In this document: positions 1 through 64,000 of the stretch, piece by piece | How positions within the stretch are numbered: position 1 is the first letter of the stretch | Layout of the letters: each line of letters opens with the position of its first letter | NCBI GenBank assembly: GCA_020630595.1 | Contig: JAHDBC010000004.1 | Coordinates: 1 to 64,000 of the forward strand | DNA length: 64,000 nt | Origin: Planktomarina sp. | Lineage (GTDB): Bacteria > Pseudomonadota > Alphaproteobacteria > Rhodobacterales > Rhodobacteraceae | Direction of reading: 5' to 3' | Made by a program: the position numbers and the translations under genes | Notes under the pieces: generated by a model | Database searches by the model: none | What the model was told of the DNA's origin: nothing | The model's input: only the letters and a program-made list of their open reading frames with translations

Positions 1-49
1 CTGATTTGTAATCAGTAGGTCCGCGGTTCGAGTCCGTGTGGGGGCACCA
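1..49 (+). tRNA. tRNA-Thr (anticodon TGT), 5'-truncated by window edge
   Basis: The 3' part of a tRNA is visible. The anticodon loop at 5-11 is TTTGTAA, giving anticodon TGT at 7-9, which reads ACA threonine codons. The 3' anticodon strand is TCAGT at 12-16. The T-arm is CGCGG (22-26), loop TTCGAGT (27-33) and CCGTG (34-38), with one G-T pair. The 3' acceptor strand is at 39-45, the discriminator A at 46, and CCA is genomically encoded at 47-49. The D-arm and 5' acceptor lie outside the window. Confidence 0.9.
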
Positions 50-325
50 TTTTCAAGAAAATGCTAGGTAAGTTCGGCGCCAACGCCACCACGCGATCTT
101 GGCGTGTGGCGAATTGGGGTGTCGTGGGGGCCGCCTTTCGGTCTGCGGCTGGTGCTCGAAATGCGCGGCTTCGGTGGGGTTTGGGAATTTAGTCCCTTTG
201 ACTGCGGCTATCCTTTCGTACAGTGCCGATATGCCTAAGCCCGCAACATGATCCGAACGCGCGCGAGACTGTGCAGGAGTTGCTTTGTATCAGGGTTTCA
301 CATCCACAGTGGATTGGGAAACATC

Positions 326-1006
326 ATGCAAGACAAGCAGGTTCATCACGGGGCGAACGTCGGTGGCAATCCCGAACAAGATGATCTGCGTGTTTTGATC
401 GCGGACGACCACGCATTGTTGCGCGATACGCTGTCACTGTTTCTTTCAGCCCAAGGCAAATCGAACGTGACTGCAGTCGATGACTTCGACGCAGCGTTTG
501 ACGCCGTTTCAGATGCGCAAGCCTTTGATCTGATATTGCTGGATTTCCACATGCCCGGGATGAATGGGCTGGATGGCCTGATCCGGATAAAATCTGTTTG
601 CGGCGCCTGCCCGGTGGCAATTCTGTCAGGAATTGCGACGCCCGTGATCGCCAAAGATGCGATTGCGGCCGGTGCCGCCGGGTTCGTGCCAAAGACGCTG
701 GGCGCAGCATCGACAGTGTCCGCAATCCGTTTCATGGCAGCGGGGGAAACCTATGTGCCCTATGATTTTATGAATCAAATCGACCTTAGACCGGCGCACG
801 ATTTGACGGATCGCGAAATCGAAGTCCTTACTGGTATCTGTGAAGGCAAACAAAACAAGGATATTGCCGGCGATTTGGATTTGCAGGAGGTCACGGTAAA
901 GCTGCACGTGAAGACGCTGTGCCGGAAACTGGGGGCACGCAACCGCACGCAGGCGGCAGTCATCGCGAAAGACCGCAGATTGGTTTCGGGACCTTATGGT
1001 GATTGA
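326..1006 (+). CDS. LuxR-family two-component response regulator
   Basis: This 226-residue protein has an N-terminal receiver domain followed by a LuxR-type helix-turn-helix. The acidic pair is in IADDH, the phospho-acceptor is D73 in LLDFHMPG and the conserved lysine is K123 in VPKTLG. The C-terminal DNA-binding domain begins at DLTDREIEVL and includes QNKDIA and EVTVKLHVK. An in-frame ATG at 248 exists, but the ATG at 326 has a purine-rich GGGAAA upstream and gives a normal-length regulator. Its stop lies inside the next gene, which starts at 996, so the two are probably co-transcribed and translationally coupled. No histidine kinase is adjacent. The family is certain; the target genes are inferred to be the downstream polysaccharide locus. 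Confidence 0.9.
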   Translation: MQDKQVHHGANVGGNPEQDDLRVLIADDHALLRDTLSLFLSAQGKSNVTAVDDFDAAFDAVSDAQAFDLILLDFHMPGMNGLDGLIRIKSVCGACPVAILSGIATPVIAKDAIAAGAAGFVPKTLGAASTVSAIRFMAAGETYVPYDFMNQIDLRPAHDLTDREIEVLTGICEGKQNKDIAGDLDLQEVTVKLHVKTLCRKLGARNRTQAAVIAKDRRLVSGPYGD

Positions 1007-4000
1007 TGTGAAGCGGTTCGATGTTCATACCGGGCGCCTGTTGCCGCCGCGTGAAACCGAAGGTCTGCGGCTTTTGGGGTTTGCGCTTGCTGCTTGTGTG
1101 CTGTTCCACGGGGGGCTGTTGCCGTTCACCCACGGCAATACCTATGACGCCTTCATCCACATGTTCTTCGCAGACAGTTATCACCAAAGCTGGTTCGATC
1201 CGTGGGAATCGCGTTGGTACACAGGGTTTTCGACAACATCTTATCCCCCCGGCAGCCACATGGCGATTGCCCTGTTGATGTATGTCCTGCCGCTGCGTGC
1301 AGCGTTTGTTGTAGTGCAGCTGTGCGCGCTTGTCCTTCTGACAACGGGCACATATCGGTTTTCGCGTCTTTGGGTCGCCCCGCGTGCCGCAGGCTATGCG
1401 GCCATCGCGGTCGTTGTTTCATCATCGGTTTCGGAAACCGTGCACCTGTTTGGCCAATTGCCCACAATTCTTTCACTTGGCATTTTCCTGAACGGTTTGC
1501 CCTATGTGTATCGATGGATTTTCGGGGGGCACAGGTTTGATTTTGTGGCCGCCGTCCTTTTTGCCGCCGCCACAACCGCTGCCCACCATGTGACTACGAT
1601 CTTTGGCAGCATTCTGTTCATCATTCCATTGGGATTGCACGCTTTGGGGGCGATTGGCGCGCAATCCACCCTGTTCGGCACGGTCGCCGCGATCCGCAGT
1701 CTGGGTTGGCCGGTTTTGCGCGGGATCATTTTGGCTGTATTCATGATCGCGGCCGTGGTGTTGACGGTCTTTCCCTATTGGATTTGGTCGATCAACGATC
1801 CGATCACCCAAGTCGCCATTCCCCATGGCAGCCGGGAAAGTTTTTTCGAACGGCCTGATCTGGGGTTTGTTTTCTTTCTTTTGCCATGGGGCACGGCGTT
1901 GATCGTACTGCCCTATATGGTGTTCAAGATGGCAACGACCCGGCTTTGGCCGCTTGGGATGGTTGTGATGATGTGTCTTGTTCTTGGGACAGGGGGCACA
2001 ACACCGATTCCGCGCGCGATTTTGGGCGGCGCTTTTGACATTTTGACGTTGGACCGCTTCACCTTTTGGGCGACGATCCTGATCCTGCCGTTTTCTGGTC
2101 TGCTGTTGGACAGTCTGTTGCATGGCCGGGCTTTGCACACGTTGCGCGCGGCCTTTGGCCGAACGATGGCCAGTCTGTTGATTGGCGCATATTTCGCAGC
2201 GGCGGTTGCTGTGGCGGTGTTTGCGGCGATATTACCAACGATCCAGCCAACCCAGCCCCGCTTCGTTGATCCAGCCCCCATCGTGCAGTTTCTGGAAGAA
2301 GACGAACATGATCGGTGGCGGTATTTGACTTTGGGGTTTGGGGACCAGTTTGCCTATCTGTCTGCGTTGACATCCGCCCAGTCGGTCGATGGCAACTACC
2401 ATTCTGCCCGGCGTTTGCCCGATATGACGCGGTTTTCTGTGGAACGCCTGGAAAACGCGAAATATCAGGGCGTGCCCGGATTGGGATCGTTGCAGCAGTT
2501 CCTGATCAATGCAGACAGGTACCATCTGAAATATGTATTTGCGAACGATGATTTCTACGATCCGCTCTTGCATTTTGTGGGCTGGACCCGACTGAACCGA
2601 TTGCCCAATGGCGTTGCGGTTTGGGAAAAGCCCGATGTGACCCCGCTTTTGTCCGTCACGCCGCGCCGCGAAATACCTGCCCAGCATATGCTGATGTGGG
2701 GGCTGTTGCCGGTGCTTGCGCTGTGTGGGGCAGGGGCAATGGCGCTGCTGGATTGGCGCCGCAGAGCCGATCTTTACACCTATGCTTTGATCAATCCGAC
2801 AACAGTGCGCCCCGTGCGCCCAAAGGTGGTGAAATCTGCACGGGCCGTGGCGGTGGGGTCGGTGATCGGTCTGGGATTGATCGCTGGGGTCGTGTCATTG
2901 GCGGTTCGGGAACCCTCGACCCCACAAGCCGTGATCGAAGGCTATTTTGACGATCTGGATTTTCGCCGCTTTCGGTCCGCCTTTGAACGGTTGGACCCGG
3001 AAACCCACCCGGATTTCGAAACGGAAATGTTCGGCTGGCGCTGGCGCGGGGGGCTGATCGCGTCGTATGGCAAGCTGACAGATGTTCAAATGCAGGCATC
3101 GAATACATCGGACACCTTTGTTGAATGGACGGTGAACCTGACGTGGCTGACGGCATTGGACATTCATGTCACCACGGAAAAGGTGACGACAATCAACCGC
3201 GATGGAACATGGTATATTGCGCACAAAGGTTTGCGCCCGGTTCAGACGCCAGCGCGCCTGCAACGGGGATCAGAGATTGGCTGGAATGTTGTCGGAAGAC
3301 GACAGCCGCGGATTGAAACGGATCTGCACCGCGACCGCATGGATCGTCCGCGTATCGCTTTGCATGGTATGCGATTGGTCGAACGGGGCGGGCGGTACAG
3401 CCTGATCGGGGCTTTGACCAATGCGGATGCAGATCCGGCAATGACCAGCCTGTTTGGCAATCTGAAATCCGGCCAACAAAGCCTGTCGCGCATGGCGGCG
3501 GGGTCCGTGTTGGAACAGCGGTTGCTGCCGACCGAAACAGCAGGGTTCCGGGCGGATTTCGAAGGCGTTTTGTCCCTTGATGATGAAGCAGGCAGTTTTG
3601 ATCCAACGCTGTTCATTCCACCTGAATATGACCAGGTGCCAACCGATATTGATGTGGATGCCCGTGCGCTTGTCGTAGGAACCGATATGTATCGTGGGGT
3701 GGCGCTGAACGCAGTCCGGGTGACGCAAGTGCAGGGTGTCCCTGTGATATCTGGTGTTGCAGTCAACACTGGCACGCAGACCGCCACAATCATTCGGATA
3801 TTGGTTTTGCTGTACGATGATGGTGGGCATCCAGTCTGGACCGAAGCGGGCTATGTTACCAGCAACATCCACCCTGGGCAAAGTGCACCGTTTTCAATCC
3901 GCCTGCCGGCCCGGTCTGACATCACTGTCATCGCCGATCTGGATGCCGCAGATGCGGTCATCAACGGCAGCAATCAACAAACCGACATCGCGTTGCCAGC

Positions 4001-4094
4001 CGCAACAGATGGCACCATCCCATTGCCAACGATTGATGGCTACAGCGCCATGCGGGTGCATGTTTCCACCATGACCCACGATCCCCTGTTTTAA
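996..4094 (+). CDS. large polytopic membrane protein with periplasmic NTF2-like and FxLYD-like domains (putative GT-C/PTPS-related)
   Basis: This 1032-residue protein starts with about 400 residues of multiple hydrophobic helices. A soluble stretch follows (about 410-560), then two further membrane segments near 568-590 and 630-650. The N-terminal half resembles the PTPS-related / GT-C type membrane proteins found with envelope glycan genes. The C-terminal part after the last helix begins with a likely NTF2-like fold (from AVIEGYFDDLDF to TWYIAHKGL). It is followed by a region with two beta-rich repeats beginning IALHGMRLVERGG and VALNAVRVTQVQG, the second resembling FxLYD domains. It overlaps the response regulator by 11 bases and is followed after 9 bases by the next gene. 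I infer a role in synthesis or transfer of an exported glycan. No catalytic residues could be assigned with confidence. Confidence 0.65.
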   Translation: MVIDVKRFDVHTGRLLPPRETEGLRLLGFALAACVLFHGGLLPFTHGNTYDAFIHMFFADSYHQSWFDPWESRWYTGFSTTSYPPGSHMAIALLMYVLPLRAAFVVVQLCALVLLTTGTYRFSRLWVAPRAAGYAAIAVVVSSSVSETVHLFGQLPTILSLGIFLNGLPYVYRWIFGGHRFDFVAAVLFAAATTAAHHVTTIFGSILFIIPLGLHALGAIGAQSTLFGTVAAIRSLGWPVLRGIILAVFMIAAVVLTVFPYWIWSINDPITQVAIPHGSRESFFERPDLGFVFFLLPWGTALIVLPYMVFKMATTRLWPLGMVVMMCLVLGTGGTTPIPRAILGGAFDILTLDRFTFWATILILPFSGLLLDSLLHGRALHTLRAAFGRTMASLLIGAYFAAAVAVAVFAAILPTIQPTQPRFVDPAPIVQFLEEDEHDRWRYLTLGFGDQFAYLSALTSAQSVDGNYHSARRLPDMTRFSVERLENAKYQGVPGLGSLQQFLINADRYHLKYVFANDDFYDPLLHFVGWTRLNRLPNGVAVWEKPDVTPLLSVTPRREIPAQHMLMWGLLPVLALCGAGAMALLDWRRRADLYTYALINPTTVRPVRPKVVKSARAVAVGSVIGLGLIAGVVSLAVREPSTPQAVIEGYFDDLDFRRFRSAFERLDPETHPDFETEMFGWRWRGGLIASYGKLTDVQMQASNTSDTFVEWTVNLTWLTALDIHVTTEKVTTINRDGTWYIAHKGLRPVQTPARLQRGSEIGWNVVGRRQPRIETDLHRDRMDRPRIALHGMRLVERGGRYSLIGALTNADADPAMTSLFGNLKSGQQSLSRMAAGSVLEQRLLPTETAGFRADFEGVLSLDDEAGSFDPTLFIPPEYDQVPTDIDVDARALVVGTDMYRGVALNAVRVTQVQGVPVISGVAVNTGTQTATIIRILVLLYDDGGHPVWTEAGYVTSNIHPGQSAPFSIRLPARSDITVIADLDAADAVINGSNQQTDIALPAATDGTIPLPTIDGYSAMRVHVSTMTHDPLF

Positions 4095-4103
4095 GAGTTT
4101 CTG

Positions 4104-5156
4104 ATGCTGCGTCCCCTTATCCTTTCCCTGTTTCTTGCGCCGCCAGTTGCGGCAGATACATTCGTGTCCGATGCCTTCGGGATTTTGCCGTCGGATGCAG
4201 TGTCGACGGATCGGGCGGATTGGGCCGGGCTGCGCGACGGCGATGGGCGCGAATTGGTTCAACCACAAGCCGCAGGTGCCGTGTTGATCTTTGTCGGCCC
4301 CAAGGCACTGGTTGCGGGCAAGGATGACGGTCACGCCGTGTCCATATCCCTTGATCACCACGGAAATCTTGTTCAGGGGGGCAGGGCAGTGTTCCATCTG
4401 CAATCGAATGGCAGGCATACGTCCGATGTACGCGACGGAATTGCCGATGTCCTGTTTCTGCCTGACCCAAAAGCCGGAACGTTTGCCGCTGGGGCCAGCG
4501 TTGGCGGCGTTCAAAGCCCACGCACATTGTATCGGGTCACGGCTGATCTGGACAGTGTGCAGCCTGATATCACGACAGGCCATACCGTAACCCCTGAATC
4601 GGTTTCAACGCTGGAAACCGGCGATCTTTTTGATCAATTCGGCAATCCGGTCGAAGACGGGGTTGGTGCAACAGCAATCATTTCCCACGCTGACGGGTCC
4701 TTTACGGTCCTGTCTGCCCCGGTGCAGCAAGCGCGGGCGCAAACTGCAATTATTGGGCGGGATATGGCGGTTGCGGGACAGGCGGCACTGAATATCGGGA
4801 CTGCGACGGCATCGGCCAATTTTGATTTCGCCGCGCGGCGCGGATCTGGGGTGGCGAACATCGCAGTTTGGAAAATTGACGGGATCGATGCGCTTGGGGT
4901 TCGATTGGGTCCGGTCGCGACCGCAGACGGGCATCTTTTGACAGATGGATCAAAGGTCAGTCTGGAACTGGAAGATGCAACCGGCGCGTCTGTTTCCGCA
5001 GAAGGATGGGTTCAGGATGGACATTTTCAAACCATGGTTCCGTGGTCTGGGGATACGTCATTGGTCCATGTGTCGTTCGTAACCCGGTTGGGCGAAATGG
5101 CGCGCGGGGTTTCCATTCAGAAAACACCACCACAGCCAGTCAGGGGGGCAGAATGA
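4104..5156 (+). CDS. secreted protein of unknown function in polysaccharide locus
   Basis: This 350-residue protein has a short signal peptide (MLRPLILSLFLAPPVAADTF, cleavage probably after AAD or ADT). The rest looks like a beta-rich soluble periplasmic protein without obvious catalytic motifs. Segments such as DLFDQFGNPVEDGVGATAII and VQDGHFQTMVPW suggest tandem immunoglobulin-like or Big-type modules. I do not recognise the family. The gene lies between the large membrane protein and the glycosidase gene. Its stop codon overlaps the next start by 4 bases (ATGA), so it is almost certainly part of the same operon and probably acts with them at the cell surface or in the periplasm. Confidence 0.6.
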   Translation: MLRPLILSLFLAPPVAADTFVSDAFGILPSDAVSTDRADWAGLRDGDGRELVQPQAAGAVLIFVGPKALVAGKDDGHAVSISLDHHGNLVQGGRAVFHLQSNGRHTSDVRDGIADVLFLPDPKAGTFAAGASVGGVQSPRTLYRVTADLDSVQPDITTGHTVTPESVSTLETGDLFDQFGNPVEDGVGATAIISHADGSFTVLSAPVQQARAQTAIIGRDMAVAGQAALNIGTATASANFDFAARRGSGVANIAVWKIDGIDALGVRLGPVATADGHLLTDGSKVSLELEDATGASVSAEGWVQDGHFQTMVPWSGDTSLVHVSFVTRLGEMARGVSIQKTPPQPVRGAE

Positions 5157-6646
5157 CCCGGCTTGTCGTTTATGCGTTTGGGTTCATTGTGGCGACGTTC
5201 GCAGTTTTGTGGGCAGCGGCACATGTGTTCGACAGGGTACAAGCGACCCGTGTCGCCTACAAATACGTCGCCAGCGCATTGACCCCGGCACCATCCGCGG
5301 ATTTGACGGTCACCTGGGCCGCACCGGATGCCGCATTGGTGCGGCCGTTCACGCCCGCCGACGCCACGGTGATCGGGCGCGCGTTGCAAGAAGCATGGCA
5401 AATACACGCGGTGGCGCAAGACAGCGGCATATCCGACCTAATCGCGGATCGGTTCACCAGTGTTGCACAAGATCGCGCCCTGCAATCTCTGAAAGACGCG
5501 CAGGCCCACGGTGGTCGTATGATCGTTTTGAAACAACATGCAACGCCGCGGTTTTTTCACAAAGACGGATCGCTTTTTCAGGCGCATGTGGAAACGGTTG
5601 TGGCCCGCTATGTGTCGACAGACGGCGACACCTTGACCACACTGCGTTTGACGCGGGAAAGCGGAATCGCGACGCTGCTGCATGAATCCAACGGATGGCG
5701 CTTGATGTCTTGGGAACGGCGCACGGCGGAACCTCTGGTAGCAGATCGCGCCCCCTTAGAGGGTGAATTGTTTGGCTTCAATTACTATCCCGCCGAAACG
5801 CCGTGGCGTGAATTCTGGCCGGAATTTTCAGTCGATCTTGTCGCGCAGGATTTCGAGGCGATGAAGGCGTTGAATGCCAACAGTGTCCGTGTGTTTTTGA
5901 CCCGCGACGCGTTTTTGGGCCAAGCCGCGCAAAACGCGGTCAACGATCTGCAGGCGCTTTTGGCGGTGGCGGATCGCGTAGGGTTGCGTGTGATCCCCAC
6001 ACTTTTTGATCTAAAGCAGGATTTCGGTCTGGGGACATGGGCGCAGGATGCAGAATATCTGGGCCACGTTCTGCCCGTATTGCGGGCATCCCCCGCAGTG
6101 GCGTTTGTTGATCTGAAAAACGAACCTGATCTTGATTTCCAAATCCATGGAACGGCCAAAATCATCGCGTGGCTTCGCACTATGGCCGGTCTGACCCGGG
6201 ATGCGGCGCCGGGCCTGCCGCTTTCCATTGGATGGTCCACGGCAGATCACGCGCACCGGCTTTTGGATCAAATGGATGCTGTCACATTTCATGACTATCA
6301 GTCCGCTGATGGGGCGGCAGCGCGTCTTTCGGCAGTGCAGGCAACGGCGGGGGATCGGCCGGTTTATGTGACAGAAATCGGTGACAGCAGCTTTGACATG
6401 TTGGCAGGATTTCCCGGGTCAGAAACGTCGCAGGCCCAGCGACTGGATCAGCGTTTGCAGGCCCTGTCGTCTGCAGATGGGGTCATGGTGTGGACATTAC
6501 ATGATTTCCCGAATGTTGATGCATCCGCGGTGGGCGGGTCGCCCTGGGTTCAGCGTTTGCAGGCGTCGTTTGGCGTCTTGCGCGAAGACGGGACCGAAAA
6601 ACCCGCCGCAGATGTTGTGCGAAACGCCTTCGGACGCAGGCGCTGA
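5153..6646 (+). CDS. membrane-anchored glycoside hydrolase, GH5-like TIM barrel
   Basis: The 497-residue protein starts at the ATG overlapping the previous stop. Residues 5-25 form an uncleaved signal anchor. Residues about 35-200 look like an NTF2-like domain (ends WRLMSWERRT). From GELFGFNYYPAETPWREFW onward a clan GH-A (beta/alpha)8 barrel follows. The acid/base candidate is E324 in DLKNEPDLD and the nucleophile candidate is E408 in VYVTEIGDS; VTFHDYQ and VMVWTLHDFPN are further barrel-strand signatures. It is probably a periplasmic glycanase or transglycosylase that trims or remodels the polysaccharide made by the neighbouring transferases. Its substrate cannot be read from sequence. Confidence 0.8.
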   Translation: MTRLVVYAFGFIVATFAVLWAAAHVFDRVQATRVAYKYVASALTPAPSADLTVTWAAPDAALVRPFTPADATVIGRALQEAWQIHAVAQDSGISDLIADRFTSVAQDRALQSLKDAQAHGGRMIVLKQHATPRFFHKDGSLFQAHVETVVARYVSTDGDTLTTLRLTRESGIATLLHESNGWRLMSWERRTAEPLVADRAPLEGELFGFNYYPAETPWREFWPEFSVDLVAQDFEAMKALNANSVRVFLTRDAFLGQAAQNAVNDLQALLAVADRVGLRVIPTLFDLKQDFGLGTWAQDAEYLGHVLPVLRASPAVAFVDLKNEPDLDFQIHGTAKIIAWLRTMAGLTRDAAPGLPLSIGWSTADHAHRLLDQMDAVTFHDYQSADGAAARLSAVQATAGDRPVYVTEIGDSSFDMLAGFPGSETSQAQRLDQRLQALSSADGVMVWTLHDFPNVDASAVGGSPWVQRLQASFGVLREDGTEKPAADVVRNAFGRRR

Positions 6647-6762
6647 TATACGAAAGGCTATACGGTATCTGCCGATGCACCGGTGCGTCGTCTTTTGATC
6701 AATCGGCATGCCGCCGTCCAATAGATATATCGGGTGCATCCACACACGACCGGAGACGCACG

Positions 6763-7968
6763 ATGACACTTAAAATCGCATTGATTTCAGCCTTCCCGCC
6801 GGGGCAGCAAAGCCTGAACGAATACGGGCTACATCTTGCCTGCGAATTGGCCGCACGCGACGATGTTTCAGACGTTGTTGTATTGGCAGACCGCTTGCCC
6901 CAAGCCACACCAGAATTGACGCTGGATCCGAAAATTCGCGTTGTCCGGTGCTGGAAATTCAACAGCTTGGGCGCAGGTCCATCCATTTTGCGCGCGTTGA
7001 AACGGGAAGCTGTGGATGGCGCAATATGGAACATTCAAACGGCAACCTTCGGGGATCGGGAATTGCCCGCCGCGCTTGGCCTGACCGCCCCGGCACTGGC
7101 ACGTATAATGGGAACGCCTAGCGGTGTTATTGCACATAACATCCTGGCTGCGATTGATCTGGACAGCACACAGCTGAAGGGGCAGCGCATACGGCAGGCG
7201 ATCATTCGTGCCGCAGGGTCGATTGTGACCCGGGCCATGCTGAGCGCGAGCTACACAACAGTCACCCTGCGCAGCTATTGGGACCACCTGCGCGCCAAAT
7301 ATCCCACAAAGAACGTGCACCATATCCCCCACGGCACATTCGATACGAACACTGACCAGCCCGATCCGTTCGAAGCCCGACCAAAGCGTCTGGTGACAAT
7401 GGGCAAGTTTGGAACCTACAAGCGGCTTGAAACCCTGTTGGCTGCCTTTGACATGCTGCGGAACGATCCAGACTTCAGCGACTATGAACTTGTGATCGGG
7501 GGCACGGACCATCCAAATGTTCCCGGCTACATGGCTGCACTCGAAGCGGCGCGCGCCTATGATCCGGGCGTCGTATTTCATGGCTATGTTGCAGAAGACG
7601 ACATCCCGTCGTTTTTCGGATCAGCGCGGGCCAGCGTTTTTGATTATTCCGCAACGACAGGCAGCAGTGGCGTGCTGCATCAAACGGCATGCTATGGCGC
7701 CGTCCCCGTGTTTCCGGCCATTGGCGACTTTGTGGATGTATGCCGGGACGAAGGGTTGAACGGGGCAAATTACAGCCCTGACAATCCAGCTGAAATGGCG
7801 GATGCGTTGCGCCGGGTTTTGTCAGATCCGGACGCGGCAAACCGGCTTGCATCCGCAAACAAGGCCGCGTCGCTGGAACTGCCATTATCACAGGTCATTG
7901 CATTTCACATCGGGCAACTGCGAACGGCGCTTGTGCCCCCTGAACGGCTTGAAAACTATTTGGCCTAA
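6763..7968 (+). CDS. glycosyltransferase, GT4-type (GT-B fold)
   Basis: This 401-residue cytosolic protein has a GT-B layout. The N-terminal acceptor domain begins IALISAFPPGQQSLNEYGLHLACELA. The C-terminal nucleotide-sugar domain has VTMGKFGTYKRLETLLAAF, then LVIGG and GYVAEDDIPSFFGSARASVFDYS. The classical GT4 E-x7-E region is represented by a divergent SSGVLHQTACYGAVPV segment. A 116-bp gap separates it from the glycosidase gene, so a promoter of its own is possible. A strong hairpin with a T-rich tail follows at 7979-8013. It likely transfers a sugar to a lipid-linked glycan in the same pathway. Confidence 0.85.
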   Translation: MTLKIALISAFPPGQQSLNEYGLHLACELAARDDVSDVVVLADRLPQATPELTLDPKIRVVRCWKFNSLGAGPSILRALKREAVDGAIWNIQTATFGDRELPAALGLTAPALARIMGTPSGVIAHNILAAIDLDSTQLKGQRIRQAIIRAAGSIVTRAMLSASYTTVTLRSYWDHLRAKYPTKNVHHIPHGTFDTNTDQPDPFEARPKRLVTMGKFGTYKRLETLLAAFDMLRNDPDFSDYELVIGGTDHPNVPGYMAALEAARAYDPGVVFHGYVAEDDIPSFFGSARASVFDYSATTGSSGVLHQTACYGAVPVFPAIGDFVDVCRDEGLNGANYSPDNPAEMADALRRVLSDPDAANRLASANKAASLELPLSQVIAFHIGQLRTALVPPERLENYLA

Positions 7969-7978
7969 ATCAAACTGC

Positions 7979-8013
7979 GCGGCTATCCCAAAGGATAGCC
8001 GTTCTTTCTTTTG
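7979..8013 (+). terminator. Rho-independent terminator after GT4 gene
   Basis: A 9-bp perfect stem (CGGCTATCC / GGATAGCCG) closes a CAAA loop and is followed by TTCTTTCTTTT. It separates the GT4 gene from the following glycosyltransferase gene, which must then have its own promoter in the AT-rich stretch 8015-8080. Confidence 0.85.
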
Positions 8014-8120
8014 GTGTTCATTTTTACACTTTCGAAATAACTATAACCTTCTGATAAATATATCTATTCTTCCGAAATGGCGACAGGTGACAGGGTGTCT
8101 GTCATCACGCTTTCAACACT

Positions 8121-9011
8121 ATGAAAGCGACTGCCATGACCCACCACACCCACACATCAAACATTGTGACGCCATTCATTTCACGCCACGCCGCGCCATC
8201 ACGTACAGCCATTGTCGTGCCCTGTTTCAATGAGGCGGATCGCCTGGATCGCGACGCGTTTGTCACATTTCTGAAACGATCACCGAACACGGAATTTGTG
8301 TTCGTGAACGATGGAAGCCGTGACGACACCCTGTCATGTTTGTGCGCGCTTCAGTCTGCAATGGCTGACCGTGTGCGTGTGCTTGATATGCCCCAAAACG
8401 TGGGCAAGGCAGAAGCGGTGCGTCAGGGGCTGTTGGTCGCGGCACAGTCAGGTGCGACCCATGTGGGATATTGGGACGCAGATCTTGCGACACCACTGGA
8501 TGCAATTGACGATTTTTCTGCAATCCTGCGCAGGTTTTCTGACACCCATGTGGTGTTTGGCGCGCGGCGGATGATGTTGGGACACCGCATTGAACGCACC
8601 ATTGGGCGCCGTATCGTGTCGCGCATTTGCGCGGGGCTGGCGCGTCAGGCGGTTCGCTTGCCAATCGGCGACACACAGTGCGGGGCCAAGTTGATCCGCA
8701 ACACGCCAATCCTGCGCGCCGCGATCGCGGAACCGTTTACGGCAGGTTGGCTGTTCGATGTGGAATTGTTCGCGCGGATATCCAAACACATGACGGACAG
8801 ACAGTTCGCATTCTACGAACACCCGCTTGCGGAATGGTCAGAGGTTGCAGGATCCAAAGTCACAGCAACGGACATCGCAAAAAGTGGTGTTCGAATGCTG
8901 CACCTGATTTTCGAAATGCGTCTGGGCATTGCGCCACGGCGTGCCCATCAGGGCAAGACATCTGTTGCAGCGCAGATCGTGCCATCTTTGCCGCTGATCG
9001 ACGTGGCTTGA
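8121..9011 (+). CDS. GT2 family glycosyltransferase, ALG5/dolichyl-phosphate glucosyltransferase-like
   Basis: The 296-residue protein has a GT-A fold. Motifs in order are AIVVPCFNEADRL, the substrate aspartate in FVFVNDGSRDDT, NVGKAEAVRQG, and the metal-binding DAD in YWDADLATP. GDTQCGAKL and FTAGWLFDVELFAR follow. The order matches polyprenyl-phosphate glycosyltransferases of the ALG5/DPM type. It has no C-terminal GtrA-type membrane domain, so the lipid acceptor is inferred from family resemblance. A second in-frame ATG lies at 8136. It is 4 bases upstream of the flippase gene. Confidence 0.88.
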   Translation: MKATAMTHHTHTSNIVTPFISRHAAPSRTAIVVPCFNEADRLDRDAFVTFLKRSPNTEFVFVNDGSRDDTLSCLCALQSAMADRVRVLDMPQNVGKAEAVRQGLLVAAQSGATHVGYWDADLATPLDAIDDFSAILRRFSDTHVVFGARRMMLGHRIERTIGRRIVSRICAGLARQAVRLPIGDTQCGAKLIRNTPILRAAIAEPFTAGWLFDVELFARISKHMTDRQFAFYEHPLAEWSEVAGSKVTATDIAKSGVRMLHLIFEMRLGIAPRRAHQGKTSVAAQIVPSLPLIDVA

Positions 9012-9015
9012 ACAA

Positions 9016-10326
9016 ATGTCTGTCAGCCAATCCATCACCACAAAAGGGCTGCGGTCCGCCTGTGCGATCATCGCAACGCCAGCAGTCATCATTTTCTTGT
9101 CTTCCAATTTGGTGAACGTCGGCAATCTTGCGTTCAACATGATCTTCAGTCGGTTGATGGGACCGGAATTGTTTGGTGTGTTGGCGTTGTTGCTGACGAT
9201 TAAGTTGGCATTTCTGGGTGTGACTGGCGCGCTTCAAATGGCTGTCAGCCAGATGATTGCAGCCCAGCCGGTGGCCCAACGCCGGGGCGTTTGTCTTGCA
9301 GTGTCCAGTGTCAATCGCGCGTTGTTTTATGGTGTGGCAATCCTGTGTCTTCTGTTTGCGGTGGCGATGGGTGTGGGGGGGCAATTCGGAAACAGCGTGC
9401 CGCCCACCGACCCACATTTGTTGTTGATTCTGATGATTGCGTTCCCCTTTGGCACCGCGCTCAGCCTGCTGCGGGGCGTTGCGTTTGGGGATTTGCGGAC
9501 GGGGCGGATTGTGGCGTCTGCAAACGTTGAAATGGCTGTGCGCTTGGTGGGGGGCTGTCTCGCATGGGCGCTTGGGTTTGGGATCGAGGGCGTGGTGATT
9601 GCGATCAGCGTTTCGATCGTGGCGGGATGGGGTGTCTTGTATAATCTTCTTCCTGTCGCAAAGGATTTTGGTGGTCTTTCACAGCATGCAAAAACGCTTG
9701 GCATGGCAGCGATTCCATTTGCGGTTCTGCAGTTGACACAGGTGGTGGCGCTGGACGGCGATATTTTTATTGCTCGCGCGCTGTTGCCCGATGACCAAGG
9801 GGGTTTTGTGGCGGCCTTGTCGCTGTTTCAGCGCATTCAGTTTTTTGCGTGCTTTGCCCTGGCCAGCGTTCTTTTGCCCCGGGTCGTGGGTGCCGCCGAA
9901 AGTGGCGAAAGCATTCTTGCCGCTGCGTCGCCGGTTTTTGGCCTGTTTGCCATTGTTAGCGTCATTGTTGTAGCGGCGGTTGTGGCATTGCCCGGCGTAT
10001 CTATCACGCTGCTTTTGGGTCAGGCGTATTTGCCTGCGGTTGCGGGTCTTTTGCCGGCGGTTATTGCAGCCATGGTGTTCACATTCAGCTATCTGGTGGT
10101 GACGCTTTTGCTGGCTTTGCGGGATATGATTGGCATCGTGTTGATCGCCGTCGGGGTTGGTTTGCAGTTTGGTGGACTGGCGTGGTCTGATCCGTCTGAC
10201 TTCAGTGATTTGGTGCAGCTGAAAGCCATTTGCCAGATTCTAATTGCTGTGGTGTTGACGGTCTATGCCGGGGTCCGGCTGCGTTTCTCGTACGCCGGAA
10301 CGCACAGTCGATTGTTCGCAAATTAG
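9016..10326 (+). CDS. Wzx-like polysaccharide flippase / oligosaccharide exporter (MVF/MOP superfamily)
   Basis: This 436-residue protein is nearly all hydrophobic, with about 12 predicted helices. The opening FNMIFSRLMGPELFGVLALLLTIKL is typical of PST/Wzx polysaccharide exporters, and the central LTQVVALDGDIFIARALLP also fits the MOP superfamily. It lies immediately after the ALG5-like gene (4 bp). The pair plausibly builds and flips a lipid-linked sugar or oligosaccharide used by the membrane protein and glycosidase encoded upstream. No polymerase (Wzy) is recognisable; the large membrane protein at 996 might fill that role. Confidence 0.85.
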   Translation: MSVSQSITTKGLRSACAIIATPAVIIFLSSNLVNVGNLAFNMIFSRLMGPELFGVLALLLTIKLAFLGVTGALQMAVSQMIAAQPVAQRRGVCLAVSSVNRALFYGVAILCLLFAVAMGVGGQFGNSVPPTDPHLLLILMIAFPFGTALSLLRGVAFGDLRTGRIVASANVEMAVRLVGGCLAWALGFGIEGVVIAISVSIVAGWGVLYNLLPVAKDFGGLSQHAKTLGMAAIPFAVLQLTQVVALDGDIFIARALLPDDQGGFVAALSLFQRIQFFACFALASVLLPRVVGAAESGESILAAASPVFGLFAIVSVIVVAAVVALPGVSITLLLGQAYLPAVAGLLPAVIAAMVFTFSYLVVTLLLALRDMIGIVLIAVGVGLQFGGLAWSDPSDFSDLVQLKAICQILIAVVLTVYAGVRLRFSYAGTHSRLFAN

Positions 10327-10474
10327 CGACAAGCGCAGGATCAAGACTTCACTGTGCGCCAGCTGTCAACTGCGAGGCTGGCATTTGATGTTGTGGTTCA
10401 AAAACACCTAAAAAATGCTGTACTCAGCCCCCGCTTTAATGCACCCATTTGGAAAAGATTTGGGGGATGGATCA

Positions 10475-11350
10475 ATGAAAAAGCTGCTTTTGGCCTTGGG
10501 TGCTGTGACCTGTTCGATGGCTGCGCCGACGGTTTCTGTTGCTGATAATTTTGCGCCCGAAGCGGTCGCGCAGCGTATCAACATCGCGGGCCGTCAGCGG
10601 ATGCTGTCGCAGCGCATGGCAAAGGCAGCCTGTTTGATGGTGACAGACATCAGTGCCACATCGGCCTTTGATCAGCTGACCCAGTCTTATGATCTGTTCA
10701 ACGTATCCGATCAGGCGCTTCGAACTGGCAATTCCGATATGGGACTGGAAGCCGAAACTTTCCCCAAGGTGATTTCGGCGCTGGAACGCATTGATGCCCC
10801 TTGGGCAGGTTACAAGCTTTTTGTCGAAAAAGGCATCGATGAGATTTTCTTGGAAGAATCCGAACTGCTTGCCATGGACGAGGCCAGCCTTTCGGTGCTG
10901 AAATTCATGAACATCGCGGTGTTCAAGACGGCGCGGGCCTATGCTGCCCATGTCGAACAGGTCAGCCTTGGTCAGGCGATCACTGTCGATATCGCGGGCC
11001 GGCAACGGATGTTGACGCAAAAAGCCGTGAAAGAAGCCTGCCTGATGCAGGTTGTTGATGATCCGCAAGAGTTGGCGTTGACCCTTTCGGAAACCGTGCA
11101 GCTGTTCGACACATCGCTGAAGGCCCTGCAAGACGGGTTTGCCGACGTCGGGGTTGAGGCGCCTAAAAGCCCGGAATTGATCCGCAAACTGCGTGAAGTT
11201 GGTGAACTTTGGACACCGGTCAAGGAATTGCTGGACCGCGCAGCATCAGGTCAGGTGTTGGGCCGGTCGGATATGTCACAACTTGCCAGCCTTTCTGAAC
11301 CGCTTTTGGCGACGATGAATGAAGCGGTGCAATTGTACGAAAACGAGTGA
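10475..11350 (+). CDS. secreted protein with two PilJ/NarX-type sensory repeats
   Basis: This 291-residue protein starts at the ATG giving MKKLLLALGAVTCSMAAPTV, a clear signal peptide cleaved near SVA-DN. Two copies of the PilJ/NarX N-terminal motif are present: RINIAGRQRMLSQRMAKAAC near residue 35 and VDIAGRQRMLTQKAVKEAC near residue 170. In other proteins this four-helix domain sits in front of signalling modules. Here there is no transmembrane or cytoplasmic domain, so it is a free periplasmic protein, perhaps a ligand-binding partner. I infer no more specific role. A start further upstream at 10415 is possible but would bury the signal peptide. Confidence 0.8.
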   Translation: MKKLLLALGAVTCSMAAPTVSVADNFAPEAVAQRINIAGRQRMLSQRMAKAACLMVTDISATSAFDQLTQSYDLFNVSDQALRTGNSDMGLEAETFPKVISALERIDAPWAGYKLFVEKGIDEIFLEESELLAMDEASLSVLKFMNIAVFKTARAYAAHVEQVSLGQAITVDIAGRQRMLTQKAVKEACLMQVVDDPQELALTLSETVQLFDTSLKALQDGFADVGVEAPKSPELIRKLREVGELWTPVKELLDRAASGQVLGRSDMSQLASLSEPLLATMNEAVQLYENE

Positions 11351-11521
11351 TTTTGGTCTGTGGCCCCCAAGCGGGCCGCTGGCACTGGTTAAACTTTGAA
11401 AAATGATCGCCCGGTCAGGTGCAGCGATGCGGGCCGGGGGCCCATCGCTGGTTCGAAAGATGGGATTTGAAATGTGCATACTGGCGTGGGGATTGCGTCA
11501 GTGAATTGGGGACACGCAACT

Positions 11522-13291
11522 ATGTTTTGGGGAACAGCAACATCCGAACGAACCGCACCATGGTTGGTGTCACGTGCCGCGATTGCGGCTGTCGCACTAG
11601 GGCTCGCTTCGCCCTTGGCTGCGCAAACGGGCCAAGACGCAAGCGTGCGATTGGAAGCCAATGACGGATCAGCCGTGATCGTGGGTGAATTGGTCGAATT
11701 CGATGATGGACTGTTCACCGTGGATACCGCGCTTGGCTTGATCACATTGGAAGCCGATGACGTGAGCTGTGTTGGCGCCATCTGCCCGACGGAAGACGCA
11801 GAAGCAGAAACCACTGTGAATAACATCCGTCTTGCATCCGAAGATGGCCAAACGGAAGTGTTCGGCGAATTGGTCGGGTTCGAAGATGGGATTTATACGA
11901 TCGACACATTGTTGGGTCAGCTTCAGATTGCATCCGAAGACGTGACCTGTTTCGGCGCCGCTTGCCCCCGCATCGAACAGGTGCGCACACAATTTGCGAT
12001 CAGCGGCGGGCGCTATGCCATCGCAGACTTCATTCCAACGATGTTTGAAAAATACGCACAATCCGCTGGGTTCATCTACAATGAAATCGAAGATGACGGC
12101 CAGCGCGTGATCCGGCTGTTGGATGGTCAGGATGGTTCTGTTTCTGCGAATATTCGGCTGAACGAAGCATCGACCGCCGGGTCGTTTGCGGCACTGGCTT
12201 CCAAACAATCTGATATTGCCATCGTGGATCAGTTGTTGCCGGAAATCATGTGGCGCGATGTGGCCCAGCAATATCAGATCGCCCATGATGCGCTCGTGTT
12301 CATCACCCATGAAAACAACCCCGTGCGGGATCTGACGTTGCCGCAGCTGGGCGATATATGGGCGGGCCGAACGACCAATTGGCAAATTCTGGGGGGCGGG
12401 GATTTTCCCATTGCCGTTCATATGTCACTGGAAGAAGACAGCCAGATCCCTTTGGTTTTCTATGAAGGCGTGTTGGTCAACAACGGCTTCAATGTGACTG
12501 ATCTGGATACCGTCACCTTCCATGAAACCGCAGACGGCGTGATGGACGCCATTCGTGACGATCGCACCGCAATTGGCGTCGTCAGCCGTGTAACCGCAGA
12601 AGATGCACGTGCGCGCACGGTCGATCTGCGCAAGTCGTGCGGTTTGACAAGTGCGCCAACCGATTTTGAAATCAAGGTGGAAAACTATCCGCTGTCGCGC
12701 CCGGTGTTGGCCTACATGGGCACATCCAACCCCCATCCGATTGCCGTTGATTTTCTGGAATGGACCCGCCGCAACGAAGCACAACTGCATGTTGCCGATG
12801 CGGGCTTTGGTGGGGATACACTTCAACGTATGCGGTTGCGCGACATGGGTGTCGGGATCATTCAAACCTCTGTTTCAGAAGATTTTGACGGTGTTCAGTT
12901 CAGCGGAATGCTGCGGGAACTGCAGAATGCAGACCGTTTGTCGATCACCTTCCGTTTCGAAGAAGGATCGACCCGATTGGACGCGGAATCCGTTGGATTT
13001 GTTCAGGACCTTGCGAACCGGTTGCGTGCTAATGAATTCGAAGGGTTGGAAGTCTTGCAAGTCGGATTTGCAGACAGTTCCGGCGACGCTGGAATCAACA
13101 CCCAGCTGGCACTGGATCGTGCGGAAACGGTGCGCCAGATTCTGCTGGCTGAATTCGACAGCGCAACGGCCGCACGGTTCAATCTGACAGCGTTGAGTTT
13201 TGGCGAACAGATGCCCATTGATTGCAACACCGACGAAGCTGGCCGCGCAAACAACCGTCGTGTGGAAATCTGGGTGCGCCAACCACGTTAA
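11522..13291 (+). CDS. periplasmic phosphate-binding-like domain fused to OmpA C-terminal domain
   Basis: The 589-residue product has a signal peptide (hydrophobic AAIAAVALGLASPLAAQ). Two tandem repeats of about 50 residues follow, each of the pattern GELVEFDDGLFTVDT...D-V-x-C-x-G-A-x-CP. A PstS-like periplasmic binding domain runs from about 170 to 460. The last about 120 residues are an OmpA-like peptidoglycan-binding domain (ITFRFEEGSTRLDAES, then LALDRAETVRQILL and RRVEIWV). The ATG at 11522 was preferred over a GTG at 11474 because GGGGA precedes it at suitable spacing. The architecture suggests a periplasmic solute-binding protein tethered to the cell wall; the ligand is unknown. Confidence 0.82.
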   Translation: MFWGTATSERTAPWLVSRAAIAAVALGLASPLAAQTGQDASVRLEANDGSAVIVGELVEFDDGLFTVDTALGLITLEADDVSCVGAICPTEDAEAETTVNNIRLASEDGQTEVFGELVGFEDGIYTIDTLLGQLQIASEDVTCFGAACPRIEQVRTQFAISGGRYAIADFIPTMFEKYAQSAGFIYNEIEDDGQRVIRLLDGQDGSVSANIRLNEASTAGSFAALASKQSDIAIVDQLLPEIMWRDVAQQYQIAHDALVFITHENNPVRDLTLPQLGDIWAGRTTNWQILGGGDFPIAVHMSLEEDSQIPLVFYEGVLVNNGFNVTDLDTVTFHETADGVMDAIRDDRTAIGVVSRVTAEDARARTVDLRKSCGLTSAPTDFEIKVENYPLSRPVLAYMGTSNPHPIAVDFLEWTRRNEAQLHVADAGFGGDTLQRMRLRDMGVGIIQTSVSEDFDGVQFSGMLRELQNADRLSITFRFEEGSTRLDAESVGFVQDLANRLRANEFEGLEVLQVGFADSSGDAGINTQLALDRAETVRQILLAEFDSATAARFNLTALSFGEQMPIDCNTDEAGRANNRRVEIWVRQPR

Positions 13292-13397
13292 AGCGCGTTC
13301 GTTCGCTACGTCCTTTGCGAAAACCCCACACGAAGGGTTGGTCGGTTGCGCGTTCCGTTTTACGGTCGCCCCAATAAAAAATAATCGGGAGGATACC

Positions 13398-15122
13398 ATG
13401 GCCAACAGTCAACGGCCCTGGCAAGCGTACTATGGTCCAAATGTGCGACCGGACATCGCTGTGCCAGCATATCGAAATTTGCCAGATTTGATTCATTCGG
13501 TCGCAGATACCTATGGCAAGGCAAAGGCGTTTACCTGCTGCCTTCCCAATGGGATGAACGGCACGCTGACCTTCAAACAGATCGACGAAATGTCAGATGC
13601 GTTCGCGGTCTACCTGCGCGAGGTGGCAGGTCTGTCAGCAGGCGATCGTGTCGCCATTCAAATGCCCAACTGCCTAAGCTTTCCAGTGGCGGCGTTTGGT
13701 GTGTTCAAGGCGGGCTGTGTGCTGGTCAATGTCAATCCGCTGTACACAGCCGAAGAAATGGCAAAGCAGTTCGAAGATGCCGAACCCCATGCTTTGGTCA
13801 TTGTGGATATGTTTGCGGATAAAATTCCTGCCGCCACAAAGGGCCACCCGATCCCAAATGTGATCGTGACCCGCGTGGCAGAATTTTTTCCTGCGATGCC
13901 GCGTGGGATCGTTGGTCTGATCCAGAAATACTGGGATCAGGCCGTCAAACCCATTGATGTTGCCCATGTTCGGCTGCCCGAAGCGCTGCGCGCAGGCAAA
14001 GCCAAAATCGCGCAAAGCAAGATCGAAGCGGATGTGTATCACCAGACCATCGACGCCGACGATCTGGCCGTGTTGCAATACACCGGTGGCACCACAGGTG
14101 TGGCTAAGGGCGCAATGCTGACCCATGGAAATCTGCTGATGAACATGGAACAGGCGATGGAGCTTTTGGCCGGTGACATGGACAAGGGCAAAGAAGTGGT
14201 TCTGACCGCGCTGCCCCTGTATCATATCTTTGCGTTCACCGTGAATATGCTGTCGTTTTACTGGCTTGGCGCGCGCAATGTGCTGATCCCGAACCCACGT
14301 CCGCTGTCGAACCTGAAACGGGCCTTTGAAAACTACAAGGTCACGTGGATGTCTGGCGTCAACACGCTGTTCAATGGGCTGTGCAACGAAGTTTGGTTCA
14401 AAGACAGCCCGCCCAAACATCTGAAATTCGCGGGCGCAGGGGGCATGGCGTTGCAATCGTCTGTTGCCGCCAAATGGCGTGACATCACCGGGACAGAGGT
14501 CGTGCAGGGATACGGTCTAACGGAAACATCCCCGGTGGTGACATTTGAACCCTTGGGCAAAACACGCGATGGGACCATCGGTATTCCCGTGCCTGCGACC
14601 GACGTGGCGTGTTTCAGCGAAAAGGGCAAAATGCTGAAACCCGGCGAAACAGGTGAAATCGGGGCCAAAGGTCCGCAGATCATGAAGGGCTATTGGAAAA
14701 AACCCGATGAAACCAAAAAAGTCATGGCTGGCGATTATTTCCTGACTGGCGATATCGGCGTGATGGATGATGACGGCTATTTCCGGATTGTGGACCGCAA
14801 GAAAGACATGGTCGTTGTGTCAGGGTTCAACGTGTATCCCAACGAAGTCGAAGATGTGCTGGCCGCCCATCCCGCTGTGTTAGAGGCTGCGGTAATTGGC
14901 GTTCCCGATGATGCATCGGGCGAAGCCGTCAAGGCCTATATCGTTGCTGCAGACAAAGGCCTGACGCAAGATCAGCTGCGCGCGTACTGCAAGGAACACC
15001 TGACCAGCTACAAGGTGCCAAAGCGCGTTGAATTCCGCGATGACCTGCCAAAGTCGAACGTTGGCAAAATCCTGAGAAAAGATTTGCGGGCAGAAGCGCT
15101 CGCCCAGAAAGCGGAGGCGTGA
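13398..15122 (+). CDS. long-chain fatty acid-CoA ligase (AMP-binding, FadD-type)
   Basis: This 574-residue ANL-superfamily enzyme activates a carboxylic acid through an acyl-adenylate to the CoA thioester. The P-loop-like motif is YTGGTTGVAKGAMLTH. The A5 region is VQGYGLTETSP. The A7-A8 region is YFLTGDIGVMDDDGYFRIVDRKKDMVVVSGFNVYPNEVED. The catalytic lysine is in LPKSNVGKILRKDLR. The start at 13398 follows a GGGAGG ribosome site. The BASS-family transporter begins 3 bases after its stop, so the two are co-transcribed. The substrate may be a medium or long fatty acid, but neighbourhood evidence does not fix it. Confidence 0.9.
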   Translation: MANSQRPWQAYYGPNVRPDIAVPAYRNLPDLIHSVADTYGKAKAFTCCLPNGMNGTLTFKQIDEMSDAFAVYLREVAGLSAGDRVAIQMPNCLSFPVAAFGVFKAGCVLVNVNPLYTAEEMAKQFEDAEPHALVIVDMFADKIPAATKGHPIPNVIVTRVAEFFPAMPRGIVGLIQKYWDQAVKPIDVAHVRLPEALRAGKAKIAQSKIEADVYHQTIDADDLAVLQYTGGTTGVAKGAMLTHGNLLMNMEQAMELLAGDMDKGKEVVLTALPLYHIFAFTVNMLSFYWLGARNVLIPNPRPLSNLKRAFENYKVTWMSGVNTLFNGLCNEVWFKDSPPKHLKFAGAGGMALQSSVAAKWRDITGTEVVQGYGLTETSPVVTFEPLGKTRDGTIGIPVPATDVACFSEKGKMLKPGETGEIGAKGPQIMKGYWKKPDETKKVMAGDYFLTGDIGVMDDDGYFRIVDRKKDMVVVSGFNVYPNEVEDVLAAHPAVLEAAVIGVPDDASGEAVKAYIVAADKGLTQDQLRAYCKEHLTSYKVPKRVEFRDDLPKSNVGKILRKDLRAEALAQKAEA

Positions 15123-15125
15123 TCC

Positions 15126-16007
15126 ATGGTTGATGAGTTTACACAGACCCTATTGGGGATCATGGTCGCGGTGATCATGCTGGGGCTTGGCGCGTCGCTG
15201 ACCCCACGCGATTTCTTTCTGGCCCTTAAACGACCACAGGGGCTTTTGATTGGTGTAGTGGCGCAATACGGGATCATGCCCTTTTTGGGCTTTATGTTCG
15301 TAACTTTGCTGATCGTCCCGGAACCCATCGCGCTTGGTATCTTGTTGATGGCGTGTATGCCCGGCGGCACAACGTCGAATGTGTTCACGTATTTTTCAAA
15401 GGGCAATCTGGCGCTGTCTTTGTTGATGACGGTCACATCGACCGCCACGGGGATCATTTTGATACCGATCATCCTTGTGCTCTATGCTGCGGCGCTCGAC
15501 ATTGAAATTCCGCGCGAAGAAATCGTAAAGGTGCTGGCTGTGTTGTTGGTGCCGGTTGCCCTTGGCATGGCAATTCGGAAATTGAACGCCAATGTCGGCG
15601 CGGTGATGGAATTCTGCGGGTCAATGCTGGGCGCGTTTTTCATCGTGTTCATTGCGGCGACTTGGGTTCCACAGAACTGGCAGTTCCTGTTGGGGACCGC
15701 ACCGGCCACTTACGTTGCGGCCATCGGGTTGGGCATCGTTGGCATCACACTGGGCTATTTCTTTGCAAAATCCTTGCGATTGCATCCGCGCAACGCACGG
15801 ACGGTCGCATTGGAAACGGGGATCCAAAACGGGCCGCTTGCGATTGCCATCGTGGTGTTCACGTTCCCGCCTGATCAACAGCAGGCGATCATGGCTGTGC
15901 CTGCGCTTTATTCGCTGTTCATCGTGATCGTGTCGACGATTGTGACCCTGTTTTTCCGGCGTGCGAACACGGCAGCCGAACAGAAAATGCCAGACAGCCT
16001 GTTGTAA
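15126..16007 (+). CDS. bile acid:sodium symporter (BASS) family transporter
   Basis: The 293-residue protein has about nine to ten hydrophobic helices. It carries the family features GLGASLTPRDF near the N-terminus, LLMACMPGGTTSNVFTYFSKGN and ALETGIQNGPLAIAIV, the last two being discontinuous-helix sodium-site regions. BASS proteins in bacteria import organic anions such as pantoate or oxo acids with sodium. Coupling to an acyl-CoA ligase suggests that it imports a carboxylate that the ligase then activates, which is inference. A strong terminator follows. Confidence 0.88.
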   Translation: MVDEFTQTLLGIMVAVIMLGLGASLTPRDFFLALKRPQGLLIGVVAQYGIMPFLGFMFVTLLIVPEPIALGILLMACMPGGTTSNVFTYFSKGNLALSLLMTVTSTATGIILIPIILVLYAAALDIEIPREEIVKVLAVLLVPVALGMAIRKLNANVGAVMEFCGSMLGAFFIVFIAATWVPQNWQFLLGTAPATYVAAIGLGIVGITLGYFFAKSLRLHPRNARTVALETGIQNGPLAIAIVVFTFPPDQQQAIMAVPALYSLFIVIVSTIVTLFFRRANTAAEQKMPDSLL

Positions 16008-16019
16008 GACAGCGGCATT

Positions 16020-16057
16020 GTTCCGGCGCGGTTCAACCACCGCGCCGGAACCCTTTT
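16020..16057 (+). terminator. Rho-independent terminator after BASS transporter
   Basis: A 12-bp perfect stem (GTTCCGGCGCGG / CCGCGCCGGAAC) with an 8-base loop is followed by CCTTTT. It ends the acyl-CoA ligase/transporter operon upstream of tig. Confidence 0.85.
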
Positions 16058-16162
16058 CACATCCCAGAATCCCCCTTGCACCACACCCCGCCGCCCGGTA
16101 TCAGGCGCGGGATTTGAAACAGACACCGCGCGGGGTCCCGCGTTTGATCAAAGGATGAACAG

Positions 16163-17488
16163 ATGCAGGTCACAGAGACGCTGAACGAAGGTCTGAAACG
16201 CGGCTACGATATCGTTATCACGGGCGACGAATTGGCGGCCAAGGTTGATGAAAAGCTGGTTGAAGCCCAGCCAGAAATCGAAATGAAAGGCTTCCGCAAG
16301 GGCAAGGTCCCCATGGCGCTGCTGAAAAAGCAGTTCGGCCAGCGTCTGATGGGCGAAGCGATGCAGGAATCTATCGACGGCGCAATGTCCAAGCATTTTG
16401 AAGACTCCGGTGATCGTCCTGCGATGCAGCCAGACGTCAAAATGACCAATGAAGATTGGAAAGAAGGCGACGACGTCAACGTTTCCATGACCTACGAAGC
16501 CCTGCCCGAAGTTCCAGAAGTGGATCTGAAAGGCATCAAGCTGGAAAAAATGGTCGTCAAAGCCGACGACGAAGCCGTCGAAGAAGCACTGGCCAATCTG
16601 GCGGAAACGGCACAGGATTTCGAAGCCAAAAAAGGCAAAGCCGCAGATGGCGATCAGGTTGTGATTGATTTTCTGGGCAAAGTTGACGGCGAAGCTTTCG
16701 AAGGCGGTGCAGCAGAAGATTATCCGCTGGTTCTTGGGTCAAACTCCTTTATTCCCGGGTTTGAAGATCAGTTGGTTGGCACAAAGGCTGGCGACGAAAA
16801 GAACGTCGAAGTGTCATTCCCTGATGATTACGGCGCAGAACATCTGGCCGGCAAAGCGGCTGTCTTCGAATGCAAGGTGAAAGAGGTCAAAGGACCCAAA
16901 GCCGCAGAAATCGACGATGAACTGGCCAAGAAATTTGGTGCCGAAGATTTGGCAGCGCTGAAAGGGCAGATCAGCGAACGGTTGGAAGCTGAATACAACG
17001 GTGCGGCCCGCGCAGTCCAAAAACGCGCGTTGTTGGATCAACTGGATGGCATGGTATCGTTCGATCTGCCCCCATCGTTGGTTCAAGCCGAAGCGGATCA
17101 AATTGCACACCAGCTGTGGCACGAAGAAAACCCGGATGTTGAAGGCCACGATCACGACAAGATCGAACCCACCGATGAACACAACAAACTGGCAGAACGC
17201 CGTGTGCGTTTGGGGTTGTTGCTGGCGGAATTGGGCAACCGGGCCGAAGTTTCCGTGTCTGACGCTGAAATGACGCAGGCCATCATGAACCAGGCGCGTC
17301 AGTACCCGGGTCAGGAACGCCAGTTCTTTGAATTCGTGCAACAGAACGCACAGATGCAACAACAGCTGCGCGCGCCACTGTTTGAAGACAAGGTCGTCGA
17401 CTATGTGTTCGAACTGGCCGATGTGACAGAAAAAGAAGTCAGCAAAGACGATCTGCAAAAAGCGGTTGAAGATCTTGATGAAGAATAA
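16163..17488 (+). CDS. tig: trigger factor (ribosome-associated chaperone, PPIase)
   Basis: The 441-residue protein has the three trigger factor domains. The N-terminal ribosome-binding domain contains GFRKGKVP, the conserved ribosome-docking loop (GFRxGKxP). An FKBP-type peptidyl-prolyl isomerase domain covers about 150-240 ([31 protein letters not shown]). A long helical C-terminal substrate-binding domain follows. It binds ribosomal protein L23 at the tunnel exit and shields nascent chains. It is monocistronic between two terminators; an AAAGGA ribosome site precedes the ATG. Confidence 0.97.
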
Positions 17489-17512
17489 GCGTTAACCGCT
17501 TTGAAAACCAAA

Positions 17513-17547
17513 GGGCCGTATCCTGTCATCGGGATGCGGCCTTTTTC
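17513..17547 (+). terminator. Rho-independent terminator of tig
   Basis: A GC-rich hairpin (GGCCGTATCC / GGGATGCGGCC, with G-T pairs and a short loop) is followed directly by TTTTT, 25 bases after the tig stop. Confidence 0.85.
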
Positions 17548-17573
17548 GTATCCCATGTTCGAAAGGGATACGG

Positions 17574-18377
17574 ATGAAGATTGCAAGAAAACCCAAGGTT
17601 CTGTTTCAACCCAATTGGGAAGAACCGCCGGTATTTTTTCTGCATATCCCCAAAACGGCGGGGTCATCAAACAATCAGTTTTTGCGCCAACTGTACGGGC
17701 CGGGAAATTTCCATGCCCACACGGAAAATGCGCTGCCTGATCTGACGGCGGGAAAACGCGGCCCGTTGCGGGTGGATTGCATCAGCGGGCACATCCCGCT
17801 GTGGGCATGGCACCTGTATGAAGGTGCGCAGCATTACGCCCGCGTAACACTGTTGCGCGATCCATGGGCGCGGGTGGTCAGCCACATCAACTGGGTCAAT
17901 CTGTTCAATCATGGCGTTGCCCCACCGCGCCACGGGCCGGGGGCACAGGATTTGGCGACCATGGTTGATGTGATCAAACAAACAGACTTCGAAGACCGCA
18001 CAAGCCTGCAAACCATGTTCGATATCGCCCAAACGCTGCGATATTTTTCCAGTTTCGACAATTATCAAACCCGCATGCTGCGGATTGGGGCGATGGACGC
18101 GATGGAAAAACAGTTGACCGCATCGGATGTTGATGTGGCATGTGATGCGCTGTCCGATTTTTTCTACGTTGGGTTTTGCGACCAGCAGGAGGCGTTTCAA
18201 AAAGGTCTGACGGACCGGCTCAGCATGCCGCTGGAACCGCAGCCGATCCGGCTGAACCCGGGTCGATGCAAGGTCCTGACAGTCGACAATGATCTGGCAG
18301 CACAGGTGTTCGCGCCATGGTATGAAAAGGATCAGGCGCTGGTTGGATATGCGCGGGGGTGGATGACCGGCGTTTAG
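17574..18377 (+). CDS. sulfotransferase-family protein
   Basis: This 267-residue protein begins with FFLHIPKTAGSSNNQFL, the HxPKTAGSS 5'-phosphosulfate-binding loop of the Sulfotransfer_2-type PAPS-dependent enzymes. A second PAPS region, VTLLRDPWARVVSHINW, corresponds to the 3'-phosphate-binding RxPxxRxxS motif. There is no signal peptide. Such proteins sulfate carbohydrates or other acceptors, and could modify an envelope glycan, but this copy stands alone downstream of the tig terminator. It converges on the ribosomal protein operon. Confidence 0.85.
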   Translation: MKIARKPKVLFQPNWEEPPVFFLHIPKTAGSSNNQFLRQLYGPGNFHAHTENALPDLTAGKRGPLRVDCISGHIPLWAWHLYEGAQHYARVTLLRDPWARVVSHINWVNLFNHGVAPPRHGPGAQDLATMVDVIKQTDFEDRTSLQTMFDIAQTLRYFSSFDNYQTRMLRIGAMDAMEKQLTASDVDVACDALSDFFYVGFCDQQEAFQKGLTDRLSMPLEPQPIRLNPGRCKVLTVDNDLAAQVFAPWYEKDQALVGYARGWMTGV

Positions 18378-18578
18378 CCGTCCTGGGTACGGTTGGGGCC
18401 GGCGCGCATTGGTAATGCAGGACGCCGCTGGAACCGCCGGTTTGCCCTGTCTAACTGCCCATGTTTTGGTTTCTGCCTGCTTTGCCCCCCGTCTGCGCGT
18501 CCAACACGTGGGTGGGGCACCAGGGGCCAGCTAGGCAAGTCGCGGGTGTTTGGGACAGTGACCTGAATGCGTCGCCGC
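18378..18578. other. intergenic stretch, no gene recognised
   Basis: About 200 bases between the sulfotransferase stop and the rplI terminator hold no convincing reading frame, tRNA or known small RNA on either strand. The small-SRP and tmRNA signatures I looked for are absent. Confidence 0.5.
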
Positions 18579-18611
18579 AAAAGAAAAGGCCGCCCCAAAA
18601 CGGGACGGCCC
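18579..18611 (-). terminator. Rho-independent terminator of rpsF-rpsR-rplI
   Basis: Read on the minus strand, GGCCGTCCC pairs with GGGGCGGCC (one G-T pair) around a GTTTT loop, followed by TTTTCTTTT. It lies 26 bases after the rplI stop. Confidence 0.9.
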
Positions 18612-18636
18612 TTTGCGAAAACAATCGTGTTGGCGA

Positions 18637-19254
18637 TTAGTCTTCTTTTGGTTCTTCTTCAGCAGGCTGCGGCGTGTCGTCGCCGAAATCTTCCATTCCA
18701 GCTGCGCCGATGTCATCGAACAGCTCCTGAATTTCGAATTCTGCCGCTGCTTCTTCTTCGGCGGCCAGCTCCTGAATGGATTTGCCGGACGCTTGCAGTT
18801 CTGCTTCTTCTGCAGAGCGTGCAACGTTCAGTTCGATGGACGCTTCGACTTCGGGGTGCAGGTTCACGATAACTGTATGCAGGCCCAGATCTTTGATCGG
18901 TGCGGTCAAAGCGACTTGCTTTTTGTCCAATGAGAAACCGTCAGCCGTAGCAGCCTCTGCTGCGTCGCGGGTTGTTACAGACCCGTACAACGCCCCAGAA
19001 TCCGAAGCGGAACGAATCACGATGAACTGCTGCCCATCCAATTTCGCTGCCAAATCTTCGGCTTCTTTTTTGGTTTCCAGGTTGCGTGCTTCCAGCTGTG
19101 CCTTTTGCGCTTCGAACGCTTGCAAGTTGGCATCGTTGGCACGCAGTGCTTTGCCGGTGGGGATCAGAAAGTTGCGGGCGTACCCTTCTTTCACGTTCAC
19201 CACGTCGCCCATCTGGCCCAGTTTGGCCACACGTTCCATAAGGATGATTTGCAT
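18637..19254 (-). CDS. rplI: 50S ribosomal protein L9
   Basis: This is a 205-residue L9. The N-terminal 23S-binding domain is canonical ([32 protein letters not shown]) and is joined by a long central helix to the C-terminal domain. The protein is about 55 residues longer than the E. coli protein. The extra C-terminal tail is highly acidic (repeated EEEAAAEFE and ending EEEPKED), which is common in alphaproteobacterial L9. It is the last gene of the operon, 12 bases after rpsR. Confidence 0.97.
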
Positions 19255-19266
19255 GTGCTTGGCTCC

Positions 19267-19494
19267 TTACTTCACGGCGTAGGGCAGCAGGGCCAGGAAC
19301 CGTGCGCGTTTGATGGCTTTGGCCAGTTCACGCTGTTTCTTTGCAGATACAGCCGTAATCCGGGATGGAACGATTTTGCCACGCTCTGAGATATAGCGCT
19401 GCAGCAATTTCGTGTCTTTGTAGTCGATCTTTGGTGCATTCTCGCCAGAGAATGGGCAGACCTTCCGACGGCGGAAAAATGGTTTAGATGCCAT
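19267..19494 (-). CDS. rpsR: 30S ribosomal protein S18
   Basis: The 75-residue S18 has the conserved core [22 protein letters not shown], then [36 protein letters not shown]. It binds next to S6 on the 30S platform. The gene follows rpsF with a 3-base gap, consistent with the rpsF-rpsR-rplI operon. Confidence 0.98.
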
Positions 19495-19497
19495 GGT

Positions 19498-19854
19498 TTA
19501 GTCCTCCCGACGGCGGCGTTCACCGCGATCTTCTTTTTTCTGCATTTGCACGGATGGGCCTTCGGCGTGTTCATCGACTTTGATGGTCATCACGCGCATC
19601 ACATCGTCGTTCAGGCGCATCAGGCGTTCCATTTCCTGAACGGCTGGGGCGGGGGCGTCTGTTTTCAAGAACGCATAGTGACCCTTGCGGTTTTTGTTGA
19701 TCTTGTAGGCCATCGTTTTGACGCCCCAATATTCTTGATCAACAACGGCACCGCCGTTTTCTTTCAGGATGTTGGAAAATTCTTCGATCAGGCCTTCGGC
19801 CTGTGCGCCAGACAGATCCTGACGCGAGATAAAGACATGCTCATACAGGGGCAT
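19498..19854 (-). CDS. rpsF: 30S ribosomal protein S6
   Basis: The 118-residue S6 begins MPLYEHVFISRQDLS and has the conserved GAVVDQEYWGVKTMAYKINKNRKGHYAF core. The C-terminal tail is charged (KKEDRGERRRRED). It is first in the operon and forms the S6:S18 pair. The promoter must lie in the 230-bp divergent region shared with yceI. Confidence 0.98.
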   Translation of the reverse strand: MPLYEHVFISRQDLSGAQAEGLIEEFSNILKENGGAVVDQEYWGVKTMAYKINKNRKGHYAFLKTDAPAPAVQEMERLMRLNDDVMRVMTIKVDEHAEGPSVQMQKKEDRGERRRRED

Positions 19855-20088
19855 GTGATCTCCAGTTTTTCAGGTGACCTTCATAGCCTGTGCAGATGCT
19901 GCGGACACAAGGCACGAGAGGGGTCACGGGGAAAGATGATCCCGCAGCAGCCCGGCCTATGCCATGGGATCCGCATCGGGGCAAGGGCCGGCGGGCAACG
20001 CCGCACATCTAATGTGGATGCATGCAGAATTGCCGCAGGCCATCGGCAGACCATATCATTGCCAACACCACAACAAAGGACCCGATCC

Positions 20089-20661
20089 ATGAAGCACCTG
20101 ATCCTCTCTGCCGCGCTGTTGGGCTTGGCGGCCCCCGCCGTTGCCGACCCCGTAAAGTACGATCTTGACGCAAGCCATTCGCAAGTTGTTTTCAGCTACA
20201 ACCACCTTGGCTTTTCCACAACGTACGGCATGTTTTCAGGGTTCGAAGGCGAAATCATGTTTGATGTCGATGCGCCCGAAACCAGCAGCGTCAGCGTGTC
20301 GATGCCGCTGATGTCGATGTTCACGGGTTGGGAAGCCCGCGAAGCACATTTCATGAGCCCTGAATTCTTTGATGCGGCCGAAGGTGACATGGTAACATTC
20401 ACATCCACCGGGATTGAAGTGACTGGCGAAAATACCGCCAATATCACGGGGGATCTGACCATGAATGATGTCACCAAATCCGTTGTTTTGGAAACCAAGC
20501 TGAACCAGATGGGCGACAACCCAATGAGCCAGACCCCATGGCTGGGTTTTGATGCCACGACAACGCTGTTGCGGTCTGATTTCAACGTGGGTGCGTTTGC
20601 GCCATTCATTTCGGACGAAGTGTCGGTCACGATTTCCATTGAAGCAGGCGCCGCAGGTTAA
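20089..20661 (+). CDS. YceI family periplasmic lipid/isoprenoid-binding protein
   Basis: This 190-residue protein has a signal peptide (MKHLILSAALLGLAAPAVADP) and the full YceI lipocalin-like barrel. The barrel starts YDLDASHSQVVFSYNHLGFSTTYGMFSGFEG and contains NITGDLTMNDVTKSVVLETKLN. Family members bind polyisoprenoids such as ubiquinone precursors. An open frame extends far upstream in phase, but it would run antisense to rpsF; the ATG at 20089 is the one that gives a signal peptide. The neighbouring minus-strand gene encodes a second YceI domain fused to cytochrome b561. Confidence 0.93.
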   Translation: MKHLILSAALLGLAAPAVADPVKYDLDASHSQVVFSYNHLGFSTTYGMFSGFEGEIMFDVDAPETSSVSVSMPLMSMFTGWEAREAHFMSPEFFDAAEGDMVTFTSTGIEVTGENTANITGDLTMNDVTKSVVLETKLNQMGDNPMSQTPWLGFDATTTLLRSDFNVGAFAPFISDEVSVTISIEAGAAG

Positions 20662-20724
20662 CACACACAAGCGCCAGTGCAAATTGGGCCCCAGCATTCA
20701 GCATGGGGCCCTTCTTGTTTGGCG

Positions 20725-21912
20725 CTAGTCGGACCGGGTCGCTGTCAGCGCAACGTTGACCAAAACATCAAACCCCAATTGGCCCCCATCTTGCTGGTTT
20801 GTACCAATCCCGAAATCAAGGCGTGCAAGGCTGAACTGCCCTTCGGCATCTGCGGTCTGACCATCAACCGTCAATGTAAATGGCATTTCAAACGGGCGTG
20901 TCGTGCCGCGCAAGGTGACATTGCCGATCAGAACATGGCCGTCCTGCACGGCGATAATGTTCCCATTGTAGTTTGCGGTCGGGAATTGATCTGCAGCGAA
21001 ATAGTCTGGCCCCATGGCCTGACCGGTGACGCTGCCCAATGTCAAAGACCCAATCGCAATTTGCCCTTCGACCGAACCCGCAGCGCCAGCCGCGACATCG
21101 GGATCGAATTCAATTGCGGCTGTCCAATCCGCAAATTGTCCGTCCACGGCATTGCCGAATTGCATCACGGTGATCGCGACGGTGCCATTTTCCACGGTCC
21201 AACCGCTGGCGGCGGGTTGGGCCAGCGCATTTTGGCTGTTCGGTGCGGCCACATCGGCGCGCGCCCATCCGATTGCAGCCACAACAATGAACGCCCCAAC
21301 GGCCACCCCAGGCCCAATCAGTGATTTGTGGTTTGGGGTCACCTGCACGTCGGGTGAACCCACCAGCATCCTGCGCAAGGTCGCATCCTTGTCGATCAGG
21401 TGATGTTTTAATGCGCCAGCAACATGCAACAGGATCGCGATGATCAGGATTTTTTCCCACGCCATGTGGATTTGACCTGCAATCACAGACAGATCAGGCG
21501 ATTTTGGAACAAGCGGAAGCGACTGACCAAACGGCCACCAGATCGGCGCGTATCCGGATGATGCCGCGTGGGTCACCCATCCTGCCAGCGGCACAAGGAT
21601 CATGCTGAAATAAAGGGCCCAATGGGCAACCTCTGCCAGTCTGTGTTCCCATGATTTGCCGCTGATCTTACCCGGGCGCGGTTGGGTCAGCGCCCAGATC
21701 ACCCGCATCACGGCGACGAAAAACGCAGCGATGCCAACTGTTTTGTGGAATGAAAACAACCAAGCCTTGCGGGCCAACTGTTGGCTTGTGTCAAACGCCG
21801 CATCATGGGCCAGAACGCCCAGCACAATCGCAGTCAGGATCAAAAGCGCGGTCAGCCAATGAAAGCATTTGGTCACCCAGCCAAAGTGGGTCGGGGTATT
21901 TGTTGCGGGCAT
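20725..21912 (-). CDS. cytochrome b561 fused to C-terminal YceI domain
   Basis: This 395-residue fusion has an N-terminal cytochrome b561 domain of about 190 residues with four helices. Its haem-ligand histidines sit in TKCFHWLTALL, LFSFHKTVGIAAF and IAGQIHMAWEKILIIAILLHVAGALKHH. A further membrane segment (GPGVAVGAFIVVAAIGWA) leads into a periplasmic YceI domain of about 170 residues. The start at 21912 follows AAGGA. Such fusions probably pass electrons between quinones and a YceI-bound isoprenoid substrate. It converges tail-to-tail on the free-standing yceI gene. Confidence 0.9.
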   Translation of the reverse strand: MPATNTPTHFGWVTKCFHWLTALLILTAIVLGVLAHDAAFDTSQQLARKAWLFSFHKTVGIAAFFVAVMRVIWALTQPRPGKISGKSWEHRLAEVAHWALYFSMILVPLAGWVTHAASSGYAPIWWPFGQSLPLVPKSPDLSVIAGQIHMAWEKILIIAILLHVAGALKHHLIDKDATLRRMLVGSPDVQVTPNHKSLIGPGVAVGAFIVVAAIGWARADVAAPNSQNALAQPAASGWTVENGTVAITVMQFGNAVDGQFADWTAAIEFDPDVAAGAAGSVEGQIAIGSLTLGSVTGQAMGPDYFAADQFPTANYNGNIIAVQDGHVLIGNVTLRGTTRPFEMPFTLTVDGQTADAEGQFSLARLDFGIGTNQQDGGQLGFDVLVNVALTATRSD

Positions 21913-22040
21913 CGTGAATCCTTTTCGGTTGCCACCAAATCCTAAACTGTTGGCTGGAATTTCCAAACCCGCATCCCCGCACAGACATTGCGCCCCGATG
22001 CAAGGGCAGGTAACCCCTTGTAAAACGATAGGGGACAAGG

Positions 22041-22964
22041 ATGAAGGCATTTGTATTTCCGGGGCAGGGTGCCCAAACCATCGGGATGGGCAAGGCGCTC
22101 GCGGATGCTTACCCGGCAGCGGCGCAAATCTTTGCCGAAGTGGACGATGCATTGGGGGAAAACCTGTCGGGCCTGATTTGGGACGGGGATATCGAAACCC
22201 TGACCCTGACCGCCAATGCCCAACCCGCCCTGATGGCCACATCCCTTGCCGCCATGAAAGCGCTAGAAGCTGAAGGTCACGCCATCACCGATGCTGCATT
22301 TGTTGCGGGCCATTCGTTGGGTGAATATTCCGCGCTCGCCGCTTCCGGTGCGCTGACGGTCGCCGACACCGCGAAACTGTTGCGGCTTCGCGGGCAATCC
22401 ATGCAGGATGCGGTGCCCGTTGGGGTTGGATCCATGGCCGCCATTCTTGGGCTGGATTTCGAAGCCGTGCAATCCGTTGCAGCAGATGCCGCCCAAGGGG
22501 AAGTGTGTCAGGCCGCCAACGACAATGACCCAACACAGGTTGTTGTGTCTGGCCACAAGGCCGCCGTGGAACGCGCCGCAGAAATCGCGAAGGATCGTGG
22601 GGCCAAGCGGGCGGTGATCCTTCCCGTGTCGGCCCCGTTCCATTGTGCGCTGATGCAACCTGCCGCGGATGCGATGGCCGCTGCCTTGGCTGACACGACG
22701 ATCAGCACGCCACAAACCCCCGTGGTCGCCAATGTGCATGCGGCCCCGATCAGTGATCCTGACCAGATCCGCGAAAGCCTGATCGCGCAGGTGACCGGAT
22801 CGGTCCGCTGGCGCGAATCCGTGGCTGCCATGGCCGCCGCCGGTGTGACTGAATTTTGGGAAATCGGCCCCGGCAAAGCCTTGTCTGGCATGATCCGGAA
22901 ATTTGACCGCGCCTTGACCGTTGCCAACTTTGGCACCCCTGATGATATTGCGAAACTGACCTGA
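22041..22964 (+). CDS. fabD: malonyl-CoA:ACP transacylase
   Basis: The 307-residue enzyme loads malonate from CoA onto the acyl carrier protein. Conserved features include FPGQGAQTIGMGK at the start, the nucleophile S92 in GHSLGEYSA and the catalytic H201 in APFHCALM. WEIGPGKALSGMIRK is near the C-terminus. It is the first gene of a fab block on the same strand (fabD, fabG, acpP, fabF), with a GGGGACAAGG ribosome site. Confidence 0.97.
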   Translation: MKAFVFPGQGAQTIGMGKALADAYPAAAQIFAEVDDALGENLSGLIWDGDIETLTLTANAQPALMATSLAAMKALEAEGHAITDAAFVAGHSLGEYSALAASGALTVADTAKLLRLRGQSMQDAVPVGVGSMAAILGLDFEAVQSVAADAAQGEVCQAANDNDPTQVVVSGHKAAVERAAEIAKDRGAKRAVILPVSAPFHCALMQPAADAMAAALADTTISTPQTPVVANVHAAPISDPDQIRESLIAQVTGSVRWRESVAAMAAAGVTEFWEIGPGKALSGMIRKFDRALTVANFGTPDDIAKLT

Positions 22965-23109
22965 TCAGCCCGCGTGTTATAACCGCAAGACGGGGAAAAA
23001 TGCGGGGTTGGTTGCCTGATCCATGCGCAGGGGTCGCAAAAAATGATCTTAGGTGCAGCGCAGCCTGCGCCCACCAAATCTTTCCCCACGAAACCCAAGG
23101 AGGGACCAA

Positions 23110-23847
23110 ATGTTCGATCTTACAGGAAAAAATGCCCTGATTACCGGTGCCTCTGGCGGCATTGGGGGCGATATCGCCAAGGCGCTGCATGCGGCGGGTG
23201 CAACAGTCGGGCTGTCAGGCACGCGCGTTGAACCGCTGGACGCATTGGCGGCTGAACTTGGCGATCGGGCCCATGTGCTGCCCTGCAACCTGTCGGACGC
23301 GGATGCGGTGACACAGCTTCCCAAAGATGCGGCAGCCGCGATGGGCAGTGTCGATATTTTGGTGAACAACGCTGGGGTGACCAAAGACAATCTGTTCATG
23401 CGGATGTCCGACGAAGAATGGTCCACCGTTCTTGATATCAATCTGACATCGACCATGCGGCTGTGCAAAGGGGTGATGCGGGGCATGATGAAGGCCCGTT
23501 GGGGGCGGATCGTCAACATTTCTTCCATCGTCGGGGCCACCGGCAACCCGGGACAGGCCAATTATGCTGCGTCCAAGGCGGGGATGGTCGGGATGTCCAA
23601 ATCGCTTGCTTACGAAGTCGCGTCGCGCGGGATCACCGTCAATTGTGTTGCGCCAGGGTTTATTGCAACGGCCATGACAGACAAGCTGACCGATGATCAA
23701 AAGGCAGGAATTTTGGGGCAAATCCCAGCTGGACGCATGGGCAGCACAGATGAAATTTCGTCAGCGGTGTTGTATTTGGCCAGCCCCGAAGCAGGTTATG
23801 TTACTGGCACCACGCTGCACGTGAACGGCGGCATGGCAATGCTGTAG
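23110..23847 (+). CDS. fabG: 3-oxoacyl-ACP reductase
   Basis: The 245-residue short-chain dehydrogenase has a TGASGGIG cofactor motif, NNAGVT and the catalytic Ser-Tyr-Lys set in NISSIVGATGNPGQANYAASKAG. The C-terminal YVTGTTLHVNGGMAML is typical of FabG. It reduces 3-oxoacyl-ACP with NADPH in the elongation cycle. A 145-bp gap from fabD leaves room for its own promoter, and AAGGAGGG precedes the ATG. Confidence 0.96.
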   Translation: MFDLTGKNALITGASGGIGGDIAKALHAAGATVGLSGTRVEPLDALAAELGDRAHVLPCNLSDADAVTQLPKDAAAAMGSVDILVNNAGVTKDNLFMRMSDEEWSTVLDINLTSTMRLCKGVMRGMMKARWGRIVNISSIVGATGNPGQANYAASKAGMVGMSKSLAYEVASRGITVNCVAPGFIATAMTDKLTDDQKAGILGQIPAGRMGSTDEISSAVLYLASPEAGYVTGTTLHVNGGMAML

Positions 23848-23854
23848 ATTCCGT

Positions 23855-23882
23855 TTGCGGTCACAAAAACCTATGATATAGG
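23855..23882 (+). promoter_or_regulatory. candidate acpP promoter
   Basis: TTGCGG at 23855-23860 and TATAGG at 23877-23882 are separated by 16 bases, about 130 bases before acpP. The match to the housekeeping consensus is moderate. Confidence 0.4.
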
Positions 23883-24014
23883 CGGCGCAAATTCGCCGTG
23901 GGGGCTTGTGCCCCTACGTCAAAACCCCTTTATGGGATGCAACCGGCCCCACAGGCCAAATGCCGAACCGGCGCAAAACAGGGCCTTGGCCCGGGAACGA
24001 TAAGGACCAAATCC

Positions 24015-24248
24015 ATGAGCGACGTCGCAGACCGCGTAAAGAAAATCGTAGTTGAACACCTGGGTGTTGAAGAAGACAAAGTTGTCGAAAATGCATCGTT
24101 CATCGATGATCTGGGCGCAGACAGCCTGGACACGGTTGAACTGGTTATGGCGTTCGAAGAAGAATTCGGCATCGAAATCCCAGACGACGCTGCTGAAACG
24201 ATCCAGACTTTCGGCGACGCTGTGAAGTTCATCAACGAAGCGCAATAA
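24015..24248 (+). CDS. acpP: acyl carrier protein
   Basis: The 77-residue acidic protein carries the phosphopantetheine site S37 in [22 protein letters not shown]. It is the central carrier of fatty acid synthesis and sits between fabG and fabF. A TAAGGA ribosome site precedes the ATG and a strong terminator follows, so it is probably a highly expressed short transcript. Confidence 0.98.
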
Positions 24249-24271
24249 GCCACCGTTGATTGATTTTGGAA

Positions 24272-24299
24272 CGCGGCATCCTTCGGGGTGCCGTTTTTC
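24272..24299 (+). terminator. Rho-independent terminator of acpP
   Basis: An 8-bp stem (CGGCATCC / GGGTGCCG, one T-G pair) with a stable TTCG tetraloop is followed by TTTTT. Confidence 0.9.
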
Positions 24300-24425
24300 G
24301 TTGCGTAGGACATGGGTGAATTTTCGCGTCTTCAGGGGCGCTGATCTTGCTGCACACCCGCCCGCAGCGTAAGAGACACCAAAGCGCCGCGGTTCGGCTG
24401 GCGCAGACTGCAAAAGGGGTTACAC

Positions 24426-25685
24426 ATGCGTCGTGTTGTTGTCACCGGTCTTGGAATGGTCACCCCCTTGGGTGACGGGGTGGATGTAACGTGGTCACGC
24501 ATTCTGGACGGACAGTCCGGTGCTGGTCCAATCACCCGGTTTGATCCATCAGGTGTTGCGACCAAATACGCCTGTGAAGTCCCGCGCGGCGACGGCAGCG
24601 ATGGCACGTTTAATCCCGATGCCTATATGGCGCCAAAAGAACAGCGCAAAGTGGATGATTTCATTGTTTATGGTCTGGCCGCAGCGCAGCAGGCTGTCGA
24701 AGATGCGGGTTGGATGCCAGAAGATGTTGAAAGCCTGGAACGAACCGGTGTGATGATCGGATCCGGAATCGGCGGGCTGCAGTCGATTGCGGAAACGGCT
24801 GTCTTGATCAAAGAAAAAGGCGCGCGCCGTGTGTCCCCATTCTTTATTCCGGGATCGCTTATCAATTTGGTGTCCGGTCAGGTCAGTATCAAATATGGCT
24901 TTAAGGGTCCAAATCACGCGGTTGTCACGGCCTGTTCTACGGGGGCGCATGCGATTGGCGATGCGGCCCGGCTGATCAAATCTGGCGATGCGGACGTGAT
25001 GGTTGCGGGCGGCGCCGAAGGGGCAATCTGCGAACTGGGCATCGCTGGTTTCAACGCCTGCAAGGCACTGTCTACAAAACGCGAAGATGATCCAACCAAA
25101 GCGTCGCGCCCCTATGACGCGGACCGTGACGGGTTCGTCATGGGCGAAGGCGCAGGGATTGTCGTCTTGGAAGACTACGAACATGCCAAGGCGCGCGGTG
25201 CGAAAATCTATGCCGAAGTTCTGGGCTATGGCCTGTCGGGCGACGCATATCACATCACAGCCCCGTCCGAAGACGGCGAAGGGGGCGAACGGTCCATGCG
25301 CGCGGCACTGAAAAACGCGGGTCTTGAACCGGCCGCGATTGATTACATCAACGCCCATGGCACGTCGACGATGGCCGATACGATTGAACTGGGCGCCGTG
25401 GAACGCATGATGGGGGACGCGGCAGCCAAGGCCACCATGTCATCAACCAAGTCGTCCACAGGTCACCTTTTGGGGGCTGCTGGCGCGATCGAAGCGATCT
25501 TCAGCATTCTGGCCATCCGTGATCAGGTTGCCCCCCCGACAATCAACCTAGACAATCCTGCTGTGGAACCAAAACTGGATCTGGCCCCCAACAAAAAGGT
25601 GGAACGCAAGATTGATGTTGCCCTGTCCAATTCATTTGGATTTGGCGGAACAAATGCATCCGTGATCTTTGGAAAGGTCGACTAA
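24426..25685 (+). CDS. fabF: 3-oxoacyl-ACP synthase II
   Basis: The 419-residue thiolase-fold condensing enzyme begins MRRVVVTGLGMVTPLGDGVD. Catalytic C170 is in VTACSTGAHAIG. The two active-site histidines are in YINAHGTSTMADTIE and SSTGHLLGAAGAIE, and NSFGFGGTNASVIF closes the protein. It elongates acyl-ACP with malonyl-ACP. The mltG gene starts two bases after its stop. Confidence 0.97.
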   Translation: MRRVVVTGLGMVTPLGDGVDVTWSRILDGQSGAGPITRFDPSGVATKYACEVPRGDGSDGTFNPDAYMAPKEQRKVDDFIVYGLAAAQQAVEDAGWMPEDVESLERTGVMIGSGIGGLQSIAETAVLIKEKGARRVSPFFIPGSLINLVSGQVSIKYGFKGPNHAVVTACSTGAHAIGDAARLIKSGDADVMVAGGAEGAICELGIAGFNACKALSTKREDDPTKASRPYDADRDGFVMGEGAGIVVLEDYEHAKARGAKIYAEVLGYGLSGDAYHITAPSEDGEGGERSMRAALKNAGLEPAAIDYINAHGTSTMADTIELGAVERMMGDAAAKATMSSTKSSTGHLLGAAGAIEAIFSILAIRDQVAPPTINLDNPAVEPKLDLAPNKKVERKIDVALSNSFGFGGTNASVIFGKVD

Positions 25686-25687
25686 AG

Positions 25688-26842
25688 ATGTGGAAAGGTA
25701 TCGCGTCAAACGCGCTAACCCTGTTTGTGCTGATCCTGTTTTTGATGGGCGGTTTCATCAGTGTTGCGATTTCGCGGTACGCAGATCCCGGCCCGCTAGA
25801 GGCTGCAATGTGCCTGACCGTGGATCGCGGCAGCAATTTTGATCGGGTGGCCGAAAATCTTGCCGCCGAAGGGGCGATTTCCAGCCCCCGATTGTTCCTG
25901 ATCGGTGTGGATTACGCCGAAAAGCGGGACGATCTGAAAGCCGGTGCCTATCTGATCCAGCCCAACGCATCGATGTCCGATATCGTGGACACAGTCACAG
26001 ACACCGGGCGCAGCACGTGCGGTACGGAAATTGTTTATCGGTTGGGGGTGACGCGCACGACCGTTCAGGTGCGTGAATTGAACCCGCAGACCAATCGTTT
26101 TGATGCGCTTGTCACGTTCAATCCCGCCGAAGACGAAACGCCGACGGTTTATGCGCAACTGAAAGCCGCCACTGGAACGCGCTTCCGCGTCGCGGTGGCA
26201 GAGGGGATCACCACATGGCAGGCCCTGCAAGGGTTGTCGCAGATCGACATTCTGGAAGGTGAGGCCACATCAACACCCGCCGAAGGCGCAATGGCACCAG
26301 ACAGCTATGAATTGTCCGTGGGTGACACTGTGCAAAGCGTTGTTGCACGAATGGTCGACACGCAGGCCCGCAGGATTGCACGGGTCTGGGAAAACCGGGC
26401 CGACGACGCGCCGGTGTCCACCCCCGAAGAAATGGTCATTCTGGCATCCATCATTGAAAAAGAAACAGCTGAACCCGACGAACGCGGGCAGGTTGCATCT
26501 GTGTTTGCCAATCGTCTGGTGCGGGGAATGCGCCTGCAAACGGACCCGACCGTGATCTACGGCATCACCCGCGGCGAAGGCACGCTGGGCCGTGGTTTGC
26601 GCCAATCCGAACTGCGGCGCGAAACGCCGTGGAACACTTATACCATTGACGGTCTGCCACCAACGCCCATCGCCAATCCGGGGCTTGCCGCATTGCAGGC
26701 CGCCGTGAACCCTGATGACACTGATTTCATCTTTTTCGTGGCCGATGGCACTGGCGGTCACGCATTTGCGACCAATCTGGCTGATCACAACCGCAATGTT
26801 GCGGTCTGGCGTCAGATCGAAGCGGAACGCGCCAACCAATAG
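25688..26842 (+). CDS. mltG: endolytic murein transglycosylase
   Basis: The 384-residue protein has one N-terminal membrane anchor (residues 8-30) and a YceG/MltG domain. The catalytic glutamate is in EEMVILASIIEKETAEPDERGQVASVFANRL, followed by LQTDPTVIYGI and PWNTYTIDGLPPTPIANPGLAAL. It cleaves nascent peptidoglycan strands and helps set glycan length. It is coupled to fabF and lies immediately upstream of the GTA cluster, 194 bases away. Confidence 0.95.
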   Translation: MWKGIASNALTLFVLILFLMGGFISVAISRYADPGPLEAAMCLTVDRGSNFDRVAENLAAEGAISSPRLFLIGVDYAEKRDDLKAGAYLIQPNASMSDIVDTVTDTGRSTCGTEIVYRLGVTRTTVQVRELNPQTNRFDALVTFNPAEDETPTVYAQLKAATGTRFRVAVAEGITTWQALQGLSQIDILEGEATSTPAEGAMAPDSYELSVGDTVQSVVARMVDTQARRIARVWENRADDAPVSTPEEMVILASIIEKETAEPDERGQVASVFANRLVRGMRLQTDPTVIYGITRGEGTLGRGLRQSELRRETPWNTYTIDGLPPTPIANPGLAALQAAVNPDDTDFIFFVADGTGGHAFATNLADHNRNVAVWRQIEAERANQ

Positions 26843-27036
26843 CGGCTATCATGCGCCCGTGGGGTTGGCGCGTGCATGAATTTTTGCCCTTTGCGATGCA
26901 AACAATTGGTTAACGCCCCGTGCGCAGGCCCACCCCCATTTTTTGATTGAAGCCCCCCGTTGTGCGACAGTGCAAGGGCTAGAAGGCGTGATCCCGCGCC
27001 CCCTCGTGCGGAGGCATGAGAGGCTAATCGACTATA
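26843..27036 (+). promoter_or_regulatory. upstream region of the GTA cluster
   Basis: The 194-base gap before g1 must hold the main GTA promoter. It contains one CtrA half-site (TTAAC at 26910-26914) but no full CtrA box and no convincing -35/-10 pair. In R. capsulatus the cluster promoter is activated by GafA; no GafA site can be recognised by eye. Confidence 0.45.
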
Positions 27037-27366
27037 ATGAGTAATCAAGTATCTGTACCCACTGACCCCCGTGATATCGCCCTGCGTGATGAATTTCGGG
27101 ACTACATCGAACTGATCCGTGACGACATTGCCCGGATCACCGGTGGCCTTCCTGATAAAACCAGCGACGAGGCAAAGGATCTGCGCTGGCTTATCAAAGA
27201 CCTCGAAAAGACCCGTAAAGAGCTTAACTATTTAGAGGCCCGTATCGCCCATGAAGCAGACGCAGACCCCACCGAAATCTTCGACTTCGACGCCGTCAAA
27301 TCTACGGTCGGGGGCCGCTTGGATCGCCTCCGCCAATCCTTTGGCGCAGGAACAGTTTCTGAATGA
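27037..27366 (+). CDS. GTA g1, small terminase subunit (TerS-like)
   Basis: The 109-residue protein is alpha-helical and charged, and resembles GTA ORFg1. It has a long central helix (DYIELIRDDIARITGGLPDKTSDEAKDLRWLIKDLEKTRKELNYLEARIAHEAD) suited to a DNA-packaging oligomer. In the R. capsulatus GTA, g1 is the small terminase that works with g2. Position directly before the large terminase supports the call. Its last 116 bases overlap the proposed g2 start in another frame. Confidence 0.82.
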   Translation: MSNQVSVPTDPRDIALRDEFRDYIELIRDDIARITGGLPDKTSDEAKDLRWLIKDLEKTRKELNYLEARIAHEADADPTEIFDFDAVKSTVGGRLDRLRQSFGAGTVSE

Positions 27367-28639
27367 ACTGAACCCAGGTGAACTGGCCGCACTGCCATGG
27401 CTGTTCGAATTCTGGGCCATGGATCACCAGTTGCCGCCTGACGGCGACTGGCGCACCTGGGTGATCATGGGTGGGCGTGGCGCGGGCAAGACCCGCGCCG
27501 GGTCCGAATGGATCAGATCACAGGTCGAAGGGTCGCTGCCTTCTGATCCGGGGCGATGCAAACGCGTCGCCCTGATCGGGGAAACCTTTGATCAAGCCCG
27601 CGATGTGATGGTGTTTGGCGACAGCGGCATTCTGGCCTGTTCGCCCCCAGACCGTCGCCCTAAATGGATTGCGACGCGCCGGATGCTGGAATGGCCCAAT
27701 GGTGCGCAGGCACAGGTGTTTTCCGCCCATGATTACGAAGGGTTGCGTGGCCCGCAATTTGACTGCGCCTGGGCCGATGAACTGGCCAAATGGCCCAAAG
27801 CCGAAGAAGCATGGGATATGCTGCAATTCGGGTTGCGTTTGGGGGATCATCCGCAACAGTTGGTCACTACCACGCCCCGGTCGATCCAGACCCTTCGCAA
27901 TATCATCGACAGCCCGTCAACTGTTCTGACCCGCGCATCAACCGAAGCCAACCGTGCCAATCTGGCGGAATCGTTTCTGGAAGATATCCGCAGGCGGTAC
28001 AAGGACAGCCGGCTGGAACGACAGGAACTGGATGGTGTGATGCTGGAAAGTGTTGATGGGGCGATCTGGTCCTATGACCATTTCCGCGCCGCGCCCAAAG
28101 GCGAAACCTTTGACCGGGTTTTGGTTGCCGTGGATCCATCGGTGTCAAACGGCCCCAATTCCGATTTGTGCGGGATTTGTGTCGTGGGCATTCGCCAGTC
28201 AGGGCACCCAACCGAATGGACTGCCACCGTTTTGGCGGATGTTTCCGTGAAACCCGACAGCCCGGGGCGCTGGGCCGAAGCGGTCGTGCAGGCTTACTAT
28301 GACTATGATGCCCACGAAGTCGTGGCAGAGGTCAACCAAGGCGGGGACCTGATCGTGACGATGGTGAATGCCATCGACAACACGGTTCCGGTCAAAAAGG
28401 TGCACGCCCGGAAATCAAAGTCGCGCCGGGCGGAACCTGTGGCGTTATTGTATGATCAGGGTCGGGTGCGTCACAGAACCGGATTGTCCGAACTGGAAGA
28501 TCAACTGTGCCTGATGACCCGCCACGGGTTTCGCGGGCAAGGCAGCCCGGATCGTGTTGATGCGCTGGTTTGGGCGCTGACCGTCGGAATCATCGTGCCC
28601 ATGCAGGAAGGCGGGCGGCCCGGCGTGCGCAGACTTTGA
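27251..28639 (+). CDS. GTA g2, large terminase subunit (TerL)
   Basis: The 462-residue packaging motor has an ATPase domain with Walker A GGRGAGKT at residues 74-81, Walker B in FDCAWADELAKW and the coupling motif TTTPRS. The C-terminal RNase H-like nuclease domain starts near VLVAVDPSVSNG, giving a first metal-binding aspartate. It packages host DNA fragments into GTA heads. The start at 27251 overlaps g1 by 116 bases; the next ATG (27418) would leave only about 20 residues before the Walker motif, so the early start is preferred. Confidence 0.93.
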   Translation: MKQTQTPPKSSTSTPSNLRSGAAWIASANPLAQEQFLNELNPGELAALPWLFEFWAMDHQLPPDGDWRTWVIMGGRGAGKTRAGSEWIRSQVEGSLPSDPGRCKRVALIGETFDQARDVMVFGDSGILACSPPDRRPKWIATRRMLEWPNGAQAQVFSAHDYEGLRGPQFDCAWADELAKWPKAEEAWDMLQFGLRLGDHPQQLVTTTPRSIQTLRNIIDSPSTVLTRASTEANRANLAESFLEDIRRRYKDSRLERQELDGVMLESVDGAIWSYDHFRAAPKGETFDRVLVAVDPSVSNGPNSDLCGICVVGIRQSGHPTEWTATVLADVSVKPDSPGRWAEAVVQAYYDYDAHEVVAEVNQGGDLIVTMVNAIDNTVPVKKVHARKSKSRRAEPVALLYDQGRVRHRTGLSELEDQLCLMTRHGFRGQGSPDRVDALVWALTVGIIVPMQEGGRPGVRRL

Positions 28640-28644
28640 TCTGG

Positions 28645-28660
28645 TTAACAACGGCTTAAC
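28645..28660 (+). promoter_or_regulatory. CtrA binding site in g2-g3 gap
   Basis: The sequence matches the full CtrA consensus TTAA-N7-TTAAC exactly (TTAA at 28645-28648, TTAAC at 28656-28660). It lies 6 bases after the g2 stop and about 95 bases before g3, in a non-coding gap. Binding is inferred from consensus only. Confidence 0.6.
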
Positions 28661-28679
28661 GTCCCGTCCGCGATGTTGA

Positions 28680-28711
28680 GAACAATTCAAACCTTGTTCG
28701 TCAAATTGTTC
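28680..28711 (+). repeat. inverted repeat upstream of g3
   Basis: GAACAATT (28680-28687) and AATTGTTC (28704-28711) are perfect 8-base inverted arms separated by 16 bases. They lie downstream of the CtrA box. It may be an operator or an RNA stem-loop in the g3 leader; no T-run follows. Confidence 0.6.
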
Positions 28712-28754
28712 CCAACACAGCAACAATCGTCCCAAACGTCGGAGCGACCAAAAT

Positions 28755-29924
28755 ATGGTTCTGAACCTTTTCAAATCCAGCGCCCCCGCCGCGCCTGAAC
28801 AAAAGGCAAGTGCAGCCGGGCGCATTGTGGCCCATTTGTCATCGGGTCGGGTGGCGTGGTCGCCCCGCGATGCCGTATCGCTGACCCGGACGGCGTTTCA
28901 GGGAAACCCTGTCGGTTACCGGGCCGTGAAATTGATTGCAGAGGCCGCAGCGGCCCTGCCGGTCGTGTTGCAATCGGATGCCGAACGGTTCACATCGCAT
29001 CCGCTTTTGGATGTTTTGACCCAACCCAACCCCACGCAGACCCGGGTTGATTTCTTTGAATCGCTTTTGGGTCAGTTGTTGCTGAACGGCAATGCCTACG
29101 CTGAACTGGTCATGACGGATGCTGGGCACGTGGGCGAATTGCACGTGCTGCGGTCGGACCGCATGTCGGTTGTGCCGGGGCCGGATGGCTGGCCGATTGG
29201 TTTTGAATACAACGTGAACGGGCGCAAGCATCGGTTTGACATGACCGGGCCGATTGCCCCCATTTGCCATATCAAATCCTTTCACCCGCTGGATGATCAT
29301 TATGGCATGTCGGCGGCCCAGTCCGCCGCCGCGGCCATTGATGTGCACAACGCGGCGTCGCGGTGGTCCAAGGCATTGTTGGACAATGCCGCCCGCCCAT
29401 CCGGTGCTCTGGTGTACAAGGGCGCAGATGGCAATGGTTCGCTGACATCCGATCAATACGATCGACTGGTCGAAGAGGTTGAATTGAACCATCAGGGCGC
29501 GCGCAACGCGGGCCGGCCGATGTTGTTGGAAGGCGGAATGGATTGGAAACCCATGGGGTTCAGCCCATCCGACATGGAATTCCAGAAAACAAAAGAAGCC
29601 GCCGCACGCGAAATTGCGACCGCCTTTGGCGTCCCGCCAATGTTGCTGGGCATTCCGGGCGATGCGACCTACGCCAATTATGCCGAAGCCAATCGCGCAT
29701 TCTACCGCCACACGGTTCTGCCTTTGGCCGAACGGGCGACAGCGGCGATCGGCAACTGGCTTGCCACGGCAGAAGGCGCAGATGTCACCCTGCGGCCCGA
29801 TTTGGACAACATCCCGGCATTGGCCACGGAACGCGAAGCGTTGTGGCGGCGTGTGGGGGATGCGGTGTTCCTGACAGATGCGGAAAAACGCAAGCTTTTG
29901 GGCCTGCCCGAGACAGAGGTATAG
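28755..29924 (+). CDS. GTA g3, portal protein
   Basis: The 389-residue HK97-type portal protein is expected to form the dodecameric ring at one head vertex through which DNA is packed and ejected. Recognisable family stretches include GNPVGYRAVKLIAEAAAALPVV, LNGNAYAELVM and MGMSAAQSAA-like YGMSAAQSAAAAIDVHN. EAAAREIATAFGVPPMLLGIPGDATYANYAEANRAFYRHTV is near the C-terminus. It is the first gene after the g2-g3 regulatory gap, with GGAGCGACC upstream. Confidence 0.95.
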   Translation: MVLNLFKSSAPAAPEQKASAAGRIVAHLSSGRVAWSPRDAVSLTRTAFQGNPVGYRAVKLIAEAAAALPVVLQSDAERFTSHPLLDVLTQPNPTQTRVDFFESLLGQLLLNGNAYAELVMTDAGHVGELHVLRSDRMSVVPGPDGWPIGFEYNVNGRKHRFDMTGPIAPICHIKSFHPLDDHYGMSAAQSAAAAIDVHNAASRWSKALLDNAARPSGALVYKGADGNGSLTSDQYDRLVEEVELNHQGARNAGRPMLLEGGMDWKPMGFSPSDMEFQKTKEAAAREIATAFGVPPMLLGIPGDATYANYAEANRAFYRHTVLPLAERATAAIGNWLATAEGADVTLRPDLDNIPALATEREALWRRVGDAVFLTDAEKRKLLGLPETEV

Positions 29925-29927
29925 CGC

Positions 29928-30164
29928 ATGACCGATATGCCCCGTTTCCGTTATGGATATGATCCGGCTGCGTTCAATCCGCAGGCGCAGATCGAAGCCC
30001 ACGAACGCCTGACCGCCCTTCAATTTGATGGGCTGAACAAACGGCTGGACCGGATCGAAGAAATCATCACCCGGCTGGAAAAGCGCCTGTGGTTGACCGT
30101 TTACGGTGTTGGCGCCGCGATCCTGGCGCAGGCCTTTACCTCTTTCATCACAGTCACCCCATAA
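29928..30164 (+). CDS. GTA g3.5, small coiled-coil membrane-associated protein
   Basis: The 78-residue protein has an amphipathic helix rich in charged residues (LNKRLDRIEEIITRLEKRLW) followed by a single hydrophobic segment (LTVYGVGAAILAQAFTSFITV). It matches the small gene found between portal and prohead protease in R. capsulatus-type GTA clusters. Its role is not established; the shape suggests a membrane-bound coiled coil. It starts 4 bases after g3. Confidence 0.8.
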   Translation: MTDMPRFRYGYDPAAFNPQAQIEAHERLTALQFDGLNKRLDRIEEIITRLEKRLWLTVYGVGAAILAQAFTSFITVTP

Positions 30165-30178
30165 GGAGCGACCAACAT

Positions 30179-30721
30179 ATGCTTGATTTAGAACGAAAAT
30201 TCGCACGGCTTGGCGCGATTGAGATGGAAAATGATACCCTTGGCATCGAAGGCTATGCCAGCCTGTTTGGCAAGCCGGATCAGGGCAAGGATATCGTGCA
30301 GCCAGGGGCCTATCAGGCATCTTTGGACAAGCTGGCCGCCGAAGGGCGCAGTGTGAAAATGCTGTGGCAGCACGACCCGGCGCAACCCATCGGTGTTTGG
30401 GATGAGGTGCGCGAAGATGACCGTGGTTTGTACGTCAAGGGTCGCTTGTTGCCGGATGTGCCCCGGGCTGCCGAAGCGGCGTCGCTGCTAAAGGCAGGCG
30501 CGATTGATGGGCTGTCCATCGGATACCGCACCGTCAAAGCCACGAAAGATGACCGGGGCCAACGGCTCCTTCACCAGCTGGACTTGTGGGAGGTTTCGCT
30601 CGTGACCTTCCCCATGTTGCCGGACGCGCGCGTGGGTGCAAAGGGCGATGCCCCCAATGCCACGCTGTCGCAAATCGCCCATGCCTTTGACCGGGCGCGG
30701 GATGCCCTGGCGCAGCTCTGA
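30179..30721 (+). CDS. GTA g4, prohead protease
   Basis: The 180-residue HK97-family serine protease matures the capsid by removing the N-terminal delta domain of the major capsid protein. Family hallmarks are IEGYASLFGKPDQGKDIVQPGAY, then MLWQHDPAQPIGVWDE with the catalytic His, and a later IDGLSIGYRTVKA with the catalytic Ser. The start at 30179 follows AAGGAGCG. It sits directly before its substrate gene, g5. Confidence 0.93.
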   Translation: MLDLERKFARLGAIEMENDTLGIEGYASLFGKPDQGKDIVQPGAYQASLDKLAAEGRSVKMLWQHDPAQPIGVWDEVREDDRGLYVKGRLLPDVPRAAEAASLLKAGAIDGLSIGYRTVKATKDDRGQRLLHQLDLWEVSLVTFPMLPDARVGAKGDAPNATLSQIAHAFDRARDALAQL

Positions 30722-30747
30722 CGCCGCCAAAACCAAAGGACTGACCA

Positions 30748-31929
30748 ATGACAGACCATTCCAAGACCGCCCTGGCGGATGGCGCAGCTGTGCCGGCCGA
30801 CCAGATTTCAACCGCCCTGCAAGGCTTTGTCGCTGAACTGGGCACTTTCAAGACTGACCTTCAATCGAAACTTCAAAAACAGGAAGAGCGACTGACCATG
30901 CTGGATCGCAAATCACTTTCAACGGCGCGCCCTGCGCTGGCCATGGCTGACACTGCCGGTGCCCCCCACCAAAAAGCGTTCAACGCATATCTGCGGTCAG
31001 GCGACGATGATGCCCTGCGCGGGCTTCATTTGGAAGGCAAAGCGCTGTCAACGGCTGTTGCCGCCGACGGTGGGTATCTGGTGGACCCACAAACATCTGA
31101 AACTATCCAATCCGTTCTGGCTGGTACCGCATCATTGCGCAACATTGCCAATGTCGTGACAGTCGAAGCCACATCATACGACGTGCTGGTCGATCATTCT
31201 GACGTCGGCACAGGTTGGGCCACAGAAACCGCCACAGTGTCTGAAACCGGCACACCATCGGTCGATCGTATTTCCATCCCGCTGCACGAATTGTCTGCCC
31301 TGCCGAAAGCATCGCAGCGCCTGCTGGATGACAGCGCATTCGACGTGGACACATGGTTGGCCGGTCGCATCGCCGACAAGTTTTCCCGATCCGAAGCAAC
31401 GGCCTTTGTGGCCGGGGACGGGATCGACAAACCCAAAGGGTTCTTGTCCCATCCGATCGTCGATGATGCATCCTTTGCCTGGGGCAGCATCGGCTATGTC
31501 CCGACGGGCGTGTCTGGCGATCTGAACGGTGGTGATGCGATCATTGATCTGGTCTATGCGCTGGGCGCAGATTACCGTGCGAACGGCACATTCGTGATGA
31601 ATTCCAAGACCGCTGGTGCAGTGCGCAAGTTGAAAGACAATGACGGTCGCTTCTTGTGGTCCGATGGTTTGGCGGCTGGCGAACCTGCGCGTTTGCTGGG
31701 GTATCCCGTGGTGATTGCAGAAGATATGCCTGACATCGCTGCCGGTTCCCATGCCATCGCATTCGGTGATTTCGCGAAAGGCTATACTGTGGCCGAACGC
31801 CCTGATCTGCGCGTGTTGCGTGATCCGTTCAGCGCTAAACCACATGTTCTGTTCTATGCGACCAAGCGCGTGGGCGGGGATGTCACTGACTTTGCAGCCA
31901 TCAAGCTTTTGAAATTCGACGTCAGCTGA
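30748..31929 (+). CDS. GTA g5, major capsid protein (HK97 fold)
   Basis: The 393-residue protein has an N-terminal coiled-coil delta domain of about 100 residues (LGTFKTDLQSKLQKQEERLTMLDRK), presumably cleaved by g4. The HK97-fold shell domain follows, with LVDPQTSETIQSVLAGTASLRNIANVV, EARGD-like regions and AFGDFAKGYTVAERPDLRVLRDPF near the C-terminus. It builds the GTA head. A strong stem-loop lies directly downstream, before g6. Confidence 0.95.
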   Translation: MTDHSKTALADGAAVPADQISTALQGFVAELGTFKTDLQSKLQKQEERLTMLDRKSLSTARPALAMADTAGAPHQKAFNAYLRSGDDDALRGLHLEGKALSTAVAADGGYLVDPQTSETIQSVLAGTASLRNIANVVTVEATSYDVLVDHSDVGTGWATETATVSETGTPSVDRISIPLHELSALPKASQRLLDDSAFDVDTWLAGRIADKFSRSEATAFVAGDGIDKPKGFLSHPIVDDASFAWGSIGYVPTGVSGDLNGGDAIIDLVYALGADYRANGTFVMNSKTAGAVRKLKDNDGRFLWSDGLAAGEPARLLGYPVVIAEDMPDIAAGSHAIAFGDFAKGYTVAERPDLRVLRDPFSAKPHVLFYATKRVGGDVTDFAAIKLLKFDVS

Positions 31930-31943
31930 TCCTGACGGCGATA

Positions 31944-31978
31944 CCCATCCAACCTGTTTTCCCCCCTGGTTGGATGGG
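31944..31978 (+). other. strong stem-loop after major capsid gene
   Basis: An 11-bp perfect stem (CCCATCCAACC / GGTTGGATGGG) encloses a 13-base loop, 14 bases after the g5 stop. No T-run follows, so it is more likely an mRNA-stabilising or processing element, or a partial attenuator, than a simple terminator. Confidence 0.65.
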
Positions 31979-32097
31979 GCGGGGCATGTGCCCGCCGCAT
32001 GTGTTGTCTAGCTGCTCCCTCCCTCCGCCCGAGCAACGCATGGGCCTTGCCCCGCCATTCACCCCTTTGTCTGACACCCACGCGAAAGCCGCATACG

Positions 32098-32697
32098 ATG
32101 ATGTTAGTAGAAGAAACCCCAATTCCTGCCGCCGCTGTGCCAGTGGATGCCCTGAAAGCGCACTTGCGTTTGGGCACCGGGTTTGCAGATGACGCTGTGC
32201 AGGACACCGTGCTGGAAAGTTTTCTGCGTGCCGCAATCGCCGCCGTGGAAGGACGCACGGGCAAGATATTGATCAGCCGTGAATTTTCGTGGACCCTGAT
32301 GGAATGGCGCGACCCGATGGGGCAGATCCTTCCTGTGGCTCCGATCAGCGCCATTTTGGATCTGCGCACGACAGACGTTGATGGCAACGAAACACCGTTG
32401 CCCGCAGATCGTGTTGTGTTGGCGCAAAACACGCACCGCCCAAAGCTTTTGCCGAAAGGGGGCGCGTTGCCCGCAATGCCCCCCAAGGGGTCAATCACAG
32501 TCACATTTTCGGCAGGGTTTGCCCCCGAATTTACCGCGCTGCCGGATGATTTGGCACAGGCCGTTCTAATGCTGGCCGCGCATTATTATGAAAATCGCAA
32601 CGCTGTGGATGTGCCGATGGGATCCATGCCCTTTGGCGTGGCCGCCCTGACCGAACGGTACAAAAACATCCGGATCGTGGGCGGGGCACGGGCATGA
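32098..32697 (+). CDS. GTA g6, head-tail adaptor (connector) protein
   Basis: The 199-residue protein matches the gp6-like / DUF3168-neighbouring connector family of GTA g6. It has VDALKAHLRLGTGFADDAVQDTVLESFLRAAIAAVEGRTGK near the N-terminus and LPDDLAQAVLMLAAHYYENRNAV near the C-terminus. It should bind below the portal and start the neck. Two adjacent ATG codons (32098 and 32101) are equally possible. The 168-base gap from g5 is unusually large for the cluster. It overlaps g7 by 4 bases. Confidence 0.88.
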   Translation: MMLVEETPIPAAAVPVDALKAHLRLGTGFADDAVQDTVLESFLRAAIAAVEGRTGKILISREFSWTLMEWRDPMGQILPVAPISAILDLRTTDVDGNETPLPADRVVLAQNTHRPKLLPKGGALPAMPPKGSITVTFSAGFAPEFTALPDDLAQAVLMLAAHYYENRNAVDVPMGSMPFGVAALTERYKNIRIVGGARA

Positions 32698-33032
32698 CAA
32701 AGGTGCATTTGAACCGCGCATTGGTTTTAGAAAACCTGATCCGGGTGCCCGATGGCGCGGGGGGGTTTCTGGAAAGCTGGTCACCGTTGGGCACACTGTG
32801 GGCGCAGGTGCGCGCTACGGGTGGCGGGGAAGGTGAAACCGACCACGCAAAGCTGTCGCAGGTGACGTACACGATCACTGTACGGTCCGCGCCCCATGGG
32901 GCACCGTCGCGGCCCAAACCTGATCAGCGTCTTGTGGAAGGATCACGGGTTTATCGCATTCTGGCGGTAACGGAACGTGATCCCACGGCAAAATATCTGG
33001 AACTGCGCACCGTAGAGGAGGTCGCATCATGA
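32694..33032 (+). CDS. GTA g7, head closure / stopper protein
   Basis: The 112-residue beta-rich protein belongs to the phage head-tail joining family. Its core reads PDGAGGFLESWSPLGTLWAQVRATGGGEG and ends VYRILAVTERDPTAKYLELRTVEE. In the GTA particle it closes the portal channel below the adaptor. Start and stop overlap its neighbours by 4 bases on both sides, showing tight translational coupling. Confidence 0.9.
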   Translation: MTKVHLNRALVLENLIRVPDGAGGFLESWSPLGTLWAQVRATGGGEGETDHAKLSQVTYTITVRSAPHGAPSRPKPDQRLVEGSRVYRILAVTERDPTAKYLELRTVEEVAS

Positions 33033-33439
33033 CCTATGCTGTTTCCGCTGCGCTTCAGGCGGCAGTCTATCAATGCCTGATCAACGATGCGAACGTCACG
33101 GCCCTTGTCGGATCAGACATTTACGATGCGCTTCCATCAGGAACGGTGCCAGACACCTATGTCAGTCTTGGCCCGGAAGAGGTGCAGGACGCATCCGATA
33201 AATCTGGTCACGCGGCCCGGCACAATTTCACGGTTTCGGTCGTCACCGACACCAGCGGATTTCAATCTGCCAAAGATATTGGTGGCGCGATTTGTGATGC
33301 ATTGCTGTCCACCCCACTGACCCTGACACGGGGGCAGTTGATTGGCCTGTGGTTTGACAAGGCCAAGGCCGCCCGCAGCGACAATGGCACATCGCGCCGG
33401 ATCGATCTGACGTTCCGTGCCCGTGTGCAAGACGATTAA
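33029..33439 (+). CDS. GTA g8, tail terminator protein (DUF3168)
   Basis: The 136-residue protein belongs to the DUF3168 family (ALQAAVYQCLINDANVTALVG, IYDALPSGTVPDTYVSLGPEE, FTVSVVTDTSGFQSAKDIGGAICDAL). It caps the tail tube where it meets the neck. The position between stopper and tail tube genes agrees with the particle order. Confidence 0.92.
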   Translation: MTYAVSAALQAAVYQCLINDANVTALVGSDIYDALPSGTVPDTYVSLGPEEVQDASDKSGHAARHNFTVSVVTDTSGFQSAKDIGGAICDALLSTPLTLTRGQLIGLWFDKAKAARSDNGTSRRIDLTFRARVQDD

Positions 33440-33460
33440 CCCCTAACGCAGGAGGCCAGA

Positions 33461-33874
33461 ATGGCAGCCCAAAATGGACGTGATCTTTTGATCAAAATTG
33501 ACATGAACGGCGCTGGCCTGTTCGAAACTGTTGCAGGCCTGCGGGCCACGCGCATCAGCCTGAATGCTGAAACGGTGGATGTCACCAACCTGGACAGTAC
33601 CGGGGGCTGGCGCGAACTGTTGGCCGGTGCGGGCGTAAAATCCGCCGCGGTATCTGGTGCCGGTGTGTTCCGGGATGAAGGAACCGATGAACGGGTGCGC
33701 GAAATCTTTTTTGACGGCGAAAACCCGGATTTCCAGATTATCGTGCCCGATTTCGGCGTGATCGAAGGGCCATTTCAAGTGGCATCCATCGAATACGCGG
33801 GATCGCACAATGGCGAAGCAACCTATGATCTGTCGTTTGCGTCGGCTGGGTTGCTGGAATTCACGGCGATCTGA
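33461..33874 (+). CDS. GTA g9, major tail (tube) protein
   Basis: The 137-residue TP901-1-type tail tube protein begins MAAQNGRDLLIKIDMNG and carries LNAETVDVTNLDSTGGWRELLAGAGVKSAAVSGAGVF, the hallmark of this family. Subunits stack in rings to form the short GTA tail. It has a strong GGAGG ribosome site and its stop overlaps g10 by one base. Confidence 0.93.
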   Translation: MAAQNGRDLLIKIDMNGAGLFETVAGLRATRISLNAETVDVTNLDSTGGWRELLAGAGVKSAAVSGAGVFRDEGTDERVREIFFDGENPDFQIIVPDFGVIEGPFQVASIEYAGSHNGEATYDLSFASAGLLEFTAI

Positions 33875-34188
33875 TGGCGAACCCTTTTTCTGGTGAAGTG
33901 CCATTGCGCGTGGATGGCCAGCTGTATGATTGCAAGCTGACGCTTGGCGCGTTGATCGAACTGGAACAGGGTCTGGCCGCCGATGGGTTGCTGGATCTTG
34001 TGGGCCGGTTCGAAGGCCAAAGCTTTCAGGCGCAGGATATTCTGCATGTGATTGCTGCGGGTCTGCGTGCCGCGGGCTGGGATGGCACACAGGGCGATTT
34101 GTTGAACGCAGATATCGAAGGCGGGCCAATGGCAGCCGCACGGGCTGCGGCCCAGTTGCTGACCCTTGCGTTTGCGGTGCCAGAATAA
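33874..34188 (+). CDS. GTA g10, tail assembly chaperone-like protein
   Basis: The 104-residue protein of the GTA-specific g10 family has VDGQLYDCKLTLGALIELEQGLAADGLLDLVGRFEGQSFQAQDILHVIAAGLRAAGWDG. Its position between tail tube and tape measure is that of tail assembly chaperones (gpG-like). The pair with g10.1 resembles the two-product chaperones that other phages make by frameshifting. Here they are two overlapping genes. Confidence 0.88.
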   Translation: MANPFSGEVPLRVDGQLYDCKLTLGALIELEQGLAADGLLDLVGRFEGQSFQAQDILHVIAAGLRAAGWDGTQGDLLNADIEGGPMAAARAAAQLLTLAFAVPE

Positions 34189-34385
34189 TGTTGGCGTGGG
34201 CCGATATGCTGCGGTTGGGGTTGTCGCAACTGCGCCTGACCCCCCAGCAATTCTGGGCGCTGACGCCTGCTGAACTGATGCTGATGCTGGGTTTGGCCCC
34301 GGGGGCCGGCGCCCTGACACGCGATGGATTGGCCGATCTGATGGCCGCTTTCCCGGATGTTGAAAAGGATAAGAACGATGTCTGA
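34188..34385 (+). CDS. GTA g10.1, small tail assembly chaperone (DUF2376-like)
   Basis: The 65-residue protein starts with ATG overlapping the g10 stop by one base and ends inside the g11 start. It contains RLGLSQLRLTPQQFWALTPAELMLMLG, typical of the small phage tail assembly chaperone that follows g10 in Rhodobacteraceae GTA clusters. It is easily missed because it is short. Confidence 0.85.
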   Translation: MLAWADMLRLGLSQLRLTPQQFWALTPAELMLMLGLAPGAGALTRDGLADLMAAFPDVEKDKNDV

Positions 34386-34998
34386 TTACGGTGATGCAAA
34401 CGCGCAGCTGGCGCAGGCCACCGATGTAGTCGCGGCCTTTAACAGCGAATTGGGCCAGCTGCAGGAAACGGTGTCGCGCACGCAATATGATGTGGGTACG
34501 CTGGAAAAAGGGCTGTCGCAGGGTCTGCGCCGCGCGATTGACGGTGTCGTGTTGGATGGGCGAACGCTGTCGGATGCTTTCAAATCCTTGGGGCTGACGA
34601 TGGCGAACATGGCCTACGACGCCGCGATGAAACCCGTCACCGCGCAGCTTGGCAAAATGGTTGGCGGATTGGTGAATTCGATGCTGCCGTTTGCGGATGG
34701 AGGCGTGATTTCACAGGGCCGTGTTGTGCCCTTTGCCAAGGGTGGGGTGGTTGGCGGACCAACGACATTTCCCATGGCAGGGGCCACCGGACTTATGGGC
34801 GAAGCCGGGCCAGAAGCGATCATGCCCCTTACCCGGGGTGCCGATGGGCGGCTGGGTGTCGCGGCGCAAGGCGGCAGGGCAGGTGTCAACATCACCATGA
34901 ACATATCAACGCCAGACGCCGCCAGTTTCCAGCGCAGCCAGACCCAAATCGCAGCATCCATGCAGCGGGCCATGGCCCGTGGCGGACGCAATACATAA
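34378..34998 (+). CDS. GTA g11, tail tape measure protein
   Basis: The 206-residue protein is short for a tape measure, in keeping with the short GTA tail. It has an N-terminal coiled coil (AQLAQATDVVAAFNSELGQLQETVSRTQYDVGTLEKGL). A hydrophobic glycine-rich centre (KMVGGLVNSMLPFADGGVI) follows. The characteristic FAKGGVVGGPTTFPMAGATGLMGEAGPEAIMPLTRG is near the C-terminus. It sets tail length and helps DNA delivery. It overlaps g10.1 by 8 bases. Confidence 0.92.
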   Translation: MSDYGDANAQLAQATDVVAAFNSELGQLQETVSRTQYDVGTLEKGLSQGLRRAIDGVVLDGRTLSDAFKSLGLTMANMAYDAAMKPVTAQLGKMVGGLVNSMLPFADGGVISQGRVVPFAKGGVVGGPTTFPMAGATGLMGEAGPEAIMPLTRGADGRLGVAAQGGRAGVNITMNISTPDAASFQRSQTQIAASMQRAMARGGRNT

Positions 34999-35019
34999 TC
35001 TGATCAAGGGACCAGCCGC

Positions 35020-35652
35020 ATGTCATTCCACGAAGTTCGTTTCCCCACATCGCTGTCATTTGGATCGTCTGGTGGCCCATTGCGCCGCACCGAAATTGTC
35101 ACGCTGGCCAATGGATTTGAAGAACGCAACACCCCCTGGCACCATTCCCGGCGTCGCTATGATGCGGGGCTGGCGGTGCGATCCTTGCGCGATGTCGAAA
35201 CCGTTCTTGCGTTTTTCGAAGCGCGCCAGGGCCAGTTGTTCGGTTTCCGCTGGAAAGACTGGGCCGATTTTCGGTCCACATCTGCTGATCGGGATGTGGA
35301 AATGGATGATCAGGTGATCGGTTTTGGCGATGGGGTCAAAACGGATTTCCAGCTGATCAAAACCTATGTGTCAGGCGATCAAAGCTATGCCCGCCCGATC
35401 ACCAAACCTGTGCACGGTACAGTGATCGTCGCGATTGGCGGCGTGTTGCAGCAAGATACCATCGATTTTACCGTCAATACGGAAACCGGTGTGCTGACGT
35501 TCACCCATCCCGTGGATGAACACGCCGAAGTCACCGCAGGCTATGAATTTGATGTGCCCGTTCGGTTCGACACGGATCAAATCGTGACGTCTGTTTCACA
35601 TTTTCAAGCGGGCGAAGTGCCCAATGTTCCGGTGGTTGAGGTGCGCGTATGA
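35020..35652 (+). CDS. GTA g12, distal tail protein (DUF2460)
   Basis: The 210-residue DUF2460 protein opens with FHEVRFPTSLSFGSSGGPLRRTEIVTLANGFEERN. GQLFGFRWKDWADFRS and ITVSVSHF-like IVTSVSHFQAGEVPNVPVVEVRV follow. In the GTA tail it forms the ring at the end of the tube. It overlaps g13 by 4 bases. Confidence 0.93.
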   Translation: MSFHEVRFPTSLSFGSSGGPLRRTEIVTLANGFEERNTPWHHSRRRYDAGLAVRSLRDVETVLAFFEARQGQLFGFRWKDWADFRSTSADRDVEMDDQVIGFGDGVKTDFQLIKTYVSGDQSYARPITKPVHGTVIVAIGGVLQQDTIDFTVNTETGVLTFTHPVDEHAEVTAGYEFDVPVRFDTDQIVTSVSHFQAGEVPNVPVVEVRV

Positions 35653-36530
35653 CCATCGAAACGCTTTATGATCACCTTGGCACCTGTGCCACCACAGTTG
35701 CACGCGCGTGGTCCATCACCCGCAGGGACGGGCTTGTTCTGGGGTTTACGGATTGCGATTTGCCGCTGTCCTTTGACGGCGTCACTTTCGCGGCAGAGGC
35801 CGGCATGACCGCCAAGGCGGTGCAGCAGTCATCTGGACTGTCGGTCGATAATTCCGAAGCCATGGGCGTCCTGACCGATGACCGGATCACAGAAGCAGAC
35901 ATCAACGCCGGTCTGTATGACGCGGCAGTTGTGCGGGCGTGGCTTGTCAATTGGCACAATGTTGAAGACCGAAAACTGATCTTCAAAGGCAGTCTGGGCG
36001 AAATCCGCCGCCAAGGCGGGGCGTTTGATGTGGAACTGCGCGGACTGGCGGATGCCCTGAACCAACCGCAGGGTCGGGTGTACCAAAAACCCTGTTCGGC
36101 GGTGTTGGGTGATGGCGCATGCGGCTTTGATCTGACCACGCCCGGATTTTTTGCCGATACAGTTGTGGATCGTATCGAAAACCGTGATCAGCTGATCTTT
36201 TCGGATCTTACGGGCTTTGGCGATGGGTGGTTTTCGCGTGGCCGAGTCAAGGTTCTGTCGGGGGCCGGGGCGTCCATCGTTGGTTGGATCAAATCGGACC
36301 GCACCGATGGGGCGGACCGCGTGTTGACCCTTTGGGAACCGCTGCGCGCAGATATTCAGCCGGGCGACCAGATCCTGCTGCATCCGGGCTGCGACAAACG
36401 CGCTGCAACTTGCCGGAACCGGTTCGACAATCTTGTCAATTTTCAGGGCTTTCCGTTCATTCCCGGCGATGATTGGACCGCTGCGATCCCGGCCCATGGC
36501 GACGACAACACGGGCGAGGCTTTGGTATGA
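35649..36530 (+). CDS. GTA g13, tail hub protein (DUF2163)
   Basis: The 293-residue protein is of the DUF2163/BR0599 family, with TTVARAWSITRRDGLVLGFTDCDLPLSFDGVTF, then GRVYQKPCSAVLGDGACGFDL and CRNRFDNLVNFQGFPFIPGDDWT. Several conserved cysteines (CSAVLGDGAC, CDKRAATC) may bind an Fe-S cluster, as reported for the hub of the R. capsulatus particle. It overlaps g14 by 4 bases. Confidence 0.93.
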   Translation: MTIETLYDHLGTCATTVARAWSITRRDGLVLGFTDCDLPLSFDGVTFAAEAGMTAKAVQQSSGLSVDNSEAMGVLTDDRITEADINAGLYDAAVVRAWLVNWHNVEDRKLIFKGSLGEIRRQGGAFDVELRGLADALNQPQGRVYQKPCSAVLGDGACGFDLTTPGFFADTVVDRIENRDQLIFSDLTGFGDGWFSRGRVKVLSGAGASIVGWIKSDRTDGADRVLTLWEPLRADIQPGDQILLHPGCDKRAATCRNRFDNLVNFQGFPFIPGDDWTAAIPAHGDDNTGEALV

Positions 36531-36961
36531 CGCAAGATATCGTGGCAGTGGCCCGGACATGGATCGGAACACCCTATTTGCATCAGGGATCGGTCAAGGG
36601 CGTCGGGACTGATTGCCTGGGTTTGCTGCGTGGTGTGTGGCGCGAAGTTTTGGGATCCGAACCCGAAAACCCGCCGCCCTATACGATGGATTGGGGTGAT
36701 GCGCCGGACAGACCGGTTCTGTTGCAGGCCGCACAACGGCATTTGCTGTCCAAGTCGATCGACGACGTCGGCCCGGGCGATGTCTTGATCTTTTGTATGC
36801 GCGATGGGTTCGCCCCGAAACATGTGGGCATTCAGGCCCGTACCGGATCCTATTCCACATTTATTCACGCCTACAGTGGGCATGCAGTGCTGGAAAGCCC
36901 GCTGTCTGAACCGTGGCGGCGCAGGATTGTGGCGCGGTTCGCATTTCCCTTGAAAGGTTAG
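36527..36961 (+). CDS. GTA g14, NlpC/P60 peptidoglycan peptidase
   Basis: The 144-residue cysteine peptidase has the NlpC/P60 layout. The catalytic cysteine is in VGTDCLGLLRGVW and the histidine in APKHVGIQARTG, with the third residue in the following HAYSGH segment. It probably cuts recipient peptidoglycan during DNA delivery. The start is the ATG overlapping the g13 stop. Confidence 0.93.
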   Translation: MTQDIVAVARTWIGTPYLHQGSVKGVGTDCLGLLRGVWREVLGSEPENPPPYTMDWGDAPDRPVLLQAAQRHLLSKSIDDVGPGDVLIFCMRDGFAPKHVGIQARTGSYSTFIHAYSGHAVLESPLSEPWRRRIVARFAFPLKG

Positions 36962-36965
36962 GCCT

Positions 36966-39900
36966 ATGGCAACTTTGATACTTTCCGCAGCGGGCATGGC
37001 CTTGGGTGGCACGATGACCGGCAGCGTCATGGGGCTGTCGATGGCGGCGATTGGCCGGGCAGGCGGTGCCATGCTGGGCCGTGCCATCGACCAGCGCTTG
37101 ATGGGCAATGGGGCAAAGGCCGTGCAAACCGGTCGGGTGGATCGGTTCCGCCTGATGGGCGCCAGCGAAGGCACCCCGATCCCGCAGGCCTTTGGCCGTG
37201 TTCGGCTGGGGGGGCAGGTGATTTGGGCCACAAAGTTTCTGGAAAAGACCAGCACATCGACCGTGGGCGGCAAGGGTGCCCCTTCGGCAACGCAAACATC
37301 CTACAGCTATTGCGTCAGTCTTGCGGTCGCCGTTTGCGAAGGTGAAATTTCGCGCATCGGTCGGATTTGGGCGGATGGCAAGGAAATCTCTCCCGAAACG
37401 TTGACGATGCGGGTGTATCCGGGGAACCGAACGCAGTTGCCTGACCCCAAAATCGAAGCCGTCCAAGGAACCGGCAATGCGCCCGCGTTCCGGGGTACAG
37501 CCTACGTCGTGTTCGAAGATCTGGAACTTGAACCGTTCGGCAACCGCGTCCCACAGTTCAGTTTTGAAGTCCTGCGCCCGACGCAGGCGCGCGATGCGGC
37601 AGCCCCGGCCGATCTGGCCGACGCGGTCACGGCTGTGGCCTTGATGCCCGGCAGTGGGGAATATGCGCTGGCAACCACCCCTGTGTACCGCGATCAGGGG
37701 CAGGGCCGCACAACCAGTGCAAATGTCCACACCGGATCCGGTCAGGCGGATTTGACCGCAGCGATTGATGGGTTGGGGTCCGAATTGCCCCATTGCCAAA
37801 GCACATCCCTGATTGTGTCATGGTTCGGCGACGACCTGCGCTGCGGTCACTGCACACTGACCCCGCGCGTTGAAGAAACCGGTACAGAAACGGCATCGAT
37901 GCCATGGACCGTGTCCGGGCTGACCCGTGACACTGCCCTTGCCGTGCCCCAATTGGACGCCCGTCCGTCCTATGGCGGGACCCCAACGGACCAATCCGTA
38001 ATCGAAGCGATACAGGCCCTGACGGTAAAGGGTCAGGCGGTCATGTTTTATCCGTTCATTCTGATGACCCAATTGGAAGGAAACACACTGCCCAACCCGT
38101 GGTCTGATGATCCGGGGCAGCCGCATTTCCCATGGCGTGGCCGGATCACCACGTCCGTGGCCCCTTCACGGGATGGCACAACCGATGGCACTGCAACGGC
38201 ACAGGCCGAAGTGGACGCCTTTTTCGGAACCGCCGTCCCTGCGGATTTTACCCCTGCGGAGGATCGTGTCAGCTATACTGGACCTGATGAATGGTCGTAC
38301 CGCCGCTTTATCTTGCATTACGCGCATCTGTGCGCCCTTGCAGGGGGTGTTGACGCATTCTGCATCGGGTCTGAAATGCGCAGCCTGACATGGATCAGGG
38401 GTGCGGCTGGGCAGTTTGTGGCGGTTGAAAAGCTGATCGCGCTGGCGGCGGATGTGCGCAGCATCCTTGGGCCGGATGTCAAAATCTCTTACGCGGCGGA
38501 TTGGTCAGAATACTTTGGCTATCAACCCCAAGATGGGACCAACGACCGGTATTTCCATTTGGATGCCCTGTGGGCTGATCCGAACATCGATTTCATCGGG
38601 ATCGACAATTACATGCCGCTGTCGGATTGGCGGGATGGTTGTGATCATCTGGATTGGGCCGATGGGCGGGCCATTCACAACTTGGATTATCTGCAATCCA
38701 ATGTCGAAGGCGGCGAAGGATTTGACTGGTATTACACCACGTCCGAAGCCCGCGATGCCCAGTTTCGAACCGCCATTGAAGATGCCAGCGAAAGCGAACC
38801 GTGGGCCTTTCGGTACAAAGACATACGGGGTTGGTGGGCCAATCCCCATTACAACCGCGTGGGCGGGGTACGGTCCCTGACCGAAACCGCATGGGTGCCG
38901 CAATCCAAACCGATCTGGTTCACTGAATTGGGCTGTGCTGCGGTCGATAAGGCAACAAACCAACCCAACAAGTTTCTTGACCCGAAATCCAGCGAAAGCA
39001 CGCTGCCCCATTATTCGAATGGGCGACGGGATGAATTGATCCAAATGCAGTATGTGCGGGCGATGTTTGGCCATTGGTCTGACCCGGCCAACAACCCGGT
39101 TTCGATCGAATACAATGCCCCGATGTTGGATATGACCCGTGCCCATGTCTGGGCCTGGGATGCGCGGCCGTACCCTGCGTTCCCAAACCAGCTGGACGTG
39201 TGGTCGGACGGCGAAAACTATGCCCGGGGCCATTGGATCAATGGGCGGTCCAACGCACGGCCTTTGGACAGTCTGGTCGCTGAAATCTGCGCCGCTTCGG
39301 GTGTGACGGATGTCGATGTGTCGCAACTGTATGGATACGTGCGCGGGTATGTTGTGCCCGATGTGTCAGATGCACGCAGCGCCTTGCAGCCGTTGATGTT
39401 GGCGTTCGGGTTTGATGCGGTTGAACGCGACGGTCTATTGGTGTTTCGCAATCGCACCGGGCGCAAGCCGGTCGAAATTTCCGCGGATGAACTGGTGTTG
39501 GGCGAAGACACCGACCCGCCCCTGACGCTGACCCGGGATCCTGACGCCGAAATCATGGACAGGGTTCGATTGAATTACGTGCAGGCGGACGGGTCGTTCG
39601 AAGTGGCAGCCACGGAAACCGTCTTTCCCGAAGACGACACGCATTCTGTGGCGGTCACTGATCTGAACCTTGTGATGACGACACAGGAAGCGCAGGAAAC
39701 AACGGAACGCTGGCTGGCCGAAGCGCGCGTTTCGCGTGACACGGCGCGGTTCGCACTGCCGCCTTCAAAAACACCGCTGGGCGCTGCGGATGTTGTGTCG
39801 CTGGATGAACCGGGCGGGCGCGGCACCTATCGAATTGACCATGTAGAAGTCGCGGGCCAGCGCCTGATCGAAGCGGTGCGTATCGAAGAAGAAAGCTATC

Positions 39901-40898
39901 TGCCCGGGGATGCGCCGACAACCGACACCATTGCCGCCCAATCAAGCCGGCCCGCTTTAGTGGCGGCGCCCGTTTATCCGCTGTTTCTGGATTTGCCGAT
40001 GATGACGGGCGACGAACAACCCCACAGCCCCCATGCCGCCGTGACTGCCGATCCGTGGCCCGGGATGGTGCGCATGTATCAATCCACAACCGACAGCAAC
40101 TATTCCATCAACGGCGTTTTTGTCGGGGCGTCGGTCATCGGCACAACGCAGACCCCGATGGCCGCTGCACGCCATGGCATTTTCGATCATGGCCCCGCAC
40201 TGGAAGTGGATTTGACCAGCGGCGCCTTGTCGTCGGTATCGGTCAGCGATCTGTTGGCCGGGCGCAACGTGGCCGCGATTGGGGACGGGACCCCCGACAA
40301 TTGGGAAGTGTTTCAGTTCCAGAACGCCGCGCCATTGGGGGCGGGGCGGTTTGCCCTGACAACGCGGTTGCGCGGACAGTTGGGTACGGATGCGCTGATG
40401 CCGTCGGTATGGCCTGTGGGGTCGGTGTTTGTGTTGTTGAACGCAGGCATCACCCAGACGAACCTGCCATCTTCCAGTCGCGGCGTGGGCCAATATTTCA
40501 AGTTTGGGTCCGGAACCGCTGATCTGACCCATCCCAGCATTGTGTCACTGAACCATGCGTTCCAAGGCAACGGGTTGCGGCCCTATGCGCCTGTGTCCTT
40601 GAACGCGGATCAATCCGGGCCGGATCTGGAACTAACCTGGATCCGCCGCACCCGACTGGATGGTGATCCATGGACCGCACAGGACCCGCCGCTGCACGAA
40701 GCATTTGAACGCTACCGGGTTGAGGTGATCGCAGGCGGCACATTGGTCAGATCGCAAGATGTGCCGACAACATCGTGGACTTACAGCCAATCAGATCAGG
40801 CGGCCGATGGTGTTTCGGGGCCGATTTCGCTGCGGGTGGCGCAGATTTCGGATGTTTACGGGCCGGGTTTGCATCGATCACTGGATGTGATCATTTAA
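36966..40898 (+). CDS. GTA g15, megatron tail-tip / host specificity protein
   Basis: The 1310-residue protein is the largest GTA component. The first about 200 residues begin with a glycine-rich hydrophobic stretch (AAGMALGGTMTGSVMGLSMAAIGRAGGAMLG) and a tail-hub type domain. Residues about 400-700 form a glycoside hydrolase TIM-barrel-like domain (YAADWSEYFGYQPQDGT, IDFIGIDNYMPLSDWRDG, KPIWFTELGCAAVDKATNQPNKF). The rest is a phage tail-protein domain. It forms the tail tip and receptor-binding or penetration apparatus. The length is normal for the family and no frame break is seen. Confidence 0.94.
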   Translation: MATLILSAAGMALGGTMTGSVMGLSMAAIGRAGGAMLGRAIDQRLMGNGAKAVQTGRVDRFRLMGASEGTPIPQAFGRVRLGGQVIWATKFLEKTSTSTVGGKGAPSATQTSYSYCVSLAVAVCEGEISRIGRIWADGKEISPETLTMRVYPGNRTQLPDPKIEAVQGTGNAPAFRGTAYVVFEDLELEPFGNRVPQFSFEVLRPTQARDAAAPADLADAVTAVALMPGSGEYALATTPVYRDQGQGRTTSANVHTGSGQADLTAAIDGLGSELPHCQSTSLIVSWFGDDLRCGHCTLTPRVEETGTETASMPWTVSGLTRDTALAVPQLDARPSYGGTPTDQSVIEAIQALTVKGQAVMFYPFILMTQLEGNTLPNPWSDDPGQPHFPWRGRITTSVAPSRDGTTDGTATAQAEVDAFFGTAVPADFTPAEDRVSYTGPDEWSYRRFILHYAHLCALAGGVDAFCIGSEMRSLTWIRGAAGQFVAVEKLIALAADVRSILGPDVKISYAADWSEYFGYQPQDGTNDRYFHLDALWADPNIDFIGIDNYMPLSDWRDGCDHLDWADGRAIHNLDYLQSNVEGGEGFDWYYTTSEARDAQFRTAIEDASESEPWAFRYKDIRGWWANPHYNRVGGVRSLTETAWVPQSKPIWFTELGCAAVDKATNQPNKFLDPKSSESTLPHYSNGRRDELIQMQYVRAMFGHWSDPANNPVSIEYNAPMLDMTRAHVWAWDARPYPAFPNQLDVWSDGENYARGHWINGRSNARPLDSLVAEICAASGVTDVDVSQLYGYVRGYVVPDVSDARSALQPLMLAFGFDAVERDGLLVFRNRTGRKPVEISADELVLGEDTDPPLTLTRDPDAEIMDRVRLNYVQADGSFEVAATETVFPEDDTHSVAVTDLNLVMTTQEAQETTERWLAEARVSRDTARFALPPSKTPLGAADVVSLDEPGGRGTYRIDHVEVAGQRLIEAVRIEEESYLPGDAPTTDTIAAQSSRPALVAAPVYPLFLDLPMMTGDEQPHSPHAAVTADPWPGMVRMYQSTTDSNYSINGVFVGASVIGTTQTPMAAARHGIFDHGPALEVDLTSGALSSVSVSDLLAGRNVAAIGDGTPDNWEVFQFQNAAPLGAGRFALTTRLRGQLGTDALMPSVWPVGSVFVLLNAGITQTNLPSSSRGVGQYFKFGSGTADLTHPSIVSLNHAFQGNGLRPYAPVSLNADQSGPDLELTWIRRTRLDGDPWTAQDPPLHEAFERYRVEVIAGGTLVRSQDVPTTSWTYSQSDQAADGVSGPISLRVAQISDVYGPGLHRSLDVII

Positions 40899-40913
40899 AA
40901 ACAAACCTTTGAT

Positions 40914-40944
40914 TGGCTTTGCGCGATGCCCAGATGCTATGCTA
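40914..40944 (+). promoter_or_regulatory. candidate cysE promoter
   Basis: TTGGCT and TATGCT (in GCTATGCTAGGG) are present in the 75-base gap after g15, with a spacing of about 19 bases, longer than ideal. No terminator is seen at the GTA end, so read-through into cysE is also possible. Confidence 0.3.
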
Positions 40945-40973
40945 GGGACGCGCAGAACTGGAAAGGATTGCCC

Positions 40974-41786
40974 ATGTCTGTCAAAGAAAAAGCTGTCCGG
41001 TCGATTGATCCTGTTTGGGATCGCATGGTTGACGAAGCCCATGCCGTTGTGCGGGAAGAACCCCTGATGGGGGGGATGCTGCATGCGGGTATCTTGCACC
41101 ATGCTTCGCTGGAAGCTGCGTTGTCTTACCGGATTTCGCAAAAGCTGGCCTCTGCCGATATGCCTGAACAGATGTTGCGCGAATTGTGCGATGACGCATT
41201 GGCAGACGGGACAATCGGGCAGGCCGCCCGGGCCGATCTGGCCGCGGTTCTGGACCGCGATCCCGCGTGCCATCGGCTGATCCAGCCGATGATGTATTTC
41301 AAAGGGTTTCAGGCGGTCCAAGCCCACCGCGTGGCGCATTGGCTGTGGCGCAATGATCGCGAACATCTGGCCTATTTCATTCAGTCCCGCACGTCAGAGG
41401 TGTTTGGTATTGATATCCATCCGGGCGCGAAAATCGGGCAGGGGATCATGATCGATCATGCCCATTCGATTGTCATCGGTGAAACGGCCGTTGTGGGCGA
41501 CAATGTTTCAATGCTGCATTCCGTCACCTTGGGCGGCACAGGCAAAGAAGACGACGACCGCCACCCGAAAATCGGCGACGGGGTTCTGATCGGCGCAGGG
41601 GCCAAGGTTTTGGGCAATATCAAGATCGGCAATTGCAGCCGCATCGCCGCCGGGTCCGTCGTGCTGGAAGAAGTGCCGCCGTGCAAGACAGTCGCGGGTG
41701 TGCCCGCGCGGATTGTTGGTGAAGCGGGCTGTGCGCAGCCGTCTGTCACCATGGACCAGCTTTTGAACCAAGGCTGCGGTCAGTAG
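40974..41786 (+). CDS. cysE: serine O-acetyltransferase
   Basis: The 270-residue enzyme makes O-acetylserine for cysteine synthesis. It has the helical N-terminal domain (PVWDRMVDEAHAVVREEPLMGGMLHAGILHHASLEAALSYRISQKLA). The left-handed beta-helix of hexapeptide repeats has the catalytic region GIDIHPGAKIGQGIMIDHAHSIVIGETAVVGDNVSMLHSVTLGGTGK. KVLGNIKIGNCSRIAAGSVVL precedes the C-terminal tail. I recall cysE as a frequent neighbour of Rhodobacteraceae GTA clusters. Confidence 0.96.
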   Translation: MSVKEKAVRSIDPVWDRMVDEAHAVVREEPLMGGMLHAGILHHASLEAALSYRISQKLASADMPEQMLRELCDDALADGTIGQAARADLAAVLDRDPACHRLIQPMMYFKGFQAVQAHRVAHWLWRNDREHLAYFIQSRTSEVFGIDIHPGAKIGQGIMIDHAHSIVIGETAVVGDNVSMLHSVTLGGTGKEDDDRHPKIGDGVLIGAGAKVLGNIKIGNCSRIAAGSVVLEEVPPCKTVAGVPARIVGEAGCAQPSVTMDQLLNQGCGQ

Positions 41787-41800
41787 ACGGATCAAACGGA

Positions 41801-41834
41801 AAGCGGCCCGCTGGGGCCGCTTGCACCATTTTTT
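41801..41834 (+). terminator. terminator of cysE
   Basis: A 9-bp perfect stem (AAGCGGCCC / GGGCCGCTT) with a 4-base loop is followed, after GCACCA, by TTTTTT. Confidence 0.7.
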
Positions 41835-41837
41835 GGT

Positions 41838-41903
41838 TTAGGGCGTTGCCCTCTGCCGCCGTGCGGCGGCATTCACCCAGAGTATTTCAAGCAAAATGAA
41901 GAC
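41838..41903 (-). repeat. Rhodobacteraceae intergenic repeat, copy 1
   Basis: The element carries a GGGC-GTTGCCC hairpin, GCCGCCGTGCGGCGGC, and the conserved end AGAGTATTT...GCAAAATGAAGA, finishing 5 bases before the end of the minus-strand epimerase gene. The same end motif, in the same orientation to a minus-strand stop, recurs at 58403-58460. Confidence 0.65.
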
Positions 41904-41908
41904 GCAGG

Positions 41909-42751
41909 CTATTTGGCGGCGTTTTCATCCACGGCATTCATGAATGCCAGACCCGATTGCCCAAGTTCTGTTTTGCCAAAGACACCCGCATACAGGTATT
42001 GGGCGGGATCTGTTCGGTCTGGCGCATCAGCGTTTGCGAAGATTTCGGCAGCGTAATCTTCGGCGTTGTCTTGGGGTTGATAGCCCAGATGTTTCGCGCC
42101 GTCGTTGTTGAGCGCTGCGCGGGTGTTGTTGGAAATGCCATAGACGATTGAAACGTCGACCACTGGCGTGGTGATGGATGCGACGACCATGCGGATCAGG
42201 TCACCCACCGACAGCCAAGCCTGAAGCGACCGGGGCCCATTGGGTGCCGCGCAGGAATAGATGCGCATGCAAACGGCTTCGATCCCGGCTTTGTGCCAAT
42301 ACAGTTTCGCGCAATCTTCGGCAAAACATTTGGCCAATCCATAATAGCTGTCTGGCGCGTGCGGGGCATCGACACCGATGTTGTCGCTGATCCGGTGCAG
42401 CCCCACTGCATGGATCGAAGACGCATAAACCACCCGGCGCACACCATGGATACGCGCAGCTTCCCAGATGTTGAACGATCCGATCAGATTGGCGTGCAAG
42501 ATCGCACCCCAGGGGGCTTCGTCGCCGATGGCGCCGAAATGGACCACCATATCGGCCCCTTCCAGCACGGGGCTGATTTGATCCAAAACGCCCAGATCGG
42601 CCATAACATAGGTTTCATTCGGGGCAAGATTGTCGATGTTTTCCGCGATGTCTGTCGACACCAATTCATCGCACATGCCTGCAAGCGTTTCCCGCAAATA
42701 TCCGCCCAGACGACCCGCAGCCCCGGTCAGCACAAGTTTCTTGAGTTTCAT
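41909..42751 (-). CDS. NAD-dependent epimerase/dehydratase family, uronate dehydrogenase-like
   Basis: The 280-residue extended-SDR enzyme has the Rossmann motif LTGAAGRLGGYL, the serine region VYASSIHAVGLH and the catalytic YxxxK in SYYGLAK. The short length and the motif GxIGDEAPWGxILxANLIGSFNIWEAAR resemble uronate dehydrogenases, which oxidise uronic acids to lactones. It is translated from a start sharing one base with the stop of the upstream FAD oxidoreductase gene. The link to that gene suggests a catabolic substrate other than plain uronate, so the specific activity is uncertain. Confidence 0.78.
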   Translation of the reverse strand: MKLKKLVLTGAAGRLGGYLRETLAGMCDELVSTDIAENIDNLAPNETYVMADLGVLDQISPVLEGADMVVHFGAIGDEAPWGAILHANLIGSFNIWEAARIHGVRRVVYASSIHAVGLHRISDNIGVDAPHAPDSYYGLAKCFAEDCAKLYWHKAGIEAVCMRIYSCAAPNGPRSLQAWLSVGDLIRMVVASITTPVVDVSIVYGISNNTRAALNNDGAKHLGYQPQDNAEDYAAEIFANADAPDRTDPAQYLYAGVFGKTELGQSGLAFMNAVDENAAK

Positions 42752-43962
42752 CAGATCACTGCCTTTTCGATAAAGGGTTTGTTGTCCACAACCCGTTGAT
42801 AGTTGAACGGATCAAGATCGATGGATCGATAAGATCCATAGGTGATGTATTCCGCCACCCCACGCCCGATAGCCGGGGATTGTTGAAAGCCGTGCCCGGA
42901 AAAGCCGTTCACGAAGACAAAGTTGGTCACATCCGGGTGTGGGCCGACAATGGCGTTTTGGTCAAAGGTGTTGAACGCATAATGCCCGGCCCATGAATTG
43001 ATCAGCTTGATGGCTTCGAATTGGGGGATGCGGTTCGCGATGATGGGCCAGACTTTTTGTTCCCAGATTGCGTGATCTTGATCGAAATCGTCGTAGTCCA
43101 CTGCTGGGTCATCATCCGGCGGGCAACCGGCCAGATAATACGTTCCTTCGGTGCGCATGTGCACGCCGGATGGGTCGATCGTTAGCGGCAGGTCACGGTC
43201 CAGCGGGTGGGCGGCGTCAAAGATAAAAGTATAGCGTTTGCGCGGTTCTACCGGCAGGGTCAGCCCCGCCATACGTGCGGTCAGCACGGCCCGTGGCCCC
43301 GAACAGTTGACAACCATGCCGCAGTGGATTGTTTCACCTGATTTCAGGGTGACACTGGTGCAGCGATTGTCTGTGACGCCAATCGCCGTCACTTCGTTTT
43401 CGACGTATTCCGCGCCATTTTCCCGGGCCGATCGTTTCCACCAATCAAAGATGGTGCCGCCGTCGAAATAACCTTCGTTGATGCGGTTGTGATTGGCGGC
43501 GATGATGTCGTCCAAATTGTAAAATGGGTAGTCCGCCTTGATCGCTTCGGGGGTCATGTGCTGGGTTGCGGCACCCAGCTTGGCCTGAATTTTCTGACCT
43601 TCGGCAAGGGTGGCTGCAAATTCTGGCGTATCGGCCAGATACATGTATCCATAGCTTTGAAGCGTGATGTCGGGCACGCGGTCGTCACCATCGAAGAAAT
43701 CGCGAAACCCGCGAATGAATTCCGCGCCGAACTGACTGATGCGTATGTTGGTTTCGTTTGAAAACTGTTGCCGGATGCAGGAATTCGTGTGTGCCGTTGA
43801 CGTGAATTCATAGGTGGTGTCGCGTTCGACCACCAGAATGGTTCCATCAAAATCCGGGTTGCGGGCCAGCCACCATGCGACCGATGACCCGTACATTGCG
43901 CCGCCAATGATGACCACATCATAGGATGCCTGTTTTGGTGTCGGTGAAATCTGTTCTGCCAT
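42751..43962 (-). CDS. FAD-dependent oxidoreductase (DadA/sarcosine oxidase-like)
   Basis: The 403-residue D-amino-acid oxidase family protein begins with a dinucleotide-binding motif (DVVIIGGAMYGSSVAWWLA) and ends with the conserved INSWAGHYAFNTFDQNAIVGPHPDVTNFVFVNGFSGHGFQQSP that contacts FAD. The family oxidises secondary or tertiary amines and amino acids. The start at 43962 gives a normal N-terminus; the reading frame stays open upstream into the divergent gene's leader. A DmdA-like GcvT-family gene diverges 175 bases away. This recalls dimethylglycine and sarcosine dehydrogenases, in which an FAD domain and a folate-binding GcvT domain are fused. Confidence 0.82.
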   Translation of the reverse strand: MAEQISPTPKQASYDVVIIGGAMYGSSVAWWLARNPDFDGTILVVERDTTYEFTSTAHTNSCIRQQFSNETNIRISQFGAEFIRGFRDFFDGDDRVPDITLQSYGYMYLADTPEFAATLAEGQKIQAKLGAATQHMTPEAIKADYPFYNLDDIIAANHNRINEGYFDGGTIFDWWKRSARENGAEYVENEVTAIGVTDNRCTSVTLKSGETIHCGMVVNCSGPRAVLTARMAGLTLPVEPRKRYTFIFDAAHPLDRDLPLTIDPSGVHMRTEGTYYLAGCPPDDDPAVDYDDFDQDHAIWEQKVWPIIANRIPQFEAIKLINSWAGHYAFNTFDQNAIVGPHPDVTNFVFVNGFSGHGFQQSPAIGRGVAEYITYGSYRSIDLDPFNYQRVVDNKPFIEKAVI

Positions 43963-44050
43963 ATACGCACCCCCGACGCGCACCATGATGGGCGAACCAA
44001 GGTGTCGCAAGGCAAAATTTTTGAAGACCGTGGTCATTCGGTTGATTGTG

Positions 44051-44063
44051 TGACGTTTCGTCA
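44051..44063. promoter_or_regulatory. candidate operator between FAD oxidoreductase and DmdA-like gene
   Basis: TGACG-TTT-CGTCA is a perfect 5-3-5 palindrome midway in the 175-base divergent region. No regulator gene is adjacent; it is proposed from symmetry and position only. Confidence 0.45.
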
Positions 44064-44137
44064 AAGTGAAAAATGCAGATAGCGTTTGAAACCAACCTGC
44101 CGTAGCGGGGAAAAAAACGGTTAGGGGAGGGTCCGCC

Positions 44138-45244
44138 ATGTTCAATGTTTTTCCAACGGCACGACTGCGTCCGTCGCCATTCTTTCATGCCATCAAGGCA
44201 GAAGGGTGCACGTCCGCATCAATTTACAACCGCATGATCCTGCCTGCGTCGTTTGGTGACCCGGAAAAAGAATACTGGGACCTGATCGAACGCTGCGTGA
44301 TGTGGGATGTGGGCGCTGAACGTCAGGTGCAGCTGGAAGGGCCAGATGCGTCAACCCTTGCCCAAATTCTGTCGCCGCGCGATCTTTCAAACCAGAAAAT
44401 CGGGCAGGGGAAATATGTACCTTTGGTCAACCACCAAGGAACGGTTATCAACGATCCCATCGTTTTGAAACTGCGCGAAGACCTGTGGTGGTTTTCAATT
44501 GCAGACAGTGACATTTGGTTCTGGGCGCGTGCGATTGCGGCGGAACGGGGCCTTGATGTTGAAATCAGCGAACCGGATGTGTCACCGCTGGCCGTGCAGG
44601 GGCCATTGGCTGAAAACGTGGTGGCCAGCGTGTTTGGGGATTGGGTGCGCGACCTGAAATATTTCTGGTTCAATGAGGCAGAGATCGAGGGCATTCCGGT
44701 GGCGGTCCAACGGTCCGGTTGGTCCAAGCAAGGCGGGTTTGAAATCTATCTGCGGGATGGATCGCGCGGCACGGATCTGTGGAATATCGTCAAAGAAGCC
44801 GGGCAGCCTTACGGCATTGGCAACGGCGGACCGACCAGCCCGGAACGCGTGGAAAGCGGTTTGATTTCTGTGGGGTCCGACACGGATTCGCGGACGTCGC
44901 CGTTTGACATCGGGTTGGACAGGTTCGTGAACACGGACGTGCATGATGGCGTGATCGGCATTCAGGCGCTGCGTCTGATCGAAGCGCAAGGGGCCGAACG
45001 ACGGGTGGTCGGTATTGTGCTGGACGGTGATGAACCGGATCCCTTCGGCTTTCACTGGGAACCCATTTCCATTGATGGTGTCAAAGTTGGATCGCTGACC
45101 AACAGCGTGTTCAGCCCGCGTTTGAAAAAGAACATCGGCTATGGTCTGGTCAATGCAGATGTGCAGCTGGGTGACCGTGTCGTGGTGACCCGCGCGCCGG
45201 GCAAAGATGTCGAAGGATCTGCGGTGGCAATGCCGTTCATCTGA
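44138..45244 (+). CDS. DmdA-like GcvT-family demethylase (dimethylsulfoniopropionate demethylase-like)
   Basis: The 368-residue protein belongs to the aminomethyltransferase family and shares strong motifs with DMSP demethylase. These are ERQVQLEGPDA near 52, EPDVSPLAVQGP near 147, RSGWSKQGGFEIY near 190 and SPERVESGLISVGSDTD near 230. DmdA moves a methyl group from DMSP to tetrahydrofolate, giving methylmercaptopropionate. The N-terminus MFNVFPTARLRPSPF matches a widespread Rhodobacteraceae branch often annotated as DmdA but not clearly the characterised enzyme. A GGGGAGGG ribosome site precedes the ATG. Another methylated substrate, such as an N-methyl compound oxidised by the divergent FAD enzyme, is equally plausible. 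Confidence 0.75.
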   Translation: MFNVFPTARLRPSPFFHAIKAEGCTSASIYNRMILPASFGDPEKEYWDLIERCVMWDVGAERQVQLEGPDASTLAQILSPRDLSNQKIGQGKYVPLVNHQGTVINDPIVLKLREDLWWFSIADSDIWFWARAIAAERGLDVEISEPDVSPLAVQGPLAENVVASVFGDWVRDLKYFWFNEAEIEGIPVAVQRSGWSKQGGFEIYLRDGSRGTDLWNIVKEAGQPYGIGNGGPTSPERVESGLISVGSDTDSRTSPFDIGLDRFVNTDVHDGVIGIQALRLIEAQGAERRVVGIVLDGDEPDPFGFHWEPISIDGVKVGSLTNSVFSPRLKKNIGYGLVNADVQLGDRVVVTRAPGKDVEGSAVAMPFI

Positions 45245-45251
45245 CGCGTGC

Positions 45252-45268
45252 TGCACAACATTTGTGCA
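45252..45268. promoter_or_regulatory. NtrC-type palindrome upstream of urease operon
   Basis: TGCACAA-CAT-TTGTGCA is a perfect 7-3-7 inverted repeat with the same layout as the enteric NtrC consensus TGCACCA-N3-TGGTGCA. It lies 75 bases upstream of ureD, in keeping with nitrogen control of urease. Confidence 0.6.
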
Positions 45269-45280
45269 CACTGCAGTTTT

Positions 45281-45303
45281 GTCGGGCGCGTTTGGTGCCC
45301 GAC
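45281..45303 (+). other. stem-loop between DmdA-like gene and ureD
   Basis: GTCGGGCGC pairs with GTGCCCGAC (9 bp, one G-T) around a 5-base loop. It lacks a T-run, so it could be a weak terminator for the upstream gene or a leader structure of ureD. Confidence 0.45.
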
Positions 45304-45342
45304 ATTTGACATTCAAATGTGAAATCCCGTTTTGTGGCGACG

Positions 45343-46158
45343 ATGAACAAACCCGTCATGGAATTGTCTTCGCCCTTGGGCCTGTCTGACCAACCGCGTG
45401 CGCGTGGCAGGGTGCACGTGGGAATCGTGCGTGACAGGTTGAAGGATTTGCATCAGTCGGGGTCCCTCAAAGCGGTGTTTCCCCATGGCCAGGCATGGCC
45501 GCAGGTTGTGCTTGTGAACACCGCCGGGGGGATCACCGGGGGCGACAGGTTCGACACGACCGTTGCGGTTGGGGATGGGTCGCGCCTGACGGTCACAACA
45601 CAGGCGGCTGAACGCATCTATGCGGCCCCAATGGGCAGTCTGGGCCGGGTGACAAACACCGCCACAGTTTCAGATACCGCCCTGCTGGAATGGCTGCCAC
45701 AGGAAACGATTGTGTTTCAGGCCGGTGCATTGATGCGCCGGCAGCATTTCGATTTGGCCCCCACCAGTCGTGCGCTGATCGTGGAACCCCTGATCTTTGG
45801 CCGCCCCGCAATGGGCGAAATCGTGGATCAGGCGCGGCACCGCGATGATCTGCAGATCCATGTTCAGGGCCGCCTGATATTTCGCGATGCTTTTACCCTG
45901 ACAGGGTCTGATGTTGGAAGGCTGCGGCGGCAGGGCTTTGGCGCGATGGCCGCATTGCATTATTTTGCCGCTCAGGCCGTTGATCGAAAAGACGGCATTC
46001 AGGCGATCTTGCCCGATACGGCGGGGGTCAGTGCGGTGTCATCTGATCTGATCACATGTCGCTTTCTGGCGGCTGATGGCTTTGCGTTGCGCAAGGCTTT
46101 GCTGCCTGTCATTGAACATTTAACCGAAGATGCGCTGCCCAAAGTCTGGAGGCTGTAA
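45343..46158 (+). CDS. ureD: urease accessory protein UreD
   Basis: The 271-residue urease chaperone has the conserved VVLVNTAGGITGGDRF and TTQAAERIYAAPMGSLGRVTNTATVSDTALLEWLPQETIVFQAGALMRRQ. It binds apo-urease with UreF and UreG during nickel insertion. A GTG in frame at 45319 would add eight residues; the ATG at 45343 is used here. It is first in the urease operon, 3 bases before ureA. Confidence 0.95.
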   Translation: MNKPVMELSSPLGLSDQPRARGRVHVGIVRDRLKDLHQSGSLKAVFPHGQAWPQVVLVNTAGGITGGDRFDTTVAVGDGSRLTVTTQAAERIYAAPMGSLGRVTNTATVSDTALLEWLPQETIVFQAGALMRRQHFDLAPTSRALIVEPLIFGRPAMGEIVDQARHRDDLQIHVQGRLIFRDAFTLTGSDVGRLRRQGFGAMAALHYFAAQAVDRKDGIQAILPDTAGVSAVSSDLITCRFLAADGFALRKALLPVIEHLTEDALPKVWRL

Positions 46159-46161
46159 TCC

Positions 46162-46464
46162 ATGCAACTGACCCCCCGCGAGAAAGACAAGCTGTTGATC
46201 GCAATGGCCGCCGAAGTGGCCCGCAAACGTTTGGCGCGCGGCGTAAAACTGAACCACCCCGAAGCCATCGCCCTGATCACGGATGCTGTGGTCGAAGGGG
46301 CGCGCGATGGCCGCAGTGTAGCCGACATGATGGAAGCCGGTGCCCATGTGATCACGCGCGATCAATGCATGGAAGGGGTGCCAGAAATGATCCACGATGT
46401 TCAGGTAGAAGCGACGTTCCCGGATGGAACAAAGCTGGTCACCGTGCACAATCCGATCCGGTGA
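46162..46464 (+). CDS. ureA: urease gamma subunit
   Basis: The 100-residue UreA is canonical: [58 protein letters not shown] and [23 protein letters not shown]. It forms the trimeric scaffold of urease with UreB and UreC. Confidence 0.98.
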
Positions 46465-46500
46465 TTGCGCGCAAATTCCGTCTTGAAAAAAGAGGTTCCA

Positions 46501-46806
46501 ATGATCCCAGGTGAAATCATACCCGCAGATGGTGATCTGATTTTGAACACGGACCGCGACCCGATCACCCTGATGGTCGCAAACACGGGCGACCGCCCGG
46601 TTCAGGTGGGGTCGCACTATCATTTTGCGGAAACCAACCCGGCGCTTGATTTCGACCGTGATGCTGCGCGGGGCATGCGGTTGGATATTGCCGCAGGAAC
46701 CGCCGTGCGATTTGAACCGGGCCAGCGGCGCGAAGTTCAACTGATCGCACTATCGGGGGCCCGTATCGTTTACGGGTTCAATCAAAAGGTGATGGGGGCC
46801 CTGTGA
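46501..46806 (+). CDS. ureB: urease beta subunit
   Basis: The 101-residue UreB begins [16 protein letters not shown] and has the conserved [25 protein letters not shown] segment. The start at 46501 follows AAAAGAGG. Its stop overlaps the next gene by 4 bases (GTGA), so the inserted membrane protein gene is translationally coupled to ureB. Confidence 0.98.
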
Positions 46807-47423
46807 CCCGTTCGGCTGCATATCATTGGTATGACAAAGCCCTGTTGTGGGTGATGTTGATCTTTTTTGCAGCCCATATGGGCAATCATCTGGCCATCCT
46901 GTGGGGGGCACAGGCGCATCTGGCTGTGATGGATGTATTGCGTGTTGTGTACCGCTATCCCATCGTTGAACTGATCCTGATCTGGGCCATCTTTCGTCAG
47001 GTGGTGGCCGGTATCAAACAGATGCGTCGGTTTGGCCCGTTCAAATCCAAGGGGCGGTTTCGGGTGCTGGTGTGGTCGGGGATTTACCTTATTGCCTTCA
47101 TGATCATTCACCTGTCGGCAACTGCCGCGAACCGCTATGTGCTGGGCGTTGATACGAACCTCTATTTTGCGACCGCCGGATACCGCAGCCTGATCGCATC
47201 GCTGTTTTTCTATCCCTACTATTTTCTGGCCGTTGTCGCGTCGTTTGCCCATTTGGGGGCCGTGGTCTGGCTGCGCCAACGGGCGGTACGGCCCGTTTTC
47301 GCGGATCGGGTCTATGTTGGGGCGGTCCTGTCGGGAATTGCCATCGCCGCGATTTTGACGCTGTTTCTGTCGGGCCTTGTCGCTGATTTCCCGATCCCTG
47401 AATCCTATCTTGTCTACCCGTAA
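46803..47423 (+). CDS. five-helix membrane protein inserted between ureB and ureC, unknown function
   Basis: The 206-residue protein begins at a GTG overlapping the ureB stop and ends 11 bases before ureC, so it is a real operon member. Five hydrophobic helices are evident (about 14-34, 52-72, 86-106, 132-157, 171-193). Histidines lie inside helices at H25 and H29, H103 and H150, the spacing seen in haem b-binding subunits such as SdhC/FrdC. It does not look like the known urea or nickel transporters (UreI, UT, HupE/UreJ, NikABC). I do not recognise it with certainty; a haem-binding or transport role in urease maturation is a hypothesis. Confidence 0.7.
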
Positions 47424-47434
47424 GGAGCTGACTG

Positions 47435-49192
47435 ATGCCTGCAAGAATTTCCCGCCGTGATTATGCCGCCATGTTTGGCCCCACCACGGGCGACAAAGTG
47501 CGTTTGGCTGATACCGATCTGATCATCGAAGTGGAACGCGATCTGGCTGCCGAACGCGCAGGGCAGGTGGCAGGCGGGTCCGGCCCCAATGCAGCACTTT
47601 ACGGCGAAGAGGTGAAGTTTGGCGGCGGCAAGGTCATTCGCGATGGAATGGGGCAAGCGCAAACCACACGGGCCGATGGGGCCGTCGACACGGTCATCAC
47701 CAACGCGCTGATCGTGGATTACACCGGTATCTACAAGGCCGATGTGGGTTTGAAAGACGGGCGCATCCACAAGATCGGCAAAGCAGGCAACCCCGACACG
47801 CAGCCCGGCGTTGATATCATCGTGGGGCCGGGAACCGAAGCCATCGCAGGCGAAGGTAAGATCCTGACCGCGGGCGGGTTCGACAGTCACATTCATTACA
47901 TTTGCCCGCAACAGATCGAAGATGCGCTGCATTCTGGCCTGACCACCATGCTGGGTGGCGGGACGGGCCCGGCCCATGGCACGCTGGCCACCACCTGCAC
48001 ACCCGGGCCGTGGCATTTGGGGCGGATGCTGCAGGCGGCGGATGCGTTTCCCATGAACCTTGCCTTTGCCGGGAAGGGCAACGCATCACTCCCTGCGGCC
48101 TTGGAAGAACAGATTCTGGGCGGGGCCTGTGCGATGAAATTGCACGAAGATTGGGGCACCACACCGGGTGCAATCGACTGCTGTCTGTCAGTGGCCGATG
48201 CGATGGACGTTCAGGTGATGATCCACACCGACACATTGAACGAAAGCGGGTTTGTGGAAAACACCGTTGCCGCCATGAAAGGCCGCACCATTCACGCCTT
48301 TCATACCGAAGGCGCAGGGGGCGGCCATGCGCCCGATATCATCAAAATCTGCGGCGATGAAAATGTGCTGCCGTCGTCAACGAACCCCACGCGGCCGTTC
48401 ACGGTGAACACACTGGAAGAACATCTGGACATGCTGATGGTCTGTCACCATCTGGATAAATCGATCCCCGAAGACGTGGCCTTTGCTGAAAGCCGGATCC
48501 GCCGGGAAACCATTGCCGCCGAAGATATCCTGCACGATATGGGCGCATTTTCCATCATTGCGTCTGACAGTCAGGCCATGGGCCGTGTGGGCGAGGTGAT
48601 CATCCGCACATGGCAGACCGCCGACAAGATGAAGAAACAGCGCGGGGCACTGGACATCGAAACCGGTGATAACGACAATCAACGGGTTCGCCGCTACATC
48701 GCGAAATACACGATCAACCCGGCGATTGCCCACGGCATTTCCCACGAAATCGGATCGATTGAAGAAGGCAAGCGGGCCGATCTATGCCTGTGGAACACTG
48801 CGTTTTTCGGGGTGAAGCCGGAAATGGTTCTGATGGGGGGCACGATTGTCTGTGCCCAGATGGGCGATCCCAATGCATCGATCCCCACACCGCAACCGGT
48901 ATACACGCGCCCCATGTGGGGGGCCTATGGTCGATCCGTCGAAAATTCTGCCGTGACGTTCGTTTCTGCCGCCGCACAGGACGCCGGAATCCGGGATCGT
49001 TTGGGTTTGGCAAAACAGACACTTGCCGTGCAAAACACCCGCAACATCGGCAAGAAAGACCTGAAACTGAACACAGCCACGCCAGAGGTTGAGGTGAATC
49101 CGGAAACCTACGAAGTGCGTGCCGACGGTGAATTGCTGACCTGCCAACCGGCCGAAGTGTTGCCCATGGCGCAGCGGTATTTCTTGTTTTGA
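47435..49192 (+). CDS. ureC: urease alpha (catalytic) subunit
   Basis: The 585-residue UreC hydrolyses urea to ammonia and carbamate at a dinickel centre. Ligands are the HIH in [13 protein letters not shown], the carbamylated lysine in [13 protein letters not shown], the histidines in [12 protein letters not shown] and [14 protein letters not shown], and the aspartate in [14 protein letters not shown]. The active-site flap [21 protein letters not shown] is intact. Compared with the usual about 570 residues there are some 16 extra residues near 38-54 ([17 protein letters not shown]) between EVERDL and [10 protein letters not shown]. It follows the inserted membrane protein gene with AAGGAG upstream. 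Confidence 0.97.
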
Positions 49193-49352
49193 TGTGGGGT
49201 GATTGTTTCACGCCGGCGGCACTTCAGACGGCCTGACGGCCAAGATATCCGCGCCACAGATAATGTGCCGGGTCCACCCGGCATCCCCGACCGCCCCCAC
49301 GGGCCGGGGTCAATCGCAAACCCGGCGGATGGGGACCGCACCTGGAACAGAC

Positions 49353-49859
49353 ATGCAGACTGCCCATCAGTATCATCCCCATGCCCACAAGACCCCAGCC
49401 GACACCCTGACGCTGACCTATGATGCGCGGTTCTTGCGCCGCAAGGTGCTGACCTGCGTGTCGGGGAAACAGGTTTTGGTGAATTTGCCGCAAACCACGT
49501 CGCTGGATCACGGCGGGGTTCTGGTGACGCAGGATGGCGCCGAGATTGCGATTGAAGCGGCCCCGGAACCCTTGTTGCAGGTCACCGGTGACAGGCTGCA
49601 CCGCATCGCGTGGCACATCGGCAACCGCCATACCCCCTGTCAGATCGAAGACACACGGCTGTTGATCCAGCAAGACAAGGTGATTGCAGACATGCTGGCC
49701 AAGATCGGGGCGACGGTGACCGAAATCACTGAACCCTTTACCCCGGAAGGCGGCGCATATGGGCACGGGCGCACCCATGGGCATTCCCATTCTGATATTC
49801 ACGGCCATGGGCATGATCACACCCATGATCACGGACACGCGCACGCCCATGACCACTGA
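49353..49859 (+). CDS. ureE: urease accessory protein UreE (nickel metallochaperone)
   Basis: The 168-residue UreE has the peptide-binding N-terminal domain (LTLTYDARFLRRKVLTCVSGKQVLVNLPQT) and metal-binding central region (RIAWHIGNRHTPCQIED). The last about 30 residues are extremely rich in histidine with glycine and aspartate, ending HAHAHDH, a nickel-storing tail. An additional HQYHPHAHK cluster lies at the N-terminus. The start at 49353 is chosen for the GGAA upstream; an ATG at 49329 is also possible. It overlaps ureF by 11 bases. Confidence 0.94.
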   Translation: MQTAHQYHPHAHKTPADTLTLTYDARFLRRKVLTCVSGKQVLVNLPQTTSLDHGGVLVTQDGAEIAIEAAPEPLLQVTGDRLHRIAWHIGNRHTPCQIEDTRLLIQQDKVIADMLAKIGATVTEITEPFTPEGGAYGHGRTHGHSHSDIHGHGHDHTHDHGHAHAHDH

Positions 49860-50478
49860 CGCCCTGACACTGGCCCAATGGCTGTCGCCCGCGTTTCCGA
49901 TCAGTGCCTTTGCCTATTCCCATGGCTTGGAACAGGCCGTTGCGATGGGGGATGTGACAGATGGTCGGACCCTGACTGTCTGGTTGGAAGATGTGCTGCA
50001 TCACGGATCTATCCCGGTTGATGTCGCCGTGATGGCCGCAAGTCACCGCGGTGACCGGGATGTTGCACAGGAACAGGTGATCGCGATGGCGGCCAGTGCG
50101 GAACGGGTGTTCGAAACACTGACCCAAGGGGCTGCCTTTGCCCGCACCCTGCGCGACGCGTTTGCGTTGGAAGTTGCAGATGCAGCCTATCCTGTGGTTT
50201 TGGGGCAGGCAGCATCAGCGCGGTCCATTGATCTGAAATTGACGGCGACACTGTATGTTCAATCTGTCCTGACAAACCTGATACAGGCGGCGCAGCGGCT
50301 GGCCCCGATTGGGCAAACCGATGGTCAGCGTATACTGATCACCCTGATGGGCCAAGTGGACCCCGTGGTGGACCGTGCGCTGGACACCGCGCTGGATGAT
50401 CTTTCAAGCAGTGCCTTCTTGTCAGATATTCGCGCCATGCAACACGAAACCCTGCAACCAAGGATTTTCAGAACATGA
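49849..50478 (+). CDS. ureF: urease accessory protein UreF
   Basis: The 209-residue all-helical UreF starts [34 protein letters not shown], containing the conserved PIGxFxYSxGLE-like motif. It bridges UreD and UreG and gates GTP-dependent nickel delivery. The start lies inside the His-rich end of ureE, and the stop overlaps ureG by 4 bases (ATGA). Confidence 0.95.
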
Positions 50479-51077
50479 ACGGACCCTTGCGTATCGGCAT
50501 TGGTGGCCCGGTTGGGGCTGGCAAAACAACCCTGACCGCCCGGCTGGCCGAAGCCCTGAAAGATCAGCATTCCATCGCCGTGATCACCAACGACATCTAC
50601 ACCCAAGAAGACGCAGAGGCATTGATGCGCATGCAGATTTTGCCCGGAGATCGGGTGATGGGTGTGGAAACCGGCGGATGCCCCCATACGGCCATTCGTG
50701 AAGATGCATCGATCAATTTGGCAGCGGTCGCCCAGATGACGAACCGCCACCCGGATCTGGAAGCGATTCTGATCGAAAGTGGTGGTGACAATCTGTCAGC
50801 CACGTTCAGCCCGGAACTGGCTGATTTGACGATCTATGTGATTGATGTGGCGGCGGGTGAAGAAATCCCACGCAAGGGCGGGCCCGCCATCACCCGGTCT
50901 GATATTTTGGTGATCAACAAAACCGATCTGGCCCCGCATGTGGGGGCTTCGCTGGATGTGATGGACCGTGACGCCACAAAGATGCGTGCCGGCCGCCCGT
51001 TTCATTTCACCCAATTGAAACATGGCAGGGGGGTTGATGCGGTGATCGCAGAAATTCGCGCCATCGGCGGTCTTTGA
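50475..51077 (+). CDS. ureG: urease accessory GTPase UreG
   Basis: The 200-residue SIMIBI GTPase has the P-loop [11 protein letters not shown], the metal-binding CPH in [16 protein letters not shown], the [15 protein letters not shown] switch region and [10 protein letters not shown] for guanine specificity. It supplies GTP energy for nickel insertion into UreC. It is the last gene of the urease operon. Confidence 0.97.
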
Positions 51078-51084
51078 TCCAAAC

Positions 51085-51120
51085 AAAAAACCCCGAACCA
51101 ATGGTCCGGGGTTTTCTTTT
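51085..51120. terminator. terminator between ureG and the convergent permease gene
   Basis: CCCCGAACC pairs with GGTCCGGGG (one mismatch) around a short loop, flanked by AAAAAA on the left and TTTTCTTTT on the right. It can serve both strands. Confidence 0.85.
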
Positions 51121-51150
51121 GATCGTAGGGTGGGTGCAACCCACCGCCTG

Positions 51151-52470
51151 TTAGTCTTCTTTTGGCAGAACCAAATTCAGCACGATCGCCATCAGCGCCG
51201 TAGGCGCAACAGCAGATGTTGCCAAGATTTTCACTACGCCGGGCAGATATTGCACTGCAGTCGGCACAAGGTTCAGACCCAGACCAAAGGCAAGCGATAC
51301 CGCGATGATGATCATCGTCCGGCGCGTCATTTTTTCTTCGGCCAGAACATTCAGGCCAGCCGCAGCCACCATGCCGAACATGACGATCACGCCACCGCCC
51401 AGAACAGGCAACGGCATGGATGCGATGACCGCACCGATTTTCGGCAGCAGGCCGCAGATCACAAGGATCACACCACCCACGGTCACAACGTGGCGTGACA
51501 TGATGCCCGTCATGCCGACGATACCGACGTTTTGGCTGAACGATGTGTTTGGCAAACCGCCAAAGACACCCGCGACTGCGGTGCCCAAACCATCGGCGTA
51601 TGTTGCGCCTGCGATTTCCTTGTCGGTTGCTTCACGGCCGGCACCGGCTTTGGTGGTTGCAGATGCGTCACCCACAGTTTCAATCGCAGACACGATCGAC
51701 ACCAGCGTCACGGCAATCACAGCACCCAAGCTGAATTCGAAACCGTATGGCAGCGGTGTCGGAACGATCACCCACGATGCTTTTGCCACAGCGCCAAAAT
51801 TGACCATGCCCAGTGCGAACGCCAGCGCGTAGCCCGCGATCAGGCCGATCAGGATGGCCGCATTGGACAGGATGCCCTTGGTAAAGAACTTCAGCACAAG
51901 GGCGACGATGATCACGGTCAGCGCAACCGACCAGTGTTTCAACGATCCAAAGGATTCAGCCGCCATTTGGAAATCCGCAGCCCCACCAGCCGCGTATTTG
52001 ATCGCCACGGGGATCAGGTACAGACCGATGGCCAAAATCACCAGCCCGGTGACCAGTGGTGGGAACAACCAGCGCAGATGCTGAATAACCGCCCCCAAAG
52101 CAAAGTGGATCACACCGCCAATGATACAGGCGGTCAGTGCCACGCTTAGCCCTTGGGTTGCGGCCACACCGGCCAGAACGCCGACAAATGCAAAGGATGT
52201 GCCTTGCATGATGGGCAAACGTGCCCCGATTGGGCCGATACCCACAGTTTGAAACAGGGTTGCGATCCCGGCAAACAACATTGCCATCTGGATCAGATAG
52301 ATCTGTTCTGCACCGCCAAATGCCAGCCCAGCTGCCCCGGCGACAATAATGGATGGTGTCACGTTTGACGCAAACATCGCCAGAACGTGTTGCAATCCCA
52401 GTGGGACCGCCTGCCCCAATGGGGGGGTGGTGTTGGGGTCGCTGTACGCGCCCATATTTGTATCGGCCAT
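51151..52470 (-). CDS. NCS2/NAT-family purine (uracil-xanthine) permease
   Basis: The 439-residue protein has about 14 membrane segments in the NAT family pattern. The QH pair occurs in the first helix (GLQHVLAMF). The family signature QNVGIVGMTG is present, and IVSAIETVGDASATT carries the substrate-binding glutamate region. The signature favours the xanthine/uric acid branch over the uracil branch. The start at 52470 follows GAGGGAA. It converges on the urease operon, fitting a route from purines to urea. A promoter and a long leader lie upstream. Confidence 0.9.
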   Translation of the reverse strand: MADTNMGAYSDPNTTPPLGQAVPLGLQHVLAMFASNVTPSIIVAGAAGLAFGGAEQIYLIQMAMLFAGIATLFQTVGIGPIGARLPIMQGTSFAFVGVLAGVAATQGLSVALTACIIGGVIHFALGAVIQHLRWLFPPLVTGLVILAIGLYLIPVAIKYAAGGAADFQMAAESFGSLKHWSVALTVIIVALVLKFFTKGILSNAAILIGLIAGYALAFALGMVNFGAVAKASWVIVPTPLPYGFEFSLGAVIAVTLVSIVSAIETVGDASATTKAGAGREATDKEIAGATYADGLGTAVAGVFGGLPNTSFSQNVGIVGMTGIMSRHVVTVGGVILVICGLLPKIGAVIASMPLPVLGGGVIVMFGMVAAAGLNVLAEEKMTRRTMIIIAVSLAFGLGLNLVPTAVQYLPGVVKILATSAVAPTALMAIVLNLVLPKED

Positions 52471-52606
52471 ATGTATTCCCTCGTTGCTTGGTGCTGTTGT
52501 GTTCCAGCGTTCTCCCAATGTCGCATGACATCGACATCCACTGACTAAGCGCAGAGTCGGGTTTCCGTCAGCAAAAAATCGCTAAAGCAGCTTCAAACCG
52601 CGTTTG
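52471..52606 (-). promoter_or_regulatory. long, foldable 5' leader of the purine permease
   Basis: From the proposed promoter about 130 bases precede the permease start. On the minus strand the leader can form CGATGTC-ATGC-GACATTG directly followed by GGAGAACGCTG...CAGC, and an upstream CTGAC...GTCAG pairing. This could be a regulatory RNA such as a purine-sensing leader; no known riboswitch consensus was matched. Confidence 0.35.
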
Positions 52607-52615
52607 ATTATACCA
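52607..52615 (-). promoter_or_regulatory. extended -10 promoter of the purine permease
   Basis: Read on the minus strand the sequence is TGG-TATAAT, a perfect -10 hexamer with the TGN extension. No good -35 is present, as usual for extended -10 promoters. It lies about 137 bases upstream of the start codon. Confidence 0.6.
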
Positions 52616-52738
52616 AATCTTGGCTCATTTTGTGACCATTAGGCCACATTATGGGCAATCCACAAAGTGTCGTTGGGTCAAGACAAGCAGGAACGGACCA
52701 TTCCAGTGATGTCAAAAGACACAGCGCAGATCGGGTGT

Positions 52739-53506
52739 TTACGCTGAAATCGGGGGCAAACCCACGGCGGCGCGGCCTTCGTTTGTCTTGATGGAAAAAT
52801 CGGTGCCACGGTGGGCGTCGCCGCCGGGTCCGCACAGATATGCGATGGCCTTGGCGACATAATCGGCCGGGATGTGTTGGTCGAAATCCATCTGTGATAC
52901 TGGGTTGATCCCGGATGCCTTGATTTCGCGCTGCATATCTGTGGCAACGGTGCCGGGTGACAAGCCGATCACACGGATGCCCTGATCGCCGTATTCTTTG
53001 TGCCCGCATTTGGTCAACGACAGTGCGCCGGCTTTGGACGAACAATAATGGCTCCACCCTTCTAGGGCGCCGGTGGCGGCACCGGACGAAATGTTGATGA
53101 TTGTTCCCGAACCCTGCATGGCCGGGATGGCCGCATGCATGCCGTGATACACCCCTTTCAGGTTCACATCGATCATGGCACCCCACGCCGCCGGGTCACT
53201 GTCGGTCAACCGGGCGATCGGATCCATGACGCCCGCGTTGTTGATCAGGATATCAACGCCTGTGAATCGGTCGGTGGCGGCATCGACGACGGCCTTGACC
53301 TGTGTATAGTCGGCAACGTCGCAGGCTACGGCAAGGGCGGCCCCCCCATCCAGGTTGATCTGATCGGCCAATTCGCCGATTGCGTCTGAATTGCGGGCCG
53401 CCAGAACAACATTTGCCCCCTGTTCTGCAAAATGGGTGGCGGTTGCCGCACCAATGCCCTTGCTTGCCCCAGTGATGATTGCGGTTTTGCCGGAAAGATC
53501 AGACAT
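52739..53506 (-). CDS. short-chain dehydrogenase/reductase
   Basis: The 255-residue classical SDR has the cofactor motif TGASKGIGAATA, NNAGVM, and the catalytic set in NISSGAATGALEGWSHYCSSKAGALSLTK. The long central and C-terminal region (SPGTVATDMQREIKASGINP) resembles sugar or polyol oxidoreductases. Substrate is unknown. It stands on the same strand as the pirin, GNAT and dehydrogenase genes but is separated from pirin by 83 bases, so shared transcription is uncertain. Confidence 0.85.
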   Translation of the reverse strand: MSDLSGKTAIITGASKGIGAATATHFAEQGANVVLAARNSDAIGELADQINLDGGAALAVACDVADYTQVKAVVDAATDRFTGVDILINNAGVMDPIARLTDSDPAAWGAMIDVNLKGVYHGMHAAIPAMQGSGTIINISSGAATGALEGWSHYCSSKAGALSLTKCGHKEYGDQGIRVIGLSPGTVATDMQREIKASGINPVSQMDFDQHIPADYVAKAIAYLCGPGGDAHRGTDFSIKTNEGRAAVGLPPISA

Positions 53507-53589
53507 GGCGTGCGCTCCTGCGTTTGGTCAAATGCATCCTGAACGATCCAACCGGAAAGGAAAAGATGCAGCAACGCACAGGTCAGATG

Positions 53590-54558
53590 TCAATCATCCA
53601 CAGTGTGGCTGCGCCCTTTGGCCAGACGGGGTTTGCCGATAGACTCAGGCAACGGGATAAAGTCCGCTTCGTCCCCCGGTACCGTGTCAAACCGCCCTTG
53701 GGCCCATTCTTCCTTGGCCTGTTCGATCCGTTCCGCACGCGACGATACAAAGTTCCACCAGATGTAGCGTGGACCATCCATCGGTGCGCCACCAAACAGC
53801 ATGAACCGTGCATCCGATTTTGCTTTGACGGTGACCACATCATTTGGGTGCAAGATCAGCAGTTGACCGGGGTCATAGGTTTGGCCGGTGACTTCGATCG
53901 TGCCGCTGATTGTGTAAAGCGCACGTTCTTCATAGCTTTGGTCGATGGGAACCACATGGCCCGCCTGCACCGTGATGTCGCCGTACAAGGTTTCTGATGA
54001 CGCTTTGAGTGGGGAGGTTACACCAAACCCCGACCCCGCGATCATGCGGGCACTGAACCCCGTGTCACCGCCAATGGGCAAATCATCAGCACCATGGTGC
54101 ATGAAGGCCGCATCGCTTTCTTCGTCTTTTTCTGGCAGGGCCATCCATGTTTGCAGGCCGAACAGATTTTGCCCCGAACGCTTGCGGTCTTCGGATGTGC
54201 GTTCGGAATGTACGATCCCTTTGCCCGCTTTCATCCAGTTCACGGCACCCGGTTCGATTGCCAAATCTGTGCCCAGACTGTCACGGTGGTGGATTTGCCC
54301 TTCGAACAGATAAGTGAGTGTCGCCAGATTGATATGGGGATGGGGCCGTACATCGATGCCTTCGTTGGTCAGAAATTCTGCCGGGCCCATCTGATCAAAA
54401 AAGATGAACGGGCCAACCATCTGGCGTTTGGTCGATGGCAGGGCGCGGCGCACGGTCATTTCCCCCAGATCCACGGCGCGGGGCACAATCAGGGTTTCAA
54501 CGGCATCAACGGTATTTCGATTTCCCAAAACAGGGTCGGGGCAGGGGGTCCAGCTCAT
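53590..54558 (-). CDS. pirin family protein
   Basis: The 322-residue bicupin has the pirin motifs MVGPFIFFDQMGPAEF, RPHPHINLATLTYLFEGQIHHRDSLG with the metal-binding histidines, and GKGIVHSERTSE. The C-terminal cupin contains FMLFGGAPMDGPRYIWWNFVSS. Bacterial pirins are iron proteins, some acting as quercetinases. The start at 54558 was chosen over an upstream in-frame extension because the family N-terminus begins near this point. It follows the GNAT gene by 23 bases. Confidence 0.92.
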   Translation of the reverse strand: MSWTPCPDPVLGNRNTVDAVETLIVPRAVDLGEMTVRRALPSTKRQMVGPFIFFDQMGPAEFLTNEGIDVRPHPHINLATLTYLFEGQIHHRDSLGTDLAIEPGAVNWMKAGKGIVHSERTSEDRKRSGQNLFGLQTWMALPEKDEESDAAFMHHGADDLPIGGDTGFSARMIAGSGFGVTSPLKASSETLYGDITVQAGHVVPIDQSYEERALYTISGTIEVTGQTYDPGQLLILHPNDVVTVKAKSDARFMLFGGAPMDGPRYIWWNFVSSRAERIEQAKEEWAQGRFDTVPGDEADFIPLPESIGKPRLAKGRSHTVDD

Positions 54559-54581
54559 GATGGGGCCTTTCTGATCAGGGG

Positions 54582-54866
54582 TTACAGAACGTCTTGCCAG
54601 TCTGCATGTTTGGCAATCTGCGCTTTTGCGAAGGGGCACAGGGGCAACACTTTCCACCCCGCCTGCCGGGCTTCGACAACGGCGCGTTCGACAAGACGTG
54701 CACCGGTTCCTGTTCCGCGCAGGGCGTCTGGCACGCTGGTATGATCAATGATGATCATCGCAGACCCGGCCTTGGAATAGGTCAATTCTGCAACCGCGCC
54801 CTTGGTTTCGGTCCAAAACCGCCCCTTGGTGTCGCCATCTTCGTGCAAAATGATTGATGGTGTCAT
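54582..54866 (-). CDS. GNAT-like N-acetyltransferase, YidJ/YjdJ type
   Basis: The 94-residue protein belongs to the small single-domain GNAT-like family (COG2388). It has AELTYSKAGSAMIIIDHTSVPDALRGTGTGARLVERAVVEARQAGWKVLPLCPFAKAQIAKH, including the shortened acetyl-CoA loop RGTGTG. The ATG at 54866 has AAGGA at six bases; a GTG one codon earlier is less well placed. It is probably co-transcribed with pirin. Substrate is unknown. Confidence 0.88.
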   Translation of the reverse strand: MTPSIILHEDGDTKGRFWTETKGAVAELTYSKAGSAMIIIDHTSVPDALRGTGTGARLVERAVVEARQAGWKVLPLCPFAKAQIAKHADWQDVL

Positions 54867-54962
54867 CACGCATCCTTTCTGTCCCTAATCTAGGGAATAG
54901 AACGCGGATAACACGGAAAGGTTCTGCGCGCTGACGCACAGACCCTGATCAAATGTGAGAAT

Positions 54963-55946
54963 TTATGTATTCAGCACGATTTTTGGTGCGGCGACCGTGC
55001 CTGCGCGGATGTCTGCAAACGCCTGCGCCCCGTCCGACAGCGCGCGCGGCTCTGTCCAGTCCAGCGGACCCAGATCACCCGAAACCATGGCGGCCACAGT
55101 GTCGCGGAAATCTTGGGCCGTATAGGTGTAGGTCCCGATAAAGGTGATTTCCTGCAGGGTCATGCGCCGAATGTCCAAACCGCCTTCGCCGCTGCCCAAA
55201 CCGATGTGGCCAATCACGCCGCCGGGGCGCACCATGGCGGATGCTGTTGCGCGGGTGGGGGCGTAGCCGACACCATCAATCACACAGTCAAATGGCCCAT
55301 GATCGTCCAGTCGTTCGGGAATGATCACGGTTTGCCCGCAATGTTCGAACAGGTATTCGCGGCGGGTTGGGTTAGGTTCGACAATCATGACATCGGTTGC
55401 ACCTTGGGCCTGTGCGGACAGGGCCGCACCCAGACCGATGGCCCCACCGCCAATCACCAAAACCTTGCCCAATGCACCGCCCATCGCATTGCGCACCAGC
55501 CGCACGGTGTGCCATCCGCAGGCCACAGGTTCCGCAAGTGCTGCCTGATCATGGGTCAGATGGTCTGGCACCGGGACAAGATTGTCAGACGGAAGTGTGA
55601 CGTATTCGGCAAACCCGCCTTCGCGTGGTGGCATCGAAATGATCTGCCGGGTTGGGCACAAATTATCGCGGCCTGACGTGCAGGCGGCGCATGTGCCGCA
55701 TGAGACAAGCGGGTTAACAGTGACCCGTTCCCCGGCACGATCCCCGCTTTCAATGACACCTGACACTTCATGCCCAAGGATCAGCGGGGCCGGGCGGCGG
55801 TCGTCATGGCCCAAAAAGGCGTGCATGTCGGACCCGCAAATGCCCACGGATTTGACACGCACCAAAACATCTGCCCCCGTTGGCGTGGGTTTTGGCATGG
55901 TTCTGAAATTCAGAATTTCCGGGCCGTCGTAGACAAGCGCGTCCAT
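54963..55946 (-). CDS. zinc-dependent alcohol dehydrogenase family protein
   Basis: The 327-residue medium-chain dehydrogenase has the catalytic zinc site (VGICGSDMHAF, LGHEVSGVI) and the four-cysteine structural zinc site SCGTCAACTSGRDNLC. The nucleotide motif is VIGGGAIGLGAALSAQAQGA. It resembles sorbitol/L-idonate dehydrogenases. It starts 3 bases after the HisD paralogue, so the two are an operon and probably act on the same compound in successive oxidations. Confidence 0.88.
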   Translation of the reverse strand: MDALVYDGPEILNFRTMPKPTPTGADVLVRVKSVGICGSDMHAFLGHDDRRPAPLILGHEVSGVIESGDRAGERVTVNPLVSCGTCAACTSGRDNLCPTRQIISMPPREGGFAEYVTLPSDNLVPVPDHLTHDQAALAEPVACGWHTVRLVRNAMGGALGKVLVIGGGAIGLGAALSAQAQGATDVMIVEPNPTRREYLFEHCGQTVIIPERLDDHGPFDCVIDGVGYAPTRATASAMVRPGGVIGHIGLGSGEGGLDIRRMTLQEITFIGTYTYTAQDFRDTVAAMVSGDLGPLDWTEPRALSDGAQAFADIRAGTVAAPKIVLNT

Positions 55947-55949
55947 GGC

Positions 55950-57257
55950 TTATTCTTCCGCTGACAAATCAAAGTTGCTGCCGGGGAAGTATTTGGCAAG
56001 GCGAACATCCGCAGCGCGGGCGTGCCCTTCCATCCCTTCCAGCCGGGATATGCGGGCAGTCGCAATCGCAACCTCTTTGCTGCCTTCGCGCGAAGATTTC
56101 TGCCACGTCACCATCTTCATGAATTTATGGACAGACAAGCCGCCGGTGTAAGACGCAGCGCCCGATGTGGGCAGCACGTGGTTCGTGCCGCTGGCTTTAT
56201 CGCCGTAAGACACAGTGGTTTCTTCGCCCAAAAACAACGACCCGTAACAGGTCAAACGGTCCAGCCACCAGTCGGTATCGTTGGCTTGGACTGATAGATG
56301 TTCAGGCGCATAAAGATCAGACGTTGCCGCCATTTCTTCGCGATCGGCGCACAGGATCACTTCGGCGTAGTCGCGCCAAGCGGCACGCGCGTTGTCGCGG
56401 TTCAGTTCTGGCAGATCTTCGATCAATTCCGGCACCCGTGCCATCACCTGTTCTGCCACATCGCGGCTGTCTGTCACCAGCCACACGGGGGAATTGTATC
56501 CGTGTTCTGCCTGGCTGACCAAATCGACAGCGGCAATTTCCACATCGGCATCAGCGTCGGCAAGGATCAGGCTGTCGGTTGGACCTGCGAACATATCAAT
56601 GCCCACCCGCCCAAACAGAATACGTTTGGCTTCGGCAACGAATTGGTTGCCCGGACCAACAAGGATTTTCGCCTTTGGCAGGCCAAACAGGCCAAACGTC
56701 ATGGCGGCAACGCCCTGAACGCCGCCCATCGCCAGAATTTTGTCTGCACCACAGACTTTGGCAGCATAAATGATGGCCGGCGCGATGCCGATACCGGGGC
56801 GGGGCGGGGAACAGACGGTGATGTGGTCGCACCCTGCGACTTTGGCCGTTGTCACCGTCATGATGGCGGATGCGATATGGCTGTACCGTCCACCGGGAAC
56901 ATAACAACCGGCACTGTCAATCGGGATCGCCTTTTGCCCTGCCATCAGGCCGGGCTGAACTTCCATCTGGACATCCTGAATGGTTGATTTTTGAAGTTCG
57001 GCGAAGCGTTTCACGTTGTCGTGGGCAAATTCGATGTCACGCTTCAGCTTTTCCGGAACCTTTGCGGTGGCGGCGTCGATATCTTCCGACGTTAGCATGA
57101 CTGGGCCGTCGTAGTTGTCGAATTTGGCTGCGTATTCAAGCGCAGCGTCATCGCCGCCTTTTTCGATGGCATCCAAAATGTCTTGCACGATCTTTGTCAC
57201 GTCACTTGCGTTTGATGTGGACGTCAGTGTCGCCTTTTTCAAATATTCAACGGCCAT
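55950..57257 (-). CDS. HisD-family dehydrogenase, probably sulfopropanediol 3-dehydrogenase-like (HpsN-like)
   Basis: The 435-residue histidinol dehydrogenase homologue keeps the metal and catalytic residues: SQAEHGYNSP, YAPEHLSVQ, SYGDKASGTNHVLPT and HARAADVRL. Here GDK replaces the GDY usual in biosynthetic HisD. There are no other histidine genes nearby, but a zinc dehydrogenase, a LacI regulator and a solute transporter are adjacent. This argues for a catabolic paralogue. HpsN, which oxidises 2,3-dihydroxypropane-1-sulfonate in roseobacters, is the best-known such enzyme. The start at 57257 lies 26 bases from a LacI-type operator. The substrate assignment is inference. Confidence 0.75.
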   Translation of the reverse strand: MAVEYLKKATLTSTSNASDVTKIVQDILDAIEKGGDDAALEYAAKFDNYDGPVMLTSEDIDAATAKVPEKLKRDIEFAHDNVKRFAELQKSTIQDVQMEVQPGLMAGQKAIPIDSAGCYVPGGRYSHIASAIMTVTTAKVAGCDHITVCSPPRPGIGIAPAIIYAAKVCGADKILAMGGVQGVAAMTFGLFGLPKAKILVGPGNQFVAEAKRILFGRVGIDMFAGPTDSLILADADADVEIAAVDLVSQAEHGYNSPVWLVTDSRDVAEQVMARVPELIEDLPELNRDNARAAWRDYAEVILCADREEMAATSDLYAPEHLSVQANDTDWWLDRLTCYGSLFLGEETTVSYGDKASGTNHVLPTSGAASYTGGLSVHKFMKMVTWQKSSREGSKEVAIATARISRLEGMEGHARAADVRLAKYFPGSNFDLSAEE

Positions 57258-57283
57258 GTCAGATTCCCCTTGGTTGATGAAAG

Positions 57284-57320
57284 TGTAAGCGCTTACATTC
57301 CTGAAATGCAAGCCTTTACA
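57284..57320. promoter_or_regulatory. two LacI-type operators in the hisD-like/lacI divergent region
   Basis: TGTAAGCGCTTACA (57284-57297) is a perfect 14-base palindrome with the central CG typical of LacI/GalR operators. A second copy, TGCAAGCCTTTACA (57307-57320), matches it at 11 of 14 positions, with centres 23 bases apart. They lie in the 93-base gap between the two genes, suited to controlling both. Confidence 0.8.
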
Positions 57321-57350
57321 TTCACGCCGGGTCCGTGAAACCCTTGGGGC

Positions 57351-58349
57351 ATGACAGATCGCAATCAAACCGCAACACTGGCCGATGTCGCGCAGGCCGC
57401 GGGTGTATCGACGGCCACGGTTTCGCGGTGCCTGAACGAACCCGAAAAGGTCAGCGAACGCACCCGCAAAAAGGTGATCGCAGCCGTCAACACACTGGGC
57501 TATGCGCCCAATTTTGCGGCACAGGCGATGGCCGCCCGGCGCAGCAAGACGCTGGGTGCGGTTATTCCGACCATGGCGAATGCGATTTTTGCCGAAGGGC
57601 TGAATGCGTTTCAGGAAACGGTGATGGAAGCGGGCTACACCCTGTTGGTCGCCACATCGAACTATGATCCGGATGAGGAAGAAACCCAGATCAGGACCCT
57701 GTTGGCCCGTGGCGCCGAAGGGTTGATGTTGATCGGTCACGAACGCAACCAATCCATCAAAGATTATCTTGCCAAACGAAATGTTCCGAAAGTGGTGGCT
57801 TGGGCCCATGACCCACAGCGTGTGGGATCATCGATCGGATTCGATAACGCGCGGGCAATGGCCGCCATCGTCAATCATGTGAAGGGGCTGGGGCACAACC
57901 ATATCGCGCTGATTGCCCCCCCGACCGAAGGCAATGACCGTGTGCAGGCCCGTATCGCGGGGGCTGCGGATGCCGTTGGCCATGCGCTGCCCACGGAAAT
58001 CGCAACCTATGATCTGGATGCGGCAGCGGATGCATTTGCGCGGTTGATGACGCTGTCGCCGCGCCCGACAGCGGTGCTGTGTTCGAATGATGTTCAGGCC
58101 GCGGGCGCGATCATGCAAGCCCGCGCCATGGGATTGGCGGTGCCGGGTGATGTATCGGTCACCGGGTTTGACGATCTTGCCATTGCCCGTGCCGTTGATC
58201 CTGCGATCACCACGGTGCGTGTGCCGCACAAACGTATGGGGCGCATGGTGGCCGAACAGCTTTTGTCGCGGTTGGCTGGCGGCGCAGACCGCATGGTCGA
58301 ATTGGAAACGACACTGGTGGTGCGCGGCAGCACGGCAGCGCCCCAGTGA
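57351..58349 (+). CDS. LacI/GalR-family transcriptional regulator
   Basis: The 332-residue regulator has the N-terminal helix-turn-helix and hinge (ATLADVAQAAGVSTATVSRCLNEPEKVSERTRKKVIAAVNTLGYAPNFAAQAMAARRS). A periplasmic-binding-type effector domain follows, with GFDDLAIARAVDPAITTVRVPHKRMGRMVAE near the end. It diverges from the HisD-like operon over two palindromic operators and probably represses that operon, and possibly the ABC transporter, in the absence of a small ligand. Confidence 0.95.
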   Translation: MTDRNQTATLADVAQAAGVSTATVSRCLNEPEKVSERTRKKVIAAVNTLGYAPNFAAQAMAARRSKTLGAVIPTMANAIFAEGLNAFQETVMEAGYTLLVATSNYDPDEEETQIRTLLARGAEGLMLIGHERNQSIKDYLAKRNVPKVVAWAHDPQRVGSSIGFDNARAMAAIVNHVKGLGHNHIALIAPPTEGNDRVQARIAGAADAVGHALPTEIATYDLDAAADAFARLMTLSPRPTAVLCSNDVQAAGAIMQARAMGLAVPGDVSVTGFDDLAIARAVDPAITTVRVPHKRMGRMVAEQLLSRLAGGADRMVELETTLVVRGSTAAPQ

Positions 58350-58402
58350 TGTGACCCGCCGGTGCGGGCTTTGCCCGCGCATGATGATATTTGCTGTGGC
58401 CG

Positions 58403-58460
58403 CAAGGGCCTTTGAGGGCGCTGCCCTCAAAACTCCCGGAGTGTTTTTGGCAAAATGAAG
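58403..58460 (-). repeat. Rhodobacteraceae intergenic repeat, copy 2
   Basis: The element has the hairpin GAGGGC-GCT-GCCCTC followed by CTCCCGGAGTGTTTTTGGCAAAATGAAGA and ends one base before the minus-strand ABC ATPase stop. It shares its terminal GCAAAATGAAGA and GGGC hairpin with copy 1 at 41838-41903. Confidence 0.65.
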
Positions 58461-58461
58461 A

Positions 58462-60165
58462 TTACATCCGGTCAGGTTCGAATTTTGGCATCAGGTCTAT
58501 CAGCGATCTAGTGTAGCTGTGTTGGGGCGCGGTAAAGATCGCTTCCCCCCCGGATTGTTCGACAATTTCGCCGTAGCGCATGACTGCAATGCGGTCGCAC
58601 ATCTGGCGCATGACGGGCAAATCATGGCTGATGAACAGCAACGTCAGATCAAGTTTGGCCTGCAGATCCTTTAAAAGGTTCAGAATTTGGGCCTGAATCG
58701 AAACATCCAGCGCGGATGTGGGCTCATCGCAGATCAAAAACCGGGGGCGCGATGCCAAAGCGCGTGCAATGGATATGCGCTGACGTTGTCCCCCTGAAAA
58801 TGCATGCGGGTATTTCAGGGCCGCATCCGCATCCAGTTCGACCAGCGCCAGAAGATCAGCCGCAATAGTGCGTGCGGCAGACGTTGAAGGGGCGGTCCCG
58901 TTCACCCGGATGGGTTCGGCAACGATATCGCCTACACGCATGCGCGCGTTGAGGGATGAATAGGGATCCTGAAACACCATCTGCACTTGTCTGCGGCGCA
59001 GGATTTCTTCGCCTGTTTTGGGCTTTTCGTGCAACGGGTCGCCGTTGAAGTGGATTTCGCCGGATGTTGGTTTGTGAATACCCGTGATCAGCCGCGCGAT
59101 GGTGGATTTGCCGGATCCGGATTCACCAACAATGCCAAAGGTTTCGCCTGCTTTCACATGAAAACTGACATCTTTGACCGCATGGTTTTCCTGCGCCTTA
59201 CCGCCAAACAGCCCCCCGCCAGACCGGAACACCTTGTTCAGGCTTGCGACTGTCAGCATGGCCTGACCATCGATTTGCCGTGCCGGCCCATCGCCCAGCC
59301 AGTGGGTGTTTAGATCAATGTCTGCCTTGGGCGGGGTGCCCGACTGGGCGTAATCGACGCGCGTAAAGCGATCGATGCGTTTGTTTGATGGCGGCACGGC
59401 GCTGATCAGCACCTTGGTGTAGGGGTGCTGTGGTTGGCCGATGATCTGCGCCGTGTCACCCAATTCGACCAGCTTGCCCCGGTACATCACGGCCACCCGG
59501 TCGGCGGTTTCGGCGATCACACCCATATCGTGGGTCACAAGGATCATGCCGACGTTTTCTTCGCGGCACAGCCGTTTGATCAGATCAAGGATCTGGGCCT
59601 GAATGGAAACATCCAGCGCAGTTGTTGGTTCATCCGCAATGATCAGGTCCGGTTCTGCACAAAGGGCAAGTGCGATGACGACCCGTTGGCGCATCCCGCC
59701 GGAAAATTCGTGCGGATATTGTTTGATCCGGTTCGGGGCGTCAGCAATGCCCACCTGTTCCAGCAGGCGAATGGCGCGTTCTTTGGCTTCGGCAGTGCCG
59801 ACATGCAGGTGATGGTCGATGGTTTCGATCAGTTGGTTTTCGATGGTTTCCAACGGGTTCAGGGATGTCATCGGATCCTGAAAGATCATGCCGATCCGCT
59901 TGCCCCGCAAGCTGCGCATTTTGGCGGCATTCAGGGCATCGATCCGGTCGCCTTCCAACGACACGGTTCCGCCGGCGATGCGGCCGGGCGATGACAACAG
60001 GCCCATGACCGCATTGCCGATGGTGGATTTGCCAGCACCGGATTCGCCGACAATCCCCAAAATCTCGCCGCGTTCCACGGTGAGTGAGACATCATCCACC
60101 GCCGTAAAGATGCCGTGGCGGACGGGGTATTCGACGGTCAGGTTTTCAATGTCGAGAAGGGCCAT
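58462..60165 (-). CDS. dipeptide/oligopeptide-type ABC transporter ATPase, two fused nucleotide-binding domains
   Basis: The 567-residue protein is a DppD-DppF type fusion. The first half has Walker A GESGAGKST, signature FSGGMRQR and Walker B LIIADEPTTALD. The second half has GESGSGKST, FSGGQRQR and FLICDEPTSALD. Each half ends with the OppD/OppF-type C-terminal region (HPYTKVLISAVP; HSYTRSLIDLMPKF). It powers import through the two permeases encoded just upstream (4-base gap to the DppC-like gene). Confidence 0.95.
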   Translation of the reverse strand: MALLDIENLTVEYPVRHGIFTAVDDVSLTVERGEILGIVGESGAGKSTIGNAVMGLLSSPGRIAGGTVSLEGDRIDALNAAKMRSLRGKRIGMIFQDPMTSLNPLETIENQLIETIDHHLHVGTAEAKERAIRLLEQVGIADAPNRIKQYPHEFSGGMRQRVVIALALCAEPDLIIADEPTTALDVSIQAQILDLIKRLCREENVGMILVTHDMGVIAETADRVAVMYRGKLVELGDTAQIIGQPQHPYTKVLISAVPPSNKRIDRFTRVDYAQSGTPPKADIDLNTHWLGDGPARQIDGQAMLTVASLNKVFRSGGGLFGGKAQENHAVKDVSFHVKAGETFGIVGESGSGKSTIARLITGIHKPTSGEIHFNGDPLHEKPKTGEEILRRRQVQMVFQDPYSSLNARMRVGDIVAEPIRVNGTAPSTSAARTIAADLLALVELDADAALKYPHAFSGGQRQRISIARALASRPRFLICDEPTSALDVSIQAQILNLLKDLQAKLDLTLLFISHDLPVMRQMCDRIAVMRYGEIVEQSGGEAIFTAPQHSYTRSLIDLMPKFEPDRM

Positions 60166-60169
60166 GGGA

Positions 60170-61084
60170 TCAATCCAACTTTGGGTTCAGGACGTTGCGC
60201 AGCCAATCGCCCAACAGGTTCACCGATAGCGCCAGCGCCAAAAGCGTGCCTGCCGGGAAAAACAGGATCCACCATTCGCCAGAGAACAAGTACCCCTGAC
60301 CGATACGGATCAGAGTGCCCAATGACGGCTGGGTGGGCGGGGCGCCAACCCCCAGAAATGACAGCGTTGCTTCGGCAATGATGGCAAGGGCCAGCGAAAT
60401 CGTGGCAATCACCAGAACCGATGCGACGATGTTGGGCAGGATATGCCTGACGGCAATCGCGATGGGGCCACGTCCGATTAGGATCGCGGCTTCGACATAT
60501 TCTTTTTGGCGTTCCACCATGGCTGACCCACGCACCACGCGGGCAAACTGCACCCAATCGGACAGACCAATGGAAATGATCAGCACCCAAATCGCCATTT
60601 CTTCGCGCAGGTGCACGGGCGTGATGCCCTTGGCAATGCCGAAAACCAGCATGGCAATCAGAATGGCGGGGAATGACAGCTGAATGTCGGCGAGCCGCAT
60701 GATGATCGCATCCGTGCGTCCGCCCGCCATTGCCGCAAGCAGCCCCAAGGACACGCCCAGGACCAGCGCAAACGCGACAGAAGCGACACCGACAAACAGC
60801 GAAATGCGCATGCCGTACAAGATCGTGGAAAATACATCGCGGCCCTGATCATCGGTGCCCAGCCAGAACGTATCGCCTGTGAATTGGTTGGGTTCCATCG
60901 GTTTGGAAAACCCGTTCATCAGGTTCAGGGACCCCGGGTTGAACGGGTCATGGGGGGCAATCAGGGGCGCGAACACGGCTGACAGGATCAGGATCATTGC
61001 AACGGTGAAGCTGACGATCGCCACTGGGGATCGTTTGAATTTCCAGAAAAAGTCAGAAGACAGGAAGGCGTGCATGCGTGTCAT
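60170..61084 (-). CDS. ABC transporter permease, DppC-like
   Basis: The 304-residue inner-membrane permease has a short cytosolic N-terminus, the OppC_N helix (SPVAIVSFTVAMILILSAVFAPLIAPHDP). Typical FWLGTDDQGRDVFSTILYGMRISLFVGV follows, and the EAA loop is in VVRGSAMVERQKEYVEAAILIG. It overlaps the other permease gene by 4 bases. Confidence 0.93.
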   Translation of the reverse strand: MTRMHAFLSSDFFWKFKRSPVAIVSFTVAMILILSAVFAPLIAPHDPFNPGSLNLMNGFSKPMEPNQFTGDTFWLGTDDQGRDVFSTILYGMRISLFVGVASVAFALVLGVSLGLLAAMAGGRTDAIIMRLADIQLSFPAILIAMLVFGIAKGITPVHLREEMAIWVLIISIGLSDWVQFARVVRGSAMVERQKEYVEAAILIGRGPIAIAVRHILPNIVASVLVIATISLALAIIAEATLSFLGVGAPPTQPSLGTLIRIGQGYLFSGEWWILFFPAGTLLALALSVNLLGDWLRNVLNPKLD

Positions 61085-62055
61085 GTGTTTTCCCCCGCGC
61101 GCAGCCGTGGGTCGATGATCACGTACAGAATATCAACGATCAGGTTGATCGCCACGAACATCACACTGATCATCATCAAGTAGCTGGCCATGACAGGGAT
61201 ATCGACAAACCGCACGCTGTCGATGAACAACAGCCCCACGCCGGGCCATTGGAATACGGTTTCCGTGATGATCGCAAAGGCAATGATTGACCCAAGCTGA
61301 AGCCCCGTGATCGTGATCACCGGGATCAGTGTGTTTTTGATCGCGTGGCGGAAATGGATTGACCGGTCAGTCAGGCCCCGGGCGCGGGCAAAGCGGATGT
61401 AATCGCTGCCCAACACCTCTGTCATTTCAGATCGGACCAACCGCATGATCAGGGTCATTTGATAAAGCCCAAGCGTGATGGCCGGCAAAATCAGCGCCTT
61501 TAACCCGCTGCCGGTCAAAAGGCCGGTGGTCCACCAGCCGATCTGAACCGTTTCGCCACGCCCAAACGATGGCAACCATCCAAGTTCCACCGCAAACACA
61601 TAGATCAACAGGATGCCGATCAGAAACGTCGGCAAGCTGACACCAACCAATGACACCGTCAGGATCAGGTTTGTCAGCCAACCCTTTGGTTTCAAAGCGG
61701 TATAGACACCCAAAACAACACCGACAACCACCGCAAAAATCGCCGAAATCAGTGCAAGTTCCAGCGTCGCAGGCAGCCGTTCGATAAAGATATCCATCAC
61801 AGGGCGCCCCTGACGAAAGCTGACGCCCAAGTCGCCTTGGACGGCGTCTTTCAGGAAATTCCAGTATTGAACGATGAAGGGATCGTTCAGGCCCAGTACA
61901 TCCCGCAGCCGTTCAATATCAGCTTGCGTGCGTTCCTGACCCAGCAGGTTGTCGACCGGGTCGCCAACAAAGCGGAACATCGAAAACGCCACCAGCCCGA
62001 CAGCCAGCAGAACAAAAAATGACTGCAGCACCCGGCGCAGAATGTACAAAGCCAT
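61081..62055 (-). CDS. ABC transporter permease, DppB-like
   Basis: The 324-residue permease begins MALYILRRVLQSFFVLLAVGLVAFSMFRFVGDPV, typical of the DppB/OppB family. It contains LGLNDPFIVQYWNFLKDAVQGDLGVSF and the EAA loop LVRSEMTEVLGSDYIRFARARGL. It follows the binding-protein gene by 8 bases and pairs with the DppC-like permease. Confidence 0.93.
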   Translation of the reverse strand: MALYILRRVLQSFFVLLAVGLVAFSMFRFVGDPVDNLLGQERTQADIERLRDVLGLNDPFIVQYWNFLKDAVQGDLGVSFRQGRPVMDIFIERLPATLELALISAIFAVVVGVVLGVYTALKPKGWLTNLILTVSLVGVSLPTFLIGILLIYVFAVELGWLPSFGRGETVQIGWWTTGLLTGSGLKALILPAITLGLYQMTLIMRLVRSEMTEVLGSDYIRFARARGLTDRSIHFRHAIKNTLIPVITITGLQLGSIIAFAIITETVFQWPGVGLLFIDSVRFVDIPVMASYLMMISVMFVAINLIVDILYVIIDPRLRAGENT

Positions 62056-62063
62056 GGAACGAC

Positions 62064-63623
62064 TTACCCTTTTGTGACCCAGCGCAAGATGAAGAAGTTA
62101 TCGGGGCGTTGAACCACCGACACATTCGCCTGCGTGCCCCACACCAATGGTTGCACATAGAGCGGCACATAGGTGTGTTCGGATTGATAGATCGCCGTTA
62201 CCTCGTCGACCATGGCCTGACGTGCGGCAGGATCAATTTCAGATTGGATCATTGGCAACAGTTCGTCGACACGCGCGTTGGAAAATCCGCCAAAGTTCCA
62301 ACTGCCCAGTTTCTTTTCGGCATTGGGCGTTGTGACAAGGAACCGAACCGGGTGTTCATGGTCGAACGTGCCCGGGGACCAGCCCAAAAGATACATGTCG
62401 TAATTGTCGGCGCGCAGTTCTGGCCAATAGTTTGACACCGGCATCGTATCCAGTTCCACGTCCAGTCCGATCTGCGCCAGCATAGATGTCACGGCCTGAC
62501 AAACGGCTTCATCGTTCAAATAACGGTCGTTGGGGCATTTCAGACCAAACCCGAAACCATCGGCATAACCGGCATCGGCCAACAGGGCTTTGGCGCCTTC
62601 GATATCAAAGGCAGGGCGGCGATCATTGGCGGCAGAAAACCCGTTCATCGCGGGGCTTACCAGTTGTGAAGCAGGTTCCGCATTGCCGCGCATGATGGTT
62701 TGCAAAATGGCAGGCACGTTCACGGCTTTTGCCACAGCTTCGCGGACGCGCGCGTCGCGGAACGGGTTCGGGTCCCCCGCATTCGCCCCGTATTTCAGGG
62801 TGTCTGCTTCATGGCCGAAACCCAACATGATCACGCGGGCTTCGATCCCGCGAATGACGTTCACGGCACCAGAAGCGCCCAAACGTTCGGCGTCTTGAAT
62901 GGGCACGGGGTTGATCAGGTCAACTTCGCCCGACAACAGGGCGGCCACGGCCGTGGCGGAATTCTGGATGGGTGTGAATTCAGCGCGGGTGATGTTGTGT
63001 TCCACTTCACCCCACCAACCGTCAAAGGGTTCCAATACCGTTTTCAGGCCAGGCTGGCGTTCAACCATCTGGAACGCGCCGGTTCCGTTGGTGTTGCGTG
63101 TCGCGAATGTTTCAACGTCTTTGGCGGGGACCACGCTTTCGTTTGCTTCGGCCCAGCTGCGATCCATGATCATGAAATTGGCAATGGATGACGGGAAAAG
63201 CGGGTTCGGGGCGTTGGTCAGAAAATCAATCGTGTAATCATCGACCACGCGCACTTCTGACACGGGTGAAAACCAGCTGGCGGTGTCTGCACTTTCGCTG
63301 GATGCGCGTTCATATGAAAACAGGACGTCATCGGCATCGAACGTTGATCCATCGTGGAACGTCACGCCTTGGCGCAAATGAAAACGCCAGCCATCCGCGC
63401 CCAATGGTTCCCATCGTTCGGCCAGCGCGCCTTCGACGGCCATGTCTTTGCCACGGCGCACGAGACCTTCGTAAACGTTATTCAGAAACCCCAGAACCGG
63501 GGCCGAATTGACGGCATGGGGATCCATGGTTTGTGGGTCGGTGGTCGATGCCCATTTGAAGGTTTCTGCCATGGCTGGCGCGGCGCCCAAAGTCAGCGCA
63601 GTTGATAAAAGCAGATACTTCAT
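62064..63623 (-). CDS. ABC transporter substrate-binding protein, family 5 (oligopeptide type)
   Basis: The 519-residue secreted protein has a signal peptide (MKYLLLSTALTLGAAPAMAE) and the SBP_bac_5 fold. Features are WASTTDPQTMDPHAVNSAPVLGFLNNVYEGLV near the start, RFHLRQGVTFHDGSTFDADDVLFSYER, and a C-terminal WVTKG. Family 5 proteins bind peptides, opines, or sugar oligomers, so the ligand is not fixed. The upstream extension of the frame lacks a signal peptide start, so 63623 is chosen. Confidence 0.93.
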   Translation of the reverse strand: MKYLLLSTALTLGAAPAMAETFKWASTTDPQTMDPHAVNSAPVLGFLNNVYEGLVRRGKDMAVEGALAERWEPLGADGWRFHLRQGVTFHDGSTFDADDVLFSYERASSESADTASWFSPVSEVRVVDDYTIDFLTNAPNPLFPSSIANFMIMDRSWAEANESVVPAKDVETFATRNTNGTGAFQMVERQPGLKTVLEPFDGWWGEVEHNITRAEFTPIQNSATAVAALLSGEVDLINPVPIQDAERLGASGAVNVIRGIEARVIMLGFGHEADTLKYGANAGDPNPFRDARVREAVAKAVNVPAILQTIMRGNAEPASQLVSPAMNGFSAANDRRPAFDIEGAKALLADAGYADGFGFGLKCPNDRYLNDEAVCQAVTSMLAQIGLDVELDTMPVSNYWPELRADNYDMYLLGWSPGTFDHEHPVRFLVTTPNAEKKLGSWNFGGFSNARVDELLPMIQSEIDPAARQAMVDEVTAIYQSEHTYVPLYVQPLVWGTQANVSVVQRPDNFFILRWVTKG

Positions 63624-63668
63624 AGGGGGACCTCCGGTCATTTGGTGTTGGGACCTGATAAAATCACC

Positions 63669-63692
63669 TAGCCCCGGCATGAACCGGGGCTA
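63669..63692 (-). terminator. stem-loop between the two binding-protein genes
   Basis: TAGCCCCGG and CCGGGGCTA are perfect 9-base arms around a 6-base loop. The downstream minus-strand sequence has only a short TTTT, so partial termination or mRNA protection is likely, letting the two binding proteins be expressed at different levels. Confidence 0.55.
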
Positions 63693-63715
63693 GGGTCACA
63701 TTTTCTTGAAAATGC

Positions 63716-64000
63716 TTAGTTCGCTGTAAAGTATTTGAACTTTGGCACGTCTTCGGGGTCAACGACGGTGCCGACCTCGTTTTTCATGCCCCAGTTCAGC
63801 ACTTGGTGGTGGATCGGCAAATACAGGATGTCTTCTTGGACCTGTGCCCAGATTTCACCGATTGTGGCGTCACGGGCCGGAATATCGGTGTTTGACGCCA
63901 ACGATACGATTTTCGCATCCAGATCTTCGTTTGAATAGCCGGTCGCGTTCCACGACCCACGCTTTTCACCTGATGTGTGTACCAGGAAGTTGAAGATGTA
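63716..64000 (-). CDS. second oligopeptide-type substrate-binding protein, C-terminal fragment cut by the window end
   Basis: The last 94 codons of a gene running off the window encode a typical family 5 binding-protein end: FNFLVHTSGEKRG, SNEDLDAKIVSLASNTD, then IWAQVQEDILYLPIHHQVLNWGMKNEV and a stop. It is not a duplicate of the neighbouring binding protein in detail, since the ends differ (FKYFTAN here against RWVTKG). It lies upstream of it on the same strand and probably belongs to the same operon. Confidence 0.88.
   Translation of the reverse strand, partial: YIFNFLVHTSGEKRGSWNATGYSNEDLDAKIVSLASNTDIPARDATIGEIWAQVQEDILYLPIHHQVLNWGMKNEVGTVVDPEDVPKFKYFTAN

Follow-up and report, generated by a model that had tools for sequence, protein, structure and literature searches.

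A conserved CtrA-type box between the terminase and portal genes of a Planktomarina gene transfer agent cluster

Introduction

The control of gene transfer agent (GTA) genes by CtrA is already known and is not in itself new. The route by which CtrA reaches the GTA is a long-standing question, for which the answer in Rhodobacter capsulatus is an indirect one, through GafA. In that organism CtrA has been shown to bind a site of the form TTAAC-N6-GTAAC at gafA (Fogg 2019; PMC6363796), an activator gene lying outside the structural cluster, and a direct CtrA input has been proposed for the late RcGTA genes (head spike, tail fibre and lysis), whose loci have half-sites and likewise lie apart from the main cluster (PMC9638019). 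Caulobacter has CtrA-controlled multi-promoter operons of cell-cycle genes in which internal promoters with TTAA-N7-TTAA boxes give independent control of the downstream genes (PMC4287350). The Caulobacter GTA has a regulatory node in the stretch following its terminase gene that separates the terminase from the portal onward, with the terGTA terminator after gtaT, GafZ anti-termination and IHF (PMC11150451). Alphaproteobacterial phages also read the host CtrA through TTAA-N7-TTAA, as demonstrated by EMSA (PMC9437464).

Here we describe a 64,000-nucleotide stretch (the window) of a Planktomarina sp. genome (contig JAHDBC010000004.1, positions 1 to 64,000), in which a full CtrA-type box lies inside the GTA structural cluster between g2 and g3. 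It resembles the R. capsulatus gafA site as a candidate CtrA site serving a GTA, in the kind of half-site and in the separation of 7 nt, which for R. capsulatus is measured from the TTAA to the GTAA core, but is placed within the cluster directly before the portal gene. Compared with the late RcGTA loci the site is a full box, and compared with the Caulobacter operons it has the same TTAA-N7-TTAA form in front of GTA genes. The place of the box corresponds to the regulatory node of the Caulobacter GTA, where no CtrA box is reported at terGTA in the available part of that account, whereas the gap in the window is without a recognizable intrinsic terminator. The phages using the same form are lytic and have dense clusters of sites, unlike a GTA structural operon.

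Results

The GTA cluster of the window

The cluster is read on the forward strand with g1 (27037-27366) at its head, an open reading frame in the small-terminase position that is identified by position only and has no Pfam match. The large terminase g2 (27251-28639), upstream of the box, has Pfam Terminase_6N and Terminase_6C matches and is given as the longest open reading frame, the true start of which may lie further in. The first gene downstream of the box is the portal g3 (28755-29924; Phage_portal, E = 6.5e-90). Terminase, portal and capsid are confirmed by Pfam, and the remaining frames through 40898 follow an RcGTA-like order as judged by eye; with this order here and gafA elsewhere in the genome, the cluster is of the RcGTA type. 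Directly after the last GTA gene there is a serine acetyltransferase-like frame (40926-41786, assigned by eye), and in R. capsulatus cysE1 has been reported to affect GTA-mediated transfer (PMC9552610).

The box and its genomic background

The non-coding gap between g2 and g3, defined by the open reading frame limits, is 115 nt long (28640-28754, forward strand). The first-pass annotation had placed a TTAA-N7-TTAAC box in this gap at 28645-28660, and the forward-strand sequence there, TTAACAACGGCTTAAC, is an exact match; the reverse strand of the same box reads TTAA-N7-TTAAC again (28644-28659). The box starts 5 nt past the terminase stop codon (frame end 28639) and 110 nt upstream of the portal ATG (28755). 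The 15-mer TTAA-N7-TTAA occurs once in the 64-kb window compared with 0.10 expected from dinucleotide shuffles, in agreement with the roughly 0.1 chance occurrences estimated earlier, and the extended form TTAA-N7-TTAAC is confined to this single place, matched on both strands, with 0.05 expected.

The genome (2.74 Mb in 63 contigs) was searched for TTAA pairs at distances of 4-10 nt, counted by match length. Sixteen of the 26 pairs are at distance 7, with 1, 1, 2, 3, 0 and 3 pairs at distances 4, 5, 6, 8, 9 and 10, respectively (mean 1.7). With 16 sites TTAA-N7-TTAA is not rare in absolute terms across the whole genome, and the preference for a spacing of 7 is as expected of a working CtrA box. 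As the other spacings have 0-3 pairs each, about 9 in 10 of the N7 pairs lie above background, and the perfect site in the g2-g3 gap is very likely to be one of these. The same preference is seen in a second genome (G168), with distance 7 in 10 of 20 TTAA pairs. Genomic N7 sites are found upstream of luxI and luxR (both Pfam-confirmed), recA, radC and a CckA-like kinase gene, all of which fit CtrA; CtrA sites have been predicted at ctrA, cckA and luxR2/luxI2 in D. shibae (PMC4046655). Weighing against a functional reading, a CtrA site upstream of cckA in Ruegeria KLH11 is reported to be without effect on cckA expression (PMC3692519). Triple TTAA arrays, in which a further TTAA comes 5-6 nt after an N7 pair, occur at G000:C36:127521-127544 and G000:C41:19691-19715 and at G008:C6:13784-13808 and G008:C17:2415-2439, recurring in two congeners, and may represent a higher-order CtrA site.

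The host encodes CtrA with 76% identity to the Caulobacter protein over residues 1-224 (E = 5.7e-115). A gafA homologue, located with the gene beside ctrA in phage RDJL Phi 1 as the query, is present as a 367-amino acid open frame on contig C25 (40.9-41.8 kb), and its 5' end carries TTAACGAATGAGTAAC, which has the TTAAC-N6-GTAAC form of the R. capsulatus site.

A different regulator recognizing TTAAC-like halves, for example of the Dnr/Fnr type, could in principle use the box. CtrA and Fnr-type regulators have half-sites in common, and in D. shibae a Dnr/Fnr-type site can be TTAAC-N4-GTCAA (PMC7232146). The spacing here, however, is 7, the second half is TTAA and not TCAA, and the genome-wide enrichment is at spacing 7 and not at 6, making use by such a regulator very improbable.

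Conservation within the genus

Counting the window's own, 20 genomes of the genus were compared. A portal match is present in five of them, complete in the window, G007 and G008 and partial in G013 and G019, and the g2-g3 gap is readable in the window, G007, G008 and G019. The earlier proposal had named absence of the motif from close relatives as its refutation; this was looked for, and instead a perfect TTAA-N7-TTAA with GG just before it is present in all four readable gaps. The distance from the box to the portal ATG is 110 nt in the window, 109 in G007 and 107 in both G008 and G019, compared with gap lengths of 115, 195, 204 and 110 nt, respectively, showing that the position of the box is tied to the portal and not to the terminase. 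The two halves are kept in all four genomes while the 7-nt spacer drifts (CAACGGC in the window, CGCGGTC in G007, CAGGGTC in G008 and CTAAAAA in G019). A chance origin of the box, to which the 0.10 occurrences expected per window of this composition would leave some room, is refuted by the box at the same place in four of four congeneric genomes unless the congener gaps are misassembled; the enrichment specific to N7 also argues against it, and we regard it as scarcely credible.

A second conserved block is found downstream of the box, reading TCAAATTGTTCCCAA in the window and TCAA(A/T)TTG(A/T)TTTCAA in G007, G008 and G019. The spacing of the block TCAAATTGnTTTCAA from the box start in the four genomes is 56, 56, 56 and 57 nt.

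The portal frame of G019 diverges after about 85 residues, indicating that its cluster is decaying though the box persists, and the G013 remnant has no box in the stretch read. The portal match is absent or partial in 17 of the 20 genomes and full-length in only three including the window's, which together with the remnants in G013 and G019 indicates that the GTA cluster is being lost in the genus. The scarcity of intact clusters would suit a box that is bound by CtrA with little or no effect on GTA expression, being a leftover of the ancestral phage or a weak accessory site. A precedent exists in the Caulobacter GTA, in which IHF binds four internal sites between terminase and portal, yet particles are still formed after these sites are mutated (PMC11150451). 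The retention of both halves with changed spacers in four species and the constant distance to the downstream block speak against this, and a box of so little consequence is judged rather unlikely.

The promoter-like block and other features of the gap

The block (28701-28715, forward strand) is regarded as promoter-like from its conserved placement in the congeners and from the motif obtained by EM in the family gaps. It consists of a -10-like TCAAAT (28701-28706) followed by the counterpart of the family TTTTCAA, and transcription is predicted to start near 28713-28714. A start 25-45 nt downstream of the box had been anticipated in the first-pass annotation, which does not agree with the approximately 53 nt (near 28713) predicted from the conserved block. 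The predicted start would put the 5' end of the box near -68, whereas the 5' end of full CtrA boxes in Caulobacter is usually near -39 (PMC4287350). Placing the start near 28684 would agree with -39, although the corresponding -10 (GATGTT) is a poor one and shows no conservation. The half-site belonging to the window block is also poor (TTCA), the full box being about 40 nt further upstream, and a generic sigma-70 scan of the window gap found nothing.

The position of the box relative to the block is also relevant to whether CtrA might act here as a repressor or roadblock, holding g3 onward silent or stopping g1-g2 readthrough until the level of CtrA drops or its phosphorylation state shifts. 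Caulobacter CtrA sites near -14 repress (PMC4287350), several promoter positions in the gap are conceivable, and gafA overexpression in an R. capsulatus ctrA mutant still raised capsid RNA 22-fold (PMC6363796). The box is however upstream of the conserved -10-like block and not over it, R. capsulatus requires CtrA to produce its GTA (PMC6363796), and expression of the GTA cluster falls in D. shibae mutants of the CtrA phosphorelay (PMC4046655); repression is accordingly thought unlikely, and activation remains the preferred reading.

The terminator scan of the window gap gave no GC-rich stem with a T run, no tandem repeats and no terGTA-like site, and the predicted RNA fold of the gap is not unusual (z = -0.9); a terminator or RNA hairpin was therefore rejected as its main function. 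An inverted repeat, TGTTGAGAACAATT / AATTGTTCCCAACA, surrounds the promoter-like block (28674-28717, forward strand; 14-nt arms, 16-nt loop, 93% complementary) and was rejected as the key element as it is absent from the congener gaps in the alignment. The repeat contains GTTC-N8-GTTC, one base off the spacing of a LexA box; GTTC-N7-GTTC itself is absent from every gap examined, and a LexA box was discarded as a candidate.

The g2-g3 gap across the family

The comparison set for the gap consisted of 88 family genomes, nearly all of different genera. Each of the 93 family g2-g3 junctions that were measured has a gap, of 22-821 nt in length and typically about 125-130 nt. De novo searching gave a plus-strand motif in about 58% of the gaps, composed of TTAA(c), some 12 nt, A-n-n-n-T and TTTTCaA, which resembles a promoter carrying a CtrA half-site 5' of the -10. 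Split-half testing recovered this motif from four of the eight halves; the proportion of held-out sequences scoring above 95% of shuffles was then 34-44% for the plus strand, as opposed to 2-12% for the minus strand. Three of the remaining halves were instead taken over by a CACCG...CGGTG palindrome that leads into TTAA, and the last yielded no stable motif. This palindrome, CACCG(T/C)(A/G)CGGTG, is a second recurring gap motif often located just 5' of TTAA (L006, L018, L024 and L051).

In some 85 other genera the gap motif is usually accompanied by a CtrA half-site and not by the full box. A perfect N7 box occurs among the 88 gaps in this genus and in one other genome, L054, where the terminase gene runs into the first half of the box. 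One-mismatch N7 boxes are present in several gaps outside the genus, some of which take the upstream half from the terminase stop codon, and elsewhere half-sites or N6 pairs prevail. TTAA-N6-TTAA was considered as a standard family CtrA box and rejected, being enriched in the gaps but not genome-wide; given this and the stop-codon halves of the one-mismatch cases, N6 pairs were not relied on.

Strong hairpins are found in 26 of 86 family gaps compared with 6.6 in shuffled sequences, mostly without T tails. The L002, L003 and also L029 gaps have two or three short perfect tandem hairpins directly after the terminase stop codon (examples are CGATTTCTGTGACAGAAATCG, CAGAGTCCCTGTGGGACTCTG and GGAAACTGTTTCAGTTTCC), where Caulobacter has its terGTA; these are absent in the window.

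CtrA boxes at the g1 promoter

The g1 promoter has a family-wide motif formed by a TTGAC -35, a -10 and then GCTAGAAGAAGTGGGCAAGCGGCC. By family motif comparison its core in the window is GCTAGAAGG (26978-26986, forward strand), which is a possible GafA target. A perfect TTAA-N7-TTAA is present upstream of g1 in 18 of 79 genomes (L037, L038, L039, L047, L049, L056, L060, L062, L066, L076, L082, L092, L126 and L131-L135) compared with 0.2 expected, and TTAA pairs at other distances number none at 4, 5, 6, 8 and 10 and three at 9. Allowing up to one mismatch, the N7 box is found in 46 of 79 (4.6 expected). Where both the -35 and the core can be placed, 25 of 47 g1 promoters have an N7 box within this one-mismatch limit, in most cases at 26 or 55-56 nt upstream of the -35.

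The congeners G007 and G008 have perfect N7 boxes in the g1 promoter, and the window sequence aligned with these is an eroded box, TTAACGCCCCGTGCG (26910-26924, forward strand), with its first half intact. The perfect g1 boxes in two congeners and in 18 of 79 family g1 regions indicate that CtrA probably reads both promoters, which suggests direct CtrA input at g1 and g3, unlike the indirect R. capsulatus model. In R. capsulatus a 633-bp g1 promoter fragment was not shifted by CtrA, and the legend of the same panel gives it as unshifted with either CtrA or GafA (PMC6363796), so that the assay may have had little power, or the box may be missing from R. capsulatus.

Discussion

The explanation we consider probable, from the conserved arrangement of the gap, is that the box is a functional CtrA-binding site activating an internal promoter between g2 and g3. 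Occupying about -68 to -54, CtrA would bring RNA polymerase to a promoter with no recognizable -35 and with the conserved -10-like element at 28701-28706, and the transcript, beginning near 28713, would run into the portal, protease, capsid and tail genes. The CtrA-fed g3 promoter would add to readthrough from g1, the promoter of which would be driven by GafA. With GafA in turn predicted to be controlled by CtrA, and with a box before g3, CtrA would feed the cluster both via GafA and directly. We infer that CtrA binds here, that it activates and does not repress, and that a separate g3 transcript starts at the predicted site.

The internal promoter had been proposed in the first-pass annotation as one setting portal, capsid and tail expression separately from the terminase. 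The promoter part of that proposal is supported by the CtrA-type box, very likely functional, selectively kept before the portal, the promoter-like block at constant distance in four of four genomes and the presence of genes for CtrA and GafA, but control separate from the terminase is supported only in part, given the perfect boxes at g1 in the congeners and the family. Overexpressing gafA in R. capsulatus increased terminase RNA 78-fold and capsid RNA 6-fold (PMC6363796), which is compatible with a partial uncoupling of g2 from g5 and is not proof of an internal promoter, and the earlier rise in D. shibae of a part of the cluster including the capsid (PMC6473078) likewise does not prove one.

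More tentatively, and with somewhat more doubt than confidence, direct CtrA control through full g1 boxes may hold in much of the family, with a second, CtrA-fed portal promoter in some lineages. The R. capsulatus chain would then be one branch of a feed-forward loop, and the species of the window would have lost the direct g1 input and kept that at g3, so that CtrA could affect its terminase and its particle genes differently. Selected passages of the literature, with few subscription papers among it, contain no account of a CtrA box in the g2-g3 gap, and as far as these papers show a full conserved box within the cluster and widespread g1 boxes have apparently not been described.

The conserved box within the cluster and the many g1 boxes make direct CtrA control of GTAs testable. 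A separate g3 promoter would allow the capsid and tail parts to be made at other times than the packaging motor, and bears on the timing of GTA gene expression within producing cells.
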